Positions 1-64,000 of a DNA stretch of 64,000 nt are shown in pieces. The notes below the pieces were generated by a model. The model worked only from the letters and a program-made list of their open reading frames with translations. It searched no databases and was not told the DNA's origin. Positions within the stretch are counted from its first letter, which is position 1, and every line of letters starts with the position of its first letter. This stretch comes from a virus, in the IMG/VR virus record IMGVR_UViG_3300028883_000032, positions 1 to 64,000 of that record; one strand, given 5' to 3'. The translations under genes and the position numbers were made by a program.

Positions 1-63
1 GGTTCCCCCCCCCCATCACCTCAGAGCACTCTACTTTACATGAATTTTTCAAAGGAGAGCGTC

Positions 64-231
64 ATGTCTAGAATTAAAGAGGCCATTAGCGGAATTATTG
101 AAGACATCGAACCAGATTTTGTTTTAATTGACGTTAGCCCAAAAGATCTTTGGGAAGAAATAGAGAACCGATTTTTTGAAGACAACTATGACCTATACTT
201 AGGAGATATAGCCGATGGGGAAGCCTGCTAA
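64..231 (+). CDS. small acidic hypothetical protein
   Basis: I do not recognise this 55-residue acidic protein. An in-frame ATG exists at 40, but the start at 64 is chosen because an AAAGGAGAG ribosome binding site sits just upstream of it. The sequence is rich in Glu, Asp and Ile/Leu and shows no membrane segment or metal motif. Its 3' end overlaps the next gene by 17 bases, so the two are probably translationally coupled. The same GGAGAGCGTCATG start context is seen at 43682. Confidence 0.55.
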   Translation: MSRIKEAISGIIEDIEPDFVLIDVSPKDLWEEIENRFFEDNYDLYLGDIADGEAC

Positions 232-763
232 AAATCCAACAGTGCTATTCGATCAACATGGTTTTAGGGTAGCACAAAATCCCGAAAAACCCGCGGAAGT
301 GTATCACGACGGGGCGGATATATTAATTATTGCCCCGGTTACAACTGCTCGCGGGGAACCGCGCTTAATTGTGGAAAAAACAAAGAGACAGGCTTACACA
401 CATTGGGGAGTATACGAAGAATACTATACTCCAATATGGGATAATATTTATAATGATGCACTAACTACCGCAGAGGAAGCAATAGTTATTTTTGAAAGAA
501 TAACTGGAATTCGCTTAACGAGCTACAATGTTAACCCCTTTGCACAAAGTATCCCAATTTTTTGTGGAACTAATGTCAGGGTATCAGTTGTTGCCATAGA
601 TATAAATACTTGCAAGTTAGATAAAGGTAAAATAAGTGAAAACCTTGAATTTCTAACTCGTGCAAAATACGTGGAAGCTATAAAAGATAACAGAGTTGAC
701 TTGTTATTGTTTTCATTGTATAATATAGCTACTAAACTTATTGAGACTAAAACAAAAAAATAG
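215..763 (+). CDS. Nudix-fold-like protein, degenerate
   Basis: A 182-residue soluble protein. Its order of strands and a helix near residues 85-100 (AEEAIVIFERITGI) resembles the Nudix box region, but the Arg-Glu and Glu-Glu metal ligands of a working Nudix box are not present. It may be a divergent or catalytically dead Nudix relative, or an unrelated fold. The start at 215 has AGGAGA eight bases upstream and lies inside the preceding gene. A tRNA-Thr gene begins seven bases after the stop codon. Function is not assigned. Confidence 0.5.
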   Translation: MGKPAKNPTVLFDQHGFRVAQNPEKPAEVYHDGADILIIAPVTTARGEPRLIVEKTKRQAYTHWGVYEEYYTPIWDNIYNDALTTAEEAIVIFERITGIRLTSYNVNPFAQSIPIFCGTNVRVSVVAIDINTCKLDKGKISENLEFLTRAKYVEAIKDNRVDLLLFSLYNIATKLIETKTKK

Positions 764-769
764 TTAAGG

Positions 770-845
770 GCTCTTGTAGCTCAATTGGTAGAGCAACGCA
801 CTTGTAATGCGTAGGTTTGGGGTTCGACTCCCTACAGGAGCTCCA
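770..845 (+). tRNA. tRNA-Thr(TGT)
   Basis: Full cloverleaf: acceptor GCTCTTG pairs with CAGGAGC, anticodon stem ACGCA/TGCGT closes the loop CTTGTAA (anticodon TGT), T-loop TTCGACT. Discriminator T, and the 3' CCA is encoded. It reads ACA codons, which suit an AT-rich phage. Confidence 0.95.
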
Positions 846-870
846 CGGAGTTAACGTTAACGGAGATAAT

Positions 871-2316
871 ATGAAAAGAAGACGCGGGAACATCATGATC
901 AATGCGTTGATCATTACGTTCTTCCTTGTGATGACCGGAACCGCATACATGATGTGGGCCGTTGGTGAAAATCATCAGGGGAGGATGGATTTAGCGAGAA
1001 CTCAAGCATACTATGTTGCACAGTATGGGGTTTTGAATAGAGGGCTAACCGAGTTAAGAACTCGTCAGATTGAAACTTTGCCCCCTGATAGGGAACACCT
1101 ACCGTCAGGTAAATTTTATTCAGGCCGCCAAGATGAATTAGGGGTATATACGGACACCTATATTGAGCGTGTGAGCGGCATTGATCAAGATATTTATATG
1201 CAGCAATTAGAATATAAAGTATGGTCTACAGGGCACGTTGAATTAAAAGACCAAGGTATGGTTCGAGATGTGACAAGAACTATAAATATGGTTTTTAGAC
1301 TTAGGTCCTATTCTGCATATATGTACCTTACCAATTATGAAATGACCATGTTTGATGAGATCATTTGGTTTTATACAGACGACACTTTACATGGAAGAGT
1401 TCATAGTAACTCCCAAATAGGAATAAAACAGAGACCGGTATTTTATGGACCGGTAAGTACATGTGCCGACGACTTTATACATGGGCCAGGATATAATCCT
1501 TATTTTGCCCACGAGCCACAATTCAATGCACAAAAAGTATTTTTCCCAACAACTGCCGAAAAAATACGGACTGGAGCAAGCTCTGGGGGATGTTTTTTCG
1601 ATAATGACAACGGGAGACTTCAATCAAGACTAACTGGACAAAACGGAGCTTGGGTTTTAGAGCAATGGACTCAAGGAACCCCATATAATGAACAGCACAT
1701 CGCAGTTTTTCAAACCATTGGAATGCCCGCTAATATATTTATAGAGGGCGATGTCGAACTAAGTGGTACCGTGACAGGAATTCAGACGATAGGTTGCTCT
1801 GGAGATCTGAGATTAATTGACAATATCTATTATGCTGACGTATCTCCCAACAATCCAGGTGGTTCTGATCGCTGGTTAAGTTATAACGGCTCTTCGCATC
1901 TACTAGGTTTAATCAGTGAGCAACGTATAGTCATCCAAGATACCAATGAAAATGGTCACGGTAATAGTATGAACGGTTCAGATATTACTATTACCGCCGC
2001 ACTTGTAGCACTGGGCGAATCCTTCACTTTTCAGCACCAGAATGACGAATGGGATACTTACCAATGGTGTGCCGATGGAATAAACGGCCAAGACGAACGT
2101 GGTGACATAAGATTAAGAGGTTCTGTTACACAGGTGCGTCGTGGATATGTCCATCGCTCTAATTGTGGTGGTACCGGGTATTGGAAAGACTATCTTTACG
2201 ATAGACGATTAGACAGAACTCCTCCCCCGTGCTACTTAGACGCGGTTGATGAGGAGGGATATGCTTTGTTTGATCCCATTTATTGGGCTGAAGATGCCTC
2301 ATTCATAGTAAACTAA
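871..2316 (+). CDS. PilX/DUF4900-like pilus-type protein
   Basis: A 481-residue protein starting at the ATG at 871 with CGGAGATAAT upstream; the longer frame would run back into the tRNA. The basic N-terminus is followed by a hydrophobic segment (about residues 8-28) and then a helix of the kind seen in PilX-type minor pilins (ARTQAYYVAQYG). Further in, WFYTDDTLHGRVHSN and GIKQRPVFYGPV resemble the DUF4900 family found with type IV pilus genes of FCB and related bacteria. It is probably membrane-anchored with a large exported domain. A pilin-like gene in a phage accessory region is unusual and may be host-derived; it could act at the cell surface. The family call is from motif memory. Confidence 0.55.
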   Translation: MKRRRGNIMINALIITFFLVMTGTAYMMWAVGENHQGRMDLARTQAYYVAQYGVLNRGLTELRTRQIETLPPDREHLPSGKFYSGRQDELGVYTDTYIERVSGIDQDIYMQQLEYKVWSTGHVELKDQGMVRDVTRTINMVFRLRSYSAYMYLTNYEMTMFDEIIWFYTDDTLHGRVHSNSQIGIKQRPVFYGPVSTCADDFIHGPGYNPYFAHEPQFNAQKVFFPTTAEKIRTGASSGGCFFDNDNGRLQSRLTGQNGAWVLEQWTQGTPYNEQHIAVFQTIGMPANIFIEGDVELSGTVTGIQTIGCSGDLRLIDNIYYADVSPNNPGGSDRWLSYNGSSHLLGLISEQRIVIQDTNENGHGNSMNGSDITITAALVALGESFTFQHQNDEWDTYQWCADGINGQDERGDIRLRGSVTQVRRGYVHRSNCGGTGYWKDYLYDRRLDRTPPPCYLDAVDEEGYALFDPIYWAEDASFIVN

Positions 2317-2337
2317 ACATTTCCACGGGGTATAAAG

Positions 2338-2592
2338 ATGACACCAAAATCGGACACACTCGATAAATTACAAGAATGGTATGACCAACTTATACCAACG
2401 GAAAAAGTTGGCTTCTACATTGTATCTTTTTTTATAATGGCAATTGCAGTAATGATGTGCATCAGTTTCGTGGCCTTGCTAATCCAACTTCCTAAAGTAG
2501 TAATATCAATAACTATACTACTTATAATACATCGTGTGTTATTTAGGTGGTTATTCAAAGGGGGGTTAAAAAAGAGAATACAAAAGGATTAA
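2338..2592 (+). CDS. small two-helix membrane protein
   Basis: An 84-residue protein with hydrophobic stretches at about residues 26-48 and 51-66, followed by a basic tail (KGGLKKRIQKD) that probably faces the cytoplasm. It starts 21 bases after the pilin-like gene and may be co-transcribed with it. Not recognised. Confidence 0.6.
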   Translation: MTPKSDTLDKLQEWYDQLIPTEKVGFYIVSFFIMAIAVMMCISFVALLIQLPKVVISITILLIIHRVLFRWLFKGGLKKRIQKD

Positions 2593-2627
2593 ATTGTTAT
2601 TCTCTACAGGAAGGAAATAGTGATAAA

Positions 2628-2867
2628 ATGAAACCGACAAAAAGAACACCTGTTTTACAAAACTTTCTTGAAACTTTGGGTTCTACTATTTATGGAAGAA
2701 GTTTACAAGAAAGTATAAAAAAGAGGATTTGCGTAGCGTGCGGAAAACCGGCATTAACTTTCGTAGATGCAAAATCGAAAGAAGAGTATTATATTAGTGG
2801 TTTTTGCCAAAAATGCCAAGATAGGACTTTTACGGACTTACAAACACTTTTAATTGGTTCAGCATGA
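2628..2867 (+). CDS. zinc-ribbon small protein
   Basis: A 79-residue basic protein with a four-cysteine pattern, CVACGK near residue 42 and CQKCQ near residue 65, typical of a zinc ribbon. The start at 2628 is preferred over the longer frame from 2547 because AAGGAAA lies upstream and it avoids overlap with the membrane-protein gene. Function unknown; nucleic-acid or protein binding is the usual role of such ribbons. Confidence 0.55.
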   Translation: MKPTKRTPVLQNFLETLGSTIYGRSLQESIKKRICVACGKPALTFVDAKSKEEYYISGFCQKCQDRTFTDLQTLLIGSA

Positions 2868-2982
2868 AAGGACAAAGGACATGAAACACACATAGGTATT
2901 TTACCTAATTCCTCCTTAACCATTCAATTAATTTAATTAGTTCCATGAATGTTACATTAAATTTAATTGAAAGGTTATAAAA

Positions 2983-3264
2983 ATGAATGTAGTGCGTTTT
3001 AACGATATTAAGGAATTCAAACAATTCCTTAAAGACCTGGTTGTAGAAATCAGGCAAGAGAAAAAAGACCATGGGTATTCCGAAAGAAAGCACCGACTTT
3101 CTTGGAAGTACCGGCACTATCACATTGCGTATTGTCTGCTTCGCGGTAGAGAGTATGTAGAAATTGAACAAATAGTACAGGAAGGCAATGAACCCAATAT
3201 GCTATTTGTTCGGAATATAATGGATTCATTTCACAATGAAACGCTTATACGTGATAGTGCGTGA
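2983..3264 (+). CDS. hypothetical protein
   Basis: A 93-residue soluble, basic protein that I do not recognise (EFKQFLKDLVVEIRQEKKDH near the N-terminus). Its 3' end overlaps the peptidyl-tRNA hydrolase gene by 29 bases, which suggests translational coupling. The 115 bases upstream are AT-rich and hold no gene I can support. Confidence 0.55.
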   Translation: MNVVRFNDIKEFKQFLKDLVVEIRQEKKDHGYSERKHRLSWKYRHYHIAYCLLRGREYVEIEQIVQEGNEPNMLFVRNIMDSFHNETLIRDSA

Positions 3265-3565
3265 GGACTTAAACTCACCAAATACTCACCAAACAGATGG
3301 TGGATTTAAAGCAGCCCAAGCATGCCACGCAGTTGCTGAATTGATTGGAAAATTCCAAACAGACAAGCGCTGGGATAAGTACATGATACTATTAGGTGTA
3401 CCTGATAAGGGGACGCTTTTAGATTGGGCAGACTTTAGATTACTTAAGAAAAAAGTTCATGAGTATGTTGTGTTTTATGAACCCGACATAGGAAATGAAC
3501 CTACTTCAATTGCATTTTTTGCTGAACCAAAAAAGATAAGGGGTTTAGAGCTTTTAAAGCTCTAA
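3236..3565 (+). CDS. Pth2-type peptidyl-tRNA hydrolase
   Basis: A 109-residue protein of the length of the Pth2 (archaeal/eukaryotic-type) peptidyl-tRNA hydrolase family, which releases peptides from stalled peptidyl-tRNAs. Visible hallmarks are KAAQACHA near residue 27 (family pattern GKxAAQxxHA), the central LLDWADFRLLKKK helix, and DIGNEPTS near residue 87, where the family has an Asp-x-Gly-x-Thr loop. The glycine before KAAQ is a Phe here. Bacteria normally use the unrelated Pth1, so a phage copy is notable. It fits the many tRNA genes in this window. Confidence 0.75.
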   Translation: MKRLYVIVREDLNSPNTHQTDGGFKAAQACHAVAELIGKFQTDKRWDKYMILLGVPDKGTLLDWADFRLLKKKVHEYVVFYEPDIGNEPTSIAFFAEPKKIRGLELLKL

Positions 3566-3573
3566 CCCCTTTT
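3538..3573 (+). terminator. Rho-independent terminator
   Basis: A near-perfect inverted repeat (AAGGGGTTTAGAGC ... GCTCTAACCCCTT) ending in TTTT. Its left arm overlaps the last codons of the Pth2-like gene. Confidence 0.8.
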
Positions 3574-3594
3574 CCCACTTAAAGGAAAAAAGAC

Positions 3595-3798
3595 ATGAAA
3601 GCACTACTGATATTGATTATCATTTGGGCATTACTGGCAGTACTTTCTTGGGTATTGAGAAAAGTATCCCAAGAACTTATCATGATCATAGGAATAAGAA
3701 CGGCATTTTTATGCCAAATTGCTGCTTACGTTTTATGGATAGTTTCACCCATGTATTTGGTATTTAAAGTACAACCTCAACAAATGCTGAAAAAATGA
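3595..3798 (+). CDS. small membrane protein
   Basis: A 67-residue protein with two hydrophobic segments (about residues 2-20 and 28-58) and AAAGGAAAA upstream of its start. It is probably an integral inner-membrane protein. The stop overlaps the start of the thioesterase gene (ATGA). Not recognised. Confidence 0.55.
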   Translation: MKALLILIIIWALLAVLSWVLRKVSQELIMIIGIRTAFLCQIAAYVLWIVSPMYLVFKVQPQQMLKK

Positions 3799-4211
3799 AA
3801 ACAGAACATTTACAGCAATTACTTGTGTCCGGACAGTTTATAGGATCTCACATGTGCCTTGCCAAAGACATAGGATCAAACGGAAATCTCTTTGGGGGTA
3901 ACATGCTAGCTTGGGCAGACGAAATGGGTGCTATTTTTGCTAAAAAGTTTACTGGAGAACCAAAGCTCGTAACTGTTCAAATGGACGCGGTTGAATTCAC
4001 TGTTCCAGTACATGAAGGCGAAATAGTTGATTTCTATGCCGCTAACCCCAAACCCGGCCATACCAGTTTAACGTTCACTCTTGTTGTTGCCAAACCGAAC
4101 AATGCCGACGGGGTAAGACAAATTGTATTTACAACGCGATTTGTTTTCGTGGCTGTCGGCGATGATGGGCACTCCAAACCAATTGAAAGGTTTGCAGAAA
4201 AGCGCCCATAG
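3795..4211 (+). CDS. YciA-like acyl-CoA thioesterase
   Basis: A 138-residue single hotdog-fold protein resembling the YciA/BFIT acyl-CoA thioesterases, which hydrolyse acyl-CoA to free acid and CoA. Visible motifs are GNLFGGNMLAWADEMGA near residue 33 (catalytic Asp in the WxDE segment), VEFTVPVHEGEIV near residue 65 and GHTSLTFTLVV near residue 90. It starts with a four-base overlap with the upstream membrane protein. Its TAG stop codon is formed by bases 8-10 of the downstream tRNA-Arg. A lipid-related role during infection is inference. Confidence 0.75.
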   Translation: MKTEHLQQLLVSGQFIGSHMCLAKDIGSNGNLFGGNMLAWADEMGAIFAKKFTGEPKLVTVQMDAVEFTVPVHEGEIVDFYAANPKPGHTSLTFTLVVAKPNNADGVRQIVFTTRFVFVAVGDDGHSKPIERFAEKRP

Positions 4212-4274
4212 TTCAGTGGTTAGAACAGCGGACTCTAAATCCGTGTGTCCTCGGTTCAAGTCCGAGTGGGCGCA
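4202..4274 (+). tRNA. tRNA-Arg(TCT)
   Basis: Acceptor GCGCCCA/TGGGCGC, anticodon loop CTCTAAA (TCT) on stem GCGGA/TCCGT, T-loop TTCAAGT. CCA is not encoded. The first ten bases overlap the end of the thioesterase gene. Confidence 0.95.
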
Positions 4275-4287
4275 CAAAGGAGACCTA

Positions 4288-4692
4288 ATGGAAAACGTGA
4301 TTAAAGGCCTAATGCTTACTATCAGGTTTATTGTTGTATTTCTAAAAGTGTTCACAAAACACATCTTTGCTAGTGTGGTTATTCCCTTAGACATAGCTTT
4401 CAACAGACGGGGCATTTGGTTAGGAGAGATTTTTTGGTCCACGCTAAAAAATTTTAAAAACACATTAGGTTGTGAAGATGGGCCCTACCCCATAGTTAAC
4501 TCTCTGGCTGGTTTATTTAGCAGTATCATTGCAATACTCCTTGTTGTTGGGTTTCTTGGTTTATGGTATAGTGCACTAGCCTTTGTAGTATGCGTCGGTT
4601 TTAGCTTCCGAATACTACATTTTGTTGTTTTGTTTATAGCTGTTCACTCTATAATTGCAGCCCGCCGAGCAGTTAAAGGAGGCCAAAATTGA
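4288..4692 (+). CDS. multi-pass membrane protein
   Basis: A 134-residue hydrophobic protein starting at 4288 behind AAAGGAGA; a longer frame would run through the tRNA. Hydrophobic segments lie near residues 8-30, 70-95 and 97-125. It forms a tight pair with the next membrane protein (TTGA overlap). Not recognised. Confidence 0.6.
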   Translation: MENVIKGLMLTIRFIVVFLKVFTKHIFASVVIPLDIAFNRRGIWLGEIFWSTLKNFKNTLGCEDGPYPIVNSLAGLFSSIIAILLVVGFLGLWYSALAFVVCVGFSFRILHFVVLFIAVHSIIAARRAVKGGQN

Positions 4693-5234
4693 AATTTGTT
4701 AAGTTAGCCGCACTAAACTTTATTGGACTGTTTCTAGTTTTCCTTTTTACCACCTTTACTTGGATTTTCAGAAAACTTGTTTGCAACGAAAATATAGGAA
4801 TAGCCGGCTTATTTAATGAAGCGGAAACGAGCACAGAAACATTAGATGAAACTGCTGAAGGGTTATTCCAAACATTTATAATACTAACTGTAGGTTTAAT
4901 CTACTTAGCAGCCATAGTGGGATACTATGCGGTAATCTTATACTTTCTAATAGCTTGGTATAATGTCACCATACCATTAATATTCGTGGCACTAGTGGCT
5001 GCAACGTTTACACTAAAAAGTTATTGGTATGATCCCAACGAGGCAGAAAACCATCAAGCCCAAGGCTCGGAGTCAAAAATGAAAAAACTCAAATACGAAG
5101 TTGTCCTTTTACAGACAGTTTGGGCACACGACCCCGACGACGCATGCTCACATCTGCTCTACGGCGATGACATCAAAATACTAGACATTAAAGATGTTAC
5201 TTTACTAGATGAGGCAAGATTTGAGGAGAGATAA
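4689..5234 (+). CDS. membrane protein with soluble C-terminal domain
   Basis: A 181-residue protein that starts with TTG overlapping the preceding stop. Three hydrophobic segments (about residues 6-27, 60-83, 86-112) are followed by a hydrophilic domain of about 55 residues containing DPDDACSHLLYGDDI. Together with the preceding gene it may form a membrane complex. Its stop overlaps the ATG of the HD-domain gene (TAATG). No family recognised. Confidence 0.55.
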   Translation: MKFVKLAALNFIGLFLVFLFTTFTWIFRKLVCNENIGIAGLFNEAETSTETLDETAEGLFQTFIILTVGLIYLAAIVGYYAVILYFLIAWYNVTIPLIFVALVAATFTLKSYWYDPNEAENHQAQGSESKMKKLKYEVVLLQTVWAHDPDDACSHLLYGDDIKILDIKDVTLLDEARFEER

Positions 5235-5680
5235 TGGATGCTTCTTTGGCGACTGCAAATAACCTTGTAAAGGCCTTAAGGATAGCTCTTGATGCCCATA
5301 AAGATCAAGTTGATAGGTTAGGCCATCCGTATATTCTCCACCCAATCAAAGTTATGACCATGGTCGGGGATGATAGGGTGCTGCAAATAATAGCACTACT
5401 ACACGACGTGGTGGAAGATAGCGATTGGACTCTTGAAGAATTAGGTTCTGAAGGATTTTGTGAACGTGTGATAAATGGTGTGGATTCTATGACCCGCAGA
5501 CATGGAGAAACTTATACTGAATTCATAGAGAGGAACAAGCATAATGAGGATGGAAGGAAAGTTAAGATAGAAGACATACGCCACAATTCCAGCTTCGAAA
5601 GATTGTCCCACTTACCTGTGGATGTTGCCACGCGGCTAGCAGTCAAATACGCAAAAGCCCTTATTATTTTAGGAAGATAG
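5234..5680 (+). CDS. HD-domain hydrolase, RelA/SpoT-hydrolase-like
   Basis: A 148-residue protein of the MESH1/SpoT-like HD family, which uses Mn to remove pyrophosphate from (p)ppGpp or a related nucleotide. Visible are HPYILHPIKVM near residue 31, the HD pair in LLHDVVEDSDWT near residue 56, and VKIEDIRHNSS near residue 111, which matches the family KxxDxxHN segment. Stand-alone copies occur in phages and could lower host alarmone levels. It is the last gene of a coupled run and is followed by a terminator. The exact substrate cannot be read from sequence. Confidence 0.75.
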   Translation: MDASLATANNLVKALRIALDAHKDQVDRLGHPYILHPIKVMTMVGDDRVLQIIALLHDVVEDSDWTLEELGSEGFCERVINGVDSMTRRHGETYTEFIERNKHNEDGRKVKIEDIRHNSSFERLSHLPVDVATRLAVKYAKALIILGR

Positions 5681-5687
5681 ACGTAGT

Positions 5688-5723
5688 CCCAGATAGTAGC
5701 TTTGTTACTATCTGGGTATTTTT
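5688..5723 (+). terminator. Rho-independent terminator
   Basis: An 11-bp stem CCCAGATAGTA/TACTATCTGGG followed by TATTTTTA, eight bases after the HD gene. Confidence 0.8.
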
Positions 5724-5745
5724 ATCCCAATGTAAGCATAACTTA

Positions 5746-5756
5746 ATGGCATAAGA
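5746..5756 (+). promoter_or_regulatory. ATGGNATAAGA box (candidate phage promoter)
   Basis: ATGGCATAAGA between the terminator at 5688 and the T9SS-tagged gene at 5788. The same 11-base box recurs between transcription units at 30005, 49575, 50528, 51358 and 51812. Confidence 0.5.
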
Positions 5757-5787
5757 AAGAGTGAAGTTTAACCATGCGGAGGTAAGA

Positions 5788-7026
5788 ATGCTAAAGAAGA
5801 TTCTTGTTGTCATGTTGCTTTTGAGTACCACGGTGGTATTCGGGCAAAGTTTTGAGGAAGTATCTACCGTCAGTATGGACGGTAGAAAATCGGATGCATT
5901 CCTGGTTAATAATAGTATTTTGTGTTTCTCATGTAGAGACACGGTGTATTATTACGACACCGGGGACTTTTCCCGAATGGGAGAAGTGTACGTTGACGGT
6001 GAAGTTTCCTCGCTTGAGTATAATTGGATTTATACTTATGCGAGTACAAATCGAGGCTTTGTCATCATTGACTGTGAAGACGTCTTTGATGGCAGGGCGC
6101 CGTATAATCCACGTTTTGTGGATAGAGTAAATCTTGGTGGTATAACAAACCTCTCAGTAACAAGTCGTGATTCTCTCCACGTATATGCCTCCGGTGGTCC
6201 TAACGGGGTCTTTAGGATTAATATCCAACAAGATACTAATCCGTATGTTACGGACCATCTCAGTACGCCCGGCTACGCAAACGATCTTTGCGTAGTAGAC
6301 GGTTTCGTCTACACGGCCTGCTGGGGACCGATCCACAAGCACCGGTTGGCCACGGACTCTACATACGGGGTGTGGTCTATCGAAGGACAGAACGTCAAAC
6401 GTATTGGAGATTTGAACGACGGAGTCGGAGTATGGTGGGCGTCCGATTATCAAATCGGGGCCCTTGACATTTGGGGAAACTTAACAACTTGGAGGTATTA
6501 CCCAAACTCCAATGCTGTTAAGGATGTTTTCGCCAGTGACGGCTATACTGCAGTACTTGGCGATTCGGCCGAGTATTGGATATGGGGATCAGAAGAATTT
6601 GATGATCCCGATATAAACTGGAGCTACCCGGATGGAGAACATCCTAACCGGGTGGTTGTATGGAGGAATGAAGGTGAGATATTCTCTGCAGTATTAACAC
6701 AGGAGAATATACACTTCCTCCAGTTTGTGGAAGAAAACAAAGTTTCTGACAAGGGAGAACTCCCCCAGAAGTACGAGGTGAGTGTCTACCCGAACCCGTT
6801 CAACCCGACAACCTCCATCGGCTTCAGCCTTGCACGCCAGGGGCGTGTGACGCTCGCGGTGTACGATGTGCTGGGACGCCAGGTTGCCACACTGATCGAC
6901 CGTACGATGAACAACGGTCATCACACGGTATTCTTCGATGGAAGTAACCTCTCGGCAGGAGCTTACTTCTTAAAAATACGGACCAAGGACTCGGTGCATA
7001 CCCAAAAGCTTGTATTGTTGAAATAG
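5788..7026 (+). CDS. secreted protein with T9SS C-terminal sorting domain
   Basis: A 412-residue exported protein; the ATG at 5788 follows a strong GGAGGTAAG. It has a signal peptide (MLKKILVVMLLL, cleavage probably after VFG near residue 20), a beta-propeller-like body (about residues 25-320) and a C-terminal type A sorting domain beginning VYPNPFNPTTSIGF and ending LSAGAYFLKIRT...KLVLLK. Such domains direct proteins through the type IX system to the outer membrane of Bacteroidota and related phyla. The last 250 bases look more GC-rich than their surroundings, which suggests recent acquisition from the host. The gene is flanked by terminators. It could alter the infected cell surface, for example as a decoy or exclusion factor. 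Confidence 0.75.
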   Translation: MLKKILVVMLLLSTTVVFGQSFEEVSTVSMDGRKSDAFLVNNSILCFSCRDTVYYYDTGDFSRMGEVYVDGEVSSLEYNWIYTYASTNRGFVIIDCEDVFDGRAPYNPRFVDRVNLGGITNLSVTSRDSLHVYASGGPNGVFRINIQQDTNPYVTDHLSTPGYANDLCVVDGFVYTACWGPIHKHRLATDSTYGVWSIEGQNVKRIGDLNDGVGVWWASDYQIGALDIWGNLTTWRYYPNSNAVKDVFASDGYTAVLGDSAEYWIWGSEEFDDPDINWSYPDGEHPNRVVVWRNEGEIFSAVLTQENIHFLQFVEENKVSDKGELPQKYEVSVYPNPFNPTTSIGFSLARQGRVTLAVYDVLGRQVATLIDRTMNNGHHTVFFDGSNLSAGAYFLKIRTKDSVHTQKLVLLK

Positions 7027-7044
7027 CCGAGTTTGGGTTTTATC

Positions 7045-7072
7045 AAGGAGGATCAGTTCGATCCTCCTTTTT
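7045..7072 (+). terminator. Rho-independent terminator
   Basis: Stem AAGGAGGATC/GATCCTCCTT with loop AGTTC and a run of T. Confidence 0.85.
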
Positions 7073-7081
7073 ACATTGGTA

Positions 7082-7110
7082 TTGATTTCTATTAAATAAA
7101 GTTGTATAAT
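7082..7110 (+). promoter_or_regulatory. sigma70-like promoter of the tRNA-Leu cluster
   Basis: TTGATT (7082-7087), an exact 17-base spacer, then TATAAT (7105-7110), eight bases before the first base of tRNA-Leu(TAA) and directly after a terminator. Confidence 0.75.
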
Positions 7111-7117
7111 ACAATAA

Positions 7118-7202
7118 GCCGGGGTGGTGGAATTGGCAGACACACGAGACTTAAAATCTCGTGGAGCTTAGCTCCGTGCGGGTTCAATTCCCGCCCTCGG
7201 TA
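7118..7202 (+). tRNA. tRNA-Leu(TAA)
   Basis: Class II tRNA with long variable arm; acceptor GCCGGGG/CCTCGGT, anticodon loop CTTAAAA on stem CGAGA/TCTCG, T-loop TTCAATT. CCA not encoded. Confidence 0.95.
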
Positions 7203-7224
7203 CAACATTATAATTGGTGCGATT

Positions 7225-7599
7225 ATGGGTACAAGTAACTATGAATCGTTTCTTATAGAATGGCAGAAAAAACTCCGATTAATGGATTGGAATATAGCCC
7301 TTAATGTGTGCACTAAACGAGAAATTTCTGATTCAATGGCAACTGCCGAAGTTACCATATCCAATCACACCAAAGAAGCAATAATTGATCTACTAAATGA
7401 AAAAGATTTCAATGTTGGTGACTATGGGGGATTTCATTCCTTAATAGGAGAGAATAGGTGTAAATTTGACATACTCCACGAACTGGCAGAGATACGCTTA
7501 CAAGCTTGGGAACCACAAAACGATAGTGAACTTTTGCAAAAGGAACAAGCCTGTAATATGTTTGCGTGGGCACTTTTACATGCCACAAACCACAATTAA
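7225..7599 (+). CDS. minimal zincin-like protein
   Basis: A 124-residue protein starting at 7225; the longer frame would run through the tRNA. Near residue 89 it has ILHELAEIRL, resembling the HExxH helix of small phage-borne zincin-like proteins, but the second zinc-binding His is a Glu. The N-terminal WQKKLRLMDWNIAL fits the same type of family. It may be inactive or use another ligand. Function unknown. Confidence 0.5.
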   Translation: MGTSNYESFLIEWQKKLRLMDWNIALNVCTKREISDSMATAEVTISNHTKEAIIDLLNEKDFNVGDYGGFHSLIGENRCKFDILHELAEIRLQAWEPQNDSELLQKEQACNMFAWALLHATNHN

Positions 7600-7601
7600 C
7601 T

Positions 7602-7874
7602 ATGCCTCAAATTTATAGTAGTTACAAACTTAATAGTTTTACCAAAAGAGAGCTTATAGAGATAATACAAGAATGGCAATCAGAAGACAGGGCTCCTATT
7701 GATGAACCACAGGAAATCACCGAGGACATCATAAATTCAATATCAGAAATATTGGATAACTGGCGTAATCAGCTGGGTGCAGTCCGGGTTGCTGGAGTAG
7801 CGCCAAGGCCAGCCGAGTCAATCATGGCAACAACTAAACGTATAACCAAAGTAATAAAACATGGAATCAAATGA
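7602..7874 (+). CDS. hypothetical protein
   Basis: A 90-residue protein not recognised. The N-terminal SFTKRELIEIIQEWQ looks like a short helical segment; the C-terminus is basic. I use the ATG at 7602, two bases after the previous stop; a start at 7566 would overlap the upstream gene by 34 bases. No clear ribosome binding site decides the choice. The stop overlaps the next start. Confidence 0.45.
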   Translation: MPQIYSSYKLNSFTKRELIEIIQEWQSEDRAPIDEPQEITEDIINSISEILDNWRNQLGAVRVAGVAPRPAESIMATTKRITKVIKHGIK

Positions 7875-8244
7875 AACTCGCGTTACTCCTTATAATGAGG
7901 ATAAATTTAAGGAATGGTGCAAAGTACTAGATGTTACAAAATTAGCTATTCAGGAAAAATTTCCTGATGAAGCTTATGCGCTCAACGTACATTTGGACCA
8001 AATAAAAGAATATTTGGAAGAAGTTATAAGTTCCCCAAATGATAGGGTAGTTGCTGCTAAAGATGGCTCTCTTGCAAGTTTATTATCTAATATAGGAATA
8101 TCGCAAGTAGAAAAAAAAGAAGAAGATCGCCCGCTAGACCCAAGATTCAAATTCTTACGTAATGCAAATAAAAACACGGATATTACAGAGGGCGCAGTTG
8201 TATATAACCCCCTAAAGCCGCATAAAGGGCTTAAAGGGTCATAA
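7861..8244 (+). CDS. hypothetical protein
   Basis: A 127-residue soluble protein, not recognised, overlapping the preceding gene by 14 bases. Its stop codon falls directly before tRNA-Leu(CAA). Helical content is likely in residues 15-60. No motif seen. Confidence 0.5.
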   Translation: MESNETRVTPYNEDKFKEWCKVLDVTKLAIQEKFPDEAYALNVHLDQIKEYLEEVISSPNDRVVAAKDGSLASLLSNIGISQVEKKEEDRPLDPRFKFLRNANKNTDITEGAVVYNPLKPHKGLKGS

Positions 8245-8330
8245 ACCGGGATGGCGGAACTGGCATACGCGGGGGCCTCAAAAGCCCCTGTCTTTTTATA
8301 GGCGTGAGGGTTCAACCCCCTCTCCCGGTA
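8245..8330 (+). tRNA. tRNA-Leu(CAA)
   Basis: Class II tRNA; acceptor ACCGGGA/TCCCGGT, anticodon loop CTCAAAA on stem GGGGC/GCCCC, T-loop TTCAACC. It begins immediately after the stop of the preceding gene. CCA not encoded. Confidence 0.9.
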
Positions 8331-8334
8331 CTTT

Positions 8335-8420
8335 GCCGGATTACCCGAATTGGCACAGGGGCTGGATTGAGATTCCAGTGGCCGACTTTGGTCGTATAGG
8401 TTCGAGTCCTATATCCGGTA
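8335..8420 (+). tRNA. tRNA-Leu(GAG)
   Basis: Class II tRNA; acceptor GCCGGAT/ATCCGGT, anticodon loop TTGAGAT on stem CTGGA/TCCAG, T-loop TTCGAGT. Four bases after the previous tRNA. CCA not encoded. Confidence 0.9.
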
Positions 8421-8788
8421 CAATAAACCAATAAAAATTGGTAAAAGATTTGTAGAGCAAGTAACACAAAGTATTTGTACACAGAAGACGATCAACAAAT
8501 AGTGTGTCGCAATAGTTAGCGAATCCTTAACGGCTGGATATAATGGACCAGCTGGGAGCGGCGAGTGGGTGACGAATCGGAAGTCCCACCAAATACTTAT
8601 TATGGCATAAGAAGATGAGATAGCTGACCGAAACCTCTTGGGATTCATGTGTACACTCCTACAACACGTGAAAGTAGGAAGCTGTCTTTTCAGAGATTTA
8701 TGCGAGGTCCATACTGATGTAGCCACCGTGTCAGTGTATCTTTGTGTAGATCGAGGAGTGTTATAGCTAACGGTGGCTTTGTTTTTTT
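8421..8788 (+). ncRNA. structured non-coding RNA, family unknown
   Basis: About 370 bases with no credible ORF, between two leucine tRNAs. Local hairpins are visible (GGCTGG...CCAGCT, GTGGG...CCCAC, CTCCTAC...GTAGGAAG) and the stretch ends in a strong terminator. A copy of the ATGGNATAAGA box at 8602 lies inside, so the stretch may be one RNA or a shorter RNA of about 170 bases starting near 8620. I see no RNase P, tmRNA or SRP hallmark. Confidence 0.5.
8721..8788 (+). terminator. Rho-independent terminator
   Basis: AGCCACCGT (8721-8729) pairs with ACGGTGGCT (8770-8778), followed by TTGTTTTTTT. The T-tract ends exactly at the first base of the intron-containing tRNA-Leu. Confidence 0.65.
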
Positions 8789-8821
8789 GGCGGAGTGGCG
8801 GAATTGGCAGACGCGCTAGAC

Positions 8822-9358
8822 TTAACTCAAAGAATTTAGAATGTCATAAGCATTCTTTACTACATCACGAACTAGTGTTTTACCACCAGAGTAAACCCTT
8901 ACGATTGCGTTTTTTCTATTTACGTCCTTTTGAAATTTAGCGTTAGGGTAAATATCTAAGAAACCCTTAGCATCGCTTTTAGATTTTGCCAACACAACCA
9001 ATCTTATACTTTTGGCGCTATATACTTCAGTCAGCATTGAAGTTATTAAGTCTATTAAGTTTGGATCTTGGTTGCAAAATTGAAATATATTAGCTTTTTC
9101 TGTACGATACCCTTCACACAGATAAGCAATATGGCCTGCTATGCTAAGGTTAGTCTTTAATAAAGATTGATCCGGGTTTTGATGACTTACTCTGGGAAGA
9201 TAATTATATTCAGATGCACTACGCATAGAAATATTGTGAAATTTTAAATACTTACGAACTGTTTTGTGATCACATTTTAAAAGCATTCCAATTTCATAAG
9301 GATTTAATTTATCTTCTAAGTAGAGTTTTTCTAGTTCATGTTTAGTAAAATTCTTCAT
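8822..9358 (-). CDS. LAGLIDADG-like homing endonuclease, intron-encoded
   Basis: The only convincing minus-strand gene in the window, lying inside the tRNA-Leu intron and opposite to the tRNA. I take the start at 9358 (178 residues; the frame extends further upstream). Residues 5-40 form a helix-turn-helix (YEIGMLLKCDHKTVRKYL). Residues about 72-100 (SIAGHIAYLCEGYRTEKAN) resemble a single LAGLIDADG helix with Glu as the acidic residue, followed by FCNQDPNLIDLI, as in small single-motif LAGLIDADG-type proteins. It probably cuts intron-less tRNA-Leu alleles to spread the intron. Its stop codon complement overlaps the 5' splice site. Confidence 0.65.
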   Translation of the reverse strand: MKNFTKHELEKLYLEDKLNPYEIGMLLKCDHKTVRKYLKFHNISMRSASEYNYLPRVSHQNPDQSLLKTNLSIAGHIAYLCEGYRTEKANIFQFCNQDPNLIDLITSMLTEVYSAKSIRLVVLAKSKSDAKGFLDIYPNAKFQKDVNRKNAIVRVYSGGKTLVRDVVKNAYDILNSLS

Positions 9359-9626
9359 CCTGAGCCTTTGGTTAGAAATAACTAATTGAATTCGGCTATA
9401 TGCGGGAAACTCATAAAGCCTACAGTACCATACGTATACCAATAGTATACTAAATTGGAAATACGTTGTCAAGTAAAAATCTGTAGGATGTACAATTGAC
9501 AATCCGCAGGGAAGCCTGTAATGGCCCCTCAGAGACTAAACGCCGAACCCTTAACAGGTAATGCTGAAGGAGATGATATAGTCCAGACCACAACAGAATA
9601 TGGCTTGTGAAAGCAAGTGTGGTAAG
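8824..9626 (+). mobile_element. group I intron in tRNA-Leu(UAG)
   Basis: An 803-base intron. Its 3' part carries group I core elements: AGACTAAACG near 9535 and GATATAGTCC near 9577, which can pair to form P7, and a terminal G at 9626. The endonuclease gene occupies the first two thirds on the opposite strand. Confidence 0.8.
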
Positions 9627-9723
9627 AGGATCTAGTGTCTTCGGACGTGTGGGTTCGAGTCCCACCTCTGCTACCATTAAGATAAACTCATATGAGACAT
9701 ATGCAAAGCGACATAAAAACAAT

Positions 9724-9752
9724 TTGCATTTGGCGTTCATATTTTGTATAAT
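9724..9752 (+). promoter_or_regulatory. sigma70-like promoter of the glycan cluster
   Basis: TTGCAT (9724-9729), a 17-base spacer, TATAAT (9747-9752), 33 bases before the first glycosyltransferase start. It probably drives the long run of genes to about 26.3 kb, in which I see no other clear promoter. Confidence 0.65.
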
Positions 9753-9784
9753 ATAGTACGCCATTTTTTTAGCCATTTGAAGTA

Positions 9785-10777
9785 ATGAATATCATAGTGA
9801 ATTCTCTGATAAACGACAGAAGTTCATTTGGAAGAGTCGGCTATAATTTAGTTTTAGCTATGACTAAACTTGGTCATAAAGTTAAAACTGTTGCATGGCC
9901 GGAAAGTAATTTTGATATTGTAGAAACTCTACCAAAACCTGACTTTGCTAGCCCTGATTTATGGGTAAGGCTGTCGCATCCAGATGGCCCAGTAAGCCAT
10001 CCAGACTGTGAACACGCTGGGTTACTGACTGTATTTGAATCCACAGGACTATATAAGCACACAAAAATAGGTAACCTCAAACCCCTTGATTTCATCGCTA
10101 CTCCTAGCGAATGGTGTTCCAATATCTTAAGGAATATCAAGAAAGATATCCCAATCTTTACTTGGAATCACGGGTACAATCCAATCCTTCCTTTTAAAAC
10201 AAACATTAATGATCAAGTAACTACCCTACTAACTGTTGGGTGTATGGATGATCGTAAGCACATCTACAATTTTCTTAAATTATTTGAAGACAATTTTAGG
10301 AATTCAAATGAAATTAAGTTAATAGTAAAATCTCAAAAAGGATTTAATCCTAGGTATTGTCTTGATTGTAAAAACGTAAAATTTGTAGATAAAGAGCTTA
10401 ATAAATTAGAACTAGAAAAGCTTTATTTAAGTGCCAGCGCCTATGTTATGCCATCAAGGGGTGAAGCCTTTGGTTTAACCGCTTTGGAAGCCGCCATGAT
10501 GGGTATACCTATAATGGTCACTAATTTTAGTGGGCCAGTAGATTATTTAGACGATTGCGCATCCATTAAATTAGACTATGACCTAGTAGATACTCCAAAT
10601 AGCGGACCTTGGGCAGGAAAATGGGCAAAACCAACAGACGATGCCATCCTTACGGGAATTGAAGAGTTAGTGACTAACAATAAATTGGGTATAAAAGCAG
10701 TAGATGTGGCACAAAATGTTAGAGACAAGTGGTCATGGGAAATAACTACTGAAAGGTTTTTAAATAGTATACAATGA
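9785..10777 (+). CDS. GT4-like (GT-B) glycosyltransferase
   Basis: A 330-residue retaining-type GT-B glycosyltransferase. The N-terminal domain has SSFGRVGYNLVLAMTKLGHK; the C-terminal domain has LLTVGCMDDRKHI and the donor-binding segment GEAFGLTALEAAMMGIPIM (near residue 225), where Glu-x7-Glu contacts the nucleotide sugar in this family. It is the first gene of the glycan cluster, and its stop overlaps the next start (ATGA). Acceptor and donor sugar are unknown. Confidence 0.8.
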   Translation: MNIIVNSLINDRSSFGRVGYNLVLAMTKLGHKVKTVAWPESNFDIVETLPKPDFASPDLWVRLSHPDGPVSHPDCEHAGLLTVFESTGLYKHTKIGNLKPLDFIATPSEWCSNILRNIKKDIPIFTWNHGYNPILPFKTNINDQVTTLLTVGCMDDRKHIYNFLKLFEDNFRNSNEIKLIVKSQKGFNPRYCLDCKNVKFVDKELNKLELEKLYLSASAYVMPSRGEAFGLTALEAAMMGIPIMVTNFSGPVDYLDDCASIKLDYDLVDTPNSGPWAGKWAKPTDDAILTGIEELVTNNKLGIKAVDVAQNVRDKWSWEITTERFLNSIQ

Positions 10778-12417
10778 AAATTCCTTTATTTGTATCAACA
10801 TTCAATAGAATAGAGACTGTAAAACAATCATTGACAAGTCTTGCAAACTCAAACTTACCAGACTATGTCCAAGTAATCATTAGTGACGATGGATCAAGCG
10901 ATCCAGTTGTTCCACAAATTAAAAGGTTATATGGAAAGTTAGGTTGGGAAATACATGCGAACCATCATAGGGAGTTCCCCGAAGGAAAGTTGGCCCCTAT
11001 ACGAGAACATTTAGACAGGTTTCCAGATGCCCCATACTTTCTAGTTTCTGATTCTGATATGTTATACACCAAAAACTGGGTACAGGCTTTAGAAAAGATA
11101 TATCGTGACACTAAAAAGGATGGTGTAAATCCGGCCGTTATAACTGGTTTTGATACGGAGTGGAATCAACATAGAATAGTAGAAAGACATGGATATTGGG
11201 GATTTAAGGGAACTGTTGGTGGTGCAAACCTATTAGCAGATAGAGAATTTTACAATAAGTGGCAATGGAATGGAATGCATTGGGATTGGGGAATATGTTC
11301 AAAAGCAGGAGAATTTGATTACAAGCTCGTTAGCAGTTGTCCATCTTTAACTGAACATATTGGGAAACATGGTAAATTTTCAAAACCGGGTAAATATGAC
11401 GTAGCGGTTCATTTTGAAGGTGAAGATTTCGATGCCATGGAAATTTTTAATCCGGAGTATAAATACTTGAGTGAAACAGCACTAGTAACAGCAGGACAAG
11501 GGGTAGGAAACATAGTAATGGCTACTCCATTAATAGAAGCTCTGCACGATTTAGGATATATAGTAGATTTTATGGTTGGATGTAACTGGCCTAAAAGCAA
11601 AGAGTTGTTTTTTGAAAACCCACATTGTAGAAATGTTGCTTGGAGTAATGAGCATATAGATGGTTTCTATAATATAGTTGTTGAAACTGCTTGGAGTTTT
11701 TCTTCTTGGGAAGGAAAATATGCTACCAATAGGTTGGCACGACACGATCGCCACGTAAAAGTGGACAAATCAGTAGTTGACCACCAATACCGTAATCATG
11801 AAATCCACCATAACCTAACTCCAGCAATTCAGCTTGGTATGGATGAATCCAAGATGAACAGCTACAAGCCTTTTGTTAACACCCTAATGCCCCACAACTA
11901 TAATACTGATTCAAAGGTTATAGGAATTCATGCAGGGTGTAATCCAAGACCCGAATGGGAAGGTAAAAAATATCCGTACTATCAAGAGCTTGTTTACTTA
12001 TTAAAAAGAGACGGATATAAAATTGCACTATTTGGCACTGATACGGACCAACATTTAAAGGATGTTGATTATGACTTTATAGGAGCAACTAATGTCCAAG
12101 GAGCAGCAGAACGCATCGCTGGCTGTGATATATTTATTTCTAACGATTCTGGATTAATGCATTGTGCAGGCGCCAGCCAAATACCACAAATAGCTATATT
12201 TGGGGGCGAAGGTTACAAGAAAATGGTTAAAAACGACCCTCGACTATATAATGATAAGGCTATTGTAATTGGCGCGGAAGACTTAAGCACTATTTCTCCG
12301 GAACAGGTGATGGATACTCTCAAGTATGGTAAGTTCTCTAAAAATAAGTATCAAGGTAGTGTAGATATTCCAATTAAACCAAAAGTGAAGCGTAAAACAA
12401 CCACTAAAAAGAAATGA
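10774..12417 (+). CDS. GT2-GT9 fusion glycosyltransferase
   Basis: A 547-residue two-domain protein. Residues 1-220 are GT-A/GT2-like (PLFVSTFNRIETVKQSL, VIISDDGSSDP, and a DxD-like SDSDML near residue 90). Residues about 235-510 are GT9/heptosyltransferase-like (ALVTAGQGVGNIVMATPLIE, IGIHAGCNPRPEW, CDIFISNDSGLMHCAGA). The C-terminus is a Lys-rich tail. One chain could transfer two sugars. It overlaps its neighbours by four bases on both sides, so it is part of the operon. Fusions of this kind are uncommon. Confidence 0.8.
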   Translation: MKIPLFVSTFNRIETVKQSLTSLANSNLPDYVQVIISDDGSSDPVVPQIKRLYGKLGWEIHANHHREFPEGKLAPIREHLDRFPDAPYFLVSDSDMLYTKNWVQALEKIYRDTKKDGVNPAVITGFDTEWNQHRIVERHGYWGFKGTVGGANLLADREFYNKWQWNGMHWDWGICSKAGEFDYKLVSSCPSLTEHIGKHGKFSKPGKYDVAVHFEGEDFDAMEIFNPEYKYLSETALVTAGQGVGNIVMATPLIEALHDLGYIVDFMVGCNWPKSKELFFENPHCRNVAWSNEHIDGFYNIVVETAWSFSSWEGKYATNRLARHDRHVKVDKSVVDHQYRNHEIHHNLTPAIQLGMDESKMNSYKPFVNTLMPHNYNTDSKVIGIHAGCNPRPEWEGKKYPYYQELVYLLKRDGYKIALFGTDTDQHLKDVDYDFIGATNVQGAAERIAGCDIFISNDSGLMHCAGASQIPQIAIFGGEGYKKMVKNDPRLYNDKAIVIGAEDLSTISPEQVMDTLKYGKFSKNKYQGSVDIPIKPKVKRKTTTKKK

Positions 12418-13313
12418 GAGTCCTACTAGGGTTCCCACAGCAAGATCAGCAAACTGGTGTTTATATTAAACGTGCCTTTGAGGAACTTGGACATGAAATA
12501 GTTGATATCCATGACCCAAAAATTCAGGATCGCGAACTATTTCTGTCAATGGCTAAACAACATCGTCCAGATTTAGCGTTTATGAGTAGAAGTGAGCCCT
12601 ATTGTCATGTTATTGAACGTTTGCGAGATGTATGTTTAACATCATTTTGGAATGTAGATGTTAGAGCAGACATAGGACCTTGGGCCAACCTCGGCGCGCT
12701 TATGCAATATACCCACTTCTGGTTCACCATAGCAAAAAGCCAGATACCAGATTTTAAGAAGGAGTATGGTAACAAAAATGTGTATTGGCTTTCAGAAGGA
12801 TGCGACAGTATCCATTCCATCCGTCCCGGAGGCCGTACTGAAGAATTTGACGTGTTCTTTGCCGGAAGTATCGATCAGTTTCACGAGGACTGCGGTAACA
12901 GAGTATCAGTATTAAACGCTATTCAAAATCACGGATTTACGTGTCAGTATTCTCATGGGCTTAAATTGGTAAATGAATATCATAATGATTATGTTGGTAG
13001 ATCTCAAGTATGTTTAGGAAACAGCGCTTTTCCGCAGGTTGAGCTTAGCATGTCTGCTAGAGATTACCGCATCATGGGAGCAGGAGGATTTCTTTTAACA
13101 AATAATGTGAAGGGAATAGAAAACTGGTTTAAAATTGGCAAAGAATGCGAAACCTATTCTTCCCCCGAGGAAGCTGTTGAAAAAGTAGAATACTACTGTA
13201 TTCATAAGGAAGAGCGTATAAAAATAGCAGATACTGGATACAAAGCAGCCCACGAAAAACACAGGTTTAAAAACAGAATTGAAGAAGTAATAAAAATTGC
13301 GAAAAGTTTCTAA
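12414..13313 (+). CDS. CgeB-like glycosyltransferase
   Basis: A 299-residue protein resembling the CgeB/YkvP GT-B family: the N-terminus has GVYIKRAFEELGHEIVDIHD, the middle EFDVFFAGSIDQFHED, and the C-terminus ELSMSARDYRIMGAGGFLLT followed by a segment with regularly spaced Glu. The family transfers sugars to surface or spore glycans; substrates are not predictable. Coupled to the upstream gene by an ATGA overlap. Confidence 0.75.
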   Translation: MRVLLGFPQQDQQTGVYIKRAFEELGHEIVDIHDPKIQDRELFLSMAKQHRPDLAFMSRSEPYCHVIERLRDVCLTSFWNVDVRADIGPWANLGALMQYTHFWFTIAKSQIPDFKKEYGNKNVYWLSEGCDSIHSIRPGGRTEEFDVFFAGSIDQFHEDCGNRVSVLNAIQNHGFTCQYSHGLKLVNEYHNDYVGRSQVCLGNSAFPQVELSMSARDYRIMGAGGFLLTNNVKGIENWFKIGKECETYSSPEEAVEKVEYYCIHKEERIKIADTGYKAAHEKHRFKNRIEEVIKIAKSF

Positions 13314-13315
13314 TA

Positions 13316-14047
13316 ATGCAAAAAAATTTATATCTTATATATGCTATGCAGCGTTCTGGGCAACATGCCATTATCAATTGGATGGGAAACCAGCTTGGTA
13401 ATTGTAAATTTATTAATAATGCGGGCTGGTCTACTGTTGTTAGAGAGTTTGGAAGTAGATATGGTGGAACAGAGGATGAAGGTAAATGTTATGGAAACGC
13501 CACGGAAGATAAGTTTGATAATCTGATTGTAAGCTTTGAAAATTTTTCCCCAAAAGATGTTCTTGACGAAAGGCTTACAGACATAATGGCCCAAGTACAT
13601 AAAAAATACAATAATGTATATAGCGTGATAATTCTTCGCGACCCACTAAATTGGTTAGCAAGTATGATGAAAATGCATTGGAGGTTTGCAGAGTATTTTA
13701 AAAACCACTATCTAGCAGATGTATATATAAAACAAGCAGAAGAGTATTTCGGCAATACAAAGTATTTATCAAATTTAGTAAAAATTAATTATAATACATG
13801 GTGTACAGATACGACATATAGACATGAATTGTCAGTTAAATTAAATTTTAATGAATTTACTGATGAGGGAATTTATACTCCAAGTTTTACAGGTAGTAGT
13901 TTTGATAATGAAATAAAGTTTCCAAACTTTCAAATATTTAGTCGCTACAAGGAATACGAGGGAAATTTACAGTTTGAGGAAATTTTGCAAATATACCCAA
14001 GATTGCTAAGTATAGCAAAAGATGAATTTAACATTGAAAAAGAATAA
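13316..14047 (+). CDS. sulfotransferase-like protein
   Basis: A 243-residue protein with the two PAPS-binding elements of sulfotransferases: an N-terminal P-loop-like segment (AMQRSGQHAIINWMGNQLG, residues 10-28) and IILRDPLNWLASMM near residue 104, matching the 3'-phosphate-binding motif RxPxxxxxS. It may sulfate a sugar made by this cluster. Two bases separate it from the CgeB-like gene. Confidence 0.65.
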   Translation: MQKNLYLIYAMQRSGQHAIINWMGNQLGNCKFINNAGWSTVVREFGSRYGGTEDEGKCYGNATEDKFDNLIVSFENFSPKDVLDERLTDIMAQVHKKYNNVYSVIILRDPLNWLASMMKMHWRFAEYFKNHYLADVYIKQAEEYFGNTKYLSNLVKINYNTWCTDTTYRHELSVKLNFNEFTDEGIYTPSFTGSSFDNEIKFPNFQIFSRYKEYEGNLQFEEILQIYPRLLSIAKDEFNIEKE

Positions 14048-14052
14048 ATAAT

Positions 14053-15033
14053 ATGTTTAGAAAACCTAAATTAGAGCTTGAACATTACGGAACTAAACCT
14101 TTAAGGAAGGAAGATTGGGTTTCTAGGGGAGTAAAGTTTGAGCCAACTGGCGAAGAATATGATTTGGCTGTAAGTTTAGTGACATATAATACCGCAAATA
14201 GTTTAAAAGACGTGGCGGAATATTTAGAAACTACAGCCCCTGATATAAAAAAGAAGTATATTTTTGTTAACTCCGGAAGTATAGATCACTCGGCGGAACT
14301 ACTCCCATTGTTACCTTTTGATAAAGTGGTTGTTAGCCACACTTATGATGAAGCAATTGAACATAGGTATAGTTTGGCTTCAGCACTAAATGATGCGTTT
14401 GCAATAGCACATAAACTTGGTATAAAATATTTGTTAGTGCATGACATAGATGCCTACGTGGAAGAGGAAGGGTTGTATCAAATGTTTAATGTGCTAAAAA
14501 AAGCCCCTAAAGACGTGATAGCAGTTACGTGTCCTCCAACAGGAGGATATGAGCATAGGGTAGAAGGCAGGAAAGATGAGGCGACAGTATTAAGTTGGGG
14601 GAGTGGATGGACTGCGGCAATAACAAAAGTGGAAGAACATATAAAACATTGGGGATGGTGGAGTGAGGCGCTTATGCCCTGTTTAGGAATTGATAGCGAC
14701 TTAAATAGGCGCATTAATGAGACACCCTATAAGCGACTAATGGATAAAAATTATTTTCACGACCATTACGGAAATATCGGATTAAAGACCACGGCACAGA
14801 TAGGGGGAATTCCTGTAGATAGGCCCGATGGAATTGGTTGGGAAGACGCCTACCGAAGAATTTGGGGAGGCCCCACCGGTAAAGAAAAATTCCAATATCC
14901 ATTAAACAGGCAAGATTGCTTAAGGGGGGTATCCTACAATTTTACACCTATACAGGATAATAGGATATATAGAAGAGTAGATTCGTATAATTTAGAGGGA
15001 GTACCAAAGCTATGCTTACCCACGGAAGCGTAA
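14053..15033 (+). CDS. GT2-like glycosyltransferase
   Basis: A 326-residue protein with a GT-A core: AVSLVTYNTANSLKDVAEYL near residue 38, IFVNSGSIDHS near residue 75 and the metal-binding LLVHDIDAYVEEEG (DxD variant) near residue 130. The remainder contains GWGSGWTAAITKVEE-type acceptor-side sequence. The family uses nucleotide-activated sugars; specificity unknown. Overlaps the next frame by 22 bases if that gene starts at 15012. Confidence 0.7.
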   Translation: MFRKPKLELEHYGTKPLRKEDWVSRGVKFEPTGEEYDLAVSLVTYNTANSLKDVAEYLETTAPDIKKKYIFVNSGSIDHSAELLPLLPFDKVVVSHTYDEAIEHRYSLASALNDAFAIAHKLGIKYLLVHDIDAYVEEEGLYQMFNVLKKAPKDVIAVTCPPTGGYEHRVEGRKDEATVLSWGSGWTAAITKVEEHIKHWGWWSEALMPCLGIDSDLNRRINETPYKRLMDKNYFHDHYGNIGLKTTAQIGGIPVDRPDGIGWEDAYRRIWGGPTGKEKFQYPLNRQDCLRGVSYNFTPIQDNRIYRRVDSYNLEGVPKLCLPTEA

Positions 15034-15647
15034 CGGGGGCTGCAACAATGCCATCACAGGCCGTAATTAGAAGTTGGGAAAAAACCTCAAACATGTCACA
15101 GTTGGCTCCTATTTACTATTTTATCGGCATCGGCGAAAATTGGAAAAATATTTTAGAATTGGGGACAGGTTTTGGGGTGTCTACAACTACCCTTACCGAA
15201 ATAGCTAAAGTAAATGGGGGATTGGTAATTACGGTAGACAGAGAAGACATGAGAGATAAAATAAAAAATTTGACAAACTACAAATTTATCCAAACACATA
15301 CTGGCGACACTTATAGAATAAAAAATGTTTTAAAAAATAACAATATAGAGGAATTAGATTGTTTGTTTATAGATGCCGATCATCACGCAGATTCAATACG
15401 TGAGGACTTCCACAGGTATAAATACTTGGTAAAACCTGGAGGTTTTGTTATTTTTCACGATGTGGTTTTAGTGGACGAGGAGTGTGAAGGTTCCGAATTC
15501 TGGTTCAATGAGGACTTTGGAGAAGGTTTTGAAAAACTAACATTAAGTTTTTGCAATGGGCTGGGAATACTAAGGAAGATAGATTATGGAAAAGATCTCA
15601 GTAATGATTCCAACAATGAATCTGGATCTAGTAGAATACTCGATTAA
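15012..15647 (+). CDS. class I SAM-dependent methyltransferase
   Basis: A 211-residue protein with motif I NILELGTGFGVSTTTL (near residue 45), the acidic end of strand 2 (VITVDREDM), and CLFIDADHHADSIREDF followed by VKPGGFVIFHD, the layout of Methyltransf_24/CmcI-like O-methyltransferases. An alternative ATG at 15048 with GGGGG upstream would avoid the overlap with the preceding gene. It probably methylates a sugar or lipid intermediate of the cluster. Confidence 0.75.
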   Translation: MLTHGSVTGAATMPSQAVIRSWEKTSNMSQLAPIYYFIGIGENWKNILELGTGFGVSTTTLTEIAKVNGGLVITVDREDMRDKIKNLTNYKFIQTHTGDTYRIKNVLKNNNIEELDCLFIDADHHADSIREDFHRYKYLVKPGGFVIFHDVVLVDEECEGSEFWFNEDFGEGFEKLTLSFCNGLGILRKIDYGKDLSNDSNNESGSSRILD

Positions 15648-16380
15648 AAGTTTATTACAAAATTCAACTTATGAACCAGAAATACTAGTTTGGGACAACC
15701 GTGTAGAGCCTGAAGAAGGGCATCTCGGGGTAGCTCAGGAAACACATGAGCTGTGGCTAAAATTTGATGGGAAAATTAGGGTATTTGGGGATTTAGGAAA
15801 TATAGGCATCCCAGCCGCCTACAATCGAATGGCTAAAAAGGCGTCAAACGGTATTCTGTGGGCGGCTGACGATGACTATTACTACCCTAGGGGATGGGAT
15901 GAACCACTTATAGAAATAATGGAAAGAGACAGATTGAGTTCTGTTACTCCACACATCTCGAGACATCCAATAATGATAGAGCCTCTAGACGGCAACCCTA
16001 ACACTATATATAAGGATTTTGGAAGAGCTCCAGATGTATTTAGAAAAGATGAGTTTGACAAATTCGCCAACGAACAATTACCGTGGCCAGGCTTCAAAGA
16101 AGAAAGAGTAAACCCTAATTGCCCATGTGCAGTATGGAAAGATACTTGGGCAGCTCTGGATGGGTGGGATGAAGACTATTTCCCCGGATTTGGAGCTGAT
16201 CCTGACTTCCTTATAAGATTGCGAAACATGGGTGGAAAAATGTTAAGTGCCCCAAATTGTTATTTTTACCATTTTTCAGGAACAACATCTAGTGGAATGC
16301 CTAGGAACGAATCTCGTGAAATGTTTCTAAAAAAACATGGAATTGCAATTAAACAATTTGTGGAAAGCATGAGAAAGTAG
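15586..16380 (+). CDS. GT2-like glycosyltransferase
   Basis: A 264-residue GT-A protein: VMIPTMNLDLVEYSIKSLLQ at the N-terminus, LGNIGIPAAYNRMAKKASN near residue 75, and WAADDDYYYPRGWD near residue 92 with the DxD motif. The C-terminal WDEDYFPGFGADPDFLIRL matches the ED-x-D acceptor region of GT2 enzymes. Overlaps the preceding methyltransferase by 62 bases in another frame. Confidence 0.75.
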   Translation: MEKISVMIPTMNLDLVEYSIKSLLQNSTYEPEILVWDNRVEPEEGHLGVAQETHELWLKFDGKIRVFGDLGNIGIPAAYNRMAKKASNGILWAADDDYYYPRGWDEPLIEIMERDRLSSVTPHISRHPIMIEPLDGNPNTIYKDFGRAPDVFRKDEFDKFANEQLPWPGFKEERVNPNCPCAVWKDTWAALDGWDEDYFPGFGADPDFLIRLRNMGGKMLSAPNCYFYHFSGTTSSGMPRNESREMFLKKHGIAIKQFVESMRK

Positions 16381-16430
16381 CACCGACGCATATAAAATTA
16401 TACCAGCGTTTTTGAAAGCGCATTTAAAGC

Positions 16431-16979
16431 ATGAAAAAAATAAATTTGGGATGTGGCAGGTTTCCTATGAAAGGCTATATTAATATAGACCTTCATAGCA
16501 ATAAAGCTGATGTTAACACTGACTTACTTGAATACCTAATTGGCGAAGAGGAAGGTTCTATTGATGAAGTATTTGCAGATCATGTATTGGAGCACCTTGA
16601 TTTCATAGAGGAACGTTCTTTTTTTATACAATCAAAAAGAGTCCTTAAACCTGGTGGAGAATTACATATAAAGGTTCCTGATTTTGAATTTGCATGTAAG
16701 ACATTTTTATTAGGGAGAGAGAACGACTATAATTGGTATAGATTGGATTCCGACGACCACTACTTTGGATCGGGGTTTGACCTATCTAAACGTTGGGGGT
16801 ATATTACAACCACCTTCTTTGGAAACCAATCAAATACCGGGGAAGTACATAAAAATGCCTACACATTTGAAAAATTACAGTCGATAGCAAGACTTATAAA
16901 TATGAAATTAACCCACTCAGAATACTATACACGCAAGGGTGTAGTTTGTATATATGTGGTTTTAACCAAGAGAGATTAA
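16431..16979 (+). CDS. SAM-dependent methyltransferase
   Basis: A 182-residue protein with motif I INLGCGRFPMKGYINIDLH at the very N-terminus, ADHVLEHLDFIEER near residue 48 and KRVLKPGGELHIKVPDFEF near residue 73. This is the small Methyltransf_11-like type often found in surface-glycan clusters. It is a clear paralogue of the gene at 22402. The 50 bases before it hold no gene. Confidence 0.75.
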   Translation: MKKINLGCGRFPMKGYINIDLHSNKADVNTDLLEYLIGEEEGSIDEVFADHVLEHLDFIEERSFFIQSKRVLKPGGELHIKVPDFEFACKTFLLGRENDYNWYRLDSDDHYFGSGFDLSKRWGYITTTFFGNQSNTGEVHKNAYTFEKLQSIARLINMKLTHSEYYTRKGVVCIYVVLTKRD

Positions 16980-17347
16980 TGGCAAATTTAGACAGAGTTT
17001 ACGCAGGAAATGTTAATTCATTCGGACATCTACTGGACAGGCTGGTGGTGGAAAATATAAAGCTCACAAACTTCCTGAAAAGAATGGAAGCCGAACAAAG
17101 AAAAGAAAAACCGGATTCTGATTTAATAGTAAGATTAGATTTGGGACATCGCAAATCTAATGAAGCGCGCTCTGTAATAAAAAATGAGATAGACAGGCTT
17201 CTTAGTGATGTAATGGCCGCTGGGGAATACAGAATCATTGAGGAAACACGTACTTGGACTACCCCAAATGATCCACAAGATGCTTCAGTGGAAGAAGACG
17301 CATCTGGTGATAAATTAGAACTTAAAAAATACATGGAAAATAAATAA
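16979..17347 (+). CDS. hypothetical helical protein
   Basis: A 122-residue protein starting at 16979 (TAATG overlap with the methyltransferase). Mostly charged and probably helical through residue 80, with an acidic C-terminus (VEEDASGDKLELKK). Not recognised. Its stop overlaps the start of the next gene, so it is co-translated within the cluster. Confidence 0.5.
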   Translation: MANLDRVYAGNVNSFGHLLDRLVVENIKLTNFLKRMEAEQRKEKPDSDLIVRLDLGHRKSNEARSVIKNEIDRLLSDVMAAGEYRIIEETRTWTTPNDPQDASVEEDASGDKLELKKYMENK

Positions 17348-18525
17348 TGGTACACGAATTTTTGGATTTAGGAATGCAGCCATTGGCAAATGGCTTTAGA
17401 GACCCCAACGACCCATCAGAGGAGTATAGACACCCGCTACGTGTGGGTGCCGACGACGAAACTTACTTGATTTCATTGATAGACCCAGTTCCAAAAGAAA
17501 AGATGTTTAACCAGGCATATCCTTTTTTAACTGGTTCGTCAGAAAAAATGAAAGACTATTTTGCACGTATGGCATTAAACATAAGTGCTTTTTGTAACAG
17601 CAAAAACAAAAATAAACGTAAAAATGTTATGGAAATAGGTTGTAATGATGGTACTTTTTTAACTGCTTTAGACGACGACATAAATAAAATTGGCATAGAG
17701 CCTTGTGAAAACATAGCAGAAGTGTGTGCGGAAAAGGGCATAGAAGTGTACCCCGAATACTTTACAAGGGATTTAGCAAATAGAATAGTTACCAAGCATG
17801 GTAAATTTTTAGCAATATATGCTGCAAATACTATTTGCCACATTGAAGACCTAGACGAAGTGTTTGAAGCCGTAAAAATACTTCTTGACCCTGAAGGCCA
17901 ATTTGTTTTTGAGGACCCGTGGTTTGGGGCCATACTCGCTAAAGGCACCTACGATCAAATTTATGATGAACACATACACTACTTTACTGTATTGGCTGTG
18001 GAACGTCTAGCGAAAAAACACGGATTAAAACTTTATTCCGCTTTACCCACACAAGTACACGGTGGGGGGATGCGATACTACATTTATTTTCCAGAACATG
18101 TCGGAGAAGAGTATGATTATTCAGTTACAACAATGAAGGCCTTGGAGCATACTTTGGGGGTTTATGATATGAAAGAGCTAAAGCGCTTTGCCTCCAGAGT
18201 GTATACCAATATTAGCCTATTTAAGGAACTAGTCCAAGCTGTTAAAAAGCCAATCTGGGCGTACGGGGCAACAAGTAAATCAACAGTAATCTATAATGCT
18301 TGTGGAATAGGTAATGATAAAATTAAGTATGTAACTGATACAACCCCATATAAAATAGGAAAATTACTACCGGGAACAAAAATACCTATTATACATCCAG
18401 ATGAAAGAAGCGATGAAGACACGGTAGCTTTTTTAGCAGCATGGAATCATAAAGAAGAAATTTTTAAAAAGGAAAAAAGTTGGATTGAATCCGGCGGGCG
18501 GTTTATAACCCACCTACTAATATAG
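17347..18525 (+). CDS. NDP-hexose C-methyltransferase-like protein
   Basis: A 392-residue protein of the sugar C-methyltransferase family (TylC3-like). It begins within the usual N-terminal domain (FLDLGMQPLANGF) but lacks the Cys pairs that bind zinc in that domain. The SAM core is visible (VMEIGCNDGTFLTALD near residue 95, DPEGQFVFEDPWFG near residue 182) and the C-terminal Rossmann-like part has IWAYGATSKSTVIYNACGI near residue 300. Likely substrate is a keto-deoxysugar nucleotide. The truncated zinc domain is odd. Confidence 0.75.
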   Translation: MVHEFLDLGMQPLANGFRDPNDPSEEYRHPLRVGADDETYLISLIDPVPKEKMFNQAYPFLTGSSEKMKDYFARMALNISAFCNSKNKNKRKNVMEIGCNDGTFLTALDDDINKIGIEPCENIAEVCAEKGIEVYPEYFTRDLANRIVTKHGKFLAIYAANTICHIEDLDEVFEAVKILLDPEGQFVFEDPWFGAILAKGTYDQIYDEHIHYFTVLAVERLAKKHGLKLYSALPTQVHGGGMRYYIYFPEHVGEEYDYSVTTMKALEHTLGVYDMKELKRFASRVYTNISLFKELVQAVKKPIWAYGATSKSTVIYNACGIGNDKIKYVTDTTPYKIGKLLPGTKIPIIHPDERSDEDTVAFLAAWNHKEEIFKKEKSWIESGGRFITHLLI

Positions 18526-18535
18526 GAGTAATAGA

Positions 18536-19372
18536 ATGAAAAAGTTGGCAGTATGCATTACAACACATATAACGGGCCCTAATGGAGACGCCGGGAGACA
18601 CGGAAGAGAATTCAGGGAGAACCTCTTTGCGTACTATAAAAAAATGATAGATAGGTATATAGACCTTAAAGCCGGATTAAAAGACGACGACTGGGATCTA
18701 TATATTATGGATACAGGCTGTGATGTTGATTTTCAGGCGTGGGCTAAAGAAACAGAAATATACAACGAAAATTTTTATCACATTGGTGTCCCAAATAATT
18801 GTGGATTTGCGGCAGGTTTAAAGCATGTAATGCATGGAAATAATGACCTAAAAAGTAAGTACGAGTACTACTTTTTTCATGTTGACGACGGTGTGGAACC
18901 ACAAGCTGATAACTGGGCAACGTCGCTAATATCATCCTATAAAAAAGGGTGTGAGTTGGGAATTATGGGACGGGAACTTATTACAATTAAACTTGGCCCA
19001 AACGGTTTAACGGATCACCACGGCTGGTGTAAGCACGTTGCTAAAATGTGGAATATGAATGAGGAAAAGCAAATACCGCACTTACATGCTGACTGGTGGT
19101 TCATGAATAAAGCCACACTAAATAAGTTGGCTGACGTGTGGTATGAGCCGCAATACTCGGAAGCTGCAATGCAGTATCAAAAACAGTGGGAAAATACGGA
19201 TTTTATTGCTTTGCAGGATCTGAATGATGGAAGAAAAACTCTTGACAACATACACGTTGGTAGAGAAGTGGATACTCCACTTAGGGTAGAACTGTTTGGT
19301 GGAAAGGTGTTCGCTTATAAAGGCACAAAAATAAACGCTGTTCAAATACACCACCGGGGATTTAAGATATAA
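18536..19372 (+). CDS. GT-A glycosyltransferase-like protein
   Basis: A 278-residue protein with N-terminal KLAVCITTHITGP, LYIMDTGCDVDFQ near residue 56, IGVPNNCGFAAGLKHVM near residue 82 and FFHVDDGVEPQADNW near residue 105; this ordering is that of GT2-type enzymes with a DDG metal site. Good TAGGAGTAATAG upstream. Acceptor unknown. Confidence 0.6.
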   Translation: MKKLAVCITTHITGPNGDAGRHGREFRENLFAYYKKMIDRYIDLKAGLKDDDWDLYIMDTGCDVDFQAWAKETEIYNENFYHIGVPNNCGFAAGLKHVMHGNNDLKSKYEYYFFHVDDGVEPQADNWATSLISSYKKGCELGIMGRELITIKLGPNGLTDHHGWCKHVAKMWNMNEEKQIPHLHADWWFMNKATLNKLADVWYEPQYSEAAMQYQKQWENTDFIALQDLNDGRKTLDNIHVGREVDTPLRVELFGGKVFAYKGTKINAVQIHHRGFKI

Positions 19373-20151
19373 TGTTTTATTCCGACAAATGGGCGTATTT
19401 TAGATTCCAAAGAACTGGATCAAAAATAATTGCTTGGATTCTAATTGAATTAGAAAATGGAGTTGAAAAAAAGGAAGAGCTGTTTACTACAGTAAGGGAA
19501 CCTGAAGCTCTTCGACATAAAGGAAAAGTTTGGATATCAAGTGTAAGACACCCACTCCCATGGAATCATTCTCATTATGACGATTATATATTTGGGCTTC
19601 AGAACCATGTAAGCAGGATATATAATTACCTTGAACCTGTATTTTATACGCCAACCGATCACCGCAATTTTGTAAATTTTGGTCAACATTTAGACTTACT
19701 TTATTCATGTGATCTTGATGAAGAATGGGTAACAGGTCACGGACATCACATAAACCCATATATAATGAATAGCCTAGGCATAGGAGTACAAACATATAAG
19801 TTTCTAGATATGTATTCTAAGTATCATCCGAGGCATTTTTTAGACTTGGGCTACACAATTGATGATTTGCTTGAAGACTATGATAACTATATGGCTATTG
19901 ACGACTTTATCATACACAGTGATGTAGAATTATTTGAGAACACTATGAGTACCCTTACTAGGTGTGGAATTAATTATTCAAATGAAGCTGTGCAGAGAGC
20001 AAAAAAAATGGTTAGAGATAACCCAAAGAGAGTAATTTCATATAAAAAACTATACACACCACAAACAGAAAAACTAGTTTTAGAAAAAGAGCAGTTTATT
20101 ATAAAGAAATTTTTTAAAAATGGATCACGAATTCGCACCCAAAATTATTAA
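19372..20151 (+). CDS. possible sulfotransferase-like protein
   Basis: A 259-residue protein. RFQRTGSKIIAWILIEL near residue 11 resembles a sulfotransferase P-loop and ISSVRHPLPWNHSHYDD near residue 55 resembles the RxP phosphate-binding segment, but the distances are unusual. It may be a divergent sulfotransferase or an unrelated protein. Its first codon overlaps the previous stop, and the RmlC-like gene starts inside its 3' end. Confidence 0.4.
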   Translation: MFYSDKWAYFRFQRTGSKIIAWILIELENGVEKKEELFTTVREPEALRHKGKVWISSVRHPLPWNHSHYDDYIFGLQNHVSRIYNYLEPVFYTPTDHRNFVNFGQHLDLLYSCDLDEEWVTGHGHHINPYIMNSLGIGVQTYKFLDMYSKYHPRHFLDLGYTIDDLLEDYDNYMAIDDFIIHSDVELFENTMSTLTRCGINYSNEAVQRAKKMVRDNPKRVISYKKLYTPQTEKLVLEKEQFIIKKFFKNGSRIRTQNY

Positions 20152-20557
20152 GATTCACAAGAACAAGGACAACAGGGGATTTTTTCAAGAAATACTGAAA
20201 ACCTCTCAAGTACCAGAAAAAATTGAGCAGATTTCTATCTCTGAAACTTATCCGGGAGTTATTAAGGCATTTCATAAACACGAACACCAATGGGATTATT
20301 GGTACTTGATATCGGGAAACATAGAGGCGAAGTTAGTTCATGAAAAGCACCAAATTCCCCTATCATACTATTTATCCGGGGACGACGATGTAATACTAGT
20401 AATACCCCCTTATTGGTACCACGGATACAAAGTTTTAGGTAACACTCCGGCAAAAATGCTATATATGGTTAGCACAGAATATAACCCTGATAGCCCAGAT
20501 GAAGAAAAGATATCTCCGTATTCTTATGGAGTTACGTGGGATACAGAAAACCGATGA
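20120..20557 (+). CDS. RmlC-like dTDP-sugar epimerase
   Basis: A 145-residue cupin of the RmlC/dTDP-4-dehydrorhamnose 3,5-epimerase type: DNRGFFQEIL near residue 17, PGVIKAFHKHEHQWDYW near residue 49 (catalytic His region), LVIPPYWYHGYKVLG near residue 93. The chain is shorter than standard RmlC (about 180), so it may be a minimal or divergent member. Overlaps both neighbours. Confidence 0.7.
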   Translation: MDHEFAPKIIKIHKNKDNRGFFQEILKTSQVPEKIEQISISETYPGVIKAFHKHEHQWDYWYLISGNIEAKLVHEKHQIPLSYYLSGDDDVILVIPPYWYHGYKVLGNTPAKMLYMVSTEYNPDSPDEEKISPYSYGVTWDTENR

Positions 20558-21318
20558 ATACTAAAATAAAAGATTTTTGGAATACAAGGTCTCTTGGTAA
20601 AAATCCGGGATCTGATGACTATCATATAAAAAATTTGGAGCTTAAAGCACTAATTAAAACTATACGCAGTATAGAAAACTCCCACAGCAATATCGCAGAT
20701 GTTGGGTGTGGAAACGGAGAAACACTTAACAAGCTGTGTGAGGTACTTAATTGTGCGGGTTTTGGGATAGATTATTCCAAAGGAATGGTTGATTCCGCAA
20801 ATAAGTTTGGCGGAGAAATGTTTGTAGAGGACGACATATCCGAAGACTTACAAAAGGACTATTTAGAGTCAAGTGTGGTTTATACGGAAAGATGCTTAAT
20901 AAACATATCACCAGAAAAAAGAAAAAAAGCTTTAGAGAATATTTATAAATTAGTAAAACCTAATGGATTTTATTTAATGATTGAAAGTTTTATCGAACCA
21001 TTAAATAGAATAAATGTAATAAGAGAAAAACTTAATCTGTATAGAATTGAACCTCCGTGGCATAACAGCTTTCTAAAAAGAGACGAAATAGTCAAATTAG
21101 CGACAGATTCGGGTTTTTCATTAATCGGAGAATACACATTCACAAGTTCCTACTACTTTTTGAGTAGAGTTGCTAATGCAAAGCTTTCAAATTTATTTGG
21201 CAGAACTCCCAAATACAACGACTTCTTAAATAATATAGGAGAGCACTTACCGTCTGTTGGGGATTTTGGTCCAGTAAAAATGTTAATTTGGGAGAAAGGT
21301 TGTCTTGAGAACAATTAA
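20554..21318 (+). CDS. class I SAM-dependent methyltransferase
   Basis: A 254-residue protein starting at the ATG overlapping the previous stop (ATGA). Motif I is NIADVGCGNGETLNKL near residue 44, motif II GFGIDYSKGMVDSANK, and post-I ENIYKLVKPNGFYLMIES near residue 130. Probably an O- or N-methyltransferase acting on the cluster's sugar. Confidence 0.75.
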   Translation: MNTKIKDFWNTRSLGKNPGSDDYHIKNLELKALIKTIRSIENSHSNIADVGCGNGETLNKLCEVLNCAGFGIDYSKGMVDSANKFGGEMFVEDDISEDLQKDYLESSVVYTERCLINISPEKRKKALENIYKLVKPNGFYLMIESFIEPLNRINVIREKLNLYRIEPPWHNSFLKRDEIVKLATDSGFSLIGEYTFTSSYYFLSRVANAKLSNLFGRTPKYNDFLNNIGEHLPSVGDFGPVKMLIWEKGCLENN

Positions 21319-22405
21319 TTTATATAATCCAAACCTACAACTCCAAGATAAATTAGCAGTAATGGAAGCCCTTAATCTAGATTGGAGTTCTGGACAATAC
21401 TATAAACCGATAGAGCAGTTTGAAGCCGCTTTTGCAAATCGTGTGGGTCGCAAGTATGCGCTAATGACACCAAATTGTACAATAGCAATTGAACTTGCTT
21501 TACGAGCTCGCGGTATAAAAAAAGACAATTTGGTGGCCGTCCCAAACAATACATGGATAGGAAGCACAGCAGGGATACACACTGTTGGAGCTTCTCAAGT
21601 TGTGTGTGATGTTGGGCAACGAAGTTGGTGTTTAGAGGTAACTAATCTTATAGAAGCTGATTATAGATTAAACGCAGTGGTGGTTGTAGATTTATTTGGA
21701 CAAATGCCGGACTATAATTCATTATTAAATTATACAGAAAAACACGGCATATTCGTAATTGAAGACGCTGCGGAAGCATTAGGTTCAACATATAATGGAA
21801 AACCCGCTGGCTCTTTTGGGGATGTTAGTGTCTTCAGTTTTCATCGTTCAAAAACCATCGCTTGTGGAGAAGGTGGAATGGTAGTAACAGATAACGACAA
21901 ACTTTACGAGATGATGTGGACACTGCGCGATCAAGGCAGACCAAAAAGTTGCGAAACCTATAAAAATGAATACCTAGCACATAAATTTATTCCATCAAAT
22001 ATGCAGGCAGCTCTAGGATTAAGCCAGCTTATGAGGTTAGACAGCATTCTAGAACATAAGAGAAGGGTATTTAGGTGGTACCATAAACACATCAATATGG
22101 ACGACAAGTCTCTAACTCCTGATATCCCAGGAGTAAGTAATTCATATTGGGTACCTATTTTAGTATTTAAGGATAACACAATTAATACTGATTTTGTAAT
22201 TAACACATTAGCGAAAAATGGAATTTACACCAGGCGGTGTTTCTACCAACTATCAGAATTACCAGCATACTCAAGAATAGGGTTTTTTAGAAATAATACG
22301 CCTAATTGTAAATGGTTACAAGACCATGCCATTAATTTACCATCTCCGATGGATTTAACAGAAGAAGATGTCGAAAGGATAGCAGGAGTAATCAATATAT
22401 TATGA
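21305..22405 (+). CDS. DegT/DnrJ/EryC1 sugar aminotransferase
   Basis: A 366-residue PLP enzyme that would transaminate a keto-sugar nucleotide. The PLP lysine is in FSFHRSKTIACGEGGMV near residue 180; VIEDAAEALGSTYNGKPAGS near residue 155 and WSSGQYYKPIEQFEAAFA near residue 27 are family landmarks. It begins with TTG and overlaps the methyltransferase by 14 bases. A second DegT enzyme lies at 25214. Confidence 0.85.
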   Translation: MRTINLYNPNLQLQDKLAVMEALNLDWSSGQYYKPIEQFEAAFANRVGRKYALMTPNCTIAIELALRARGIKKDNLVAVPNNTWIGSTAGIHTVGASQVVCDVGQRSWCLEVTNLIEADYRLNAVVVVDLFGQMPDYNSLLNYTEKHGIFVIEDAAEALGSTYNGKPAGSFGDVSVFSFHRSKTIACGEGGMVVTDNDKLYEMMWTLRDQGRPKSCETYKNEYLAHKFIPSNMQAALGLSQLMRLDSILEHKRRVFRWYHKHINMDDKSLTPDIPGVSNSYWVPILVFKDNTINTDFVINTLAKNGIYTRRCFYQLSELPAYSRIGFFRNNTPNCKWLQDHAINLPSPMDLTEEDVERIAGVINIL

Positions 22406-22977
22406 AAGTTCAGCTAGGGGCGGGCGATGACCCCAAGAGGGGTTATACAAACGTAGATTTATATGAAACAATCCCAGATGGAGATTATACATACATCTCT
22501 AAAGATATTTTTGAATTTTTGGAAGAAACACCTGATAATTCACTAGATGAAATTTATGCTAAATGGTTATTTGAACACATCGCTTTTCCTGATGAGGAGC
22601 GTTTGTGGAGAGAATGTTACAGAACTCTTAAGCCGGGAGGGAAATTACAAATATATGTACCAGATTTTGAATTTTTATGTGAGCGCTTTCTCAAGGCTAA
22701 AGAAGGATTTAAGGGGTTCTATAAACTGACTACACCGGACGACCCAGCTTACGGTTTTGGGTTTGGCTACGATCGTGAAATAGAAAATAGGTGGGGTACT
22801 CTTATGGTATTTATGTTTGGAGTTCAAACCAACCCAGGACAATTTCACAGGAATGCCTATACAGAACAAAGAGTAATAGATATATTTAATTACATTGGAT
22901 TCACTAATATTGAAACCAACCTTGTAATGGAACGAAATATTAGAAACGTAGATGCAATAGGAATTAAACCGGAATAA
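22402..22977 (+). CDS. SAM-dependent methyltransferase, paralogue of 16431
   Basis: A 191-residue protein with VQLGAGDDPKRGYTNVDLYE at the N-terminus, KWLFEHIAFPDEERLW near residue 54 and RTLKPGGKLQIYVPDFEF near residue 75, the same pattern as the gene at 16431, including the downstream FHRNAYT segment. The two probably arose by duplication and may methylate different positions. Confidence 0.75.
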   Translation: MKVQLGAGDDPKRGYTNVDLYETIPDGDYTYISKDIFEFLEETPDNSLDEIYAKWLFEHIAFPDEERLWRECYRTLKPGGKLQIYVPDFEFLCERFLKAKEGFKGFYKLTTPDDPAYGFGFGYDREIENRWGTLMVFMFGVQTNPGQFHRNAYTEQRVIDIFNYIGFTNIETNLVMERNIRNVDAIGIKPE

Positions 22978-22992
22978 CAGATTAGTAATACT

Positions 22993-23424
22993 ATGGAAAA
23001 GCCAACTACTATTAAGGACGTAAAACTAATTGAGTTTAATCAAATCAAAGAGAATAACGGAACTCTAGTACCAATAGAGGACTTTGAGCTTCCATTTGAA
23101 ATTAAACGCACATTTTACGTCTATAAAGTAGACTCAAACGACCTTAGAGGACAGCATGCTCACAAACAAGGAGAGCAAGTTCTAATATGTTTGGGAGGCA
23201 CTTTAGTATGTATGGTAGACGACGGGGTGGATAGAAAACATTTTGTTTTGGATTCACCAACGCAAGGTTTGTACATTCCAAAAATGATATGGGATGAACA
23301 GATATACATATCCAAAGACACTTTAATGCTATCGTTAGCAAACAACAACTACGACTCCGAGGACTACATACTAAACTATAAAGAATTCCGACAATTAAAA
23401 ACAGAAAATAATGAAAATGGCTGA
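22993..23424 (+). CDS. FdtA/QdtA-like sugar 3,4-ketoisomerase
   Basis: A 143-residue cupin of the FdtA/QdtA/WxcM type, which converts dTDP-4-keto-6-deoxyglucose to a 3-keto isomer for amination by a DegT enzyme. Visible are DLRGQHAHKQGEQVLICLGG near residue 43 (catalytic His pair), LYIPKMIWDEQIYISKD near residue 94 and NNYDSEDYILNYKEF near residue 116. Its presence with two aminotransferases argues for a 3-amino-3,6-dideoxy sugar. Confidence 0.85.
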   Translation: MEKPTTIKDVKLIEFNQIKENNGTLVPIEDFELPFEIKRTFYVYKVDSNDLRGQHAHKQGEQVLICLGGTLVCMVDDGVDRKHFVLDSPTQGLYIPKMIWDEQIYISKDTLMLSLANNNYDSEDYILNYKEFRQLKTENNENG

Positions 23425-24265
23425 ACAAACAACAGTTTTGGTGCTAGGAAGCAAAGGCTACATAGGATCCAGAATATTACAACAACTAAAAAAAGAACAG
23501 TCTGCTTTTAAAGTTGTTGAAGATGGTCGTGAATACGACCTCTTGGAATTGCAGCAGGTACAAAAGCTGTATGATAAACAACACATCGATGAGGTTATTG
23601 TAGCAGCTGGAGTAGGAAACCGAGCTTCAGACAGAGATTCTATGTGGGCTATGATGGAAAACATACAAATTACAGCCAATGTTCTTTACACCTTTGGCGG
23701 AAATTGTAATATTGTATACCTAGGAACAGGATTAGACGACAAGTATGAGGGTTCTTATTATCAAAGAGTAAAGCACATATGCAGACTAATGACTGCTGAC
23801 TTGTGTAAGAACGAAGGTTTGGGGGATGTTACCCATGTGAGGCTATTCCATGTATACGGGCCAAACGAGCCAAAATACAGATTAATACCCTTTATAGTTA
23901 ACCAAATAAATACTAAAGGCGTTGTTAACTTGGAGCGTAATATTTGTATAGACCCGCTACATGTAGATGAAATATGCAAAACTATATGTAATTACGTCCG
24001 TCGCGGACACGACAAAGTACAAAATGTATGGAATGTGGGTACAGGGACCGGAACATTAATTAGTGATCTAGCAAAACAAATTGCTGTAATTATGGGAAAA
24101 CCCGAAACGCCTATAATCTGTAACCCGTACTGTGTATCACACCATAATTATGTTCCCGAGGGACCCTACTTAAATCAAAGGGAACTACAACCAGAAGAGC
24201 ACATTTGGCTAGAGGAAGCATTGCCAGAAATTGTGACATCATATACCAAAACATACCATGAGTAA
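23411..24265 (+). CDS. NAD-dependent epimerase/dehydratase family protein
   Basis: A 284-residue extended-SDR protein: the nucleotide-binding loop LVLGSKGYIGSRIL (near residue 9), YLGTGLDDKYEGSYYQRVKH with the YxxxK catalytic pair (near residue 105) and VRLFHVYGPNEPKYRLIPF. It would act on a nucleotide sugar. Overlaps its neighbours at both ends. Confidence 0.8.
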   Translation: MKMAEQTTVLVLGSKGYIGSRILQQLKKEQSAFKVVEDGREYDLLELQQVQKLYDKQHIDEVIVAAGVGNRASDRDSMWAMMENIQITANVLYTFGGNCNIVYLGTGLDDKYEGSYYQRVKHICRLMTADLCKNEGLGDVTHVRLFHVYGPNEPKYRLIPFIVNQINTKGVVNLERNICIDPLHVDEICKTICNYVRRGHDKVQNVWNVGTGTGTLISDLAKQIAVIMGKPETPIICNPYCVSHHNYVPEGPYLNQRELQPEEHIWLEEALPEIVTSYTKTYHE

Positions 24266-25217
24266 ATTAGTAATAACCGGAGGATTGGGCCACATAGGAT
24301 CTGTAATATTAGCTAAACTATCCAATTTACGCGATTCCGGTAGAGGCTTTAGCGAAATAGTCATTATTGATGCATGTTTACAAAGACAAGAAACAGTATT
24401 CTTTGATAGTAATATCCCGTTGAGAAATTTTAAATTAATACAAAAAGTATTACCAACAGACAATATAGATGATGTGGTGGAAGTGCTGGATGGGGCGGAT
24501 GCCGTTATACATTTAGCAGCTGTTACTGATGCCCCAAGCACCTTTGAAAGACCCGAATATACGAGGATAACAAATGTTGATTCCACAAAACAACTTGTAA
24601 ATGCATGTGAAAAGGTGGGAGTGAAAAAATTTGTGTTTGCGTCGTCTACAAGTATATACGGGCCCTCCAAGAAAGTAAACTTAGAAAACGATGCATGCAT
24701 AAACCCACAAACCCCGTATGCCAGATCAAAGTTAGCCGCGGAGGATTTAGTATCCAAAACTGATATGAACTACGCAACATTCAGAATGGGTACAATATAT
24801 GGCTACACTCCCGGTATGCGTTTTCATACCGCTGTAAATAGGTTTATTTGGCAAGCTATAACCAAACAGCCAATCACCATCTGGTCAGGGGCAGCGGACA
24901 GTGTTAGGCCATATTGCCACGTGTATGCAGCATGTGAGGCTATGCTTCGATTTGTGTCACCAGTAAAGGATACCAAATCTGGAATCTATAATATAGTCTC
25001 TGATCACTATACCCCCAACTCCATAATTGAAGTTATCAAACAGGAGATCCCAAACGTAGAAGTGATAACAACCCCAACAAGAATACTTAACCAAGATTCT
25101 TATTTTGCACCTAATGATAAAGCCAATCAAGCCGGTTTATTGAAACAAGAATATGTGGGAAATACTGACCACTTATTAGATTACATTCGCTACATCAAAA
25201 CCAAGTTTGAAGGATGA
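24258..25217 (+). CDS. NAD-dependent sugar epimerase/dehydratase
   Basis: A 319-residue extended-SDR enzyme: LVITGGLGHIGSVILAKL (dinucleotide loop), VIHLAAVTDAPSTFERPEY near residue 84, FASSTSIYGPSK near residue 126 and TPYARSKLAAEDL (YxxxK) near residue 150. Closest in pattern to GalE/RmlB-type enzymes; the exact reaction is open. Confidence 0.85.
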   Translation: MSKLVITGGLGHIGSVILAKLSNLRDSGRGFSEIVIIDACLQRQETVFFDSNIPLRNFKLIQKVLPTDNIDDVVEVLDGADAVIHLAAVTDAPSTFERPEYTRITNVDSTKQLVNACEKVGVKKFVFASSTSIYGPSKKVNLENDACINPQTPYARSKLAAEDLVSKTDMNYATFRMGTIYGYTPGMRFHTAVNRFIWQAITKQPITIWSGAADSVRPYCHVYAACEAMLRFVSPVKDTKSGIYNIVSDHYTPNSIIEVIKQEIPNVEVITTPTRILNQDSYFAPNDKANQAGLLKQEYVGNTDHLLDYIRYIKTKFEG

Positions 25218-26308
25218 TATTAACAAGTAGGCCTTGTATAGGCAAAGAAGAACAAGATGCGGCTATGAGGGTTTTAAAAAGTGGATGGTATATACACGGT
25301 CAAGAACTAGAATCATTTGAAAAAGAATTCGGAGAATATCACTCAACACATTGGTGGGGTAAAGAAGCCGTTGGAGTAAGTAATGGCACAGCCGCGCTAT
25401 TTTTAACTTTGCAGGCATACGGTGTTGGTCCGGGTGACGAGGTTATAGTACCTGAAGTGACTGCATTTCCTACAGCAGAAGCTGTCTGGCAATGTGGAGC
25501 GACTCCCGTTCCTGCCGCCGTTCATCCACATTCAAAATTACTTGACTTTCGTACAATAAAAGATTATACTACAAGTAGAACTAAAGCAATTATAGGTGTA
25601 CATTTATATGGGCAACCTTTACAAACAGTTGACTTTTATCAATTTGCACGTTCAGAAAATCTAATTTTTATTGAAGATTGTGCACAAGCTTTTGGAGCAA
25701 AATTAAACGATTTTCCCGTTGGTCTTTGTAGCGATGCCTCGTGCTTTTCTTTCTATCCTACCAAAAATATTACAGCTGCAGGGGATGGAGGAGCGGTTAT
25801 TTGCACACCAAAAATCGCTGACAAAATTAAGAAGTTAAGAAACCACGGAATAGTAAATTGTACTTGGGACCACACTGAAGTTGGTTGGAACTTCAGGATG
25901 AGTGAGCTGTCTGCGGCTATTTTAAGAGAACAGCTAAAAAAAGTAGACTGGTTTATTGAAGAACGCAGGAAACTAGCATTTAATTACATTGATTTGTTAT
26001 CTACGTTTCAACCATACAATAATGGGTCGAAAGCGGACAGATATATAATCCCCAAAACTTATACTCCGGGAGCCAAACACTCTTATCACTTATTTGTGAT
26101 TCAAGCAAGAAACATACGCGATTTAATGTGTACGGAAGATAATTTCAGCCTTATTGATGTAAAACCCGGGTATCATTATCCGTATACTATTACATCAAAT
26201 CGAGATAAACCAATTCAAAGTATAGACAACTTTAATTGTATTAGCCTTCCTTTGTATGTAGGCTTAACAGAAAAAGAGCAAGAACTAATAGTAAACCACA
26301 TATTTTAA
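25214..26308 (+). CDS. DegT/DnrJ/EryC1 sugar aminotransferase
   Basis: A 364-residue PLP-dependent aminotransferase: LKSGWYIHGQELESFEKEF near residue 20, VSNGTAALFLTLQAYGVGPG near residue 55, IEDCAQAFGAKLND near residue 155 and the PLP lysine in SFYPTKNITAAGDGGAV near residue 180. The last glycan gene of the cluster; it would make an amino sugar from the 3-keto intermediate. Confidence 0.85.
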   Translation: MILTSRPCIGKEEQDAAMRVLKSGWYIHGQELESFEKEFGEYHSTHWWGKEAVGVSNGTAALFLTLQAYGVGPGDEVIVPEVTAFPTAEAVWQCGATPVPAAVHPHSKLLDFRTIKDYTTSRTKAIIGVHLYGQPLQTVDFYQFARSENLIFIEDCAQAFGAKLNDFPVGLCSDASCFSFYPTKNITAAGDGGAVICTPKIADKIKKLRNHGIVNCTWDHTEVGWNFRMSELSAAILREQLKKVDWFIEERRKLAFNYIDLLSTFQPYNNGSKADRYIIPKTYTPGAKHSYHLFVIQARNIRDLMCTEDNFSLIDVKPGYHYPYTITSNRDKPIQSIDNFNCISLPLYVGLTEKEQELIVNHIF

Positions 26309-26634
26309 TGATTTATACAACATACTTTGGTAGTGGAAAATCTCATGGAGACAAGATCTCCATTGCTAGGACACATCCAGAGGGTAAGTATGAAGAATTC
26401 CCCTCGTTATTTCCCAGTTGGGAAATGATACGTGAGCACAAAAGCGGAGGAATGGACGACGAGGAGTACACTTGGTTATATAACGAGGTTTTACAAAGTC
26501 TAGATGTGATAGAGTTAGCAGAGTACTTTGATGAAAAAACACTAATGTGCTGGTGTAAGCGTGGTAAATTCTGTCATAGACATCTTGTAGCAAAGTGGTT
26601 TAAAGATGCCGGATATGATGTAGCAGAGCTGTAA
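26308..26634 (+). CDS. DUF4326/DUF488-like protein
   Basis: A 108-residue protein whose C-terminus CWCKRGKFCHRHLVAKWF (near residue 84) matches the Cys/His cluster of DUF4326 or DUF488-type small proteins common in phages and mobile elements. Biochemical role unknown. It starts at the stop of the last aminotransferase gene and ends at the start of the resolvase (both overlaps). Confidence 0.6.
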   Translation: MIYTTYFGSGKSHGDKISIARTHPEGKYEEFPSLFPSWEMIREHKSGGMDDEEYTWLYNEVLQSLDVIELAEYFDEKTLMCWCKRGKFCHRHLVAKWFKDAGYDVAEL

Positions 26635-27128
26635 TGCGTAAGAAATCTAATAAGCGGGGACAACGAGGTAAATACCTAGAATCATTTGTTAATAAGGTGA
26701 ATATGAAGTATCGGCGAGAGAAATTAGCAATGATTAGAAGGATAGATGTGCCCATACGCATGACTAACTTTGGTTATCAGCGTACTTTATCTACTGTAGA
26801 CTTTGAAGGAGTTGTTAAGAAAAACAATGTTGGTATTGCTGTAGCTTTTGATGCAAAACAGACTACCAGCAAAACATCGTTTCCATTAAGTAATATACAC
26901 CAGCATCAGCTGGACTACTTACTATTGGTAGAAGAACTTTGTGGAATTGCTTTTTTCTTAATAATGTTTACAGAAGTAGATGATCAAAAGGCTTATAAGG
27001 TTTCTCCAAAAGTAGTAAAAAAATATTGGGATGCTTGGAAAGATAATAAAGGAAGAGCGAGTATTCCGATAAGCAAGTTAAAAAAGGAATGGTTAGTTCC
27101 AGTAACTGACTATTTAACCATATTATAA
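26634..27128 (+). CDS. RecU-like Holliday junction resolvase
   Basis: A 164-residue nuclease of the RecU family, which cuts Holliday junctions. Visible: N-terminal RGQRGKYLESFVN, STVDFEGVVKKNNVGI near residue 49 (catalytic Asp), AFDAKQTTSKTSFPLSNIHQ near residue 74 (in RecU EAKET; here the Glu is Asp) and HQLDYL. It may resolve phage replication intermediates. The Glu-to-Asp change in the active-site pattern is worth noting. Confidence 0.75.
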   Translation: MRKKSNKRGQRGKYLESFVNKVNMKYRREKLAMIRRIDVPIRMTNFGYQRTLSTVDFEGVVKKNNVGIAVAFDAKQTTSKTSFPLSNIHQHQLDYLLLVEELCGIAFFLIMFTEVDDQKAYKVSPKVVKKYWDAWKDNKGRASIPISKLKKEWLVPVTDYLTIL

Positions 27129-27129
27129 A

Positions 27130-27411
27130 ATGTTCAAAGAACAGTATTACAGAGACAAGGTGTTGGGGATAGGTACTACCTCTGGGGTTATTTTGTTGTG
27201 TAGAATGGTTAACAGGGGAGTATCTAAAGAGGAAAAAGATATAGTTTCTCTATCCCCATTAAAGCCATCAGAAATAGAACAAATGATGAAAATAGAAGAG
27301 ATACAACCACTATTACCGGTTAAGTTCCCAATGGATATGAGAGAATCACTAATTACAAATGTGGCGTTATTAGAACTTCCGCCTGAAGAAAAAGAAAAGA
27401 AAAAGAAATGA
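27130..27411 (+). CDS. hypothetical protein
   Basis: A 93-residue protein, not recognised, with a Lys-rich C-terminus (EEKEKKKK). It sits between resolvase and dUTPase and overlaps the dUTPase start (ATGA), so it belongs to the same operon. Confidence 0.5.
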   Translation: MFKEQYYRDKVLGIGTTSGVILLCRMVNRGVSKEEKDIVSLSPLKPSEIEQMMKIEEIQPLLPVKFPMDMRESLITNVALLELPPEEKEKKKK

Positions 27412-27866
27412 ATGCAAAATTAATTGTAGCCTATAAATTAACAAACACCATGGCTATAGCTCCAACAAAGAAATCACATGGGGACGACGAGGCCTATACC
27501 GCAGGATTTGATCTATATGTTCCAAAAAATATCAAATGCCGCGTTAATACAAACTCACATACAAGGATAGACATTGGCGTTGCGTTTAGCATTCCAAAAG
27601 GATACATGGGATTAGTAAAACTAAGATCTGGTTTTGCAAATAGAACAGGTTGCGTACAACCTGCTGGGGTAATAGATGCTAATTATAGGGGAAACATTAT
27701 AATTCCTATTGTAAATCCCACTAATCACATAGTTGACATAAAACCTGGTGAAGGTTTTGCACAAATGATTATTTTCCCAATACCTGAGATACATCTAGTT
27801 GAAGTAGACGATTTAGACGCCACCAACAGAGGATCTCAAGGTTTTGGTTCAACAGATAAGGATTAA
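27408..27866 (+). CDS. dut: dUTPase (trimeric type)
   Basis: A 152-residue trimeric dUTPase that hydrolyses dUTP to dUMP and pyrophosphate. Motifs: AGFDLYVP (1), KLRSGFANRTG (2), GVIDANYRGNIIIPIVN (3), GEGFAQMIIFPI (4) and the C-terminal P-loop-like NRGSQGFGSTD (5). It supplies dUMP for ThyX (52062) and keeps uracil out of DNA. The first codon overlaps the preceding stop. Confidence 0.9.
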   Translation: MNAKLIVAYKLTNTMAIAPTKKSHGDDEAYTAGFDLYVPKNIKCRVNTNSHTRIDIGVAFSIPKGYMGLVKLRSGFANRTGCVQPAGVIDANYRGNIIIPIVNPTNHIVDIKPGEGFAQMIIFPIPEIHLVEVDDLDATNRGSQGFGSTDKD

Positions 27867-27872
27867 TTAGTA

Positions 27873-29726
27873 ATGAATCTTGCCAGTCAAATTTTATCAG
27901 ACATTACGGTGCATATGAAATATGCGCGATACATCCCAGAACTTAATCGCAGGGAAACCTGGGATGAGATCGTAACACGAAATAAAAATATGCATCTTAA
28001 GAAATTTCCAGACTTGGCAGACGAAATCGAGGAAGCTTATACTTTCGTATACGACAAAAAAATACTACCATCTATGCGATCACTACAATTTGGTGGTAAA
28101 CCTATTGAAATAAGCCCTAACAGAATTTATAATTGCAGTTTTGCTCCAATTGATGATTGGCGTGTATTTCATGAAATAATGTTTCTCTTATTAGGTGGGA
28201 CGGGAGTTGGTATTTCTGTACAAAGACACCATGTGGAACAGCTACCTGAAATTGTTAAACCCAACCCACAACGTAAACGCAGATTTCTAATAGGAGATAG
28301 CATAGAGGGGTGGGCTGACGCAGTAAAGGTTTTAATGAAATCGTATTTTTTTGGTGGAAGTACTATTATATTTGATTTTGACGACATTAGACCAAAAGGG
28401 GCTAGATTGGTAACCAGTGGAGGAAAGGCGCCAGGACCACAACCTCTAAAAGAGTGCTTGGTTAAAATAAGAGGCATTCTTGATGAAAAAAATGCTGGGG
28501 ATCAATTAAAACCAATTGAAGCATATGATATAGTTTGTCATATTGCAGACGCCGTATTAGCTGGAGGGATACGCAGAGCAGCATTAATAACACTATTTAG
28601 TGCAACTGATATCGAAATGCTTACAGCTAAAAGTGGTAACTGGAGTGAAAGAAATCCACAAAGAGCCAGATCAAATAATTCCGCAGTATTACTGAGGAGT
28701 TTAATTACTAAAAAATTCTTTGATGCAGTTTGGGACCGTATCATACATAGTGGTTCTGGGGAACCCGGAGTATATTTTACAAACGATAAAGAATGGGGAG
28801 CAAATCCTTGTGTAGAAATAGGTCTGAGGCCTTTTCAGTTTTGTAACTTAGTAACTATAAATTCTAGTAGCTTAGAGTCACAAATTGATTTTAATGACAG
28901 AGCAAGAGCCGCAGCATTTATTGCTACACTTCAGGCATCATATACAGATTTTCACTATCTAAGACCGGTATGGCAACGTACAACAGAAAAAGAAGCTCTA
29001 ATAGGGGTGTCGTTAACCGGAATAGCAGATAAAACAGTATACAGATTTAATAAAGAAGAAGCAGCGATAGTAGTAAAGTCCGAAAATTCAAGAACAGCAA
29101 AGCTAATCGGGATAAATACCGCCGCAAGAACCACCTGTGGTAAACCGGAAGGAACATCTTCTCTAGTCCTAGGTAGTTCTAGCGGATGGGGACGTAGGTC
29201 AGCAAAGAGGTATATCAGAAGATTAAGAATTGGTAAAAATGAAAGCTTATACCCATATTTGTTAGAAAACCACCCAGAATTGGTTGAGGATGAATATTTT
29301 TCTCCACACGACACCGCAGTAATATCAGTACCTCAAGAATCACCATGGGGAGCAATTACTGAAGAAACTGCTTTAGAGTTTATGGAGAGAATAAAAGAGG
29401 GCTATCTGACATGGGTTAAACCAGGACACAGATCTGGATTAAATACCAACAACATTTCTGCCACAGTATTCGTAAAGCCCAAGGAATGGGAATCTGTCGG
29501 TAATTGGATGTGGGAAAATAGGGAGTACTACTGTGGACTCACAGTTCTTCCTCACGACGGCGGGACTTATAAACAAATGCCATTCGAAGAATGTGACAAA
29601 GATACCTATGATAAAATGTTCTCCGTATTACAGGAAATCGATTTAACTAAAATAGTGGAACTATCTGATAATACTGACCTAAAAGGAGAAATTGCTTGTT
29701 CGGGAGGTTCATGCGAATTGGTATGA
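27873..29726 (+). CDS. nrdJ: class II (B12-dependent) ribonucleotide reductase
   Basis: A 617-residue protein resembling the adenosylcobalamin-dependent, monomeric reductases (Lactobacillus RTPR type). The first redox cysteine is in RIYNCSFAPIDDW (Cys88), the radical site NPCVEIGL (Asn311, Cys313, Glu315), the second redox cysteine in FQFCNLVTIN (Cys324), and the C-terminal reducing pair is CSGGSC (Cys609/Cys614). It is shorter than the usual 700-plus residues. It makes deoxynucleotides for phage DNA; use of B12 avoids oxygen-dependent small subunits. Confidence 0.85.
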   Translation: MNLASQILSDITVHMKYARYIPELNRRETWDEIVTRNKNMHLKKFPDLADEIEEAYTFVYDKKILPSMRSLQFGGKPIEISPNRIYNCSFAPIDDWRVFHEIMFLLLGGTGVGISVQRHHVEQLPEIVKPNPQRKRRFLIGDSIEGWADAVKVLMKSYFFGGSTIIFDFDDIRPKGARLVTSGGKAPGPQPLKECLVKIRGILDEKNAGDQLKPIEAYDIVCHIADAVLAGGIRRAALITLFSATDIEMLTAKSGNWSERNPQRARSNNSAVLLRSLITKKFFDAVWDRIIHSGSGEPGVYFTNDKEWGANPCVEIGLRPFQFCNLVTINSSSLESQIDFNDRARAAAFIATLQASYTDFHYLRPVWQRTTEKEALIGVSLTGIADKTVYRFNKEEAAIVVKSENSRTAKLIGINTAARTTCGKPEGTSSLVLGSSSGWGRRSAKRYIRRLRIGKNESLYPYLLENHPELVEDEYFSPHDTAVISVPQESPWGAITEETALEFMERIKEGYLTWVKPGHRSGLNTNNISATVFVKPKEWESVGNWMWENREYYCGLTVLPHDGGTYKQMPFEECDKDTYDKMFSVLQEIDLTKIVELSDNTDLKGEIACSGGSCELV

Positions 29727-29935
29727 ACTGGAAACTAAGTGGCAAAGAAGGTTTTGGTATATTAATAAGTTGTCCAAAATGCCGGTCAATAAGTAAAATG
29801 ACACAAACAAGGTATGATGACACATATGAAATTAAGCACCAAAGGACATGCCCTGGTTGTAAAACCACATTTAATGAAATGCACTCACCTATCATGGAGT
29901 CATACCCACAATCTACATGGATAAGAAAAACCTAA
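29711..29935 (+). CDS. zinc-ribbon small protein
   Basis: A 74-residue protein with CPKC near residue 21 and CPGC near residue 47, a four-Cys zinc ribbon. The start at 29711 has GGGAGG just upstream; 29723 is a possible alternative. It overlaps the 3' end of nrdJ and may be a small nucleic-acid-binding or redox partner. Not further recognised. Confidence 0.5.
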   Translation: MRIGMNWKLSGKEGFGILISCPKCRSISKMTQTRYDDTYEIKHQRTCPGCKTTFNEMHSPIMESYPQSTWIRKT

Positions 29936-30004
29936 ACAGGAGATTTAATATCCAAACACCTTGATCTCCGTCAAGGGGAACATATTAGTACAATCCTGGT
30001 AAAT

Positions 30005-30015
30005 ATGGAATAAGA
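30005..30015 (+). promoter_or_regulatory. ATGGNATAAGA box (candidate phage promoter)
   Basis: ATGGAATAAGA 40 bases before the ATG at 30056, after a hairpin (CCTTGA...TCAAGG, about 29960-29980) that may end the upstream unit. Confidence 0.5.
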
Positions 30016-30055
30016 TTATGCCAACGGTTCTATATTATTATAACCAACATTACAA

Positions 30056-30445
30056 ATGACAGACATACTGAAACAGCAAGTTGGGGGTAGAACTAAATTT
30101 TTAGAAGTGGTTGATGTACAGATTAACAAGGAAACGTCAAGGGAAGGCGTGGAAGGTGAAAAAGCTGCGTTAATCTGCAATTTTAATGGAACCCATAGAT
30201 TCAAGGTAGATGAAATGTTGTTACATGATAGAAATGGGAATCTTCATGCAACAGGTTTATGGGTAAACACAAACGCAGACGGAAGCCACAAAGATACATC
30301 AGCTATCGCAAGAATACTGCGATACTACGGCGCTCCTACACTAGAGGATTTAGTCGGCAAAACAGTTAGGACACTGCCCAAAAAAAGCAATTACCTGGCT
30401 CTTGCCGCAAACGATGAAGTAACAGAAGAAGCCTTACCTTGGTAA
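30056..30445 (+). CDS. hypothetical phage protein
   Basis: A 129-residue soluble protein. The middle has alternating hydrophobic strands (KAALICNFNGTHRFKV, GLWVNTNADG) and a helix ARILRYYGAPTLEDLVGKTV, compatible with a small OB- or ssDNA-binding-like fold, but I do not recognise the family. It stands alone, with a promoter-like box before it and a hairpin at its stop codon. Confidence 0.5.
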   Translation: MTDILKQQVGGRTKFLEVVDVQINKETSREGVEGEKAALICNFNGTHRFKVDEMLLHDRNGNLHATGLWVNTNADGSHKDTSAIARILRYYGAPTLEDLVGKTVRTLPKKSNYLALAANDEVTEEALPW

Positions 30446-30451
30446 GGCTTC
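30428..30451 (+). terminator. hairpin at gene end, possible terminator
   Basis: An 11-bp perfect stem GAAGCCTTACC/GGTAAGGCTTC overlapping the stop codon at 30443. No T-tract follows, so it may instead protect mRNA or reduce read-through. Confidence 0.4.
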
Positions 30452-30475
30452 CCCGCACTACAAACCAAATAGACT

Positions 30476-32785
30476 ATGTCGACTTATGACGTTAATTTTA
30501 GAATACTAAAGCTAAGAAACGAATTAAACGGACTCGGATTATCAAAAAACGCACTTGATCAAACACTTTACAATTGGGTCCAATTTAACAATAAAATAGC
30601 AAACTATTCGTTAAAATTCGGCGGATTGACTCTTATTAAAAAATTGGAATTACCACAGCAGGCTCCAGTATTTAAGAACCTATCCATAGCTTTAAAATGG
30701 GAGACACCGACAGCATTATATTCAGCTGACAGTGCCCAAGATGTAAATATATACATTTTATCAGATAGCTCTAACTTTGGTATCATCCCCACCAACAAAA
30801 TACTAATTATTCCGCCCAAACGAGATTATCACTTTTATAGTCTAACTGAGGCTGTTACAGTTGATGAGGAAAACATTGAAGAGGGGTTTCTTCAGGTTGT
30901 AGATTTTATTAATGGTATTAAAGATGATCTGCTAATTCCTTACAACATGACAAACCTGCTACCAAGCAAAGTACAAACTGAAGTAAGTTTAAGAAAGCAT
31001 TATTACGAAAACGGCCTACCCTTGGTAGACTTTAATAAGATGTGTGAGTATAGTAAAGAGCAACGAGATGAAATTGTAAACAAATGGTGTGAGCTTACTC
31101 TTCATTCCACATTTGAAAAAGCTTTTCCGAATGTATACTCTTACTACAATGATATCAAAAACTATAAATACGAAAACCCAATGTATGGAAGAATAGTAGA
31201 CGTTGCCGAACACAAAGATAATGGTGACAGATACTATATTATCGCTCTCCCAGAAAGAAAGAAGTTGGGGTTGGAAAAAATAGTAATAGAGGGAGTAAAG
31301 AATCTAAAACTAACTTCCGGTAAGATAACATCAAAATCGGAATACTGGCCATACATTGATGTTGGTAGGTATTTGTATTATCGGGTGCCTGAGATAGTAA
31401 TTAACCGTATAAAAGGAGACAGTCCTGGGGATAGGGCCATTAGGACCTATTATTACCATAACGATTATTATAGGACTGGTACACGAGACCCCTTATCAGA
31501 GATTTGGGGGATGTTCATAGACGAAAACCCCCTTCTACCTCAAAACCCAATACCTTTACAAAATCATTTAAATGACGATCACAGAAGAGTACAGGAACAA
31601 AATTTTGTAACCTTGCTAGATAATAGGCAGGTTAAAAGATTAGTTAAACAGCATGAGCAAATTCAGGATCGGCTAAAAAAAGAAGAAAAGCTGGAAAAGC
31701 TTTTAAAAACAAAGTGGGAACATAAATTTGAAATACTCAACGAAGACCCGTCGGCTTCCATACAATTAGATGACATAATATTCACAGGTAAAAGGGCGAT
31801 ATTTAGACCGCCAAACGTAGATGACCCTGAGCAGCCTATTGAATGTTCTGCCATAAAAGTAACCGACGTATTAAGAAGTCTTCTTTCTAAGCATTCTCCT
31901 GATCAAATATCGTTTCTTATGTATTTAGAGAATCTTTCTGCACATATTATTAAAAAAGTAGTAGAAGAGGGTAAAACTAATAATGTTACGGGAGTAATAG
32001 GAAACATTTCCTATAAATTACATTTTACCGAGACAGAAACAAAAACTGGCAGTTGCATGAGAAGGTACTTTATAAATGGGTATCGTGTAAACAAAGATGA
32101 AATGGCTCAAATACTAGATGCAGGGCTTTGTTTCAGAAGTACTCCAGAGTTTAATTCTTGGTTAAAAACCGTATCTAGATATTCGTTAAGAATACACGGA
32201 TTGATACAAAGAGGACTTGAGGCATCAGTTACGGATTCTTTAGCCTTTGACAACAACAAAAAATTCAATATAAAACTAACCTTGGAAAGACACGGTAGTA
32301 GGAATTATATTAAAAATGAAACCGATCTTTTTCAGATTCACGATATAAATAGGTTAGAAACAATCCAACGAGCGCGTCAGATGGATCATATAATATCCAT
32401 ACTTACCGATCCAAAAATATCAGATATTGGATACGAACATGTTACAAAAATACTCAAGGATGCCAGAAAGTACTACGAAGATGCTATTGAAAAAAGTCAA
32501 GCACTGCTTAATAAAACAATAGAGAAATATGGAGTTGTTAAAGATACAAAAAATGGCATGAATGGGTATGTAGTACAAGGAAAATTAAGATCGTATTTCA
32601 TAGAGCACAGTAGCAACGCAACCGTTTATTCATTGCCTAAAATGAGGCCTCTTTGCATAGTTGAAAAAACAGGCCACGGCAGAGATCCAAATGACCAAGT
32701 TGGCATGGATAAAATATATAATAGAATAATGATGCTGCGAAATGACCATCTTGTATTAGATAAAGTTCACACTTTAAACTTTTAA
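30476..32785 (+). CDS. large hypothetical protein
   Basis: A 769-residue soluble protein that I do not recognise. It has a charged helical, probably coiled-coil part near residues 395-425 (QEQ...KRLVKQHEQIQDRLKKEEKL) and a second helical stretch near 665-700. No signal peptide, P-loop or nuclease motif is evident. It is followed after 12 bases by the 273-residue protein and then by a JAMM/E1 pair, so it could be a substrate, scaffold or ligase-like partner of that system; this is only neighbourhood inference. Confidence 0.55.
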   Translation: MSTYDVNFRILKLRNELNGLGLSKNALDQTLYNWVQFNNKIANYSLKFGGLTLIKKLELPQQAPVFKNLSIALKWETPTALYSADSAQDVNIYILSDSSNFGIIPTNKILIIPPKRDYHFYSLTEAVTVDEENIEEGFLQVVDFINGIKDDLLIPYNMTNLLPSKVQTEVSLRKHYYENGLPLVDFNKMCEYSKEQRDEIVNKWCELTLHSTFEKAFPNVYSYYNDIKNYKYENPMYGRIVDVAEHKDNGDRYYIIALPERKKLGLEKIVIEGVKNLKLTSGKITSKSEYWPYIDVGRYLYYRVPEIVINRIKGDSPGDRAIRTYYYHNDYYRTGTRDPLSEIWGMFIDENPLLPQNPIPLQNHLNDDHRRVQEQNFVTLLDNRQVKRLVKQHEQIQDRLKKEEKLEKLLKTKWEHKFEILNEDPSASIQLDDIIFTGKRAIFRPPNVDDPEQPIECSAIKVTDVLRSLLSKHSPDQISFLMYLENLSAHIIKKVVEEGKTNNVTGVIGNISYKLHFTETETKTGSCMRRYFINGYRVNKDEMAQILDAGLCFRSTPEFNSWLKTVSRYSLRIHGLIQRGLEASVTDSLAFDNNKKFNIKLTLERHGSRNYIKNETDLFQIHDINRLETIQRARQMDHIISILTDPKISDIGYEHVTKILKDARKYYEDAIEKSQALLNKTIEKYGVVKDTKNGMNGYVVQGKLRSYFIEHSSNATVYSLPKMRPLCIVEKTGHGRDPNDQVGMDKIYNRIMMLRNDHLVLDKVHTLNF

Positions 32786-32797
32786 CCATTATTAGTA

Positions 32798-33619
32798 ATG
32801 TACAAACACGACGAACCACAGAAAATCAAATTTAGTGTTGTATCCGTAAATGGGGACGATGAATTTGAAATGTTTCCAGCGGATGCTTTGGAAGAAATGA
32901 AACGTCTAGTAAATAACCATGGAAAATGGTTATATGAAGACGGTGACATAGTAAATGTAATGGATCTTACTCCTGGAGATCTAAACCCGAATAGAGATTA
33001 CGAACTTGGAAATCTGTTAAAGGGCGGTGTAGCCATAGATGAATCATGTCGGGAGACAGAAAGCGATGGGTGCTGTTGTGAACCAGAAGGTCGCTGTGAT
33101 GAGACTTCAAAACAATTAGAACTTGGAGATCCACAAAAGTATTTTTACTCCACACAACTTAATACAGTGGATAATCAGGAATTTGATTTTATGATCTGGG
33201 TCAATGATGAAAAGAAAGAAATTACTGGCCAACTACGTAAGGATCGCGGAAGATTTTATGTAGCTAATAGAGACGACATCGCAGAGATACTATATTCTGT
33301 ACTACACAATCTGAGTGTTGTGGAGACTCGAAAAATAGCAGAACCATTGAACGTGCCGTCATATGAATTTCAATTCCGTAATACTCGTACACGTATTGCT
33401 GAAGGATACAACTTCTTTTTTGATGTTTCTGGTGATCCAATGATAACCTTAAACTACGACATTAAAGATAACATACTGACCGTTGGGATTAATAACAACT
33501 TAAGGTTTAGAGCCATGAAGCATCAACGAGAACTAAAAGCTTTTGTTGGTAAGCAAATGGTAGCATTCGGACAACAGTATGTACAGGACATGGCGAAGCT
33601 AACAGGCCTTCGCGGCTAA
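32798..33619 (+). CDS. protein with possible ubiquitin-like N-terminus
   Basis: A 273-residue protein. Residues 9-77 have a beta-hairpin (KIKFSVVSVNGDDEFEMFP), a helix (ALEEMKRLVNNH) and a strand (DIVNVMDL), and end in LGNLLKGG at residue 77, about the size and ending of ubiquitin. A Cys-rich linker follows (CRETESDGCCC), then an unrecognised domain of about 170 residues ending in TGLRG. It lies directly upstream of a JAMM peptidase and an E1-like gene, separated by a terminator. The ubiquitin-like reading is a hypothesis from sequence order; the rest has no known family. Confidence 0.45.
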   Translation: MYKHDEPQKIKFSVVSVNGDDEFEMFPADALEEMKRLVNNHGKWLYEDGDIVNVMDLTPGDLNPNRDYELGNLLKGGVAIDESCRETESDGCCCEPEGRCDETSKQLELGDPQKYFYSTQLNTVDNQEFDFMIWVNDEKKEITGQLRKDRGRFYVANRDDIAEILYSVLHNLSVVETRKIAEPLNVPSYEFQFRNTRTRIAEGYNFFFDVSGDPMITLNYDIKDNILTVGINNNLRFRAMKHQRELKAFVGKQMVAFGQQYVQDMAKLTGLRG

Positions 33620-33644
33620 TAATATTACCATTTAACGGGAGTGT

Positions 33645-33679
33645 GGTGGGTTAGATTAAGCTCTAACCCACCTTTTTTT
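33645..33679 (+). terminator. Rho-independent terminator
   Basis: GGTGGGTTAGA...TCTAACCCACC followed by seven T, between the 273-residue protein and the JAMM gene. Confidence 0.85.
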
Positions 33680-33685
33680 AATGTT

Positions 33686-34117
33686 ATGAAAAGACAAATT
33701 TACATAAAAAACAACTTAATAGAGCACTTTGATGTATTAGGAAGAGCATACTACCCACAAGAAATTTGTGGCATATTAACTGGGCGAAACTTAAATGGAT
33801 TGTATACAGTACGTAATTTTCACTGGATAGATAACATCAGTAAGGAGCCCGGTAAATGGGATTTTACAATGGATCCCGAACAATATATGGATGTAGTAAG
33901 GGCCTTTATTAGTTCCAAATTCTCGGAAGTAGTGGGTATTTTTCACACTCACCCCAATGGTCCAAGTGTTCCTTCACTTATAGACACGAAGTATGCAACC
34001 CAAGCAGGAGATAAGATACCGTGGGTAATATATTCTGTAAGAGATAAACAGACTCAATCTTGGTACTATAATGGTAAAGAATTTGAACTTATGGATGTAG
34101 AGGAAATATATGAGTAA
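33686..34117 (+). CDS. JAMM/MPN metalloprotease (deubiquitinase-like)
   Basis: A 143-residue MPN-fold protein starting at 33686, just after the terminator. The zinc site is intact: Glu26 in QEICGIL, and the JAMM signature His87-x-His89-x7-Ser97-x2-Asp100 (FHTHPNGPSVPSLID). Such enzymes cut isopeptide or C-terminal peptide bonds of ubiquitin-like proteins, and related ones sit in phage tail or cysteine-synthesis clusters. It is paired with an E1-like gene that overlaps its last eight bases, so processing of a ubiquitin-like or ThiS-like protein is likely. Confidence 0.85.
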   Translation: MKRQIYIKNNLIEHFDVLGRAYYPQEICGILTGRNLNGLYTVRNFHWIDNISKEPGKWDFTMDPEQYMDVVRAFISSKFSEVVGIFHTHPNGPSVPSLIDTKYATQAGDKIPWVIYSVRDKQTQSWYYNGKEFELMDVEEIYE

Positions 34118-34733
34118 AGTAAAAGTAGCTATTGTTGGTCTTGGGGGCATTGGTTCTTGGCTAGTCAACCATATTAATTGGTTGGTAAATAGGGGCCAAA
34201 TAGACACGTCATTAATTGAATTTCATGGATATGATGATGATGAAGTGGAAGACAAAAATACACGCTATCAATGTTTTGAGCCAGAAGATATATTTGACTC
34301 TAAAGCAGCTGCTCTTGAAATTAGATTCTTACCCGTTAGTGGAGAACACTGGTTTTTTGGACACGAAGAAAGAATTACAAATGTGGGAAAACAGCTTGGA
34401 GATGCAAACCTTATTATCTCGGCTGTCGATAACCTCAAGTTTAGAAAGGCTCTTTTTGAGTTCTGCTTGGATAAAGAGATCCACTGGTTTGATTTTCGTT
34501 CAGAAGGACGAGCTATAATGGCTCTAACCAAACACCCCTCCAACAATGTTGAAAAGCTTGAAATGTTTACTGCTGGAGATCAAGAAGAGAACGGATCATG
34601 TCAATTAGCAGCCGATTTGGAAAAAGGTTTAGTGCAACTTGGCAATCAAATTATTGCTCAAATAGGGGCTCAATACCTGCTAAACTGGTGGAGAGACATC
34701 CCTAATCCAGCACAATTTATAAGGAAGTTTTAA
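34110..34733 (+). CDS. E1/ThiF-like adenylating enzyme
   Basis: A 207-residue ThiF/E1-fold protein: nucleotide loop VAIVGLGGIGSWL (residues 7-18), acidic DDDEVEDKNTRYQCF (Asp42, Asn50, Arg52, Gln54) and Lys65 in DSKAAA, as in E1 adenylation domains. Cys164 in NGSCQLAADL could carry a thioester. It would adenylate the C-terminus of a ubiquitin-like partner. It is coupled to the JAMM gene upstream; a second E1-like gene is at 48602. Confidence 0.8.
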   Translation: MSKVKVAIVGLGGIGSWLVNHINWLVNRGQIDTSLIEFHGYDDDEVEDKNTRYQCFEPEDIFDSKAAALEIRFLPVSGEHWFFGHEERITNVGKQLGDANLIISAVDNLKFRKALFEFCLDKEIHWFDFRSEGRAIMALTKHPSNNVEKLEMFTAGDQEENGSCQLAADLEKGLVQLGNQIIAQIGAQYLLNWWRDIPNPAQFIRKF

Positions 34734-34735
34734 AT

Positions 34736-34936
34736 ATGTCAATGTTTAGCGACATCTCCGATGAATTCTGGGCAAAGAGAATCTCAGAAGTTTTAATCGA
34801 AGTATACAAGTCTGGAAACGAAGAGCATAAGCAATTTTGTAAAGCTAAAATACTACCTCTTCTAGACTATAGCAACTCCTTTGAAGTCGTAAAAGAAGAA
34901 GAGGAAGCTAGAAAATTATATAAGGAAGTACCGTGA
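34736..34936 (+). CDS. hypothetical small protein
   Basis: A 66-residue acidic, helical protein (DEFWAKRISEVLIEVYKSG), not recognised, starting two bases after the E1-like stop. Its position suggests a link to the JAMM/E1 pair, but nothing in the sequence proves it. Confidence 0.45.
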   Translation: MSMFSDISDEFWAKRISEVLIEVYKSGNEEHKQFCKAKILPLLDYSNSFEVVKEEEEARKLYKEVP

Positions 34937-34970
34937 AAGTTTATGATGTATGGATGGAGAGTTTTGGATA

Positions 34971-35531
34971 ATGGCAATTTTTGTAACTTCAGATACCCAC
35001 TTCAACCATGAAAAGATTATTGGGTATTGCAATCGTCCATTTTCGGACGCAAAGGAGATGAACGAGGTTCTTATCAATAATTGGAATGAAACAGTGGGTC
35101 CCGAAGATACAGTCTACCATCTTGGGGATTTTGCCATGGGAGGACCGGCCAGGATATGTCCAATTTTTGATCAATTAAATGGTTATAAAATCCTAATAAG
35201 AGGTAATCATGACTACCTTGACAGGATTACAAAAGTTGGGTTTCCTCAAATAATATGTCATGGGATCATTCTCCCATTAACAGATAATCTACAAGTCGAG
35301 ATGGTTCACCGACCAATACAAAGTTTAACGTCTTTGCCTACACTATGTGGACATGTACACGACTTGTGGAAAAGTATAAAGCCTGGTGATAAACCAATTG
35401 TTTTACACTTTAAAGATGAACATGTGCCAGCTGTTTATAGCAAGAAAAATCATTGGTACATTAATGTCGGTGTAGACAATTGGGGGTTTAAACCAGTAAA
35501 CATACAAACAATCATTGAATTGTTGACTTGA
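34971..35531 (+). CDS. calcineurin-like metallophosphoesterase
   Basis: A 186-residue phosphoesterase: FVTSDTHFNHEKII at the N-terminus (DxH), VYHLGDFAMGG (GDxxxxG) near residue 50 and LIRGNHDYLD (GNHD) near residue 78, with a later GHVHDLW (GHxH). The start at 34971 is preferred because GGAGAG lies 10 bases upstream; an earlier ATG exists at 34950. Small phage members act on nucleotides or nucleic-acid ends; substrate unknown. Confidence 0.8.
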   Translation: MAIFVTSDTHFNHEKIIGYCNRPFSDAKEMNEVLINNWNETVGPEDTVYHLGDFAMGGPARICPIFDQLNGYKILIRGNHDYLDRITKVGFPQIICHGIILPLTDNLQVEMVHRPIQSLTSLPTLCGHVHDLWKSIKPGDKPIVLHFKDEHVPAVYSKKNHWYINVGVDNWGFKPVNIQTIIELLT

Positions 35532-35556
35532 CAAACAAATTATAATTGTATATATT
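35528..35556 (+). promoter_or_regulatory. sigma70-like promoter of structured RNA
   Basis: TTGACA (35528-35533), exact 17-base spacer, TATATT (35551-35556); the structured RNA begins about 7 bases later. Confidence 0.75.
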
Positions 35557-35562
35557 AGTAAG

Positions 35563-35780
35563 TAGCGCCTATTGAGTGCTGGAACAGGGTAGCCTGGAAT
35601 CACTACTTCACGCATGGGGCGTATGCGTAAATTACGTAATCCCCAATGTATGGCGGCATACGGGATGGCCAAAGTGTTGACGGTGGACTAGGACAGCACC
35701 CGGGTCCCACCTATAACCCCTGACTGTATTATTGAGCGGTTAAGTTGGCGCGTAGTGAACCCCGATGTAGGCGCGATGTT
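35563..35780 (+). ncRNA. structured non-coding RNA, family unknown
   Basis: About 215 bases closed by nested helices: GCGCCTA (35565-35571) with TAGGCGC (35768-35774), and TCACTAC (35600-35606) with GTAGTGA (35752-35758). Inner hairpins include GGGGCG...CCCC near 35617-35645 and GGTGG...CCACC near 35680-35712. It has a strong promoter immediately upstream and no T-tract terminator. Size and closed rod shape recall 6S-type RNAs, but I cannot assign a family. Confidence 0.6.
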
Positions 35781-35796
35781 ATAACCAACAAAAAAT

Positions 35797-36393
35797 GTGA
35801 CTAAAGTAATACTATCCCTGTTTGATTATACAGGAGAGTGGCCTCGTCCTTATAAAGAAGCAGGGTACCATGTAATACAAATTGACATAAAGCACGGTAT
35901 TGATATTTTAAGTGATGATAAGTACCACGTTTTAGACGGGTTACCAAAGAATTCAAGAGTTGTCGGAATTATGATGGCCCCGCCATGCACGGATTTCGCG
36001 GGCTCTGGAGCACGGTGGTGGCCAGAGAAAGATGCCAACGGTACGACAGTAGCATCTGTTCAACTAGTCCGTGAAGGGCTTAAAACTGTGATCTTTTACA
36101 AGCCTGATTGGTGGGTACTAGAAAACCCTGTTGGCAGACTGCCAAAACTTGTACCAGAGTTAGGCCAACCAACAATGTATTTTCAGCCTTGTGATTTCGG
36201 GGACCCATATACAAAGAAAACAGGTCTTTGGGGAACATTTAACATTCCTAAAAAGAACCCCGTTAAACCAACAGAAGGTAGTAAGATGTGGAGACGGTAC
36301 GGTGGTAAATCTGAACGTACTAAAGAGTTGAGATCTATTACTCCTGCCGGTTTTGCAAAAGCCTTTTATAGAGCAAATAGTATGAGCTGTTGA
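35797..36393 (+). CDS. cytosine-C5 methyltransferase-like protein
   Basis: A 198-residue protein with GTG start. It contains the C5-methyltransferase catalytic loop IMMAPPCTDFAGSG (PPC, near residue 62), VLENPVGRL (ENP/ENV motif, near residue 110) and QPCDFGDPYTKKTGLWG (motif VIII-like). It is much shorter than the standard 320 residues; this compact form occurs in several phages. It may methylate DNA against restriction, or act on another substrate. Confidence 0.65.
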   Translation: MTKVILSLFDYTGEWPRPYKEAGYHVIQIDIKHGIDILSDDKYHVLDGLPKNSRVVGIMMAPPCTDFAGSGARWWPEKDANGTTVASVQLVREGLKTVIFYKPDWWVLENPVGRLPKLVPELGQPTMYFQPCDFGDPYTKKTGLWGTFNIPKKNPVKPTEGSKMWRRYGGKSERTKELRSITPAGFAKAFYRANSMSC

Positions 36394-36439
36394 TGAAGTT
36401 GAAATGGTCTAAAACTAGTAAGCCGCTTAAGCGGCATAT

Positions 36440-36514
36440 CCAGGTGTAGCTCAGTCCGGCCAGAGCTCTCGGTTTGGGGCCGAGGGGCCGCAGGTTCGAA
36501 TCCTGCTACCTGGA
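36440..36514 (+). tRNA. tRNA-Pro(TGG)
   Basis: Acceptor CCAGGTG/TACCTGG, anticodon loop TTTGGGG on stem CTCGG/CCGAG, T-loop TTCGAAT. CCA not encoded. Confidence 0.95.
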
Positions 36515-36562
36515 CAATGGCAGACTTCCCCCATTAATTTACTACCAAAAAGGAGTATGATT

Positions 36563-37060
36563 ATGACTAATCTACCAGTAGAAAAATGGGGATTTGATGA
36601 CATTTTTGCATCATTCGGTGGTTTTTTCGATAGTATGTTTAAACCCAGTAGTCTCGTTAGACAGGGGTTTTGTAAAACTCCAGACCAGTCTTTTCCTAAA
36701 TTTGATTTGAACTACCTTACAAATCAGAACGGAGACAATACAGGTGTAGTAATGCATTGTACAGTGCCAGGATGGGATAATGGTGGGCTGTCAGTGAAAG
36801 TTGAGGAAATTAACAGTAACATAGGAGTACTTGTTGTTTCCGGGGATAAACAAAATCGGCAGGAAGGTGAAAAAGCACAATTTAGCGGAATAAAACGAAG
36901 TAAGTTCCGTCGCTTCTTTGTGCTAAAACCTCTTGAAAAATATAATTTAGATGCGTTAGTAGCAAAATTAGAAAAAGGCATTTTAACAATAGAACTACCG
37001 TATAATGCGGAGTTTGATGTTGAGCAGGAAATAAAAGTTCGTAACATAGAAATCAATTAA
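36563..37060 (+). CDS. Hsp20-family small heat-shock protein
   Basis: A 165-residue alpha-crystallin-domain protein. The crystallin domain (about residues 48-150) has FPKFDLNYL, MHCTVPGWDNGGLSVKVEE, VLVVSGDK and the characteristic VAKLEKGILTIELP. The first 45 residues are Phe-rich, as in oligomeric sHsps. Start at 36563 has AGGAG seven bases upstream (an ATG at 36557 is too close). It may protect phage or host proteins during infection; sHsps are known in cyanophages and other large phages. Confidence 0.85.
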   Translation: MTNLPVEKWGFDDIFASFGGFFDSMFKPSSLVRQGFCKTPDQSFPKFDLNYLTNQNGDNTGVVMHCTVPGWDNGGLSVKVEEINSNIGVLVVSGDKQNRQEGEKAQFSGIKRSKFRRFFVLKPLEKYNLDALVAKLEKGILTIELPYNAEFDVEQEIKVRNIEIN

Positions 37061-37100
37061 ATTGTGGGGAAGTCTGCCACTAAATTAACCAATTAAAACA

Positions 37101-37274
37101 ATGGAACAAGAGCAGGATGGCACAATCACAAGCATGCAAATACTTGGTTTGAGATATGATGTATTTATGAAACTACTGTCGTTTCATTTAGATCACATTG
37201 ATTCCGTAGAAATGAAAAGCCATATCCAAATAGCCGAACAAGCTAATAAAATCGTTAGTAAATTAATGGAATAA
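37101..37274 (+). CDS. hypothetical small protein
   Basis: A 57-residue acidic, helical protein (MEQEQDGTITSMQILGLRYD), not recognised. Short, with no clear ribosome binding site. Its last codons coincide with a copy of the ATGGNATAAGA box, so that copy may be chance or the promoter of the next gene. Confidence 0.4.
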   Translation: MEQEQDGTITSMQILGLRYDVFMKLLSFHLDHIDSVEMKSHIQIAEQANKIVSKLME

Positions 37275-37276
37275 GA
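37266..37276 (+). promoter_or_regulatory. ATGGNATAAGA box overlapping a gene end
   Basis: ATGGAATAAGA formed partly by the last codons of the 57-residue ORF; 42 bases upstream of the next gene. Weaker than the other copies because it is partly coding. Confidence 0.3.
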
Positions 37277-37318
37277 GAACGGAGAGTTAATCTACTATGT
37301 CATTAACCAAAAAGAATT

Positions 37319-37525
37319 ATGACGTCCAGCAACAAGATGAAAAATAAAATCTTGGAGACAATTAATGGTCTCGATAGCGACTTATTCGAGCAGGCAGACG
37401 AATCGATTGCTGGAGCAGTGTTAACAGCACTAACTTATGGTGCAACATTTTTAACAGACATAGTAAGAGACTTAAAAGTTACAACAACTCTTAAACAGAG
37501 ATTAGTAGATATACTTTCTAAATAG
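37319..37525 (+). CDS. hypothetical small protein
   Basis: A 68-residue protein with helices (ESIAGAVLTALTYGATFLTDI), not recognised. The ATG at 37337 is an alternative start. A GGAGAG upstream (near 37280) points instead to an ATG at 37297 that opens only a 16-codon frame, so the true start is unclear. An initiator tRNA gene begins eight bases after the stop. Confidence 0.45.
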   Translation: MTSSNKMKNKILETINGLDSDLFEQADESIAGAVLTALTYGATFLTDIVRDLKVTTTLKQRLVDILSK

Positions 37526-37532
37526 ACAACGT

Positions 37533-37609
37533 TGCGGGGTGGTCTAGACGGGTAGGACGCCGGGCTCATAACCCGGAGGTCGCGGGTTCGAATCCCGCCC
37601 CCGCTACCA
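37533..37609 (+). tRNA. initiator tRNA-fMet(CAT)
   Basis: Anticodon loop CTCATAA sits on stem CCGGG/CCCGG with the three consecutive G:C pairs typical of initiator tRNA. The first acceptor pair is unpaired (T1 opposite T72), as bacterial initiators have a mismatch there; GCGGGG pairs with CCCCGC. Encoded CCA. T-loop TTCGAAT. Confidence 0.85.
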
Positions 37610-37664
37610 ACGACAAACATGACTAATCGATTATGTAGCGGTCAACAGATTGCACATAAAAAGC

Positions 37665-37755
37665 ACAGGGTCTCCGATATCCGCCGCTCATGGGGATTAA
37701 ACAGTGGTGATCAGGGCGTAGCGGACCCACCCATTACCCTGTAGCTTATTTTTTA
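37665..37755 (+). ncRNA. small structured RNA candidate
   Basis: ACAGGGT (37665-37671) pairs with ACCCTGT (37736-37742); inside, TCCGC/GCGGA can form a second helix. A T-rich stretch (TTATTTTTTATC) follows, which may terminate it. No protein-coding frame. Family unknown. Confidence 0.4.
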
Positions 37756-37840
37756 TCACGTGGCAACGTGTGAAGCGGGTTACGCCGGAATGTGGTCAAA
37801 TACTCGACCCCTCGCTATATTAAATCAATCCGGCCCCCAT
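37756..37840 (+). other. intergenic hairpins
   Basis: No gene seen. CACGT-GGCA-ACGTG near 37757-37770 and GCCGGA...TCCGGC (about 37783-37832) form hairpins between the small RNA and the first tRNA-like element. Confidence 0.4.
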
Positions 37841-37940
37841 GTACCGGTAGTTCAAATGGTTTAGAACCTGCGTAAGTAGGGCAAGATCGCTGCCCGAAAA
37901 ACGCGGAGATGGAGGATTCGAAGACCTCCCCGGTATGCCA
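37841..37940 (+). ncRNA. tRNA-like element with enlarged anticodon loop
   Basis: Acceptor GTACCGG/CCGGTAT with discriminator G and encoded CCA; D-stem GTTC/GAAC; T-stem GGAGG/CCTCC with a nine-base loop ATTCGAAGA instead of seven. The anticodon stem CTGCG/CGCGG encloses 29 bases that contain a further GGGC...GCCC hairpin. This could be a tRNA with an intron in the anticodon loop or a degenerate tRNA. No anticodon can be assigned. Confidence 0.55.
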
Positions 37941-37944
37941 TTTA

Positions 37945-38014
37945 AGCAGGGCGTGTAAGCGGATCCGCGGCTAAGCAAGCGTTTAGCTAGAATGTTCGAG
38001 CCATTCTCCTGCTG
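37945..38014 (+). ncRNA. atypical tRNA-like element
   Basis: Seven-bp acceptor AGCAGGG/TCCTGCT, T-arm GAATG-TTCGAGC-CATTC, anticodon-like hairpin GCTAA...TTAGC with an eight-base loop lacking a normal U33, and a D-arm reduced to GCG/CGC. Four bases after the previous tRNA-like element. Possibly a decayed or non-decoding tRNA. Confidence 0.5.
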
Positions 38015-38094
38015 CGATTACAAGTTTTCGGAAAACGTTCCATAGGTAAAATAGGACTATGCAGCGGTTTCCCAGAATGAAAGGAAATAACATA

Positions 38095-38856
38095 ATGTTA
38101 TTAAACAGCCATGGTAGTGAGGTAGCACGCGTTTCAATAGAGAGAAACGGTGATCCTCTACGAGAGACTGCTGTAGGCAGTCAAAAATTAGTACATGTCC
38201 CTGATGGGGCAGAGTATGGTATTATGATTAAGAATCTAAACTACTCACAGATTCTTGCGGATGTGTGGATGGATGGCATCAAACTAACCTCCGAAAACCA
38301 ACTTTTACTTGATGGGTATCAAACGCTTCATTTGGAGCGGTTTCTTGATACAGACCGAAAGTTTAAGTTTGTACGATATGAGGGCAGTGGACAAGAAAAC
38401 AGCGTAGAAGAAAGAAACGCTGGAATAATTAGAGTGCGAATTTGGCACAATGTTGGGTATAGGCCAAAGCCATTTATTACTCAACCAACAATGTGGTGGC
38501 AAAACTATTCCTATCCAAGCATGTTCGCAAACCCAGCTCCGTATTCACAACAGTGCCGTAGTTCTTTCAATATGGAAATTGGAAACCAAAGTGTAATGTG
38601 TTGTTCTGATGCTAACTTGGTTTCAAGGTCGATTGGAGAGGAAGAAATAGGAACAACAGTGGAAGGCAGCAAATCTGATCAATCATTCCATGAGGTAACT
38701 ACTACTCAAAGGTTTCCTTATTGGGAAGAAATTATATTTAAGCTGGTTGTAGCAGACGAGCCAACTGCTGTTGCCCATAATTCAAAATTCTGCCCCAAGT
38801 GTGGAACTCGTAACAAAAATTACTCTTACTGTCCTGAATGTGGACAAAAGCTGTAA
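38095..38856 (+). CDS. protein with C-terminal zinc ribbon
   Basis: A 253-residue soluble protein. The last 24 residues carry two Cys pairs (CPKC and CPEC, twelve residues apart) typical of a zinc ribbon. The first 200 residues, rich in beta-strand-like sequence, are not recognised. The start at 38095 has AAAGGAAA upstream; the longer frame begins at 38059. Followed by a terminator. Function unknown. Confidence 0.55.
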   Translation: MLLNSHGSEVARVSIERNGDPLRETAVGSQKLVHVPDGAEYGIMIKNLNYSQILADVWMDGIKLTSENQLLLDGYQTLHLERFLDTDRKFKFVRYEGSGQENSVEERNAGIIRVRIWHNVGYRPKPFITQPTMWWQNYSYPSMFANPAPYSQQCRSSFNMEIGNQSVMCCSDANLVSRSIGEEEIGTTVEGSKSDQSFHEVTTTQRFPYWEEIIFKLVVADEPTAVAHNSKFCPKCGTRNKNYSYCPECGQKL

Positions 38857-38877
38857 AGACACGAAAGCAAACAACAC

Positions 38878-38903
38878 GGGGCTCGAAATCGGGCCCCTTT
38901 TTT
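38878..38903 (+). terminator. Rho-independent terminator
   Basis: GGGGC...GCCCC stem followed by six T. Confidence 0.75.
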
Positions 38904-38920
38904 ATTATTTTGGAGTTATT

Positions 38921-39629
38921 ATGCTCGACCCGTTAGGTGATAGAATGAAATCTTACGAACGTGTAACTAGTTCGGTGATTGTTCCCAGAACCCCGGTTAT
39001 CTTAAGGCTTGATGGGAGATCGTTTCATACTTTTACAAAAAAAACTTGATAAACCATTTGACGAGCGAATGAGACAAGCGATGTATGCAGCAATGGAATC
39101 GCTAATGTCTAGTATATCGGGAGCCGAAATTGGATTCACACAATCCGACGAAATAAGTATTTTTGTAAAAACTTATAATAAGTTTGAAACACAAGCTTGG
39201 CATGGTGGAAAAATACAAAAAATGATATCTTCTGCTGCAAGTATTGCAACAGCGTCTTTTATACAATACTTGAGTATGTTTGAAGCCCTTCAAAAACACG
39301 CATTTACAGCAACTTTTGATTGTCGTATATTCAACTTACCATTGGAGGAAGTCGCCAATTACTTCCTATGGAGAGGAAAAGATTGTTTTCGTAACGCAGT
39401 TATGGCTTACTATTTATCACTCAACTCGCATAAATCTGCGCAAAATAAAAGCACTTCAGAACTATTGGAGTTAATTCCAAAACACAACTGGAATACTGTT
39501 GCAGATGAGTCAAAATTTGGTATTTTACTATTTAAAGACAGTGATACAACTAAACGTTCTTACTCATGCCCGATAGGAGACATGTTAAAGAACGTAAACG
39601 ATGTAGTAAATCACAGAGAAGACCAATAG
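38921..39629 (+). CDS. Thg1-like tRNA-His guanylyltransferase (frameshifted)
   Basis: Two overlapping frames together give a Thg1-family 3'-5' nucleotidyltransferase of about 235 residues, which adds G-1 to tRNA-His or repairs tRNA 5' ends. Frame one (38921-39049) has PVILRLDGRSFHTFTKK, the RxDGxxFHxF metal-binding segment; frame two continues LDKPFDERMRQAM and then GFTQSDEISIFV, the conserved SDE motif. The switch lies at a run of eight A (39037-39044): one A fewer restores a single frame. It may be an assembly error, polymerase slippage or programmed frameshifting. tRNA-His lies 600 bases downstream. Confidence 0.8.
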
Positions 39630-39700
39630 GGTCGTAGCTCAATTGGCAGAGCGCTGGTCTCCAAAACCAGAAGTTAGGGGTTCGAGTCCTCTCGGCCCTG
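39628..39700 (+). tRNA. tRNA-Trp(CCA)
   Basis: Acceptor AGGGTCG/CGGCCCT, anticodon loop CTCCAAA on stem CTGGT/ACCAG, discriminator G as expected for Trp. Overlaps the Thg1 stop codon by two bases. CCA not encoded. Confidence 0.95.
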
Positions 39701-39715
39701 CACAGGAGGTAGAAA

Positions 39716-39889
39716 ATGCATGTTTTTATTGCAATACTGTTGTTTTTCATAGTTTCGCTTCTTTTTGGTGATGGGGCGGGGCTTGTGCTATGGGTATGCC
39801 TAGCTGTTTTTGGATATATAAGTTGGTTTGCTTTCTTTGTGAGTTTAACAGCATACATAGTTGTAGCAATAATACTAGTGGGCGATTAG
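39716..39889 (+). CDS. small membrane protein
   Basis: A 57-residue, very hydrophobic protein (MHVFIAILLFFIVSLLFGDG ...) with two or three membrane segments, between tRNA-Trp and tRNA-Val. CAGGAGGT lies seven bases before the ATG. Its TAG stop is bases 8-10 of tRNA-Val. Not recognised; it could be a small inner-membrane or lysis-associated protein. Confidence 0.6.
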   Translation: MHVFIAILLFFIVSLLFGDGAGLVLWVCLAVFGYISWFAFFVSLTAYIVVAIILVGD

Positions 39890-39954
39890 CTCAGTTTGGT
39901 TAGAGCGCTGCCCTTACAAGGCAGAAGTCGTTAGTTCGAACCTAACATTGCCCA
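39880..39954 (+). tRNA. tRNA-Val(TAC)
   Basis: Acceptor GGGCGAT/ATTGCCC, anticodon loop CTTACAA on stem CTGCC/GGCAG, T-loop TTCGAAC. CCA not encoded. The first ten bases overlap the upstream gene. Confidence 0.95.
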
Positions 39955-40233
39955 CAATCTTCGTCGTTGGCGCTAATGTTTATTTTAGCACACATAATCG
40001 TAGGGGGCGTACCGCCCCGCCCACTATAAATACTTTTATGTGAAAAAATTCGTTACTCTTAATTCTTAAGAAGTAACACGCGAATTTATTGGGCTCGCCA
40101 TGCTCGCCCAAAATTCAAACCAAAAATTTTTACATGAAATGTAAAAATTTAGCGGCGATGAAGATTCGGCCCGAAGAGGGTAAATCTATCGGGGCGCCAG
40201 GCAAGTGGGCCCCGCCCCCGATAGTAATTTTAT
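39955..40233 (+). repeat. intergenic region of strong inverted repeats
   Basis: No gene seen. At least three strong dyads: AAATTCG...CGAATTT with an inner GTTACT...AGTAAC (about 40045-40087); AAATTTTTACAT/ATGTAAAAATTT (40124-40150), a perfect 12-bp stem with a three-base loop; and CTATCGGGG/CCCCGATAG (40186-40224). It could be a structured RNA, a protein-binding locus or a replication-associated site. Confidence 0.5.
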
Positions 40234-40311
40234 GCTAGTGTAGCTCAGTTTGGAAAGAGCGCTCGACTGTGGATCGAGAGGTCATGGGTTCGACCCCCAT
40301 CGCTAGTTCCA
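40234..40311 (+). tRNA. tRNA-His(GTG), lacking encoded G-1
   Basis: Acceptor GCTAGTG/CGCTAGT, anticodon loop CTGTGGA on stem CTCGA/TCGAG, T-arm ATGGG-TTCGACC-CCCAT, encoded CCA. The base before position 1 is T, not the G-1 that most bacterial tRNA-His genes encode, and the discriminator is T rather than C. This matches the presence of a Thg1-like enzyme nearby. Confidence 0.85.
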
Positions 40312-40336
40312 CACAACCTAGGGGCACTAAATATGA

Positions 40337-40410
<74 letters not shown>

Positions 40411-40430
40411 CATACAAAAGAGGTACTAAA

Positions 40431-40598
40431 ATGAAGCTGCATTTCACAGTGATGCCCGCATGCCTATTCGGGATACAGCACCAAAAGGGCCATACTAGAG
40501 AATTTTTTTCATTGTGGCTAATTTGCTTCAGGATATCTTTATCAATCCCTAAAGCACTAACCGACTATCCTCTTCTGAACGAATTTGAATGTTGTTAG
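40431..40598 (+). CDS. hypothetical small protein
   Basis: A 55-residue frame (MKLHFTVMPACLFGIQ ... ) with AGAGGTAC upstream, directly after tRNA-Ile. Moderately hydrophobic in the middle. Not recognised; it may be a real small protein or a chance frame. Confidence 0.35.
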   Translation: MKLHFTVMPACLFGIQHQKGHTREFFSLWLICFRISLSIPKALTDYPLLNEFECC

Positions 40599-40607
40599 GA
40601 GATTATT

Positions 40608-40817
40608 ATGCCTAAAGTAGTTATCGTACATCATTGTAGCAAATGTCCATATGGAAATTCCAGTTATCAAGAACCAGATGCTTGCTTTGCTGCTACGGAT
40701 AAGGATCACAAGCATTTTCGAATTTTTGGCGAACCGGGTGACCGCAACTACGGCACTTATCCAAAAGAGATACCAGATTGGTGTCCGTTGCCCGATACAG
40801 AGGAGTCGTTGTCATGA
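40608..40817 (+). CDS. small Cys-rich protein
   Basis: A 69-residue protein with HHCSKCPYGN near the N-terminus, a middle Cys (DACFAA) and a C-terminal PDWCPLP, a pattern seen in small phage-encoded metal-binding proteins. Good ribosome binding site (TTAGGAGA). Function unknown. Confidence 0.55.
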   Translation: MPKVVIVHHCSKCPYGNSSYQEPDACFAATDKDHKHFRIFGEPGDRNYGTYPKEIPDWCPLPDTEESLS

Positions 40818-40894
40818 ATATTACAATACAAGTATGGCGTATTCCTGGACCTATTCATAAGTTAACCATTCCTGGGAGGGGGGGATGTGCTTAA
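40814..40894 (+). CDS. possible very small protein
   Basis: A 26-codon frame starting with an ATGA overlap with the previous stop (MNITIQVWRIPGPIHKL). It ends in a G-rich stretch that also serves as ribosome binding site for the next gene. Too short to be sure. Confidence 0.25.
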   Translation: MNITIQVWRIPGPIHKLTIPGRGGCA

Positions 40895-41178
40895 AATACA
40901 TTTTAGATCAGCATGACATTAAGCGCCCCCACAAATGTAATGCTGTATTAGATAATCCTTATAGCCGTAAATACCGTGTAAGCTTGAATGGTGTACGCGA
41001 CTGTATAGACGAGGAGTATATACCGAAGAATGGTGATGAGATAATATTGTTATCGCCTTTGCATGGTAATGGGCCGTGGCCACCTTGGGGATTTGGTCCA
41101 AGGTGGAGAAGGGTATCCTTGTTAACTCGCCATAAAGGGTTAACAATAAAGGCCCCACATGGGTTAATGAAGTTTTAA
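40885..41178 (+). CDS. hypothetical protein
   Basis: A 97-residue basic protein with a strong G-rich ribosome binding site. A short PWPPWGFGPRW segment near residue 65 is notable. Not recognised. Ends directly before tRNA-Tyr. Confidence 0.45.
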   Translation: MCLKYILDQHDIKRPHKCNAVLDNPYSRKYRVSLNGVRDCIDEEYIPKNGDEIILLSPLHGNGPWPPWGFGPRWRRVSLLTRHKGLTIKAPHGLMKF

Positions 41179-41263
41179 GGGTCGGTGGCCGAGTGGTTAA
41201 AGGCGCCAGACTGTAAATCTGGTCCTCGAAAGAGGTTCGCTGGTTCAAATCCAGCTCGGCCCA
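41179..41263 (+). tRNA. tRNA-Tyr(GTA)
   Basis: Class II tRNA with long variable arm; acceptor GGGTCGG/TCGGCCC, anticodon loop CTGTAAA, T-arm GCTGG-TTCAAAT-CCAGC. CCA not encoded. Confidence 0.95.
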
Positions 41264-41295
41264 CTAAATTAGGACATAATAAGGACAATGAGGAC

Positions 41296-41715
41296 ATGAT
41301 GAGACTAGTTAGACGTAAAATGAAGATTTACACTACCTATGACAACGTGTACGAAATGCACATACTGTGCAACCACAACACCCCTAAAAAGGAAATAGCA
41401 CAATGGTTTTTTACAAATGGTGTAAGGGAATCTCATAGAGTAGTCGTAAATAATGCGCTTAAAGCACTCCGAATTTATCCCGGAAAAACAATCTCTGGAA
41501 ATGATGTTGAATTCTTTGAAATAGTGATAAAGTATAAAAGTGGGACAGACGCTAGGGGAATGATAGAAGTCCCAGCAAAATTAATACAATCTGAACTGGA
41601 AGGATACATCAAACGTGAAGGTATAAAAATTCGCAGCAGTATCGTTGCTACCACGGATTATCTGGTAGAGGCTTCCCTCATCAGAGACATTACTTTGACC
41701 ATACCAGAGGTATGA
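41296..41715 (+). CDS. hypothetical protein
   Basis: A 139-residue soluble protein, not recognised. The ATG at 41296 (or 41299) is used since the longer frame runs through tRNA-Tyr. Contains IVIKYKSGTDARGMIEVPAK near residue 80. One base separates it from the RNase Z-like gene. Confidence 0.5.
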   Translation: MMRLVRRKMKIYTTYDNVYEMHILCNHNTPKKEIAQWFFTNGVRESHRVVVNNALKALRIYPGKTISGNDVEFFEIVIKYKSGTDARGMIEVPAKLIQSELEGYIKREGIKIRSSIVATTDYLVEASLIRDITLTIPEV

Positions 41716-41716
41716 C

Positions 41717-42559
41717 ATGAAGTTTACCTTTTTAGGCGTTGGGGGCATGTTCGCAAAAACTCTCGGCCATACCAACATACTAGTAGAGTTTACAAGCGGG
41801 TATAAGTTACTAATTGACTGTGGAAATAGAGCACCGCTTGAACTATACCAGCGAGGATTATACCCACAAGACATTAACGGGTATTATATATCCCACCTGC
41901 ATGACGACCATGTTGGAGGAATACAAGAATTGGGGCTGTTTGCATATTTCCACCCCAATTGCCATTTCAAGCCTGATTTGTTTATTGCCCAACAACTTCG
42001 TGGGGAAATTTGGAATAACTGTTTAATGGCCGGAATGTCCAGTATTGAAGGCAGTGTTATGTCCCTAGAAGATTACTTCAATGTTGTGTCTATTCCCCCT
42101 AATGGTTCTTTTGGCGTAGTAAAAGACCGCAGAGACGACTCTGAAAGCAGCGTCTTGGCCATTGATGCTAGGTTTGATGGTTGGAAATTATCCCCCGTTC
42201 AAACAGCACATTTCATGAATGGAAGAATAATTGTTCCATCCTTTGGGTTATTGTTTGAAAAAGGGGACGACAAACCAACCATTTTCATTACAACTGATAC
42301 CCAATTCGCACCCCATCAGATACAAGTGTTTTACGAAAAAGCTGATGTCATTTTCCAAGACTGCGAAGCGGCACCATATAAAAGCGGAGTTCACGCTCAT
42401 TTTGATGAGCTTGTCACTCTACCAGAAAAAATACGTAGGAAAATGTGGTTTGTACATTATCCTGATACTGTTCTCGAAGATATAAACACTTGGAAAATGA
42501 AGGCAAATGGAAGCGGGTTCCTTGGGTTTGTAAAAAAAGGACAAGAATTCGAGTTTTAA
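41717..42559 (+). CDS. RNase Z-like metallo-beta-lactamase-fold hydrolase
   Basis: A 280-residue metallo-beta-lactamase-fold protein. Metal motif YISHLHDDHVGG (HxHxDH) near residue 60; LLIDCGNR near residue 32; ITTDTQFAP near residue 195 supplies a later Asp ligand. The fold order and FTFLGVGG start resemble RNase Z and related phosphodiesterases. Because most tRNA genes here lack CCA, a 3'-end tRNA processing role is attractive but unproven; it could also cleave cyclic nucleotides. Overall 280 residues fits the short RNase Z class. Confidence 0.7.
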   Translation: MKFTFLGVGGMFAKTLGHTNILVEFTSGYKLLIDCGNRAPLELYQRGLYPQDINGYYISHLHDDHVGGIQELGLFAYFHPNCHFKPDLFIAQQLRGEIWNNCLMAGMSSIEGSVMSLEDYFNVVSIPPNGSFGVVKDRRDDSESSVLAIDARFDGWKLSPVQTAHFMNGRIIVPSFGLLFEKGDDKPTIFITTDTQFAPHQIQVFYEKADVIFQDCEAAPYKSGVHAHFDELVTLPEKIRRKMWFVHYPDTVLEDINTWKMKANGSGFLGFVKKGQEFEF

Positions 42560-42560
42560 C

Positions 42561-43307
42561 ATGAACGAAAACGAAGCAAAGACTCAACTGATCTTGAAGG
42601 GGTATGGTGGGTCCATTGCTTACGGAACAAATACCCCATCAAGTGACGTTGATTTAAGGGGGGTATTTATTCCTCCAAAGGAGTACTGGGTCGGGTTAAA
42701 GAGTGTGGATCAAATAAATTTTTCCGCAGAAGACACGACTTTCTACTCTTTACAAAAATTCTTTATGTTGGCTATAAAAGCTAACCCAAACATCCTTGAA
42801 CTATTATGGTTACGAGATAATCATTACATTTGGAAAGACGTACCAAAAGATTTCCGTAGCCTAGGAAGAAAATTGATAAGTAATAGGAATCTTTTTCTTT
42901 CAAAAAACATAAAACACACATATACCGGCTATGCCTATTCTCAACTTCATAGAATGGATAAGTTAAACAAGAACGTAGCACAAAATGCAGACCGTACAGC
43001 TCGCGTAGAGAAATTCGGGTATGATACTAAAAATGCTATGCATTTGATACGGCTACTACGTACTGGTCTGGAGATTCTTACGGAAGGCGAATTACATGTA
43101 TTTCGAGAAGATGCCCGAGACCTTTTAGCCATCAAGGATGGGAAGTATACTTACGATGAGTTGGTGGAAAAAGCCCAGCGTTACGACGAACTCATTGAAG
43201 AGGCATATGTTCGCAGCCCATTGCCACATAAACCGGATTTTAATGCTATTCAGAATCTACACATGGAGATGGTGGAAGAAGCTCTATCCATTTTAAACAA
43301 AAGGTAA
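42561..43307 (+). CDS. nucleotidyltransferase (RlaP/YcgL-like)
   Basis: A 248-residue protein with the polymerase-beta-type nucleotidyltransferase motif: GGSIAYGTNTPSSDVDLRGV near residue 15, giving GS...DxD. A helical C-terminus follows (GYAYSQLHRMDKLNKN near residue 120). This type, called RlaP or YcgL-like, is frequent in large phages and in RNA-repair gene sets. It starts one base after the RNase Z-like stop, so the two may act together on RNA. Substrate unknown. Confidence 0.75.
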   Translation: MNENEAKTQLILKGYGGSIAYGTNTPSSDVDLRGVFIPPKEYWVGLKSVDQINFSAEDTTFYSLQKFFMLAIKANPNILELLWLRDNHYIWKDVPKDFRSLGRKLISNRNLFLSKNIKHTYTGYAYSQLHRMDKLNKNVAQNADRTARVEKFGYDTKNAMHLIRLLRTGLEILTEGELHVFREDARDLLAIKDGKYTYDELVEKAQRYDELIEEAYVRSPLPHKPDFNAIQNLHMEMVEEALSILNKR

Positions 43308-43313
43308 ACAAAG

Positions 43314-43535
43314 ATGAATAAAATTTTTGGTGGAATTATGACTATGCTGGTCTCCATACCAATCATGATTGTGAGTACTTTAGGATCAGCATTGGCTTTT
43401 GGTTTGCTGGTATGGTGGTTGTGGAACGCCACCATAGCTATCGCAATCGTTGGAATAGGGACTATTGGATACTGGCAAGCTGTTGGTTTGTGCCTATTAT
43501 GTTGGATACTATTTAAAGGAAGATCAAAGAGTTAG
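43314..43535 (+). CDS. small membrane protein
   Basis: A 73-residue protein with two hydrophobic segments (about residues 8-35 and 38-67). Not recognised. A GCGGGC/GCCCGC hairpin without T-tract follows near 43540. Confidence 0.5.
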   Translation: MNKIFGGIMTMLVSIPIMIVSTLGSALAFGLLVWWLWNATIAIAIVGIGTIGYWQAVGLCLLCWILFKGRSKS

Positions 43536-43559
43536 TATAGCGGGCATAAGCCCGCATTT

Positions 43560-43635
43560 GGGGCCCTAGCTCAGTTGGGAGAGCGCCGGCTTTGCAAGCC
43601 GGAGGTCATCGGTTCGATCCCGATGGGCTCCACCA
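43560..43635 (+). tRNA. tRNA-Ala(TGC)
   Basis: Acceptor GGGGCCC/GGGCTCC, which contains a G3:U70 pair, the alanine identity element; anticodon loop TTTGCAA on stem CCGGC/GCCGG; encoded CCA. Confidence 0.95.
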
Positions 43636-43681
43636 AAAACAAGAGACGGCTGGGCATCTGATCACTTTTCAGGAGAGCGTC

Positions 43682-43957
43682 ATGGGTTTATACGTTGAGG
43701 GCGTTAACAAAAACACTTGGCTAGACCGGGTGGGCATTGAAGTATCTATGAATGTCGTGCTTTCTCATGAATTTGATGACGATGTATTCCCCGTAGTTTG
43801 GATAAACAACGGGCCTTTCATTGCCATTGGCGTTGGGTTTTCTCCAACAGAGGTCAAAGCCTTTTGCCAGCCTACCGATCATCGCCAAAAAAGGTTTTAT
43901 TTGGTAGAGGCAAGCAAGTTAAAGCCTGTTTGTCCACAGTGGGACAGTTATTTGTAA
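43682..43957 (+). CDS. hypothetical protein
   Basis: A 91-residue protein with GGAGAG upstream of the ATG at 43682. Middle part (VVWINNGPFIAIGVGFS) suggests a small beta-rich fold. Not recognised. Confidence 0.45.
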   Translation: MGLYVEGVNKNTWLDRVGIEVSMNVVLSHEFDDDVFPVVWINNGPFIAIGVGFSPTEVKAFCQPTDHRQKRFYLVEASKLKPVCPQWDSYL

Positions 43958-44028
43958 ACATACATAGCATCGAGTTCGCCGGAGGAGGATGAAATAGACT
44001 CCCTCGATTAATAAAGAATCCGGCTCCT

Positions 44029-44102
44029 GGGCCCATAGCTCAGTTGGTTAGAGCCGCCGACTCATAATCGGCTGGTCCCAGGTTCGAGTCCTGGTGGGCC
44101 CA
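44029..44102 (+). tRNA. tRNA-Met(CAT), elongator
   Basis: Acceptor GGGCCCA/TGGGCCC, anticodon loop CTCATAA on stem GCCGA/TCGGC without the initiator G:C triplet. Could alternatively be tRNA-Ile2 (CAT with lysidine); sequence alone does not decide. CCA not encoded. Confidence 0.85.
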
Positions 44103-44112
44103 CAGAGACTAA

Positions 44113-44185
44113 TCCGGGGTAGCTCAATTGGTAGAGCACTCGGCTGTTAACCGAGGGGTTGTGGGTTCGAGTCCCTCCCCCGGAG
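44113..44185 (+). tRNA. tRNA-Asn(GTT)
   Basis: Acceptor TCCGGGG/CCCCGGA, anticodon loop CTGTTAA on stem CTCGG/CCGAG, discriminator G, T-loop TTCGAGT. CCA not encoded. Confidence 0.95.
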
Positions 44186-44203
44186 CCTATAAAGGAGACA
44201 AAA

Positions 44204-44623
44204 ATGTTTGAAGCGATCTATGGAATTTTCATAGTAGTTTTTATTCTTTCGTATTTTTATTTCAAAGCCATTACAACAGTAACGATTTGGTCAAGCGTTA
44301 ACCGCAATACAACTATACACAACGAACGACACCACATGGAGCGTCTGTCAGAAGAAGCTAGTCTCATTACTAGTTACATTGCCTTAGCAATTGTGCAGAT
44401 TCCGGTGATATTAAAAATATCTATAATAGTGGGGTCTGTATTAATTGGTTCTGTTATATACAAAAAAATTTTGGGTACGATCGGGGAAGACAAGTTAGTT
44501 AATCCCAACCTAGTAGGATTAAACCTCTTTGGCAAAAAGATAGTAATTGTACGCCCCAAATGGTTTACGACAATACAACTCATACTCGGTATAACTTTAG
44601 TGTTGTTACGATTTCTTTATTAA
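44204..44623 (+). CDS. multi-pass membrane protein
   Basis: A 139-residue protein starting at 44204 with AAAGGAGA upstream. Hydrophobic segments near residues 4-22, 60-88 and 118-138. Not recognised. Confidence 0.5.
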   Translation: MFEAIYGIFIVVFILSYFYFKAITTVTIWSSVNRNTTIHNERHHMERLSEEASLITSYIALAIVQIPVILKISIIVGSVLIGSVIYKKILGTIGEDKLVNPNLVGLNLFGKKIVIVRPKWFTTIQLILGITLVLLRFLY

Positions 44624-44666
44624 TAACTACTTATAATATGGAAAAAGAACGAGTAGTGCTTCCTTT

Positions 44667-44738
44667 GGCGCGATCGTCCAGTGGTCAGGACATCGGTTTT
44701 TCATGCCGGGAACCGGGGTTCAATTCCCCGTCGCGCTA
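44667..44738 (+). tRNA. tRNA-Glu(TTC)
   Basis: Acceptor GGCGCGA/TCGCGCT, anticodon loop TTTTCAT on stem TCGGT/GCCGG, T-arm CGGGG-TTCAATT-CCCCG. CCA not encoded. Located 26 bases before the ubiquitin-like operon. Confidence 0.9.
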
Positions 44739-44764
44739 CTATTTAATTTGGAAGACAAAGAGAA

Positions 44765-46372
44765 ATGAATCCAGAAGACGAAAGAAATACTACTTATACT
44801 CTTGGAAATATCGATCAATTTAGGTTCCAAATTGAACCTAACTTCACTGTTCGAGATGTAGAGCGGGCGAGACAACAAATAAATGCACTCGCTGCCCAAC
44901 ATTGGGGTGAAAGGTTACGTACACGACAAGAAGAGATTTTTGCACAATATCTAAACAGGCCAAATACCGAAGCACCTCAACAAGAGCTGCAAGCAGACCT
45001 GATTGGAGAGCTACGTCGCAATATGGAACACCAACAAACCGTACGTGACGATATGGCAGATGCTGCCCGTTGGGCATATGACGTGGGGGTTAGAGCAGGG
45101 CAGCTTGCTCAAGAAGAACAAATTGAAGAACAAGCCGTCGATAACCCAAATTATTTTGCTACAGAAGAAGAGTATACAAGGTATTTAGAAGAGCTGGATA
45201 CGGATACGCCTCCCTTGGTTGTGGAGGCCCCAAACCCAGAATTAATAAATATAACAAATGCCCCTGAAAAAGGAGAAACGACAACGATGGCAATAAATGT
45301 GGAAATACGCACAGCGAATAAATTTTCAGATCTTCAAAGACAAAAGATCAGAGAAATCGCTTCTGACGTGTTGGCGCCAGTAGTTGGTAAAAAAATTGTG
45401 ATAGCGCACAGAGGTAAAACTCAAAAACCAATCGAAGACGGGTGTTTCCATATTCATTGTTGGTCCTCCGTAAGAGGTAGACGAGTATATACTCCGCCCA
45501 GTGAATTATGGATATTTACTGTACAAGATCGATCAAAATCTTACAAACCGTCTGGAGACGGTTTAGCACTTAAAGCTGGACGATGGTCACACAGTGAGTT
45601 GGTAGGAAATAACCTCTACATTCATCACAATATATTTGCTGATCCCAATCGCCCATCGACGTATGATCTTGAATTGTTTAAGAAAATACTTGATGCCGTT
45701 ACACGCGCATACACAGACACTACCCCAGAATTGGATGAACTGGCAAAAACGAATTATGTAAATTTCTGCTTAAAGAGGAAAGACGATTCCATTAAACAGC
45801 TGGAAGACCGTAACGCTAAGGCACGTCAAGCTTTACAAAGTTCGGTACAAGCATCTCTACAGAAAATACGTTTGGCCAAACAGTCTCAATTTGATTTAAC
45901 TCAAGCACTGAACTCCAAACCGGCAGATATGCGTAAAAAATTTGAAATTGAGTTTGAACGTTTGTTGGAACATCCAAAAATTGTAAAAGTTAGAGTAACT
46001 AGCGGCAAGTTCATGGTTGACACGGAAACTTTATACTGTACAGATCCGCGTAGTAAGAAAGTACACGAAATCGGTAAGTTTTGCATCGAAATCAATCCGA
46101 ATACAGGTTCAATACGGTGGGATAATTTAACCCGTAAAGTGGACGGTATGCGTCGCAATATGAACGGTCCACATATTTGGGCAGATGGTCAGGCATGTAT
46201 GGGAAATACAAGTAGTTCGTTTCATTCACTTATCGCTAACTACGAACTAGCAATTGCCGCCCACCTTGCCATCGAATTTGTGGAAAGTGTAAATGTCAAC
46301 GACGGGGCCGGGGAACGTATTAATAATTGGCCTTTAGCCCCCGAAAAAATGCAAGCTAAAAAGGGTAAATAA
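44765..46372 (+). CDS. E2-like ubiquitin-conjugating domain protein (catalytic Cys)
   Basis: A 535-residue protein, first gene of the ubiquitin-like operon. Residues 1-170 are helical and charged; 175-310 form a domain shared with the next gene (GDGLALK...NNLYIHHNIF); 335-370 look coiled-coil; 390-515 are E2-like: strands around FCIEINPNTGSIRWD, then NGPHIWADGQACMGN, the PH...C arrangement of bacterial E2 families, with Cys478 as the likely thioester cysteine and His470 before it, then helices. An internal ATG at 45287 behind AGGAG could yield a shorter form (residue 175 onwards). It would take the modifier from the E1 (48602) and pass it to a target. The E2 call is from motif order. Confidence 0.75.
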   Translation: MNPEDERNTTYTLGNIDQFRFQIEPNFTVRDVERARQQINALAAQHWGERLRTRQEEIFAQYLNRPNTEAPQQELQADLIGELRRNMEHQQTVRDDMADAARWAYDVGVRAGQLAQEEQIEEQAVDNPNYFATEEEYTRYLEELDTDTPPLVVEAPNPELINITNAPEKGETTTMAINVEIRTANKFSDLQRQKIREIASDVLAPVVGKKIVIAHRGKTQKPIEDGCFHIHCWSSVRGRRVYTPPSELWIFTVQDRSKSYKPSGDGLALKAGRWSHSELVGNNLYIHHNIFADPNRPSTYDLELFKKILDAVTRAYTDTTPELDELAKTNYVNFCLKRKDDSIKQLEDRNAKARQALQSSVQASLQKIRLAKQSQFDLTQALNSKPADMRKKFEIEFERLLEHPKIVKVRVTSGKFMVDTETLYCTDPRSKKVHEIGKFCIEINPNTGSIRWDNLTRKVDGMRRNMNGPHIWADGQACMGNTSSSFHSLIANYELAIAAHLAIEFVESVNVNDGAGERINNWPLAPEKMQAKKGK

Positions 46373-47734
46373 ATGTTTGATTTTACCGCACCTATATCCC
46401 CGGGTAGTGTATTTTGTTTTTTGTCTAATTTGTCAAAAAAACAACTAGATAAATTGGACAGCATGGGTGCTACTCCAATGCCTTTTGATCTTGATGGTGA
46501 ATCCGGGATTATTGTTGATGGCTCACAGATGGGTGATATAATACGTGAATTAGACCTAGACATCCTGACAACTGATGCTACTACCTATGATGGTGTATAC
46601 AACATTTTGTGGAGACCAAAAAAAGACGGTAGAGGAAAGGCAGAAGGAAACTCAAGAATTATTTTTGAGAATTCTGAAGTTTGTAGGTGGAATGGAAAAC
46701 TTCCAACCGCTGTCATGGAAAGCTCTATTGAAAGGTTTCTTCTTCCATCTTTAAGTAAAGACGTAAAGGTTCACCTATATGTTCCGCACGGGAGTAACCA
46801 TGGCTTAATAAATAATGGGGAATTTAACATATTTATTTGGTCGGGATTGGGACGAAAGGCAGCACTGACACCGAAGAAAATGTGGGGAATACCCGTTGAC
46901 TGTAAAGATAAACCGTTTGATTATTCAGGAAGCGGGTTAGCCATTTATGAATCAGGTGGAAACATCGTAGGCGAGTTAGTACAAAACAACCTCTACATTT
47001 TTCACGATCTTGTACACATGGGTACTCAGCGCGAAAAACAAATCTTCGAGCACATACTGGAAGAAGTTGTGTATCTAACACAAAACCCAGAAGCCGGTAT
47101 TGATAGGCAGGCTCAGCATTTAGCAGAAGTATTGGCCGCTGAATATCAAAATACTTATAAAGTGAGGGAACAGCAGTTAACCACAATTGAGGATGATATT
47201 CAAAGATATAAAGCCGTGCTAGTTGAGAAGATTAGAGCAGCGGATTCTGCTAAAATGATGGTTTTGGGAGCTGAAGAAGCTCTACGAGATATTCGAAGTG
47301 TGGCCAAGGAACAATTTCTGATACTGCGCAGCAACGACAAAATTGAACGTATTGAACCGTCTGGAGATTGTGTAACAATTTACACCAAACGGTTAATTTG
47401 TACTCACCCCGTAAGTCAAAAACAATACGGCATTGGAAACTTTAAAATTATTATTCATTTAACCGGTCATCCAACTATGGTTGAATGGCACAACTTGACT
47501 AGACAGAGTGATTGCCAAGCACCCCATGTTGAACTATCAGGTTATCCCGTAGCGGGAATGACGGAAGAGATGTTCTTGGAGTTACTCGGAAATTATCAAA
47601 TAGGAATAATCGGAAACTTAGCAATTCAGTTTATAGAAACGGTAGATCCTACCCATCCAACAGCTGAACGCTTGAAAAAGTTTCCCCTTCTTAAGGAATC
47701 GATAGAAACTGATGGCAAAGAAAAAACCAAATAA
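46373..47734 (+). CDS. E2-like paralogue without catalytic cysteine
   Basis: A 453-residue protein directly after the E2-like stop. Residues 130-240 match the shared middle domain (SGSGLAIYESG, VQNNLYIFHDL), followed by a coiled coil (about 245-310) and an E2-like C-terminus (GNFKIIIHLTGHPTMVEWHN, then APHVELSGYPVAGM). At the position of Cys478 in its neighbour there is Val, so it is probably not an active E2. This resembles the Ubc13/UEV type of partner pair. It overlaps the JAMM gene by 23 bases. Confidence 0.7.
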   Translation: MFDFTAPISPGSVFCFLSNLSKKQLDKLDSMGATPMPFDLDGESGIIVDGSQMGDIIRELDLDILTTDATTYDGVYNILWRPKKDGRGKAEGNSRIIFENSEVCRWNGKLPTAVMESSIERFLLPSLSKDVKVHLYVPHGSNHGLINNGEFNIFIWSGLGRKAALTPKKMWGIPVDCKDKPFDYSGSGLAIYESGGNIVGELVQNNLYIFHDLVHMGTQREKQIFEHILEEVVYLTQNPEAGIDRQAQHLAEVLAAEYQNTYKVREQQLTTIEDDIQRYKAVLVEKIRAADSAKMMVLGAEEALRDIRSVAKEQFLILRSNDKIERIEPSGDCVTIYTKRLICTHPVSQKQYGIGNFKIIIHLTGHPTMVEWHNLTRQSDCQAPHVELSGYPVAGMTEEMFLELLGNYQIGIIGNLAIQFIETVDPTHPTAERLKKFPLLKESIETDGKEKTK

Positions 47735-48605
47735 AAAAAGAGCTGCCCAGTACTTTATACCTCACGATTTTAAAGAAGAGGTAGAAGTGCTTAACCAGTC
47801 TTCTTACTGTATATGGATGACCCCGCTAGCCTTTCAAAAAATGTGGCATTTTGTCGATATTTGTAGTCAAGAAGTTGGCTGGCTTGGATCGGTTGAACGA
47901 GAGGGAAGAAATTTCATTATAACCGATGTTTTCATGTTTGAGCAAGAAGTTACAGGGACTACAACATCTCTCGATGAAGCTGGCCAGACTAAACTTATGG
48001 AAAATTTTCTGGCACAAGAGAATGGTACAGAGCTTTATAACTCTATAAGGTTCTGGGGACATAGTCATGTTAACATGGGAACAACTCCAAGTGGTCAAGA
48101 TGAAACCACAATGAAGGAATTCGAAGAAAATGGCTGTGCGTGGTTTATAAGAGGCATATTCAACAAAAGAGGACGAGCACAGTTTGATATATTTTTATAC
48201 GACGAAGGTGTACGAGTAAACGATGTTCGTTGGGCAATTCTTGTTGAAATGCCGGAATTTGATATCCGCAAAGAGTTGGAAACTGAAATACAAAAGAAGG
48301 TTACCACAAAAAAGTATGTATATCCTTCGTACGCAGGTGGATGGGGAGGAGGAAATGGCTATGACCCTACCAAGAGGACTGGGAATGGTACTGTTAACCA
48401 CTCAGTCCACCCTACTGTAGGTCAAGGGAACCGCTCATCGTCACAGCAGGGAAATGTCTGGGACGAATTTTATACGGCAAATCCAAGCGGAACTCTTGAC
48501 CTAGATGAAGACGACGAAGGAACAACCTTTTTCAACAATAATGGAGTTGTTGAAGAACTAAAACCAGAAACTAAAAAAGAGACAAAAAAGGACAAAACTA
48601 AATGA
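47712..48605 (+). CDS. JAMM/MPN metalloprotease (deubiquitinase-like)
   Basis: A 297-residue protein. The MPN domain (about residues 30-180) has Glu54 in SQEVGWLG and the complete JAMM signature WGHSHVNMGTTPSGQD: His117, His119, Ser127, Asp130. Residues 205-297 are low-complexity, Gly/Asn- then acid- and Lys-rich, perhaps a flexible tail. In bacterial ubiquitin-like operons this enzyme trims the modifier precursor or removes it from targets. The stop overlaps the E1-like start. Confidence 0.85.
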   Translation: MAKKKPNKKRAAQYFIPHDFKEEVEVLNQSSYCIWMTPLAFQKMWHFVDICSQEVGWLGSVEREGRNFIITDVFMFEQEVTGTTTSLDEAGQTKLMENFLAQENGTELYNSIRFWGHSHVNMGTTPSGQDETTMKEFEENGCAWFIRGIFNKRGRAQFDIFLYDEGVRVNDVRWAILVEMPEFDIRKELETEIQKKVTTKKYVYPSYAGGWGGGNGYDPTKRTGNGTVNHSVHPTVGQGNRSSSQQGNVWDEFYTANPSGTLDLDEDDEGTTFFNNNGVVEELKPETKKETKKDKTK

Positions 48606-49294
48606 TCGATCCTTTACGTCACTTGGCTATTTTTGATCCTGATGCCTTTGGTCCCCGACGAGTTGATGTAATAGGTGTGGGTGCAACTGGATCAAAAGTT
48701 GTGTTGGAACTTGCAAAACTCGGCATAGTTAACATTCACGTATGGGATTATGACAAAGTCGAAGAACACAATGTTCCCAACCAAGTTTTTGGAAATGATC
48801 ATGTTGGGATGTTCAAAGTTGACGCCATATCAAAAATTGTCAAGGCACAAACTGGTATTGACTTAGTAACTCATAACGAAGAAGTAGACGGTACTCAAAC
48901 TTTTGGTGATATAGTATTCTTGCTAACCGACACCATGAAAAGCCGTAAATCAATCTTTGAGAGGGGCATTAAATATAAATTTAATGTCAAATTAATGATT
49001 GAAACGCGGATGGGAAAAGACAGCGGGCAGATATACTCCATCATTCCGACAAAACCGGATCACATCAAAAATTGGGAAAATTCCCTGTTTAGCGATGATG
49101 ACAAAGATACTGAAGTATCTCTATGTGGAAGTACAATAACTGTTGGGTCAACTGCCGGAATAATTTCGGGCCTAGCGGTTTGGAAAGTCATTGAATGGCT
49201 TCAACACGAAACCGGCAAACTGGAAAATGGAATTGCTAACGAAACAATGATTGATATTTCCCCCAAGTTAGCAGTTTATCAAAACAAATATTAA
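48602..49294 (+). CDS. E1/ThiF-like activating enzyme
   Basis: A 230-residue ThiF/E1-fold protein: VDVIGVGATGSKVV (Gly25-Gly30 nucleotide loop), WDYDKVEEHNVPNQ (Asp49, Asn57, Gln61), Lys72, and Cys175 in EVSLCGST, which could form the thioester. It lacks a separate second catalytic domain, as is usual in prokaryotic E1-like enzymes. It would adenylate the modifier encoded next. ATGA overlap with the JAMM gene. Confidence 0.85.
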   Translation: MIDPLRHLAIFDPDAFGPRRVDVIGVGATGSKVVLELAKLGIVNIHVWDYDKVEEHNVPNQVFGNDHVGMFKVDAISKIVKAQTGIDLVTHNEEVDGTQTFGDIVFLLTDTMKSRKSIFERGIKYKFNVKLMIETRMGKDSGQIYSIIPTKPDHIKNWENSLFSDDDKDTEVSLCGSTITVGSTAGIISGLAVWKVIEWLQHETGKLENGIANETMIDISPKLAVYQNKY

Positions 49295-49314
49295 CTCAGG
49301 AGTAGAATTTCAAG

Positions 49315-49524
49315 ATGGAACCTATTCAAGTACGTGTAGGAACAATTCCTGGTGGAGTCTCCGAATTTGCAATCATAGATGCAACAGTTCGTGGAGCACT
49401 TACAGCAGCAGGCCTTGAGGCGGACGGTTACAAAATCAATGTAAACGGCGTGGCAGCTAACTTAGACACACCGTTACGAGATGGTGATAATGTTCTTCGT
49501 GTTCGCAAGGTTGTTGGTAACTAA
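49315..49524 (+). CDS. beta-grasp ubiquitin-like/ThiS-MoaD-like modifier
   Basis: A 69-residue protein with the beta-grasp order: hairpin IQVRVGTIPGGVSEFAI, helix TVRGALTAAGLE, then YKINVNGVAANLDTPLRDGD and VLRVRKVVGN. The NG...DTPLRDGDNV part is the classic ThiS/MoaD/Ubl ending. The C-terminus is VVGN, so a Gly is followed by one Asn instead of Gly-Gly; the JAMM enzyme might remove the last residue. Last gene of the operon; terminator ten bases later. Strong RBS (CTCAGGAG). Confidence 0.8.
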   Translation: MEPIQVRVGTIPGGVSEFAIIDATVRGALTAAGLEADGYKINVNGVAANLDTPLRDGDNVLRVRKVVGN

Positions 49525-49533
49525 TGTTACTAG

Positions 49534-49566
49534 AAGAGCGGAAATATTTATATACCGCTCTTTTTT
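49534..49566 (+). terminator. Rho-independent terminator of the Ubl operon
   Basis: AAGAGCGG...CCGCTCTT followed by six T. Confidence 0.85.
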
Positions 49567-49574
49567 ACCCCAAA

Positions 49575-49585
49575 ATGGAATAAGA
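49575..49585 (+). promoter_or_regulatory. ATGGNATAAGA box (candidate phage promoter)
   Basis: ATGGAATAAGA nine bases after the terminator and 54 bases before the ATG at 49640. Confidence 0.55.
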
Positions 49586-49639
49586 ATATAGCAGGGACTC
49601 TTAAGGTAGAGGCCCGTAAAGCTAAATTGGGAGGATAGC

Positions 49640-50431
49640 ATGAAGCTACTTGAGTGGACCATAGCTGGAGGATTAGACGCCCCCATGGTCTTGTGTGAGG
49701 CTAATGCAGTGTTCGGGTCGCTGAATGTCAAACGACCAATGTGGGCAAGAGTTGTAACATCAATGGGTCACGAAATACCCCCATATCTTAAAAGCTGTAT
49801 GCATGGGTTAGATGGGCTTTTAACTGAAGCTACACTACTTATCAATCGAGCTATTCTCCCAGGAATGGGAGAACAGGCAATGGTAAACATGCCGGAATCT
49901 CCAGCAGGAGAAACCAGAATAGAGTTTCTAACTCCTGGAGGAGTGAAGTTTAGCATAACCAAACATTTAGAACTTTCTTCCCTCAATGTTGCATGGAGAT
50001 TTGGAAGAAATAGTCACTACGCAGCCAATAGGGTACTTCAAGGGTTACTGACTTGTGCGCCAACAAGAGAAACAGCCTTAATACTTGACCATCTATCTGA
50101 CTTAATAAGGAGTTGGAAGATCGAGGTAGGGGGTAATGGACCAACCTCTAATTTCAAAATTGGCCAATGCTTTTCATATCCGAATAACTATGGAAGCTGG
50201 CTTTATATAACAACCACTAAAGAGGCGTGCTATGCTGTAGCAAAAGTGACAGCTCCTGAAACCAATCTTGGGTTGGGGGTATTGGGAAAAGATTTAGACC
50301 CAACATCCCCCAAAAACCAGTGGCTAAATCATGTAGCAGTAGTTGTGGGGAGGGATGAAAGGGGAACTATCGCCGCTTACCACTCTGATTTCCATTACTA
50401 CTTCTTGCACCTTCAAAGAAAATACAGATAG
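49640..50431 (+). CDS. hypothetical protein
   Basis: A 263-residue soluble protein with GGGAGGATAGC upstream. Not recognised. No motif beyond a His-rich C-terminal AAYHSDFHYYFLH. It has its own promoter-like box and terminator, so it is a single-gene unit between the ubiquitin-like operon and the giant RNA. Confidence 0.55.
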   Translation: MKLLEWTIAGGLDAPMVLCEANAVFGSLNVKRPMWARVVTSMGHEIPPYLKSCMHGLDGLLTEATLLINRAILPGMGEQAMVNMPESPAGETRIEFLTPGGVKFSITKHLELSSLNVAWRFGRNSHYAANRVLQGLLTCAPTRETALILDHLSDLIRSWKIEVGGNGPTSNFKIGQCFSYPNNYGSWLYITTTKEACYAVAKVTAPETNLGLGVLGKDLDPTSPKNQWLNHVAVVVGRDERGTIAAYHSDFHYYFLHLQRKYR

Positions 50432-50474
50432 TTGCGGGGATGCGACCAAGATAACAACCAGTGTTATCTTGAGA

Positions 50475-50500
50475 AGAGGCCAGCATGTTGGCCTCTTTTT
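50475..50500 (+). terminator. Rho-independent terminator
   Basis: AGAGGCCA...TGGCCTCT followed by T-tract. Confidence 0.85.
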
Positions 50501-50527
50501 AAACATTTATGTAAATTTAGAATTTTT

Positions 50528-50538
50528 ATGGTATAAGA
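50528..50538 (+). promoter_or_regulatory. ATGGNATAAGA box before giant RNA
   Basis: ATGGTATAAGA between the terminator at 50475 and the ~800-base non-coding RNA. Confidence 0.55.
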
Positions 50539-50544
50539 TTTTAT

Positions 50545-51349
50545 CGTCGCGCTTTAGGCTTGCTTAAAGTACGACATCGGCCGCATGGGTCGTTAGACAT
50601 AAACCTTGAAAGAGGTGGATAGGGGCGTTGGCAACGTCCGGTCGTAGACAGTCAAAATGCAATCCGTTCCTCCTTCCTTAAAATTCCCGAGGGCAACGCT
50701 GTAGGCGAACCAACTGGAAGGACTCGAAACGAGACAACCAAAACTGGTGTGGACAAGTAACACGTGGTGGTGACTTGGAAACGTACCAACCAATTAATGG
50801 TGAATCGGACGGAAAGGTGGTGTGGTTAGATCGGCTCCTGTTAGAGTCGGTGTGGCTATCTACCATTCAAGGAATTTCTAGACCAGAAATCTAGAAAAAC
50901 TGCGAATCGGGGGACCAACAGGCCTCTGTGATGGAGTAGAGTATTTCGTTGCTCAAAAGGTAACGAAGCTCAAATCCCAGCGCTTCATCAGCCGAGAATT
51001 TTTAACAGATTCGCTCGGGTACGAGCACTTACTATCAATAAGTGAGATCATTTAAAGCACAAGACTGGGACGTGCTGAAACCTAAAGATGCCTCCGCCTT
51101 TAGTGGCCCTTAATTACTCGCAAGGTAATTAAGTTGTGTCGGAAACTAACTTTGCCCCGGCCAGGGTAAAGGGAGTGGTAAGATGCAGAAAGGTTCAGCT
51201 GGAAGACATGTGAAACCAATCTCGGGTTCACGGCATTTCCTACATACGTAAAGACATTTGCGTGGACACACCCTAAACCCAAATATTATGGGAATGTGGG
51301 GGTAAAAGTGTAGGATCAAATAGTCACGTCTAAACTATTTGATTTTTTT
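50545..51349 (+). ncRNA. giant structured RNA (GOLLD-size class)
   Basis: About 805 bases without a credible ORF, with a promoter-like box before it and a perfect terminator at its end. Many local helices are visible, for example TTTCTAGA...TCTAGAAA near 50875-50896, TTCGTTGCTC...GGTAACGAAG near 50945-50970, TTAATTACTCGC...GTAATTAA near 51110-51132 and CACTTACT...AGTGAG near 51025-51045. Size, phage context and nearby tRNAs match the GOLLD RNAs (about 800 nt); the shorter ROOL RNAs are another option. I cannot confirm the family by eye. Such RNAs form large RNA-only multimers and are expressed in phages. Confidence 0.65.
51314..51349 (+). terminator. Rho-independent terminator of giant RNA
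   Basis: ATCAAATAGT...ACTATTTGAT followed by seven T. Confidence 0.9.
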
Positions 51350-51357
51350 AGCCTAAA

Positions 51358-51368
51358 ATGGAATAAGA
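51358..51368 (+). promoter_or_regulatory. ATGGNATAAGA box (candidate phage promoter)
   Basis: ATGGAATAAGA nine bases after the terminator and 26 bases before the lipoprotein start. Confidence 0.55.
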
Positions 51369-51394
51369 GTGTATACAAACTCTTGGGAGGAAAA

Positions 51395-51745
51395 GTGAAA
51401 AAGTTGGTGCTTTTACTGCTGCTTGTGATGGTAACGGGATGTTGCCATCACCCATTAGGGCTGTGGAGATCGGAATCCACCCTGTATGAGCTTCAATGGA
51501 GCTTTGAGAACCAGCATATTTATTGGGGAAGAGCAGTAATAAGCTACGACTCCGTATGGACTATTGTTGGAGAGCCAGAAGTAGGCCTAGCCGTTATAAG
51601 AGGGGATACTCTAAATTTGTATATAGACAAGGAGTTGAAATACAGCCTTTTGGTTAAAAACGAAAAATACATACAGATATATCCGGAATATATGCTTCTG
51701 ACCGGCAGTTGGATAAACCGGGAGGACAGTCCAATGGGCAAGTAA
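51395..51745 (+). CDS. small lipoprotein
   Basis: A 116-residue protein with GTG start behind GGGAGGA. Signal peptide KKLVLLLLLVMVTGC ends in a lipobox (VTGC), so the mature protein would be lipid-anchored from Cys16. The remainder is small, beta-rich and unrecognised. Phage lipoproteins often block superinfection; that is a possible role here. It has its own promoter-like box and terminator. Confidence 0.65.
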   Translation: MKKLVLLLLLVMVTGCCHHPLGLWRSESTLYELQWSFENQHIYWGRAVISYDSVWTIVGEPEVGLAVIRGDTLNLYIDKELKYSLLVKNEKYIQIYPEYMLLTGSWINREDSPMGK

Positions 51746-51750
51746 AGTCA

Positions 51751-51797
51751 ATGGGGAGTCTTGAGATCGGGCTGAGCGACTCGACTCCCCATTTTTT
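51751..51797 (+). terminator. Rho-independent terminator
   Basis: ATGGGGAGTC...GACTCCCCAT followed by T-tract; the loop is long. Confidence 0.8.
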
Positions 51798-51811
51798 AGA
51801 CTAGTATTTTT

Positions 51812-51822
51812 ATGGAATAAGA
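51812..51822 (+). promoter_or_regulatory. ATGGNATAAGA box (candidate phage promoter)
   Basis: ATGGAATAAGA just after the terminator and 16 bases before the next start; likely drives the thyX run. Confidence 0.55.
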
Positions 51823-51837
51823 TTCCAGAAGAGCATC

Positions 51838-52050
51838 ATGATGTCTAACCAACTTAAGTACATGGAAAAGGGAAATATAACGCCGCAAAATGGCGGTTGC
51901 TGGTATTGTCATAAAACCGATTATCCGCTTGTTTTTAGCATTGAATTCGATACTTTTGTGCACCTTGACTGTATAAAAGAAATGTTGAAACTAAACGATA
52001 CAAATGATAAAGAAATAACTTTTTTAGCAAAAGAATTTAATTTGCTGTAA
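51838..52050 (+). CDS. small zinc-finger-like protein
   Basis: A 70-residue protein with CWYCHK near residue 21 and VHLDC near residue 41, a CC-HC zinc-binding pattern. Start could be 51838 or 51841. Not recognised; first gene of the thyX unit. Confidence 0.5.
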   Translation: MMSNQLKYMEKGNITPQNGGCWYCHKTDYPLVFSIEFDTFVHLDCIKEMLKLNDTNDKEITFLAKEFNLL

Positions 52051-52061
52051 CCATAACTTAC

Positions 52062-52901
52062 ATGAACATTTTACTAAATGATGGGGATTTTGTCGTATTA
52101 GCCCATACTACACCAACAAATTTTGAAACAGATGATTTGATGGAAATAGTCAAAAAAGCGGCTACTACTTGTTACCAGAGCGAACAAAAGACACATAAAA
52201 ACCCGCAAGAATTTGCAAAAATGCTTTTGGGACGTGGGCACATGAGCATGTTTGATCATGTCCATGTTACAGTGCTATTTAAAAATGTGTCCCGTGGGTT
52301 TACCCACGAATTGGTGAGGCACAGAATAGCAGCCTACGCCCAAGAAAGCACACGATACGTTGATCCTGGTAATATTAAAGTTGTAGGACCGCCCCATAGA
52401 AATTTAGATGAACAAATAACTATCGAAACTAATTTAGATGATGGATCAATAGCGTATAAAGAAATAACATTTAGAGAGATGGTAAAAGAAGTAGAAAGAT
52501 TTTATCGCGGTTTACGCAATAGTGGGTGGTCTCAAGAAGATGCCCGTCAAATCTTACCCATAGGTATTAAATCTGAAATAGTTATGACGGCAGATTTAAC
52601 GGAGTGGAGACACACATTTCGTTTGCGCACGCAGAAAGCGGCACATTGGGAAATACGCGGGGTAATGAATAAATTATTAAAGCACTTTAAAGAAGTGTTT
52701 CCCCCGGTATTTGATGATTTTATCATAGCCGGTAAGGATGAAAACGAATTAGAATACTACAAAATAAAAGGATACGTTGGCGACATAACGAAAATGGTAA
52801 ACCAAGCATTAGAGCAATATGTGGCAGAAAATACTTTGGGAAATGACCAAGCAAGTCATTTTGCCAACTATCTCAATAGTTATTACAACCAAAATTACTA
52901 A
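52062..52901 (+). CDS. thyX: flavin-dependent thymidylate synthase ThyX
   Basis: A 279-residue ThyX, which methylates dUMP to dTMP using FAD, NADPH and methylene-tetrahydrofolate. The signature RHRIAAYAQESTRY (residues 86-99) is present, as is FRLRTQKAAHWEIR near residue 187. With the dUTPase and class II reductase it gives the phage a dTTP route. It ends exactly where the next gene begins. Confidence 0.9.
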   Translation: MNILLNDGDFVVLAHTTPTNFETDDLMEIVKKAATTCYQSEQKTHKNPQEFAKMLLGRGHMSMFDHVHVTVLFKNVSRGFTHELVRHRIAAYAQESTRYVDPGNIKVVGPPHRNLDEQITIETNLDDGSIAYKEITFREMVKEVERFYRGLRNSGWSQEDARQILPIGIKSEIVMTADLTEWRHTFRLRTQKAAHWEIRGVMNKLLKHFKEVFPPVFDDFIIAGKDENELEYYKIKGYVGDITKMVNQALEQYVAENTLGNDQASHFANYLNSYYNQNY

Positions 52902-53492
52902 ATGGCTTACACAGGACTAAGAAAGCCAAGAACAGACGATCTAGAAAACTGGAAAACTTATTTTAGTGTTAATCCTGAAAAGAAGGATGACTTTCCAGAG
53001 ATGTTTGTTAAATGTTTTAACCGTGATGAACCTAAGAATGACAAAAAGGTTAGAAAGGTTAAAAAGGCCAAAACAAAAAAAGAAAAGAAGGCCATCGAGG
53101 AAGTGGAGGCCATTGTAGTAAAAAAAGAAGTACCGGAGGTAAAAGTTAAAGATGACAAACAAGAGATTTTTATTAATTCCGGTGACACTTTTTGGGCAGA
53201 TACCCTGCAAAAACAAATAACGATTTGGGACATGGACCCGGAATCGGGATTAGTGGCATTCAGAATTTCTGGCTATGATATTCTTCCTTTAGATGAGTTA
53301 ATTAATCTCGGCCTTCGAAAATTTAATGAAAATTATATAGACCACAATAAAGAAAAGCTGAGCTATTCCGATGGTTCTAGAAAAAGAGTAAGTAAGAAAG
53401 GTACCAAAATTACTATTCAAGGAAAGGCTACTTTAAATAAAGTTCATTGGTCAAAGATGGTAGATGACCTTACTAAAAAAGCAAAAATATAA
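52902..53492 (+). CDS. hypothetical Lys-rich protein
   Basis: A 196-residue protein with a Lys-rich linker (about residues 42-75) separating a short N-terminal part from a C-terminal domain of about 110 residues. Not recognised. Starts directly after thyX. Confidence 0.5.
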   Translation: MAYTGLRKPRTDDLENWKTYFSVNPEKKDDFPEMFVKCFNRDEPKNDKKVRKVKKAKTKKEKKAIEEVEAIVVKKEVPEVKVKDDKQEIFINSGDTFWADTLQKQITIWDMDPESGLVAFRISGYDILPLDELINLGLRKFNENYIDHNKEKLSYSDGSRKRVSKKGTKITIQGKATLNKVHWSKMVDDLTKKAKI

Positions 53493-53504
53493 CCAATTGA
53501 AATA

Positions 53505-53774
53505 ATGGGTAGTTTAACAGACCAAGTTGCTCCTAAAGAAAAATTAAAAAATAAAGAGACAGGAGAAACAGGTAAACCGGTAATTGTTATACTTAAAACA
53601 GAAAGCGGACAGTTGGGAGTCCAGTGGGATCAAGACAACATGAACAAGGCAGACGTATTTCAAGCATTAGTCGCGTCGGCCGGTATTTTGGAACGTAAAA
53701 TAATGGAAGAAGTGGAAGCATTTAAAAAAGATGTTAAAGCTATTGATGTGCCACCAACTATAAAGGAAAAATAA
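53505..53774 (+). CDS. hypothetical protein
   Basis: An 89-residue protein with strands PVIVILKTESGQLGVQW and a helix, not recognised. Its stop overlaps the start of the P-loop kinase. Confidence 0.5.
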   Translation: MGSLTDQVAPKEKLKNKETGETGKPVIVILKTESGQLGVQWDQDNMNKADVFQALVASAGILERKIMEEVEAFKKDVKAIDVPPTIKEK

Positions 53775-54184
53775 TGTTGCGTAAAGTGTGCGTAATTGTA
53801 CGCGGGTTGCCCGGTTCAGGAAAAACTGAATTTACAAATTTCTTGAACACGCTGTCTATGGATGGTATTAATATTTTCACAACCGACGATTTTTTCACGC
53901 GTCGGGGACAATATAAGTTTGATGGCTCAAAACTTGCCGAAGCCCATAAATGGAATTTTAAACGTTTTTGCGCTACAGTAAAAGCGGGAGCAACTTACGT
54001 GGCAGTAGCTAACACAGCTACCCGCGAGGAAGAATTTCGTTCTTACAAGGAATTTGCAGAAAAACACGGTTACAAAGTATATGTAATTACTGTGGAAAAC
54101 TGGCACGGTAATAAAAATGTACACGGAGTTCCAGACGAGAATCTGGACAAAATGGACGAACGCTACGAGTTGCGTTTGCGTTAG
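53774..54184 (+). CDS. P-loop kinase (N4BP2L/AAA_33-like)
   Basis: A 136-residue P-loop NTPase: Walker A RGLPGSGKTEF near residue 10, IFTTDDFFTRRGQYKFDGSK near residue 33 and a helix with EAHKW. This is the AAA_33/N4BP2-like family, related to polynucleotide kinases. It might phosphorylate RNA or DNA 5' ends; the second half lacks a clear phosphatase domain. Confidence 0.7.
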   Translation: MLRKVCVIVRGLPGSGKTEFTNFLNTLSMDGINIFTTDDFFTRRGQYKFDGSKLAEAHKWNFKRFCATVKAGATYVAVANTATREEEFRSYKEFAEKHGYKVYVITVENWHGNKNVHGVPDENLDKMDERYELRLR

Positions 54185-54198
54185 ATTTTATGTATATT
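54170..54198 (+). promoter_or_regulatory. possible sigma70-like promoter of permuted RNA
   Basis: TTGCGT (54170-54175), 17-base spacer, TATATT (54193-54198), partly inside the kinase gene. Confidence 0.35.
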
Positions 54199-54200
54199 AT

Positions 54201-54338
54201 AGTAACCTACCATAGAACGCAGTTCGAATCTGCGAATTCGTGTGAGCCATGACCGTCAATACCAATGGTATTAGGTTCAGTCTGCTAACGATGGCACTGT
54301 CACGATATGGAGTAATGGCAACTCGATGGTAGGTTACT
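54201..54338 (+). ncRNA. circularly permuted tRNA-like RNA
   Basis: A 13-bp perfect closing stem AGTAACCTACCAT (54201-54213)/ATGGTAGGTTACT (54326-54338). Reading from the stem, the T-arm CGCAG-TTCGAAT-CTGCG comes first (54218-54234) and a D-arm-like GAGT-AATGGCA-ACTC last (54310-54324). In a tRNA the order is the reverse, so these parts fit a circular permutation in which the closing stem is the anticodon stem. TCGTG near 54236 and CACGA near 54300 can pair as a short acceptor. No anticodon identifiable. Confidence 0.55.
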
Positions 54339-54341
54339 TAC

Positions 54342-54416
54342 AGGGTCGTAGCTCAGCTTGGTTAGAGTGCCGGCCTGTCACGCCGGAAGTCACGGGTTCG
54401 AATCCCGTCGGTCCTG
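54342..54416 (+). tRNA. tRNA-Asp(GTC)
   Basis: Acceptor AGGGTCG/CGGTCCT, anticodon loop CTGTCAC on stem CCGGC/GCCGG, discriminator G, T-arm ACGGG-TTCGAAT-CCCGT. Starts four bases after the permuted element. Confidence 0.95.
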
Positions 54417-54420
54417 CAAA

Positions 54421-54498
54421 GTCTGTGTCAAGAGTCTTGGAGACGTCATCTGCAGGTGACATGGGTTCGAATCCCGTCTTGAAGTTGCAACCACAGAC
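54421..54498 (+). ncRNA. tRNA-like element with extended outer stem
   Basis: Outer stem GTCTGTG (54421-54427)/CACAGAC (54492-54498); inside, TCAAGA/TCTTGA, mini D-arm GTCT-TGG-AGAC, anticodon-like hairpin GTCA...TGAC with loop TCTGCAGG, and a T-arm ATGGG-TTCGAAT-CCCGT. The loop contains GCA (Cys) but is eight bases long. It may be an aberrant tRNA-Cys or another tRNA-like RNA. Confidence 0.5.
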
Positions 54499-54517
54499 TT
54501 GACTTTTGAGGATTAAA

Positions 54518-54691
54518 GTGTTATATTATGAAGATTGGGGCACCACAGCCTGCGAGATTTTTAAGGAATGGAACAAGACAGTCGTGAAGAAATGTAAGAA
54601 GAAATCTGCAAACAAACGATTTACAGCTATTTCCGCTAAAACCCGGAAAGAGGTTGCCGAGGTACGCCCTAATCAAAAAGAACGAACCTAA
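54518..54691 (+). CDS. small basic protein
   Basis: A 57-residue protein with GTG start (TTG at 54506 is an alternative) and GAGGA upstream. Rich in Lys and Arg (KTVVKKCKKKSANKR). Might bind nucleic acid; family unknown. Followed by a terminator. Confidence 0.45.
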   Translation: MLYYEDWGTTACEIFKEWNKTVVKKCKKKSANKRFTAISAKTRKEVAEVRPNQKERT

Positions 54692-54713
54692 CGTTCATAA
54701 TTTAATTGGTTGG

Positions 54714-54740
54714 AGCCTAAACTTCGGTTTAGGCTTTTTT
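54714..54740 (+). terminator. Rho-independent terminator
   Basis: AGCCTAAAC-TTCG-GTTTAGGCT followed by T-tract; a stable TTCG tetraloop. Confidence 0.9.
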
Positions 54741-54760
54741 ATTTTAAATAAGGACTTAAC

Positions 54761-55159
54761 ATGACAAAAACTGAATTTCGAGAATTGTGGAAAGCTGCAG
54801 AAGAAAGCGGATTAGATAGATTCACTGTTATCTACTTAAGTTCCGGAGCCAAACACAATGGGCTGCTAGGAGAAATACTATTCAAACAGAATAGTATAGG
54901 AAACTCATACCCGAGTGTATTTTTTTCAGGAACGGGGCAAAGAATTACTACCTCCCTCGACAAATTAGTTGCAACGGAACAAAATTTTATTCGAACTCCA
55001 AAGGAACTGCAACCTGGATTAGAAATCTTGGTTATGGCTAATGAAGGTTCATTAGATATTGTTAATGAATCAGAAGCAATAAAGAAATTACAAAAAGATC
55101 CCAAAACAAAAATATTTACGTGTTTAATACGAAAGCAAGTTGAATTAAGACTTGTGTAA
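54761..55159 (+). CDS. hypothetical protein
   Basis: A 132-residue soluble protein (MTKTEFRELWKAAEESGLDR), not recognised. Alternating hydrophobic strands suggest a beta-rich fold. It ends just before the AlaRS-like gene. Confidence 0.5.
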   Translation: MTKTEFRELWKAAEESGLDRFTVIYLSSGAKHNGLLGEILFKQNSIGNSYPSVFFSGTGQRITTSLDKLVATEQNFIRTPKELQPGLEILVMANEGSLDIVNESEAIKKLQKDPKTKIFTCLIRKQVELRLV

Positions 55160-55173
55160 TCAAGGAGATAAAA

Positions 55174-55197
55174 ATGCTGGGAGCTCTACGGGCCTAA
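55174..55197 (+). promoter_or_regulatory. possible leader peptide of AlaRS-like gene
   Basis: AAGGAGAT precedes an ATG that opens a seven-codon frame (MLGALRA) whose TAA stop overlaps the ATG of the AlaRS-like gene (TAATG). The strong ribosome binding site belongs to this frame, so the main gene is probably translated by coupling. Confidence 0.4.
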
Positions 55198-56093
55198 TGG
55201 CCCCCCACAAAGTTATTGATGTAGTACAAGAAGAGTTTTATAAAGTAAATTTAACTTTAGACAATAATTTTAGATTGTCACCCCCAGACAAAACAACAAA
55301 TTTTACAACGGCAGGAATGCAGTGGTTTAAGAACCGCTTTAATAATCCGGACGGGACAAGATGTGGTAGCAGACAATCTTGTTTACGTACAAACGATTTG
55401 TCCTTAATTGGGGACGGGACACATTTAACCTATTTTGAAATGCTGGGAAATTTTTCATTTGGAAATAACGATTATGAACAATCGGTAGAATTGTGGCACA
55501 ATATTGTTTCTCAATTAAAAATCCCAGTTACATATGTTACGGTACACCCGTCACAAAAATACCATAAGAGAGTTTGGGAGAGGTTGCATTACCCCATAAA
55601 AGAAGACGAAAGCTGCGTGTGGTCAGACGGTAATATCGGAGGATACTGTTGTGAAATGTTTGTTAATGACCTCGAAATCGGGAATCTGGTAAATACTTCT
55701 GGAGTTTCAACAGATGTGGGTTTTGGTTTTGAGAGGTTAGTACAAGTTTATGAAAACCAAACAAATATTCATGACACAACTTTGTTTGATTGCTCTTTAC
55801 CTCCTTTTGTCAGAGACCACGTTCGCGCCTTGAATGCGTTATATCTTAACGGTATAAAACCGGGAGCAAGTGGACCAAATTACTCCGCCAAACTAATACT
55901 CAGAAGAGTACTATCTCATCTTGACCCAAAATGTTATAAGTTTGGGCACTGGTTAGAACAAGAAAAACTAATTAGTGAAGATGGTAAGTACAGAGCTAAA
56001 AAACACTTTAACCGCTATGGTATTAAAGACTATGACTTTGTTAAAGCCACATTTGGTTTAACAGCCGAAGAATATGAGGAAGTACTATCGTGA
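55197..56093 (+). CDS. alanyl-tRNA synthetase catalytic-domain-like protein
   Basis: A 298-residue protein matching the N-terminal class II catalytic domain of AlaRS: FTTAGMQWFK near residue 35, QSCLRTNDL near residue 59, HLTYFEMLGNFSFG near residue 76 (motif 2), VSTDVGFGFERL near residue 175 (motif 3) and RDHVRALNALYLNGIKPG near residue 210. It lacks the editing and C-terminal domains of the 870-residue enzyme. It might charge the phage tRNA-Ala, or make Ala-adenylate for another use. The start at 55197 overlaps the short upstream frame. Confidence 0.8.
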   Translation: MAPHKVIDVVQEEFYKVNLTLDNNFRLSPPDKTTNFTTAGMQWFKNRFNNPDGTRCGSRQSCLRTNDLSLIGDGTHLTYFEMLGNFSFGNNDYEQSVELWHNIVSQLKIPVTYVTVHPSQKYHKRVWERLHYPIKEDESCVWSDGNIGGYCCEMFVNDLEIGNLVNTSGVSTDVGFGFERLVQVYENQTNIHDTTLFDCSLPPFVRDHVRALNALYLNGIKPGASGPNYSAKLILRRVLSHLDPKCYKFGHWLEQEKLISEDGKYRAKKHFNRYGIKDYDFVKATFGLTAEEYEEVLS

Positions 56094-56119
56094 TGAATAA
56101 TAAATCTAGAAAAGGGGCC

Positions 56120-56152
56120 GTATACTAGTATACTTAACAGGAGACTAGTATA
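56120..56152 (+). promoter_or_regulatory. palindrome and direct repeat, possible operator
   Basis: GTATACTAGTATAC (56120-56133) is a perfect palindrome; its half ACTAGTATA recurs at 56144-56152 and reaches the start codon of the next gene. May be a repressor site. Confidence 0.35.
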
Positions 56153-56691
56153 TGTCTGGATTCAAAGAAGTTATGGATTCTACGTCCAACTCAAGCGTTT
56201 ACAAAAAAGCACGTAAACTATATCTTGACCATACCGGGGAAATTAGTTGTTCTCGTTGTGCATACCACTGTAGAGATAATTCCGGAAAACGTGCGCGTGG
56301 TTATAGAGACTGGAAAGCACGTAAAAACCAACGTTACCAGTGGCAAAAAGGTAAGAAGACTCCCTGGGGAAAAGAAATAGAAACTTGGGATATGGATATA
56401 TTAGCCAAAGGTAGAGCCTACAGTAGCTGGGAAAAGAAACGTATGTACCCAGGTGCAAGAAAAGACAGGGCTAACCGCAGGAGAGTATATAATGCCATAT
56501 GGGCTGCAGAATGGTATTGGAGACAAGAACAGGGCCCTTGGTGGTTTCTGATAACTAACCACCCAAACTTTTATGACCCTAAAATATATAGCCCATATTT
56601 AGCACCAGATCCCGACGAGGAAATAGATTGGGAATATTTCCCAGGAGAAAGTAAGGGTTTTATAAATAAACCGCAGATTGCATGCAAATAA
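56152..56691 (+). CDS. hypothetical basic protein with Cys/His cluster
   Basis: A 179-residue protein with CSRCAYHC near residue 34, then a basic, aromatic-rich part (DWKARKNQRYQWQKGKK) and many Trp. It may bind zinc and nucleic acid. No HNH or known domain can be confirmed. A good RBS (AACAGGAG) precedes it. Confidence 0.5.
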   Translation: MSGFKEVMDSTSNSSVYKKARKLYLDHTGEISCSRCAYHCRDNSGKRARGYRDWKARKNQRYQWQKGKKTPWGKEIETWDMDILAKGRAYSSWEKKRMYPGARKDRANRRRVYNAIWAAEWYWRQEQGPWWFLITNHPNFYDPKIYSPYLAPDPDEEIDWEYFPGESKGFINKPQIACK

Positions 56692-56694
56692 TAT

Positions 56695-56786
56695 TGGCTG
56701 GTAGATGGGTATTCTAGATACTCTATGTTGGACACAAGCTCGGCTGATCACTGAGAAGAGCGGGTTCGACTCCCGCCACCTGCCAA
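56695..56786 (+). ncRNA. atypical tRNA-like element
   Basis: Acceptor TGGCTGG/CCTGCCA with one mismatch, TA at positions 8-9, T-arm GCGGG-TTCGACT-CCCGC, anticodon-like hairpin CTCGG-CTGATCA-CTGAG, but an expanded D region with its own GTATTC...GATAC hairpin. If decoding, the loop would read GAT. Possibly degenerate. Confidence 0.5.
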
Positions 56787-56801
56787 CACTACGGAGATGT
56801 A

Positions 56802-57068
56802 ATGAAAGACTATTTTGAAACTAAACTCAAAGCTGGAGATATAATTGTAAGGGCAAGTTTCTCCGGATATAGTAGAGGACTATTCTTGGGGATAGTTACA
56901 GAGCCGGAACAAAACAGAGTTTTGGGGTATTGGGTGGATAACAAGAGATGGAACGAAAGACAATCAAAGTGGCAATGGGGCTTTTTAAAACTGTCTTTGG
57001 ATGTATTACCTATTAATTTAAGAAACGAGTTTAAAGAAAAATTATCCACATTGAAACTATCCTCGTAG
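56802..57068 (+). CDS. hypothetical protein
   Basis: An 88-residue protein (KDYFETKLKAGDIIVRASFS), likely a small beta-barrel. Not recognised. Its TAG stop is bases 8-10 of tRNA-Arg(ACG). Confidence 0.5.
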   Translation: MKDYFETKLKAGDIIVRASFSGYSRGLFLGIVTEPEQNRVLGYWVDNKRWNERQSKWQWGFLKLSLDVLPINLRNEFKEKLSTLKLSS

Positions 57069-57132
57069 CTCAATTGGATAGAGCGCTGCGCTACGAACGC
57101 AGAGGTTGGGGGTTCGATCCCCTCCGAGGGTA
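57059..57132 (+). tRNA. tRNA-Arg(ACG)
   Basis: Acceptor ATCCTCG/CGAGGGT, anticodon loop CTACGAA on stem CTGCG/CGCAG. Reads CGN codons after A34-to-I editing. Overlaps the preceding gene by ten bases. Confidence 0.95.
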
Positions 57133-57144
57133 CAAACAAAAGGA

Positions 57145-57984
57145 GAAATTGTAGGATTTCTAGCAATTAGCTTAGCAGGAGATAAGAGCTGTAGTTATAG
57201 GGACTATTCAAACCAAACAAAAATAGTGGGATACACAACAGATTTTGAAGGATCGTTTAGTATCGATCCTCCGTTAAATGAAGAAACTAAAACATTTCTT
57301 AATAAGTTCAATCAAACGCGTAGAATGGCTCGCAATGTTGATGCCAAGTATGGTATCGAAGGAGAATTCTATGTGGATGGAACAGGAGATTATGGTCAAG
57401 CACATGAAGCCAATATTATTGACTTCAACCGACCACCAAGCACACAACCCGGATTATGGTGTCAATGGACACCAAACGAAAATGGGACAGAGTTAATATG
57501 GGATGGGGGCGAGAAGTTTTACAGTTATATAGATTGGCTAAAATACCTGATCAAAAACATCTTTGAACCAAGAGGCTACACACTTAACGGTGCTGTGAAT
57601 TGGTATGGCGAAGACCGAGAAGACACGGGAGTTATTAATGTAGTCGATAACAAAGTAACATCAAACAAGTCTCTTCCAGGTTCGGGGGAACGTGTAAAAA
57701 TAGGTATTGTTGGAGTGGATAGCGGCCAACTAATGATTATGGATCCGTGCTATGCAATTGGAGATAGTGGTTTTGGTACACAAGAGGACTACAAAAAAGC
57801 CTGTGAAGTATCACACCCTGTCGGAGGCCAATTAAAATATAAAATGGGGCATGACGGTCTCGGAGTAGTGTTTTCTTCTGGATTTGGAGATGGCACCTAC
57901 GATGTTTATGCTACCATTAAAGACTGTGGAACTTGGGGAAAACGAGTCACAAAAGTTGAAGTTATTCTTATAGACGAGGACTAG
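57145..57984 (+). CDS. phage protein with DUF4241-like C-terminus
   Basis: About 279 residues. There is no ATG near the beginning: the coding similarity starts before the first GTG (57226), and AAAGGAGA precedes an ATT at 57145 that I take as a possible rare start. The N-terminal two thirds (YTTDFEGSFSID, LWCQWTPNENG, WDGGEKFYSYIDWLKYL) is a domain seen in many phages and bacteria; the last 90 residues (VDSGQLMIMDPCYA, FGDGTYDVYATIKDCG) look like DUF4241. Function unknown; the fusion and the missing start codon are odd. Confidence 0.5.
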   Translation, partial: EIVGFLAISLAGDKSCSYRDYSNQTKIVGYTTDFEGSFSIDPPLNEETKTFLNKFNQTRRMARNVDAKYGIEGEFYVDGTGDYGQAHEANIIDFNRPPSTQPGLWCQWTPNENGTELIWDGGEKFYSYIDWLKYLIKNIFEPRGYTLNGAVNWYGEDREDTGVINVVDNKVTSNKSLPGSGERVKIGIVGVDSGQLMIMDPCYAIGDSGFGTQEDYKKACEVSHPVGGQLKYKMGHDGLGVVFSSGFGDGTYDVYATIKDCGTWGKRVTKVEVILIDED

Positions 57985-57992
57985 GGTTTCTA

Positions 57993-58127
57993 ATGAAAAC
58001 AATGCGCATAGGCAAAACACAAGTTTGTATACGAGTTCCTGATAACCAAGTGGAACACTGGAAAAAAGAAGGTTTTCACCTCTGCTCAAAATCCATTTGG
58101 AAAAAATTTGTAAGAAATAAGAAGTAA
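57993..58127 (+). CDS. small basic protein
   Basis: A 44-residue, Lys-rich protein (MKTMRIGKTQVCIRVPDNQ ...) eight bases after the previous stop. Not recognised. Confidence 0.4.
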   Translation: MKTMRIGKTQVCIRVPDNQVEHWKKEGFHLCSKSIWKKFVRNKK

Positions 58128-58138
58128 AAATAAAGCAC

Positions 58139-58285
58139 GGGTGATTGGCGAAATGGTACACGTCGCGGCTAACTTCCAAAAAATATTAAATCTATGGAGA
58201 AGGTAAACCGCTGGGGTATTAATTCTGTTAGATTTAAAACGGTTTTATGCAATTCCCCTTCCAAGTTCAAGTCTTGGATCGCTCT
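58139..58285 (+). ncRNA. expanded tRNA-like element
   Basis: Acceptor GGGTGAT/ATCGCTC, class II-like D region (TGGCGAAATGGTACACG) and T-arm CCAAG-TTCAAGT-CTTGG, but about 90 extra bases in the centre. These include CTAAC/GTTAG and GGGG/CCCC pairings and a CTTCCAA segment that would fit a Gly(TCC) anticodon loop. Either an intron-bearing or a rearranged tRNA. Confidence 0.5.
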
Positions 58286-58290
58286 GTATT

Positions 58291-58363
58291 GGGCCGGTAG
58301 CTCAGTTGGCAGAGCAGCGGACTTTTAATCCGAAGATCGACGGTTCGATCCCGTCTCGGCTCA
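58291..58363 (+). tRNA. tRNA-Lys(TTT)
   Basis: Acceptor GGGCCGG/TCGGCTC, anticodon loop CTTTTAA, T-arm GACGG-TTCGATC-CCGTC. CCA not encoded. Confidence 0.95.
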
Positions 58364-58386
58364 CGAAATAGTGGAAATTGTATAAT

Positions 58387-58617
58387 ATGGCAAAATATGA
58401 CAAAGTAAATTTAGAAGAATACTTAAGAGCTGACGCTGATGGTATGCCTATATTTAGAAGATGCTTCGATCATGAAATTTTAATGTCCTTCATTAATGAT
58501 TTGGGAGCAGAGGCATTTGATAGCTGGTGGTATGAGGAAGGGGCTGAATTATTTAATAATTGGCTTAAGGACCACCCAGATTTTCATACCGAATACTGTA
58601 AACCTTTTTATAAGTAA
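58387..58617 (+). CDS. hypothetical small acidic protein
   Basis: A 76-residue acidic protein (DHEILMSFINDLGAEAFDSW). TATAAT lies directly upstream. Not recognised. Confidence 0.5.
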   Translation: MAKYDKVNLEEYLRADADGMPIFRRCFDHEILMSFINDLGAEAFDSWWYEEGAELFNNWLKDHPDFHTEYCKPFYK

Positions 58618-58638
58618 CACAGGAGAAGTTTTCCGATA

Positions 58639-58711
58639 GCCCGTATAGCTCAGCTGGCAGAGCAGCCGGCTCTTAACCGGCAGGCCCTAGGTTCGAAACC
58701 TAGTACGGGCA
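58639..58711 (+). tRNA. tRNA-Lys(CTT)
   Basis: Acceptor GCCCGTA/TACGGGC, anticodon loop CTCTTAA on stem GCCGG/CCGGC. CCA not encoded. Confidence 0.95.
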
Positions 58712-58733
58712 CTGCCAACGACAAGGAGACACC

Positions 58734-59093
58734 ATGTTTAAGGATTGGGCAATCATACTATTACAGTTGGGTGATGAAGACATCATAACAGGAGAACCCC
58801 AATTTAGATACGTATGTTTGGGGGCCATCTTTGACGAACCAGATATAACCAAAGCAGCCGAACAAACGGAAGCACTTTTGAATAGTATTGGGTATCAGGT
58901 AGAAAATCGGGAGTATAAAATCGGAGAACCTGATTTTGAGGGACCTGACTGTGACAAACACGAGGGAATTGACTACACAATTTATGATGAAACTATTGGG
59001 AACGCTGTGGTTATGCTCAATAGTTATTCTCCTGAAAAAGTCAAGGAAATTTACGATACCCTATACTACAAAAACGTCCATAACCGGGAGTAA
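58734..59093 (+). CDS. hypothetical acidic protein
   Basis: A 119-residue acidic protein (DEDIITGEPQFRYVCLGAIF), with AAGGAGACACC upstream. Not recognised. Three bases before the radical SAM gene. Confidence 0.5.
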   Translation: MFKDWAIILLQLGDEDIITGEPQFRYVCLGAIFDEPDITKAAEQTEALLNSIGYQVENREYKIGEPDFEGPDCDKHEGIDYTIYDETIGNAVVMLNSYSPEKVKEIYDTLYYKNVHNRE

Positions 59094-59096
59094 GCC

Positions 59097-59699
59097 ATGC
59101 TGAAGCACATCATCACTACAAAATGCCCAAGAGGGTGTGAGTATTGCATTTCAAAAAACTTGCGTGTTTCAAGTGAGTTAAGTGCCCACCAAGCCATCGA
59201 TTACTGGAAAAAATGGCTTGAGGCGTGTCATTTAGAGAAAGGCAGCGACATAAACTTAACCGGTGGAGAACCTGGAATGCACCCAGAGTTCGATGATTTT
59301 GTGTTTAATGCATGCCAATATTTTGTAAATGTTAATGTGACAACTTCATTAATATCTCTCATTAACTTTGATTATTCACATACAACAGTATTCTCTCTCC
59401 ATGGAAGAATACCATCATACGACATGGTGGTTGTGCCCGGCTGCACTGTTTATGCCTCCATATTGTCAAACGAATACTATGTTGGTATTGTTGACGATCT
59501 CGCAGATCTGGGGTTTAGAGGACTAACAATAAACGAGGACCACAGAGGTGGGGGTGTTAAAATATCTAATTTAAGTTTACCAAAAAGTCCCGAAGGTTTT
59601 AGCATAAAATGCAACTACGAGGGTTACTGTGTTAACGACGACACCCCGATTATGCTTCCGGATGGTTCAATAATTAAAGGATTTTTACCATACCTATGA
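59097..59699 (+). CDS. radical SAM protein, compact
   Basis: A 200-residue protein with the radical SAM cluster motif KCPRGCEYCISKN (CxxxCxxC, residues 9-17) and NLTGGEPGMHPEF (GGEP, near residue 58). It lacks any obvious SPASM domain; length is short, so it may be a minimal enzyme. It could act in nucleotide or RiPP-like chemistry, but the substrate is unknown. The stop overlaps the next start. Confidence 0.75.
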   Translation: MLKHIITTKCPRGCEYCISKNLRVSSELSAHQAIDYWKKWLEACHLEKGSDINLTGGEPGMHPEFDDFVFNACQYFVNVNVTTSLISLINFDYSHTTVFSLHGRIPSYDMVVVPGCTVYASILSNEYYVGIVDDLADLGFRGLTINEDHRGGGVKISNLSLPKSPEGFSIKCNYEGYCVNDDTPIMLPDGSIIKGFLPYL

Positions 59700-60043
59700 A
59701 CACTACAACAAGGCCAAGTGTATCAGAAGAGGTTAAAACATTGGGCCATAAACTGTTCGACCACCAGTTAACGCGCCGACTAAAAGAAAAGGGACCTCTC
59801 GCGTTTGCTGGAAGACATGAATCCTACGGCATACTTGCCGAAGAATTTAATAAAGAGCTTTTAGATGCTTTACACAGCAATGACCTATTAGACTTTGTAT
59901 GGGAATCGTTAGACGTGGCTGTAGGAGCTTTTTGGGCCGCAGTTTCGGCTATACAAGAATATGAGGATAGCTTAGATGATCATAATAGAGGGAAAACTTG
60001 GGAAGACCAATTTAATAAAAAACTTGGCGACGGTAGCTCTTGA
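59696..60043 (+). CDS. hypothetical protein
   Basis: A 115-residue helical protein (MNTTTRPSVSEEVKTLGHK), not recognised. Overlaps the following gene by 68 bases in another frame; both look plausible. Confidence 0.45.
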   Translation: MNTTTRPSVSEEVKTLGHKLFDHQLTRRLKEKGPLAFAGRHESYGILAEEFNKELLDALHSNDLLDFVWESLDVAVGAFWAAVSAIQEYEDSLDDHNRGKTWEDQFNKKLGDGSS

Positions 60044-60323
60044 ACAAGGCAAAAAAGTGTTGTTGGTTGATGCCGTAGACGTTTTACACATTGTTCCCTG
60101 TACATTATGCACAAGGCTGGTAAACAAATGTGACGACTCAAAAATACGAGCCAGCATAGGTATTGTGAAGGAGCATTTCCACGAGTTTGGGTTAATTGTA
60201 CTAGCACTAAATCTACCTGTTTCCCGCAAAGAAGAACTAACCAACGTTTTAAGTAAACACAAAAACGTGGTTGTTACTATACAAAATAATAGTAAAGACA
60301 CTCTGGAACAATACGAAAGCTAA
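59976..60323 (+). CDS. degenerate ParA-like P-loop protein
   Basis: A 115-residue protein. IIIEGKLGKTNLIKNLA and KKVLLVDAVD resemble a deviant Walker A and Walker B of ParA/MinD-type ATPases, but the chain is far shorter than that family. GAGGA lies upstream of the ATG. Could be a truncated or highly reduced ATPase. Confidence 0.4.
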   Translation: MIIIEGKLGKTNLIKNLATVALEQGKKVLLVDAVDVLHIVPCTLCTRLVNKCDDSKIRASIGIVKEHFHEFGLIVLALNLPVSRKEELTNVLSKHKNVVVTIQNNSKDTLEQYES

Positions 60324-60337
60324 CCAAAATATATGAG

Positions 60338-61462
60338 GTGAAAAGATCAACAACAAAGGAATTTAAGGAAAAAGCTAACGTAGTTCACGGAAATAACTAT
60401 ATTTACGATAAAGTTGAATATGTAAATACCTATACTCAAGTAACTATCATGTGCCCAGAACATGGAGAGTTTACACAAACCCCCAATTGCCATTTAAGTG
60501 GGAGTGGTTGCCCTAAATGTGCCGGTAAATTCATGGATCGAGACTATTTTATTGAGAAAGCCAATGTAGTTCATGGAAATAATTATATTTACGATAAAGT
60601 TGAATATGTAAATACCGATACTAAAGTAACTATCATATGCCCCGAACATGGGGAGTTTACACAAATCCCCCATAACCATTTAAGTGGGAAAGGTTGCCCT
60701 AAATGTGCCGGTACATTCATGGATCGAGACTATTTTATTGAGAAAGCTAATGTAGTTCATGGAAATAAATATATTTATGATAAAGTTGAATATGTAAATA
60801 CCCATACTAAAGTAACTATCATATGTCCTGAACATGGTGAGTTTGCACAAACCCCACGTGATCATTTAAGTGGGAAAGGTTGCCCTAAATGTGCCGGTAC
60901 ATTCATGGATCGAGACTACTTTATTGAGAAAGCTAACGTAGTTCACGGAAATAAATATATTTATGATAAAGTTGAATATGTAAATACCCATATTAAAGTA
61001 ACTATCATATGCCCTGAACATGGAGAGTTTACACAAACCCCTAGTAACCATTTAAATGGGAAAGGTTGCCCTAAATGTAATTATTCCCATGGTGAACGCT
61101 ATTTTTATGAACAACTGGAATTATCTAACATAAAGTATGATCCACAAAAAACATACGACGACTTAAAGGGTTTAGGAGATGGTTTGTTGTCCTATGATTT
61201 TTATTTGCCAGAATATAATACTTTAGTAGAGATAGACGGAGTGCAACATTATAATGAAAAGTGTGGGTGGCACCAAAAAGAAGAGGATTGGACTATAAGA
61301 CAGATACACGATGAGGCTAAAAACGAATACGCCGAAAATAATAGAATTGAATTAATACGAATTCCTTATTTGAATGGTGTAAACGACGAGTTTAAAGTGC
61401 AGGTTCAACAGACTATTGACCAAATAAAAAATGCCGCCGTAGCTCAGTTGGTAGAGCGGTAG
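60338..61462 (+). CDS. zinc-repeat (DUF723-like) endonuclease
   Basis: A 374-residue protein with GTG start. Four tandem 62-residue repeats (about residues 8-250), each with VVHGN(N/K)YIYDKVEYVN, a CPEHGEF segment, an HL pair and GCPKC, forming zinc-binding units as in DUF723 proteins. The last 120 residues carry YDFYLPEYNTLVEIDGVQHY, a PD-(D/E)XK/VSR-like nuclease core. A homing endonuclease or DNA-binding nuclease is likely. The frame runs 30 bases into tRNA-Phe and stops there. Confidence 0.75.
   Translation: MKRSTTKEFKEKANVVHGNNYIYDKVEYVNTYTQVTIMCPEHGEFTQTPNCHLSGSGCPKCAGKFMDRDYFIEKANVVHGNNYIYDKVEYVNTDTKVTIICPEHGEFTQIPHNHLSGKGCPKCAGTFMDRDYFIEKANVVHGNKYIYDKVEYVNTHTKVTIICPEHGEFAQTPRDHLSGKGCPKCAGTFMDRDYFIEKANVVHGNKYIYDKVEYVNTHIKVTIICPEHGEFTQTPSNHLNGKGCPKCNYSHGERYFYEQLELSNIKYDPQKTYDDLKGLGDGLLSYDFYLPEYNTLVEIDGVQHYNEKCGWHQKEEDWTIRQIHDEAKNEYAENNRIELIRIPYLNGVNDEFKVQVQQTIDQIKNAAVAQLVER
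60361..61104 (+). repeat. 186-bp tandem repeat, four copies
   Basis: Four nearly identical 186-base units inside the zinc-repeat gene, each encoding one zinc-binding module. The high DNA identity suggests recent duplication. Confidence 0.8.
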
Positions 61463-61505
61463 ACTGAAAATCTGCGCGTCGGTGGTTCAAGTCCGCCCGG
61501 TGGCA
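61433..61505 (+). tRNA. tRNA-Phe(GAA)
   Basis: Acceptor GCCGCCG/CGGTGGC, anticodon loop CTGAAAA on stem GTAGA/TCTGC, T-arm GGTGG-TTCAAGT-CCGCC. CCA not encoded. Overlaps the 3' end of the zinc-repeat gene by 30 bases. Confidence 0.95.
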
Positions 61506-61507
61506 CA

Positions 61508-61610
61508 TGGAGATTAAGTGTGGGGGTTCGAATCCCCTTTAATGGGTGGCTTCCTACATTATTTGGAACTCGTTGCGCAACGTGGGCCGGATCGAAGCCG
61601 GTAATCTCCA
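61508..61610 (+). ncRNA. tRNA-like structured element
   Basis: A 9-bp closing stem TGGAGATTA (61508-61516)/TAATCTCCA (61602-61610) encloses a T-arm-like hairpin GGGG-(G)TTCGAAT-CCCC next to its 5' side, a CGTTG-CG-CAACG hairpin and GCCGG-ATCGAAG-CCGGT near the 3' side. It can be read as an odd class II tRNA or a permuted element. Two bases after tRNA-Phe. Confidence 0.45.
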
Positions 61611-61618
61611 CCTTAAAA

Positions 61619-61629
61619 ATGGAATATGA
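61619..61629 (+). promoter_or_regulatory. variant ATGGNATAAGA box
   Basis: ATGGAATATGA, one mismatch to the recurrent box, 27 bases upstream of the ligase start. Confidence 0.35.
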
Positions 61630-61656
61630 AATAAAGACACAACTAACCATAAAGTA

Positions 61657-62805
61657 TTGTTGAAAAAATTTACACCGCTTTTTTCAGAAGATTCCAAAGG
61701 TAATATTAAACAGTGGACCATTACGGCCATTGACTGTGATGACGGTACAGCACAAATTGTAACCGAGCATGGACAGTTGGATGGCAAAATCGTCACAAGA
61801 ACAAAAAATATTACCGTTGGCAAAAACATTGGTAAATCTAATGAGACGAATCCGTACGAACAGGCGATACTCGAAGCTCAAAGTTCGTGGACCAAAAAAA
61901 GGGACCAAGAGGATTATTTTGAATCTGTAAAAGAAGCCCAAGGTCACGAAAGTAAGCTTCCAATGCTTGCTCAACCTTATGACAAGAGAAAGCATTATAT
62001 CGTATTTCCAGCATTTGTACAACCAAAGCTAGATGGAGTTCGTTGCCTTTCTTTTTGCGATAAAAACAACAAAATAAAGTTGTTATCGAGGAAAGTAAAG
62101 GACTACACAAGTATTGTTGGACGAAACGAATTCATCATCAATTCTCTTACTAAATTGATGTCACCGGGAGATGTGTTAGATGGTGAATTGTATGTCCATG
62201 GGTGGAGTTTGCAACGCATAAACTCTGCCGTAAAAAAGTATCGAGATGATACGCTGTTGCTGCAATATTGGGTATACGACTTTCCCAGTATTGCCGATAC
62301 TTTCGAAAGTCGGATAAATCGTTTAAAAGAAGTGTTTGGGAATACACGGCATCCTCAAATAGTATTGACGGAAACTGAACCAATCGATTCTGAACAAACG
62401 ATGGTTGAGTACCATAAGCGCTTTGTAAATAGAGGTTTTGAGGGTGCTATAATTCGCAATTCAAGTGGGTTATACTCTTGGGGAAACAGGAGTAATGATC
62501 TGCAAAAGTACAAGCATTTTAAAGACGACGAATTCAAAATTGTAGGGAGTTATAGTGAACAACAACAAACAAACGGAAAAGAATATACCTGCATCGTATT
62601 CATCTGTGAAACCGATGATGGCACAACTTTTCACTGTCGCCCAAAAGGGACTCTCGAAGATCGCCAGCAAGCTTGGGGAAATCGAGAAAAGTTCATTGGA
62701 AAGTATCTCACAGTCCGATACTTCACCCTCACAGATTCAGATCAAGGAAGCGGAAGAGGCGTTCCCCAGTTCCCTGTCGGAATCACCGTCAGAGATTATG
62801 AATGA
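61657..62805 (+). CDS. ATP-dependent DNA ligase
   Basis: A 382-residue ligase; no ATG is available, so it starts with TTG at 61657 or 61660. Residues 1-85 resemble a WGR-like domain (QWTITAIDCDDG). The catalytic core has the adenylation lysine in FVQPKLDGVRCL (near residue 128), DGELYVHGWS, GFEGAIIRN and LQKYKHFKDDEF. It seals nicks in phage DNA. The N-terminal extension and length resemble ligases of large phages. Confidence 0.85.
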   Translation: MLKKFTPLFSEDSKGNIKQWTITAIDCDDGTAQIVTEHGQLDGKIVTRTKNITVGKNIGKSNETNPYEQAILEAQSSWTKKRDQEDYFESVKEAQGHESKLPMLAQPYDKRKHYIVFPAFVQPKLDGVRCLSFCDKNNKIKLLSRKVKDYTSIVGRNEFIINSLTKLMSPGDVLDGELYVHGWSLQRINSAVKKYRDDTLLLQYWVYDFPSIADTFESRINRLKEVFGNTRHPQIVLTETEPIDSEQTMVEYHKRFVNRGFEGAIIRNSSGLYSWGNRSNDLQKYKHFKDDEFKIVGSYSEQQQTNGKEYTCIVFICETDDGTTFHCRPKGTLEDRQQAWGNREKFIGKYLTVRYFTLTDSDQGSGRGVPQFPVGITVRDYE

Positions 62806-62896
62806 CAGTGAACCCGAAATTGGACTAATGCATGGAAGGCCTGTAAGTGATGATTTGATCGTTGCAAAGACCGAACGATATGTTAGTAAACATTGA
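62798..62896 (+). CDS. possible small protein
   Basis: A 32-codon frame whose ATG overlaps the ligase stop (MNDSEPEIGLMHGRPVSDD). It overlaps the next gene by 17 bases. May be a small accessory protein or a chance frame. Confidence 0.3.
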   Translation: MNDSEPEIGLMHGRPVSDDLIVAKTERYVSKH

Positions 62897-63308
62897 GCCG
62901 CATGACGCGGTAAAAGTGCAGGCTTTTCTTACTCTGGATATTTTGGGAATCCCCGTAAGTGACACGGGGATTCTCTATCCAGAAGTTTTAGATAAGTGGC
63001 CAAACCTAAAAGAAGTATGGGAGGGCCTGTTAAAAAGTCACCGACAGATAGATCTAACAGGGAAAGTACTGTTAGTAAATGGTTTAAACAATTCTACAAA
63101 ATTTAAGGTTGCCTTTATATTTACTCATAAAGGCAACAGCCCAAAGAAAGAGTGGTTAGAAAGCGCCCTAACCAAACTTCTTAAAAGGGCAGAAGAACTT
63201 GACATGGACATTCATATGCCTTATATTGAGGAAGCGCTGTGGTTTTTAAAGGGGTATGAATCTCCAATAAGTTTTGTCATGTACAAACCGGAGAACAAGG
63301 ATGAGTAA
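62880..63308 (+). CDS. hypothetical protein
   Basis: A 142-residue soluble protein (MLVNIEPHDAVKVQAFLTLD), not recognised. An upstream TTG at 62862 could also start it. It overlaps the next gene by eight bases. Confidence 0.5.
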   Translation: MLVNIEPHDAVKVQAFLTLDILGIPVSDTGILYPEVLDKWPNLKEVWEGLLKSHRQIDLTGKVLLVNGLNNSTKFKVAFIFTHKGNSPKKEWLESALTKLLKRAEELDMDIHMPYIEEALWFLKGYESPISFVMYKPENKDE

Positions 63309-63720
63309 TTTCTTACTTATTAAGTACCGTCATGGAATTAATCATGGCGACGAATCAGTGGAACATGGAGTTGTGGGTATTCCCGCGGGAAGTCACATTT
63401 CTGGATCAAAGGCTTTTCAAGAAACAAGCCCACACAATAAGCTGTATGGCGCAATTTATGATGTAAACCAAAGAGCCATTGTCAGCTTGTTTACCAGTTT
63501 AGGAAACCCATATTTTACCGATGAGAGGGGAACTTTTAGACCCGATACTCGTGTACCTGGTGAAAATTGGGGAAGGCGGATTAATGTAATGATTCATAAA
63601 ACCAATAGAATCGTACCCCGCAATCAGTTTATAGAGTGGGGAGGAACCATTACAAAAGGTTCCGCAAATTACATGACGGAAGTTATGTGGAACAGGCTTC
63701 GCGACCACATGACGGCATAA
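63301..63720 (+). CDS. hypothetical protein
   Basis: A 139-residue protein starting with an overlap of the preceding stop. Basic, with a central FRPDTRVPGENWGRRINVM segment. Not recognised. Confidence 0.5.
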   Translation: MSNFLLIKYRHGINHGDESVEHGVVGIPAGSHISGSKAFQETSPHNKLYGAIYDVNQRAIVSLFTSLGNPYFTDERGTFRPDTRVPGENWGRRINVMIHKTNRIVPRNQFIEWGGTITKGSANYMTEVMWNRLRDHMTA

Positions 63721-63830
63721 TGCAGGCTTTTTATCGTCACCCTAGCTTTAACAAGTCTGCGGGGATTATTGATTTCCGCGGACTTGGTAAGCAGCGGGTA
63801 GGGCCTTACCAAATTTTAAACATGTTGTAA
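63720..63830 (+). CDS. possible small protein
   Basis: A 36-codon frame with TAATG overlap (MQAFYRHPSFNKSAGI ...). Basic; not recognised. Confidence 0.3.
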   Translation: MQAFYRHPSFNKSAGIIDFRGLGKQRVGPYQILNML

Positions 63831-63842
63831 AATGGGAGAAGT

Positions 63843-64000
63843 ATGGTTATAGATGTAGAGAGATTAAAAAGAGAGATGGCGGAGGAAGCGAAACAACTTG
63901 AAAACTTTACTAGCCATTCTCTAGGCTACCCAGCATTTATTTTAAGACAGGCTTTAGAGTACATAACAATACTAGAGACAAAATTACAAAAGGACAGTTA
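63843..64000 (+). CDS. hypothetical protein, truncated by window end
   Basis: A helical, charged N-terminal part (MVIDVERLKREMAEEAKQL) with GGGAGAAGT upstream; the frame is open to the last base, so the gene continues beyond the window. Confidence 0.45.
   Translation, partial: MVIDVERLKREMAEEAKQLENFTSHSLGYPAFILRQALEYITILETKLQKDS

What the first reader, a model, noticed from the sequence alone, without database searches (positions are those of the whole stretch)
44765..49524. Complete ubiquitin-like conjugation operon on a phage-like genome
Five genes with overlaps or minimal gaps encode an E2-like protein with Cys478 in PH...ACMG, a Cys-less E2 paralogue, a JAMM peptidase with intact HxHx7SxxD, an E1/ThiF-like enzyme with a candidate Cys175, and a 69-residue beta-grasp modifier; a terminator closes the unit. 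Bacterial operons of this kind (Bil and related, and those predicted by Iyer/Aravind) act in anti-phage defence or protein tagging; a phage-borne version with paired E2s could tag host proteins, virions, or counter host defence.
Basis: partly seen in the sequence, partly recalled or inferred. Interest (0 to 1): 0.93.

Follow-up and report, generated by a model that had tools for sequence, protein, structure and literature searches.

The report
Phage-encoded ubiquitin-like protein tagging operon
A large tailed phage carries a complete set of genes that look able to attach a small ubiquitin-like protein to other proteins and remove it again; the set belongs to a widespread but apparently undescribed phage family, so a protein-tagging system usually thought of as eukaryotic, or as bacterial defence, seems to be common equipment of phages.

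Summary
At 44765-49524 five same-strand genes, with gaps of 0, -23, -4 and +20 bases and a terminator hairpin, encode an E2 with Cys478, an E2 paralogue with Val393 at the catalytic position, a JAMM peptidase (E54, HxHx7SxxD), a UBA5/ThiF-type E1 whose only cysteine is Cys175, and a 69-aa ubiquitin-like protein (Ubl). The Ubl model (pLDDT 90.5) matches Caldiarchaeum ubiquitin and SUMO. The E2 domain is modelled with high confidence, and its best PDB fold matches are all E2s, though with weak E-values. Relatives were found through the JAMM gene alone, yet 93 of 115 loci carry all four component types, mostly in phages and often beside replication genes. Active-site residues are conserved: E2 Cys 107/111, JAMM 108/109, E1 Cys 99/99. 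The E2 family has no Pfam or PHROG model. No Ubl ends in GG; most end in Gly-Asn. Pairing an active with a degenerate E2 also occurs on Obscuribacterales chromosomes, beside a ClpB/C-like unfoldase. Conjugation is well supported by inference; the substrate and role in infection are unknown. It is not a member of Bil, CBASS, PRTRC or lambda-tail types by the tests run. New variant of a known kind.

The parts
44765..46372 (+). E2a, 535 aa: N-terminal helical and alpha/beta part, coiled coil, C-terminal UBC (E2) domain about 385-525 with PH(469-470)...Cys478
   Evidence: Cys in 107 of 111 family E2s; pLDDT about 96-98 for residues 390-520; top eight PDB fold matches all E2s, E 0.03-0.36; profile's best PDB sequence matches are UBE2W at HPHVYSNGHIC, E about 0.5, below significance
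46373..47734 (+). E2b, 453 aa: paralogue of E2a (28% identity) with Val393 in place of the catalytic Cys; putative UEV-like pseudo-E2
47712..48605 (+). JAMM/MPN+ metallopeptidase, 297 aa (E54, H117, H119, S127, D130); predicted Ubl-processing and deconjugating enzyme
   Evidence: motif in 108 of 109; closest solved relative RPN11, E 1e-4
48602..49294 (+). E1-like activating enzyme, 230 aa, GxGxxG adenylation domain, single Cys175
   Evidence: ThiF 5e-22; Cys175 99/99; closest solved relative UBA5, E 6.5e-14
49315..49524 (+). Ubl modifier, 69 aa, beta-grasp, C-terminus RKVVGN
   Evidence: pLDDT 90.5; Caldiarchaeum ubiquitin, SUMO; SAMP2 3e-5; Gly-Asn tails
49532..49566 (+). Rho-independent terminator: 10-bp stem, 13-nt loop, T run
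   Evidence: -12.8 kcal/mol

Best explanation
The operon encodes a reversible ubiquitin-like conjugation cascade used during phage infection. Proposed steps: (1) the JAMM peptidase trims the Ubl precursor where residues follow the conserved Gly(-Asn) end, or the Ubl is used as made; (2) the E1 adenylates the Ubl C-terminus and takes it as a thioester on Cys175; (3) the Ubl passes to Cys478 of E2a, which probably works as a heterodimer with the catalytically dead E2b, like Ubc13 with Mms2/UEV; (4) E2a transfers it to amines on target proteins, with the coiled-coil and N-terminal domain perhaps choosing the target, since no E3 was recognised; (5) the JAMM peptidase removes it again. Shown here: the parts, their folds (by prediction), conserved active sites and conserved association. 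Inferred: the chemistry, the heterodimer and the targets. The targets most likely belong to the phage replication or host-takeover stage, because many relatives sit inside replication modules rather than tail or defence modules.
For: All four component types lie together in 93 of 115 loci found mostly through the JAMM gene, in several gene orders. Active sites are near-invariant: E2 Cys 107/111, JAMM 108/109, E1 Cys175 99/99. The Ubl model matches ubiquitin and SUMO. The E2 domain model has high confidence and its best fold matches are E2s. The PH-x7-C spacing equals that of UBE2W in the profile alignment. The closest solved relatives are UBA5 for the E1, RPN11 for the JAMM protein and SAMP2 for the Ubl. 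Some relatives carry tandem Ubls with KGN/RGN at each junction. An active plus a degenerate E2 recur side by side in Obscuribacterales loci. Phage replication genes neighbour many relatives, and a similar JAMM-E1 pair lies beside replication and uracil-DNA glycosylase genes in FpV4 and crAss-like phages.
Against: No biochemistry exists. The Ubl ends in GN, not GG, so activation at this tail is not covered by known systems. Foldseek gave the full-length E2 model no E-value below 0.001 against the PDB (best 0.032), and the profile match to UBE2W is not significant. The family tree does not resolve where E2b belongs. In this window the neighbours are tRNAs, an Apyc1-like gene and ThyX, not replication genes.
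Confidence: 0.8

Rival explanations
1. A sulfur-carrier system (ThiS/MoaD/Urm1-like): the E1 activates the Ubl to a thiocarboxylate for thiamine, molybdopterin or tRNA thiolation, and the JAMM protein only processes the carrier.
For: E1 and Ubl match ThiF and ThiS models (the ThiS match is below cut-off); the phage carries 21 tRNA genes in this window; phage relatives are annotated as thiamine biosynthesis proteins.
Against: An E2 with a near-invariant Cys is part of the cassette; no Ubl of the family ends in GG; NCBIfam ThiF/MoeB scores lie far below cut-off.
Confidence: 0.06
2. Counter-defence: the phage conjugates its Ubl to host immune proteins, or mimics and depletes a host Bil/CBASS-type pathway, the JAMM protein stripping host tags from virions.
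For: An Apyc1-like anti-Pycsar gene lies about 2.2 kb upstream; Bil-type systems are known to tag phage proteins (Hor et al. 2024, cited in PMC12660748), so a phage gains from a deconjugase.
Against: A phage needing only a deconjugase would not need E1, two E2s and its own modifier; the cassette is not confined to anti-defence regions in relatives.
Confidence: 0.25
3. Virion assembly: the Ubl system tags or processes structural proteins, as proposed for lambda tail proteins I and K.
For: Phage tail modules are known to hold JAMM and Ubl domains (PMC1779556); a second, tail-type JAMM gene lies in this genome at 33641-34117.
Against: Lambda-type modules lack E1 and E2; no structural gene was recognised next to this operon; relatives sit beside replication genes.
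Confidence: 0.1
4. A defence cargo carried by the phage against competing phages (superinfection exclusion).
For: Bacterial operons with the same four enzyme types are antiphage; a reverse transcriptase gene, a type often found in defence, follows the cassette in a related clostridial-phage clade.
Against: Conserved placement within phage replication modules across distant phages suggests a core role.
Confidence: 0.15

Closest known systems
Iyer/Aravind type 6d operons (Ubl + JAB + E1 + E2), including PRTRC
   Same: Four separate genes for Ubl, JAB, E1 and E2 (PMC1779556)
   Different: Their E2 lacks the His before Cys and has one after it; here the His precedes Cys. Their alpha-helical partner protein was not recognised here. 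E2 and Ubl do not match the Pfam/NCBIfam models of that type; the E1 scores 36.5 bits against a PRTRC_ThiF cut-off of 144.75.
Bil (ISG15-like) antiphage operons
   Same: Ubl, E2, JAB and E1 as an operon; works alike in principle
   Different: Single Ubl domain ending GN (Bil's Ubl is a double, ISG15-like domain, from memory); long coiled-coil E2s; two E2s; phage-borne and not tied to defence genes
CBASS Cap2/Cap3 (types 6a-6c)
   Same: E1 adenylation domain matches Cap2 structures and PADLOC E1-E2 models
   Different: Cap2 fuses E2 and E1 in one chain; no cGAS-like enzyme in this operon; the E2s are separate and of another family
Caldiarchaeum ubiquitin/Rpn11 system and SAMP2
   Same: Ubl fold closest to Caldiarchaeum ubiquitin and SAMP2; JAMM closest to RPN11
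   Different: No proteasome or RING E3 found in the operon; GN tail instead of GG
UBE2W and Ubc13-Mms2
   Same: HPH-x7-C motif as in UBE2W; active plus inactive E2 pair as in Ubc13-Mms2
   Different: Sequence match to UBE2W is not significant; much larger proteins; heterodimer not tested
Lambda tail proteins I/K
   Same: Ubl and JAMM domains in phages
   Different: No E1 or E2 there; tail-assembly context

Membership tests
E2/UBC superfamily | UBC fold with Cys after the HPN-like motif | tested here: met
   Model pLDDT about 97 over the domain, best PDB fold matches all E2s but E at least 0.03; PH-x7-C conserved. Met on fold and motif, with weak statistics.
E1/ThiF superfamily | Nucleotide-binding GxGxxG, conserved Asp/Arg/Lys set, catalytic Cys | tested here: met
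   ThiF 5.2e-22; conserved residues and Cys175 99/99
JAMM/MPN+ peptidases | Glu + HxHx7SxxD | tested here: met
   E54, H117, H119, S127, D130 invariant in an alignment of 23 members; RPN11 match
Ubiquitin-like beta-grasp modifiers | Beta-grasp fold | tested here: met
Ubiquitin-like beta-grasp modifiers | C-terminal GG (mature tail) | tested here: not met
   Tail is VVGN; none of the 113 Ubl-profile matches counted has GG near its end, 50 have GN. Failing this lowers membership among GG-type modifiers, not the conjugation reading.
Bil (ISG15-like) systems | Tandem double-Ubl BilA | tested here: not met
   One 69-aa Ubl domain
Bil (ISG15-like) systems | Antiphage activity by tagging tail/virion proteins | not testable with these tools
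   Needs experiment
PRTRC / type 6d | PRTRC or Prok-E2/Prok_Ub family membership | tested here: not met
   No such match for P0001, P0002, P0005 or, in Pfam, for their relatives; E1 below the PRTRC_ThiF cut-off
CBASS type II Cap2 | E2-E1 fusion next to a CD-NTase | tested here: not met
   E1 is 230 aa and stands alone; no CD-NTase gene is part of the operon
ThiS/ThiF or MoaD/MoeB sulfur carriers | Equivalog-level ThiF/MoeB match and GG-ended carrier | tested here: not met
   Best ThiF equivalog 55.5 of 159 bits; no GG
Lambda tail I/K module | Location in tail gene cluster, without E1/E2 | tested here: not met
   E1 and E2 present; no tail gene recognised in the flanks

The most novel reading that the evidence does not exclude
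This is a distinct ubiquitin-like system, shared between phages and Obscuribacterales chromosomes, with its own E2 family, a dedicated E2/pseudo-E2 pair and a non-GG (Gly-Asn) tail chemistry. In the bacteria it feeds tagged proteins to the adjacent ClpB/C-like AAA+ unfoldase, a bacterial counterpart of ubiquitin with Cdc48 or the proteasome, and the jumbo phage carries the same tagging half to redirect host or phage protein turnover.
Probability: 0.25. Interest if true: 0.93.

Novelty: new variant of a known kind. Interest (0 to 1): 0.78.

Why it matters
Complete ubiquitin-like cascades in prokaryotes are known mainly as rare bacterial operons, several of them antiphage. A widespread phage-encoded family, with an E2 family missing from Pfam and PHROGs, would mean phages themselves tag proteins during infection. 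A 2021 comparative survey of 224 jumbo phages has no occurrence of JAB, ThiF, Ubl or E2-like in its main text (PMC7824862). The Gly-Asn tail, the active/inactive E2 pair and the unfoldase next door in bacteria make concrete, testable links to the origin of ubiquitin-E2-unfoldase pathways.

Tried and rejected
Single-protein searches of viral contigs with E2a and E1 found nothing, and mixed E1 or E2 alignments were too diverse to seed searches; the JAMM motif succeeded. The tblastn match of E2a to Mammaliicoccus phage phi6255 lies within a very large hypothetical gene and was taken as a coiled-coil false match. No match of the E1 in 72,556 plasmids at 1e-8. A ClpA/B/C-type AAA gene was sought in the phage record and not found. 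A ClpP-docking [LIV]GF/L loop was sought in the Obscuribacterales AAA+ proteins; the only match was the pore-loop YVGF of L099, so a ClpP link is not supported. Whether E2b descends from the Obscuribacterales pseudo-E2 or from E2a could not be resolved, because of its long branch. Paper searches found no earlier description, but most subscription papers are not held.

Full report
What is there. Five genes on the + strand, 44765-49524, follow a tRNA-Glu gene (44667-44739) and end at a hairpin with a T run at 49532-49566. Gaps are 0, -23, -4 and +20 bases. The window is the first 64 kb of a 206,856-bp virus record. Further along, the record carries a terminase about 28% identical to that of Salmonella phage Arash and genes that look, by eye, like tail sheath and baseplate genes. 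It is a jumbo-size tailed phage only distantly related to anything in the phage collection.

The parts. The E1 matches Pfam ThiF at 5e-22. A profile of 23 family members finds UBA5 as the closest solved structure at 6.5e-14. Its only cysteine, Cys175, is conserved in 99 of 99 sequences with that region, in the position of the catalytic cysteine of UBA5 and ThiF (from knowledge of those enzymes). The JAMM protein has E54 and HxHx7SxxD; a profile finds RPN11 at 1e-4. The Ubl was modelled at mean pLDDT 90.5 and matches Caldiarchaeum ubiquitin, SUMO and other ubiquitins by fold; its profile finds SAMP2 at 3e-5. E2a has a C-terminal domain modelled at pLDDT about 96-98; the eight best PDB fold matches of the full model are all E2 enzymes, but the best E-value is only 0.032, so the fold call rests on model, motif and context together. 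The motif PH-x7-C has the same spacing as the HPHVYSNGHIC of UBE2W, which is the profile's best PDB sequence hit, again not significant alone. E2b is 28% identical to E2a over 367 columns and has Val393 where E2a has Cys478.

A family, not a one-off. Searching viral contigs and bacterial genomes for the JAMM protein alone gave 110 loci; with phage records found earlier and the window itself, 115 JAMM-bearing loci were scored. In 93 all four component types sit together. The order varies: Ubl-E2-JAMM-E1 and E2-JAMM-E1-Ubl are common, and Ubl-E1-JAMM-E2 also occurs. The E2 catalytic Cys is kept in 107 of 111 E2s. The four exceptions (I, F, G, V) are all second E2s, and other second E2s keep a Cys but lose the His or Gly around it. 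None of 43 E2s matches a Pfam family that makes sense, nor any PHROG. A similar JAMM-E1 pair, with adjacent genes that look like divergent E2 and Ubl genes, occurs in Flavobacterium phage FpV4, crAss-like phage cr128_1 and Dulem virus 41, where the E1 is annotated as a thiamine protein, ThiF or hypothetical protein.

Two unusual features. First, the Ubl tail: of 113 Ubl-profile matches counted, 50 have Gly-Asn within the last five residues, five end in K/R-G-A, 28 (a clostridial-phage group) end in DNA/NNA/DSA, 30 are other (many of them the longer second protein of the clostridial group), and none has GG. Tandem Ubls in several relatives repeat KGN or RGN at each junction, for example at residues 69, 138 and 207 of the L020 protein. 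Asn is therefore either the working C-terminal residue or the residue the JAMM protein removes; this is inference. Second, the E2 pair: an active E2 followed by a degenerate one is the rule in a group of Obscuribacterales/Melainabacteria loci (L099-L106 and L108, L102 excepted). In that order 16 of 53 genomes carry the E2 family, nearly all with two or more copies. There the cassette is Ubl-E2-E2'-JAMM-E1 followed by a ClpB/C-like AAA+ protein, with flanks such as MutL- and FolC-like genes that, by eye, look chromosomal. In the E1 tree the window groups with L017 (a 112-kb viral contig with two E2s) and L097 (support 96/83), near the Obscuribacterales sequences.

What it most likely does. The simplest reading is a reversible conjugation cascade: E1 activation, E1 Cys175 to E2a Cys478, E2b as a UEV-like partner, JAMM as processing and removing enzyme. 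What it tags is unknown. In many relatives the neighbours are phage replication genes (family-A DNA polymerase, DnaB/Toprim helicase-primase, SNF2 helicase, AAA_24 protein), and in FpV4 and crAss-like phages uracil-DNA glycosylase, primase and exonuclease genes. This favours a role in replication or host takeover over tail assembly. In the window itself the neighbours are tRNAs, an Apyc1-like gene, an RlaP-like gene and ThyX, so a counter-defence role stays open.

Comparison with known systems. It works like the bacterial systems predicted in 2006 (PMC1779556) and like Bil, but it fails defining features of each family tested: no PRTRC, Prok_Ub or Prok-E2 match, no double Ubl, no E2-E1 fusion or CD-NTase, no sulfur-carrier equivalog match, no tail context. 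A 2021 survey of 224 jumbo phages has no occurrence of JAB, ThiF, Ubl or E2-like in its main text (PMC7824862). Paper searches found no account of a complete phage-encoded cascade, but the library lacks most subscription papers, so earlier description cannot be excluded.

Limits. Everything is prediction from sequence. The E2 fold statistics are weak by themselves. The model of E2a used 43 diverse sequences and has low-confidence N-terminal parts. Record completeness is unknown. Loci were gathered by JAMM motifs close to this one and capped at 80 viral matches, so the counts describe that sample, not the whole family.

Noticed in passing
window 30476-34733: A second possible ubiquitin-type gene set: 769-aa protein, 273-aa protein whose N-terminal part looks Ubl-like by eye and ends LLKGG, Prok-JAB (Pfam 4e-15; PHROG tail-protein type) and ThiF (1.5e-11). 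Not homologous to the main operon except distantly in the ThiF; no phage relatives of the 273-aa or ThiF proteins found.
   Followed up: partly
29 loci, among them L007, L064, L073, L075-L079, L081-L089, L113-L116, L122-L124: In a clostridial/gut phage clade a reverse transcriptase (YADD present in 27 of 29) lies after the E1 gene, mostly within about 1 kb on the same strand.
   Followed up: partly
L099, L101, L103, L104, L105, L106, L107, L108: Obscuribacterales/Melainabacteria version of the cassette is followed by a two-ring ClpB/C-like AAA+ protein, without a clear ClpP-docking loop.
   Followed up: partly
window 41717-42559: Apyc1-like anti-Pycsar metallo-beta-lactamase fold protein (Pfam 3.8e-24), about 2.2 kb upstream of the operon.
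   Followed up: no
window 42561-43307: RlaP-like nucleotidyltransferase (Pfam 1.1e-22, PHROG 3.3e-59).
   Followed up: no
window 4202-4275: Among 21 tRNA genes, one called tRNA-Pyl with anticodon CTA, a possible amber-suppressor tRNA; TAG recoding was not tested.
   Followed up: no
window 55152-56093: Alanyl-tRNA synthetase-like protein of 313 aa (Pfam 2.4e-20), perhaps an AlaX-type editing protein.
   Followed up: no
L003, L005, L006: JAMM-E1 cassettes in Flavobacterium phage FpV4, crAss-like cr128_1 and Dulem virus 41, with the E1 annotated as thiamine protein, ThiF or hypothetical; upstream genes look like Ubl and divergent E2.
   Followed up: partly
L013 17377-18303 (genome 161377-162303): The window's phage has its own reverse transcriptase of the same broad family (E 5e-49) far from the operon.
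   Followed up: no
L013 9631-15768 (genome 153631-159768): Very large 2046-aa protein of unidentified function in the same phage.
   Followed up: no

Follow-up and report, generated by a model that had tools for sequence, protein, structure and literature searches.

A sequence-divergent GOLLD RNA gene in a large myovirus, probably full-length and predicted to form an RNA cage

The first 64,000 nucleotides (hereafter the window) of a 206,856-base myovirus record contain an RNA gene of 805 nt at positions 50545-51349 on the + strand, to which all RNA feature coordinates below refer. We conclude that it very likely encodes a full-length, sequence-divergent GOLLD RNA, for which cage formation is predicted by homology. 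Its membership in the GOLLD family is practically certain. The RNA is in all probability transcribed and functional, and by analogy with the solved member of the family it probably forms a multimer. The original prediction of a giant structured RNA had delimited the locus accurately, and its assignment to the GOLLD class is confirmed by a match to the Rfam GOLLD model (RF02032) over its full length and by an independent match to a model of the 5' domain. The RNA is a new find and a divergent member of a known family, and finding it is as such expected for the family.

The covariance model RF02032, which describes only the conserved 3' domain, aligns to positions 50929-51337 from model position 1 to 416 of 416, with a score of 126.7 bits and an E value of 8.2e-35. 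This match delimits the 3' domain of the RNA and is the sole GOLLD match in the whole record. Its score lies 23 bits under the curated gathering cut-off of 150 bits, which is a reporting threshold and not a structural feature. Routine annotation therefore misses this GOLLD: an Rfam scan at gathering thresholds gave no report at the locus, and all that it returned were tRNAs and a single group I intron. Searches with the Rfam GOLLD and ROOL models had been suggested along with the original prediction; the former matched at E 8e-35, though under the cut-off, and the latter did not match. The ROOL, OLE and HEARO models all remained without a match at E up to 10, and chance matches were all that blastn found when the locus was compared with phage records.

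Relatives were collected by searching IMG/VR with a single degenerate GOLLD hairpin pattern. Among the 80 other records found in this way, the covariance model detects GOLLD in 74 (E up to 0.001), of which 72 exceed the cut-off, and those without a match are mostly short contigs cut near the hairpin. With GOLLD in nearly all of these records, the pattern proves specific and the relatives genuine. GOLLD-like DNA was also observed in two uncultured phage records, LR756502.1 (434272-435053; 642 kb) and LR745206.1 (420443-421251; 635 kb), and Acinetobacter phage vB_AciJM_313 (PX050566) gave a shorter, partial DNA match to the GOLLD query.

Profiles of the 5' domain based on sequence alone were suggestive at most (E 0.059 and 0.01), and a covariance model, R1, was therefore built from the first 160-175 nt of the 5' domains of 16 other phage GOLLDs, with the window excluded. 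RNAalifold predicted 37 pairs on this alignment, 25 of them with two-sided changes, and for most relatives R1 recovers the 5' domain that was expected. In the record under study it matches positions 50575-50720 with 31.3 bits (E 1.8e-7 in the window and 5.8e-7 in the record), and this match is the only one in 206.9 kb. The R1 and RF02032 matches lie in the right order and at the right spacing, which identifies both halves of the RNA as GOLLD. We assign the 5' domain, which in the solved GOLLD caps the half-shell (PMC12286853), to positions 50575-50928, on the basis of R1 for 50575-50720 and of collinearity with relatives in the alignment for the remainder. It is preceded by a 5'-terminal hairpin (50546-50575) that is predicted by folding and cannot be aligned with relatives. 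Within the domain, a conserved hairpin with a GAAA loop (CCUU-GAAA-GAGG, 50604-50615) has a stem that covaries among relatives, and the most conserved stretch, CCGAGGGCAACGCTGTAGG at 50687-50705, stands out in the alignments, the profiles and R1. One two-hairpin arm is shortened in the window, and its R1 model stem does not form.

The covariation analysis called for by the original prediction gave a strong result. Over the 27 pairs of P13, P15 and a long-range pseudoknot in 31 sequences including the window, 99.3% of the 837 cells are standard-paired, and two-sided changes occur in 20 of the 27 pairs. None of 500 shuffles reached the observed pairing, and structures slid along the alignment were 34-50% paired. 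In P17-P21, where MAFFT by itself places the window wrongly, we relied on the Rfam alignment. All 18 pairs of P13 and P15 form in the window; P13 (50929-50937/50982-50990) encloses a hairpin at 50945-50967 that carries the invariant TCAAAAG, and both covary. The pseudoknot, in which J13/15 pairs with a strand past the variable linker, forms 7 of its 8 pairs. Its 5' strand is UCCCAGC (50975-50981) and its 3' strand, placed by alignment and covariation, is G(A)CUGGGA (51063-51070), where relatives most commonly have ACGGACC with G(U)GUCCGU. The window thus carries a multi-base compensatory variant of the pseudoknot, in which pairing is kept with different bases. Further downstream, the Rfam alignment places a hairpin with the conserved loop UCGCAAG at 51109-51133.

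The many local helices noted originally are a less decisive property. The minimum free energy of the 805-nt locus is well below that of dinucleotide shuffles (z = -5.65), but it is ordinary for this genome when set against 805-nt segments of equal GC taken from the same window (z = -0.86). Against such a local background the helices are weak evidence alone, and it is homology and covariation that carry the case; folding by itself would not have established a structured RNA.

The locus has the organization of an independent gene. As had been proposed, it holds no sizeable ORF: inside 50545-51349 the ORF list contains none longer than 39 aa on the + strand, and the longest on the - strand has 66 aa. 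ORFs on the + strand cover 89% of the window, in which 50568-51382 is the third-longest + strand ORF-free gap and one of three that exceed 800 bases. One of the two longer gaps holds tRNAs, the other a tRNA with a group I intron.

Directly upstream lies a putative promoter, TTTTATGGTATAAGA (50524-50538), with a box that looks like an extended -10 element. This box, TATGGNATAAGA (TATGGTATAAGA) at 50527-50538, is a copy of a phage-wide motif which, with at most one mismatch, has 41 matches in the whole record of 206.9 kb, compared with 5-8 in shuffled sequence, and 7 matches in the window, compared with 1.7 expected. Copies of the motif often stand directly behind a T-run (in the window and in L147-L154), and 22 bases of the GOLLD promoter region recur exactly at record position 160518. 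These counts substantiate the promoter-like box of the original prediction, though a sigma-70 scan of the locus found no promoter. From the spacing to the -10 box, transcription is predicted to start at about 50543-50546. At the other end, the perfect terminator that had been described is also present: the last hairpin of the RNA (P27) and its T-run form an intrinsic terminator at 51315-51349, identified from the sequence and the Rfam alignment, with a perfect, AT-rich 10-bp stem (AUCAAAUAGU/ACUAUUUGAU) followed by the T-run. A terminator pattern scan missed it because the stem is AT-rich while the scan demands three G-C pairs. Promoter and terminator together set the ends of the complete gene of about 805 nt (50545-51349). 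The promoter motif recurs at 51357, just past the terminator, and a 120-aa ORF (51383-51745) begins 33 nt past the RNA end. With its own promoter motif and terminator, and the next motif copy at 51357, the RNA gene is therefore predicted to be transcribed separately, between a start and a stop of its own.

The genes for the terminase large subunit, tail sheath and baseplate wedge, all on the - strand, identify the phage as a myovirus. The + strand carries the genes for DNA polymerase, ThyX, DNA ligase and ribonucleotide reductase, the GOLLD gene, and all 21 tRNAs that ARAGORN finds in the window. This setting and the length of 805 nt agree with the size and phage/tRNA neighbourhood that had been put forward for the RNA, which is not directly within a tRNA cluster: the nearest tRNAs lie 5.8 kb upstream and 3.0 kb downstream. 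Across the whole record, 38 of the 41 promoter motif matches are on the + strand, a bias which suggests that GOLLD would be made together with replication and tRNA genes and not with virion genes. Against this timing, a DNA helicase gene is on the - strand, and some + strand copies of the motif fall at 102-111 kb, where the long ORFs run on the - strand.

In the collections searched, the phage is without a close sequenced relative. A search of 50,697 phage records with its terminase gave a best match of 28.5% identity, and a 24-kb stretch compared with phage records matched only tRNAs and short pieces. Relatives in IMG/VR were sought through the terminase and through the 263-aa protein encoded upstream of the RNA, and none was found, so that synteny could not be used. 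This 263-aa protein, of no known family, follows an E1/ThiF-like protein (PF00899, E 5e-22; window 48602-49521) and a 69-aa ThiS/ubiquitin-like protein (E 0.003) just upstream of the RNA, and three large proteins of no known family precede the E1/ThiF-like gene.

In the same phage, a CCA-adding tRNA nucleotidyltransferase gene (+ strand) and a nicotinamide phosphoribosyltransferase-like gene are found at L150:11754-15307 (record 135754-139307). A tRNA with a CUA anticodon, listed as Pyl (window 4202-4275), could be an amber suppressor; recoding of the stop codon found no support, as 27 long ORFs stop at TAG and reading through TAG opens no further long frame. A tRNA-Leu-like gene, probably with a UAA anticodon, was missed by ARAGORN; it lies in two parts (window 8790-8827 and 9620-9676), interrupted by a group I intron (RF00028, 9345-9604, 71 bits; splice sites approximate) that also holds, on the opposite strand, a 226-aa ORF (8822-9502). 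Between a tRNA-Leu and this split gene, about 365 nt (window 8425-8789) are ORF-free, end in AGCCACCGU...ACGGUGGCU and a T-run, and contain a promoter motif match at 8601. No Rfam model matched this stretch at E up to 1, and it may be another non-coding RNA.

The solved GOLLD env-38 is a 14-mer that forms a protein-free, hollow RNA cage of two half-shells, with its linker disordered inside the cage (PMC12286853). In the RNA described here the corresponding variable linker, placed by alignment, spans 63 nt (50991-51053) and is closed by the pseudoknot; an ARAGORN scan found no tRNA in it. The GOLLD linkers of three relatives do contain a tRNA (Pro at L046:6806-6880, Gln at L050:5707-5777 and Arg at L079:5221-5293). 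Two loops of env-38 form symmetric kissing contacts between the half-shells: L21a kisses itself in bridge B8, and P21b makes the contact of bridge B9 (PMC12286853). According to the Rfam alignment, the P21a hairpin (51155-51166) has the palindromic loop CGGCCA (51158-51163), shared with the relative L022, with a 4-nt self-complementary GGCC core. P21b, which follows P21a in most relatives, is deleted, with 19 model positions gone; our assignment of P21a and P21b relies on position and sequence. Five members far over the cut-off (L039, L040, L055, L057 and L066) also lack the P21 hairpins, which indicates that P21b does not define the family.

We propose that the phage would transcribe the GOLLD RNA alone, from a promoter class whose distribution places it on the + strand with the replication, nucleotide and tRNA genes, and that the transcript would be ended by the RNA's own last hairpin. 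Homology and covariation predict that the RNA then folds into a 5' and a 3' domain, the pseudoknot of the latter closing the 63-nt linker. As in env-38, numerous copies would then join, with no protein involved, into two half-shells that together form a hollow cage around the linkers. In other GOLLDs, expression is reported to rise during phage lysis (PMC12286853). The purpose of such a cage might, quite tentatively, be to hold or shield translation-related cargo during infection, such as tRNAs or ribosomal parts. This guess draws on the tRNA neighbourhoods, the tRNA-bearing linkers and the L022 tmRNA among relatives, and the ribosome pull-down cited for GOLLD (PMC12286853).

The missing P21b also bears on whether the cage is complete. 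It is rather unlikely that the cage is joined in another way than in env-38, its half-shells held by a strengthened L21a (GGCC) kissing loop or its shell open or differently sized, without P21b. We consider it improbable as well that the RNA is a relic or reduced GOLLD without a full cage, for example a half-shell or some other stoichiometry, because the contact between half-shells at P21b is lost. The deletion of P21b and the shortened 5' arm speak for this reading, and the RNA is the lowest-scoring GOLLD among the records searched that is not truncated by a contig end. However, all other tested helices are kept through compensatory change, promoter and terminator are intact, the palindromic L21a loop retains its GGCC core, and the five members that are well over the cut-off without P21 hairpins show that P21b is not essential to the family.

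Readings outside the GOLLD family fare worse. If the locus were an untranslated leader, a decayed coding remnant or a cis-regulatory region of the next gene, its end only 33 nt upstream of the 120-aa ORF would be accounted for; yet the terminator closes the RNA, the motif copy at 51357 would give the downstream gene its own start, and the RNA structure is conserved across unrelated phages, which makes this reading very improbable. The score under the GOLLD cut-off could also point to chance similarity in another large RNA class, be it ROOL, OLE, HEARO or a new one. The probability of this is negligible: it is refuted by the E value of 8e-35 over the full GOLLD model with no ROOL, OLE or HEARO match, by R1, which matches independently at the collinear place, and by covariation. 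A full-length, divergent GOLLD RNA thus remains the favoured explanation.

Recognisable GOLLD RNAs can therefore fall under the Rfam cut-off in phages without a close sequenced relative, and such divergent members supply multi-base compensatory changes with which to test which cage contacts persist. By retaining one half-shell contact while losing another, such a variant offers a natural experiment on the purpose of natural RNA cages, and the combination of a lost P21b with a palindromic L21a is the single trait that could make it useful for experiments.

Among known systems, ROOL is, like GOLLD, a large phage or prophage RNA that forms an RNA-only cage, an octamer (PMC12286853), and it has no sequence or structure match to the RNA described here. 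Closer is L022 (IMGVR_UViG_3300037245_001077, 176.5 kb), a large tRNA-rich phage with the same CGGCCA loop and a reduced score (161.5 bits), whose 5' domain is unmatched by R1 and whose linker is longer. The 547-aa protein of the window (10774-12417) has no homologue in the L022 record, in which a tmRNA gene (5465-5805, tag DEFEQLPLAA) lies about 0.8 kb upstream of the GOLLD 3' domain (6623 onward), both among 20 tRNA genes. Unlike env-38 and RF02032, the present RNA scores under the cut-off, has no P21b and a reduced 5' arm, carries CGGCCA in L21a where GOLLD has CGCAA or GUCGAA, differs in its pseudoknot sequence, and uses its last hairpin directly as the terminator. With them it shares the full 3' domain, P13 and P15 with the TCAAAAG loop, the pseudoknot-closed linker, a palindromic L21a loop, a 5' domain with the GAAA hairpin and the GAGGGCAACGCTGTAGG stretch, a length of about 800 nt and a phage rich in tRNAs.

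Follow-up and report, generated by a model that had tools for sequence, protein, structure and literature searches.

The viral gene analysed here encodes a compact, editing-free protein that descends from alanyl-tRNA synthetase (AlaRS) and has kept an intact active site. It lies in the first 64,000 nucleotides (the window) of a 206,856-base virus record, IMGVR_UViG_3300028883_000032, and the features of the locus are collected in Table 1. Our best explanation, to which we give about an even chance of being right, is that the enzyme charges tRNA-Ala and tmRNA and that a short leader upstream would control its production, by a -1 slip in relatives of the window gene that have no start codon and by translational coupling in the window itself. 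The compact AlaRS would activate alanine and load it onto both RNAs, and such charging would help the phage, whose tRNA set is nearly complete, to sustain its alanine supply.

Table 1. Features of the compact AlaRS locus and of related leaders; positions are those of the window.
Feature	Position	Strand	Basis
tRNA-Ala (TGC) with G3:U70 and encoded CCA; likely substrate	43560..43635	+	ARAGORN, acceptor-stem check
132-residue ORF without a Pfam match, ending 15 bases before the leader start	54761..55159	+	ORF list
Shine-Dalgarno AAGGAG of the leader	55162..55167	+	sequence
Leader MLGALRA and stop, main+1 frame, two Ala codons, the last right before the stop	55174..55197	+	sequence
Predicted hairpin GGGCC-TAAT-GGCCC, with leader stop and AlaRS start in the loop	55190..55203	+	RNA fold
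Compact AlaRS, 298 residues, class II catalytic domain and apparent shortened tRNA-recognition domain	55197..56093	+	Pfam, NCBIfam, PDB, model
Arginine R64 of motif 2; in E. coli R70 if Met is counted and R69 in published numbering	55386..55388	+	invariant in 102/102
Motif 3 D173-V-G-F-G-F-E-R180: alanine amino-group Asp, pocket Gly, class II Arg	55713..55736	+	D, G and R invariant in 102/102
K283-A-T-F-G287 at the site of the G3:U70-reading peptide, acidic residue lost	56043..56057	+	alignments
Viral contigs with an AAACGC leader before other small ORFs: L276-L278, L280, L281, L283, L285-L287, L289

A compact, editing-free AlaRS with an intact active site

The reading frame runs from an ATG at 55197 to a stop codon ending at 56093, and the open frame upstream reaches a TTG at 55152. 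A first-pass annotation, made from the sequence alone, had described an AlaRS catalytic domain of 298 residues at these coordinates, and AlaRS ancestry is supported by matches that far exceed chance: to Pfam tRNA-synt_2c (E = 2e-20, above the cut-off), to solved AlaRS structures in the PDB (E = 5e-14) and to NCBIfam alaS (TIGR00344; E = 1.4e-22), the last at 79.8 against 457 bits and so far under the equivalog cut-off. An AlphaFold2 model built with 31 family members as input reached a mean pLDDT of 94.7 and a pTM of 0.89. VIA-align placed all 298 of its residues on AlaRS fragments (Z 28), covering target residues 1 to ~411, the runners-up being other class II synthetases at Z about 17, and a Foldseek search agreed. 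Among viral predicted structures, the only strong matches to the model were two eukaryotic giant-virus AlaRS.

Since the protein stops at a point corresponding to E. coli residue ~411 and the editing domain PF07973 (tRNA_SAD) was found nowhere in the 206,856-base record, the editing and C-Ala domains are absent, as had been claimed. The record's only two PF01411 matches both lie within the AlaRS gene, and PF07973 returned no AlaX, the stand-alone editing domain, from it. The further claim that only the aminoacylation core is present was too narrow: the alignments, the model and the extent of the VIA-align match to AlaRS residue 411 all suggest that a compressed tRNA-recognition domain is retained at residues ~200-298.

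The first-pass annotation had proposed that an alignment be checked for lost ATP- or alanine-binding residues, and every residue examined is intact. The class II catalytic fold is present with its motif 2 and motif 3 arginines. When aligned with E. coli AlaRS, 11 catalytic or pocket positions (R70, H87, F91, M93, G95, W171, N213, V215, D236, G238 and R243 in E. coli counted with Met) are identical in all 102 distinct members compared, the window included; L023, which is mis-framed in the tree, was excluded from this count. The alanine-pocket residues W142, D173 and G175 (W170, D235 and G237 in the E. coli literature) are thus invariant in 102/102.

The compact family, of about 280-300 residues, is represented on more than 60 uncultured viral contigs and on about 50 bacterial contigs, mostly Rhizobium plasmids. 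From viral sequences, two alignment searches retrieved 61 and 72 loci, mostly overlapping sets, and an alignment search of bacteria gave 50 loci, mainly from Rhizobium and other alphaproteobacteria. The window AlaRS used as a single query retrieved no relative from viral contigs, and a further search for nearer relatives of its branch found nothing beyond the known members. In a search of cultured-phage records the only full-length match to the compact form was in the uncultured phage LR745206; the other matches were rejected, as they align to alaS genes or to unannotated records at low identity. In LR745206, a related huge phage, the neighbours of the gene are another short class II synthetase, Thg1 and an array of tRNAs with tRNA-Ala among them; this other synthetase is a 246-residue core (tRNA-synt_2b; L003 9145-9885) and the Thg1-like tRNA-His guanylyltransferase is at L003 11325-12164.

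Two groups are well supported in the tree, one small, with the window in it, and one large. The short length of the protein and the long branch of the window gene could point to a decaying, functionless remnant of a full-length alaS. Given that the catalytic residues are identical in every member compared, that third-codon-position bias was seen in all six pairs of relatives compared (the window gene being in none of the pairs), from which we conclude that the family is under purifying selection, and that one compact architecture is shared by both deep branches, we consider such decay very improbable.

The acceptor of alanine and the G3:U70-reading peptide

The tRNA-Ala gene reported at 43560 by the first-pass annotation was confirmed: its acceptor stem has 7 bp and includes G3:U70, and CCA is encoded. 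tRNAs for every one of the 20 amino acids are present in the record. A tmRNA above the Rfam cut-off lies at 150804-151169 of the record (G000; L008 11804-12167) and shares G3:U70 with the phage tRNA-Ala; its tag reads GETPVLKAA, and SmpB was not found in the record. Across the records, 25 of 27 tRNA-Ala or tmRNA calls have G3:U70, the two exceptions being 88-base calls that are possibly misnamed. tmRNA is a natural substrate of AlaRS. On this basis, which differs from the Ala-AMP route that had been suggested, the idea of a role in tagging can be kept, whereas Ala-AMP for peptide bonds found no specific support.

Other genes of tRNA metabolism in the record are a CCA-adding enzyme at 135754 (ORF list read by eye), Thg1 at 39009-39629 of the window (Pfam) and a PTH2 candidate at window 3236 whose Pfam match is under the cut-off; a search of the window genome for the PF00587 synthetase family found none. 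Elsewhere in the window we observed a ThiF/E1-like protein (48602-49294, Pfam) within a stretch, 44765-49524, that by eye also holds a JAB-like and a small ubiquitin-like ORF. A tRNA with the amber-reading anticodon CTA occurs at window 4202-4275 and in a relative's genome (G001), and ORFs at G000 138126-140673 (L007/L008) resemble by eye a NAD biosynthesis set of NAMPT, NadD/NadM and NadE.

tRNAs were found in 28 of the 34 records searched and tmRNA above the cut-off in four. Nine of the 34 were read from end to end: four contain a tRNA-Ala and five (85-245 kb) showed none, virus records of this kind being possibly incomplete, with ends that may be missing. The tRNA-Ala gene is within about 0.4 kb of the compact AlaRS gene in L003, L058 and L062. 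In one tRNA-Ala (L081 1765-1843, G001) the D arm and the T loop (TTGGAAT) are unusual and G3:U70 is intact.

The peptide Y-(D/E)-(S/T)-(H/Y)-G of AlaRS reads G3:U70 (PMC6451123). At its site most family members have (F/Y/W)(D/E)THG, the commonest forms being FDTHG, FDTMG and YDTHG, and the Asp or Glu is kept in 91 of 102 distinct members. It is missing from KATFG of the window and from HSSLG of its nearest relative, L012 (50% identical). This loss looks derived, since the rest of the window branch keeps the acid (WESCG in L267, WETFG in L217, WETHG in L218), except for L215 (WTTCG). With the acidic reader gone, the window AlaRS probably contacts the acceptor stem in another way and is less selective than its relatives. 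The first-pass suggestion of a private charging pair is doubtful: the universal G3:U70 of the phage tRNA should be readable by the host AlaRS, while the window AlaRS is among the few family members without the reading residue.

It is also conceivable, though we judge it unlikely, that alanine is activated but passed to an acceptor other than tRNA, be it a protein, a carrier or a small molecule, as in synthetase paralogs that have abandoned tRNA. Such a function would accommodate the lost reading residue in the window and L012, the occurrence of family members in genomes that yielded no tRNA-Ala and the lactyltransferase activity reported for AlaRS (PMC12143591). However, a remnant of tRNA recognition appears to be kept, most relatives retain the G3:U70 peptide, many members are accompanied by G3:U70 tRNA-Ala genes and, a weaker point, the ORF list read by eye offers no obvious carrier-protein partner near the gene. 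A further alternative is an enzyme relaxed towards G3:U70 that alanylates several tRNAs, with deliberate or tolerated mistranslation and no editing partner encoded. KATFG and HSSLG recall mammalian mitochondrial AlaRS, whose peptide is divergent and whose recognition of tRNA no longer depends on G3:U70 (PMC6451123), and neither AlaX nor an editing domain was found in 19 records. Yet G3:U70 is kept in the phage tRNA-Ala and tmRNA, and host editing enzymes may act in trans; we regard relaxed alanylation as decidedly unlikely.

The leader upstream of the AlaRS gene

Outside the marine-phage group, most of the family would express the enzyme by way of a short leader whose Ala codon is fixed. Scoring of 105 distinct members gave 63 positives; after removal of L039 as a false positive, a leader ORF in the main+1 frame was recognised in 62, the window included, while the main+2 frame, used as a control, gave two chance matches. 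The leader is found in both main branches of the tree, and about 40 members, mostly of marine-phage types, lack it and have an ordinary ATG in frame. Most leader-bearing members are without a usable AlaRS start codon; in some of the 62 an ATG, GTG or TTG does occur in frame at some upstream position, usually 5' of the leader. In the AUG-less members a start codon in the main+1 frame, with a Shine-Dalgarno sequence in most, opens a short peptide such as MSPRDA, MTPLNAM, MKRLDAF or MNTRDA.

The G and C of the leader's Ala codon are fixed in 42/42 non-redundant leaders, the third base being variable. The base preceding the P-site codon is the same as that codon's first base in 61 of 62 leaders (A-A with AAC in four cases, G-G in the others), the exception being the window; in these 61 relatives, most of them without an in-frame start, the preceding tRNA could pair again after moving back by one base. 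Across 40 alphaproteobacterial copies, the upstream sequence has an entropy of ~1.6 bits, compared with near 0 from AAGGAGG to CCTGA; conservation begins abruptly at AAGGAGG and stops just past the Ala codon, and the third-position signal of the main frame starts right after GGACGC. Neither a shared nor a stimulatory RNA structure was consistently found 3' of the slip site. Seven sources gave no T-box, riboswitch or leader RNA above the Rfam gathering cut-offs, and the 5' region of the window gave sub-threshold, apparently chance matches to RNA families.

Based on these observations, we propose that, in start-less members, the tRNA paired with the codon that precedes the Ala codon would slip by -1 while the Ala codon awaits alanyl-tRNA, re-pairing from GAC to GGA, AAC to AAA or GAA to GGA, and that low alanyl-tRNA would lead to more AlaRS synthesis. 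The leader, which is ultraconserved, would then act as a translational sensor in which scarce alanyl-tRNA sends ribosomes that wait at the fixed Ala codon into a start-less AlaRS frame, giving direct feedback on charging in huge phages and on rhizobial plasmids, and the same leader may control a few other phage genes. We advance this tentatively, at a little less than even likelihood, and we infer frameshift, sensing and coupling alike from sequence. One point that counts against the slip is that it keeps just two of three codon-anticodon contacts.

The principal competitor is stop-coupled reinitiation throughout the family, with the AlaRS starting at a CTG, TTG, ATG or other codon that overlaps the leader stop. 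We consider it possible though on balance improbable. The stop directly follows the Ala codon in 49 of the 62 leaders, as reinitiation would favour, and real start codons stand at the overlap in the window (TAATG) and in L267 (TTGATG). In several copies, however, the codon at the overlap is CTA, TTA, AAT or ATT, and the stop of the remaining 13 leaders lies 1-7 codons further on, yet the Ala codon remains fixed, as does the repeated base in front of it. Taken together, the leader features appear to be better explained by a -1 slip at the Ala codon than by reinitiation.

The window copy departs from this arrangement. Its leader is in the same frame and place as in the 61 relatives, but the re-pairing signature is missing, and the leader stop overlaps the AlaRS ATG within a predicted hairpin; translational coupling to the leader is therefore the likelier route to the enzyme here. 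The 132-residue ORF upstream is likely to be on the same transcript as the leader and AlaRS.

A scan of nine genomes for more leader-like sites returned AlaRS genes only, plus chance-looking matches. A leader with an AAACGC core precedes small non-AlaRS ORFs, again in the -1 frame, in 10 viral contigs, so the leader is not strictly AlaRS-specific. Viral matches to the GGGAC form lie before compact AlaRS only, and in the plasmid search every listed match with a named feature was a compact AlaRS or a hypothetical protein. The small ORF behind the leader of L277 has weak similarity to the G3:U70 region of AlaRS.

Significance and comparison with known systems

If our reading is correct, the window protein is among the smallest natural forms of AlaRS and would allow the minimum enzyme needed to read G3:U70 to be probed, the more so as the family offers a natural pair of groups in which the reading residue is kept or lost. 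With its leader, a tRNA synthetase would be under the control of regulatory hungry-codon frameshifting, in a simple form open to experiment. Neither a truncated phage AlaRS, its leader nor a synthetase frameshift was described in the full texts of the literature searched.

Canonical bacterial AlaRS (E. coli AlaS; PDB 3HXU, 9JC7 and 1RIQ) has the same fold, catalytic residues and order of tRNA-recognition helices. In contrast to the 876 residues of E. coli AlaS, the window AlaRS has 298, with neither an editing nor a C-Ala domain and with internal deletions in both of the domains that remain. Aminoacyl-tRNA synthetases are known from huge phages, in company with genes for tRNAs and tmRNA (Al-Shayeb et al., 2020; PMC7162821), a setting that the window phage shares; a term search of the main text of that study found no mention of alanyl-tRNA synthetase. 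The 'Alanine--tRNA ligase-related protein' of Rhizobium plasmids (for example RL_RS26335 on pRL9) belongs to the same compact family and has the same leader arrangement, and its public annotation is a plain CDS from an ATC codon with the leader unannotated. Public annotations of rhizobial copies currently begin at this implausible codon. The leader is not a T-box, having no Rfam match. In the RF2 (prfB) frameshift and in the leader peptides of amino-acid operons, a short translated stretch reports on the component that the downstream gene supplies. The compact AlaRS leader would follow the same general logic, here through a proposed -1 slip at an Ala codon and on behalf of a synthetase (leader frameshifting is reviewed in PMC5009743).
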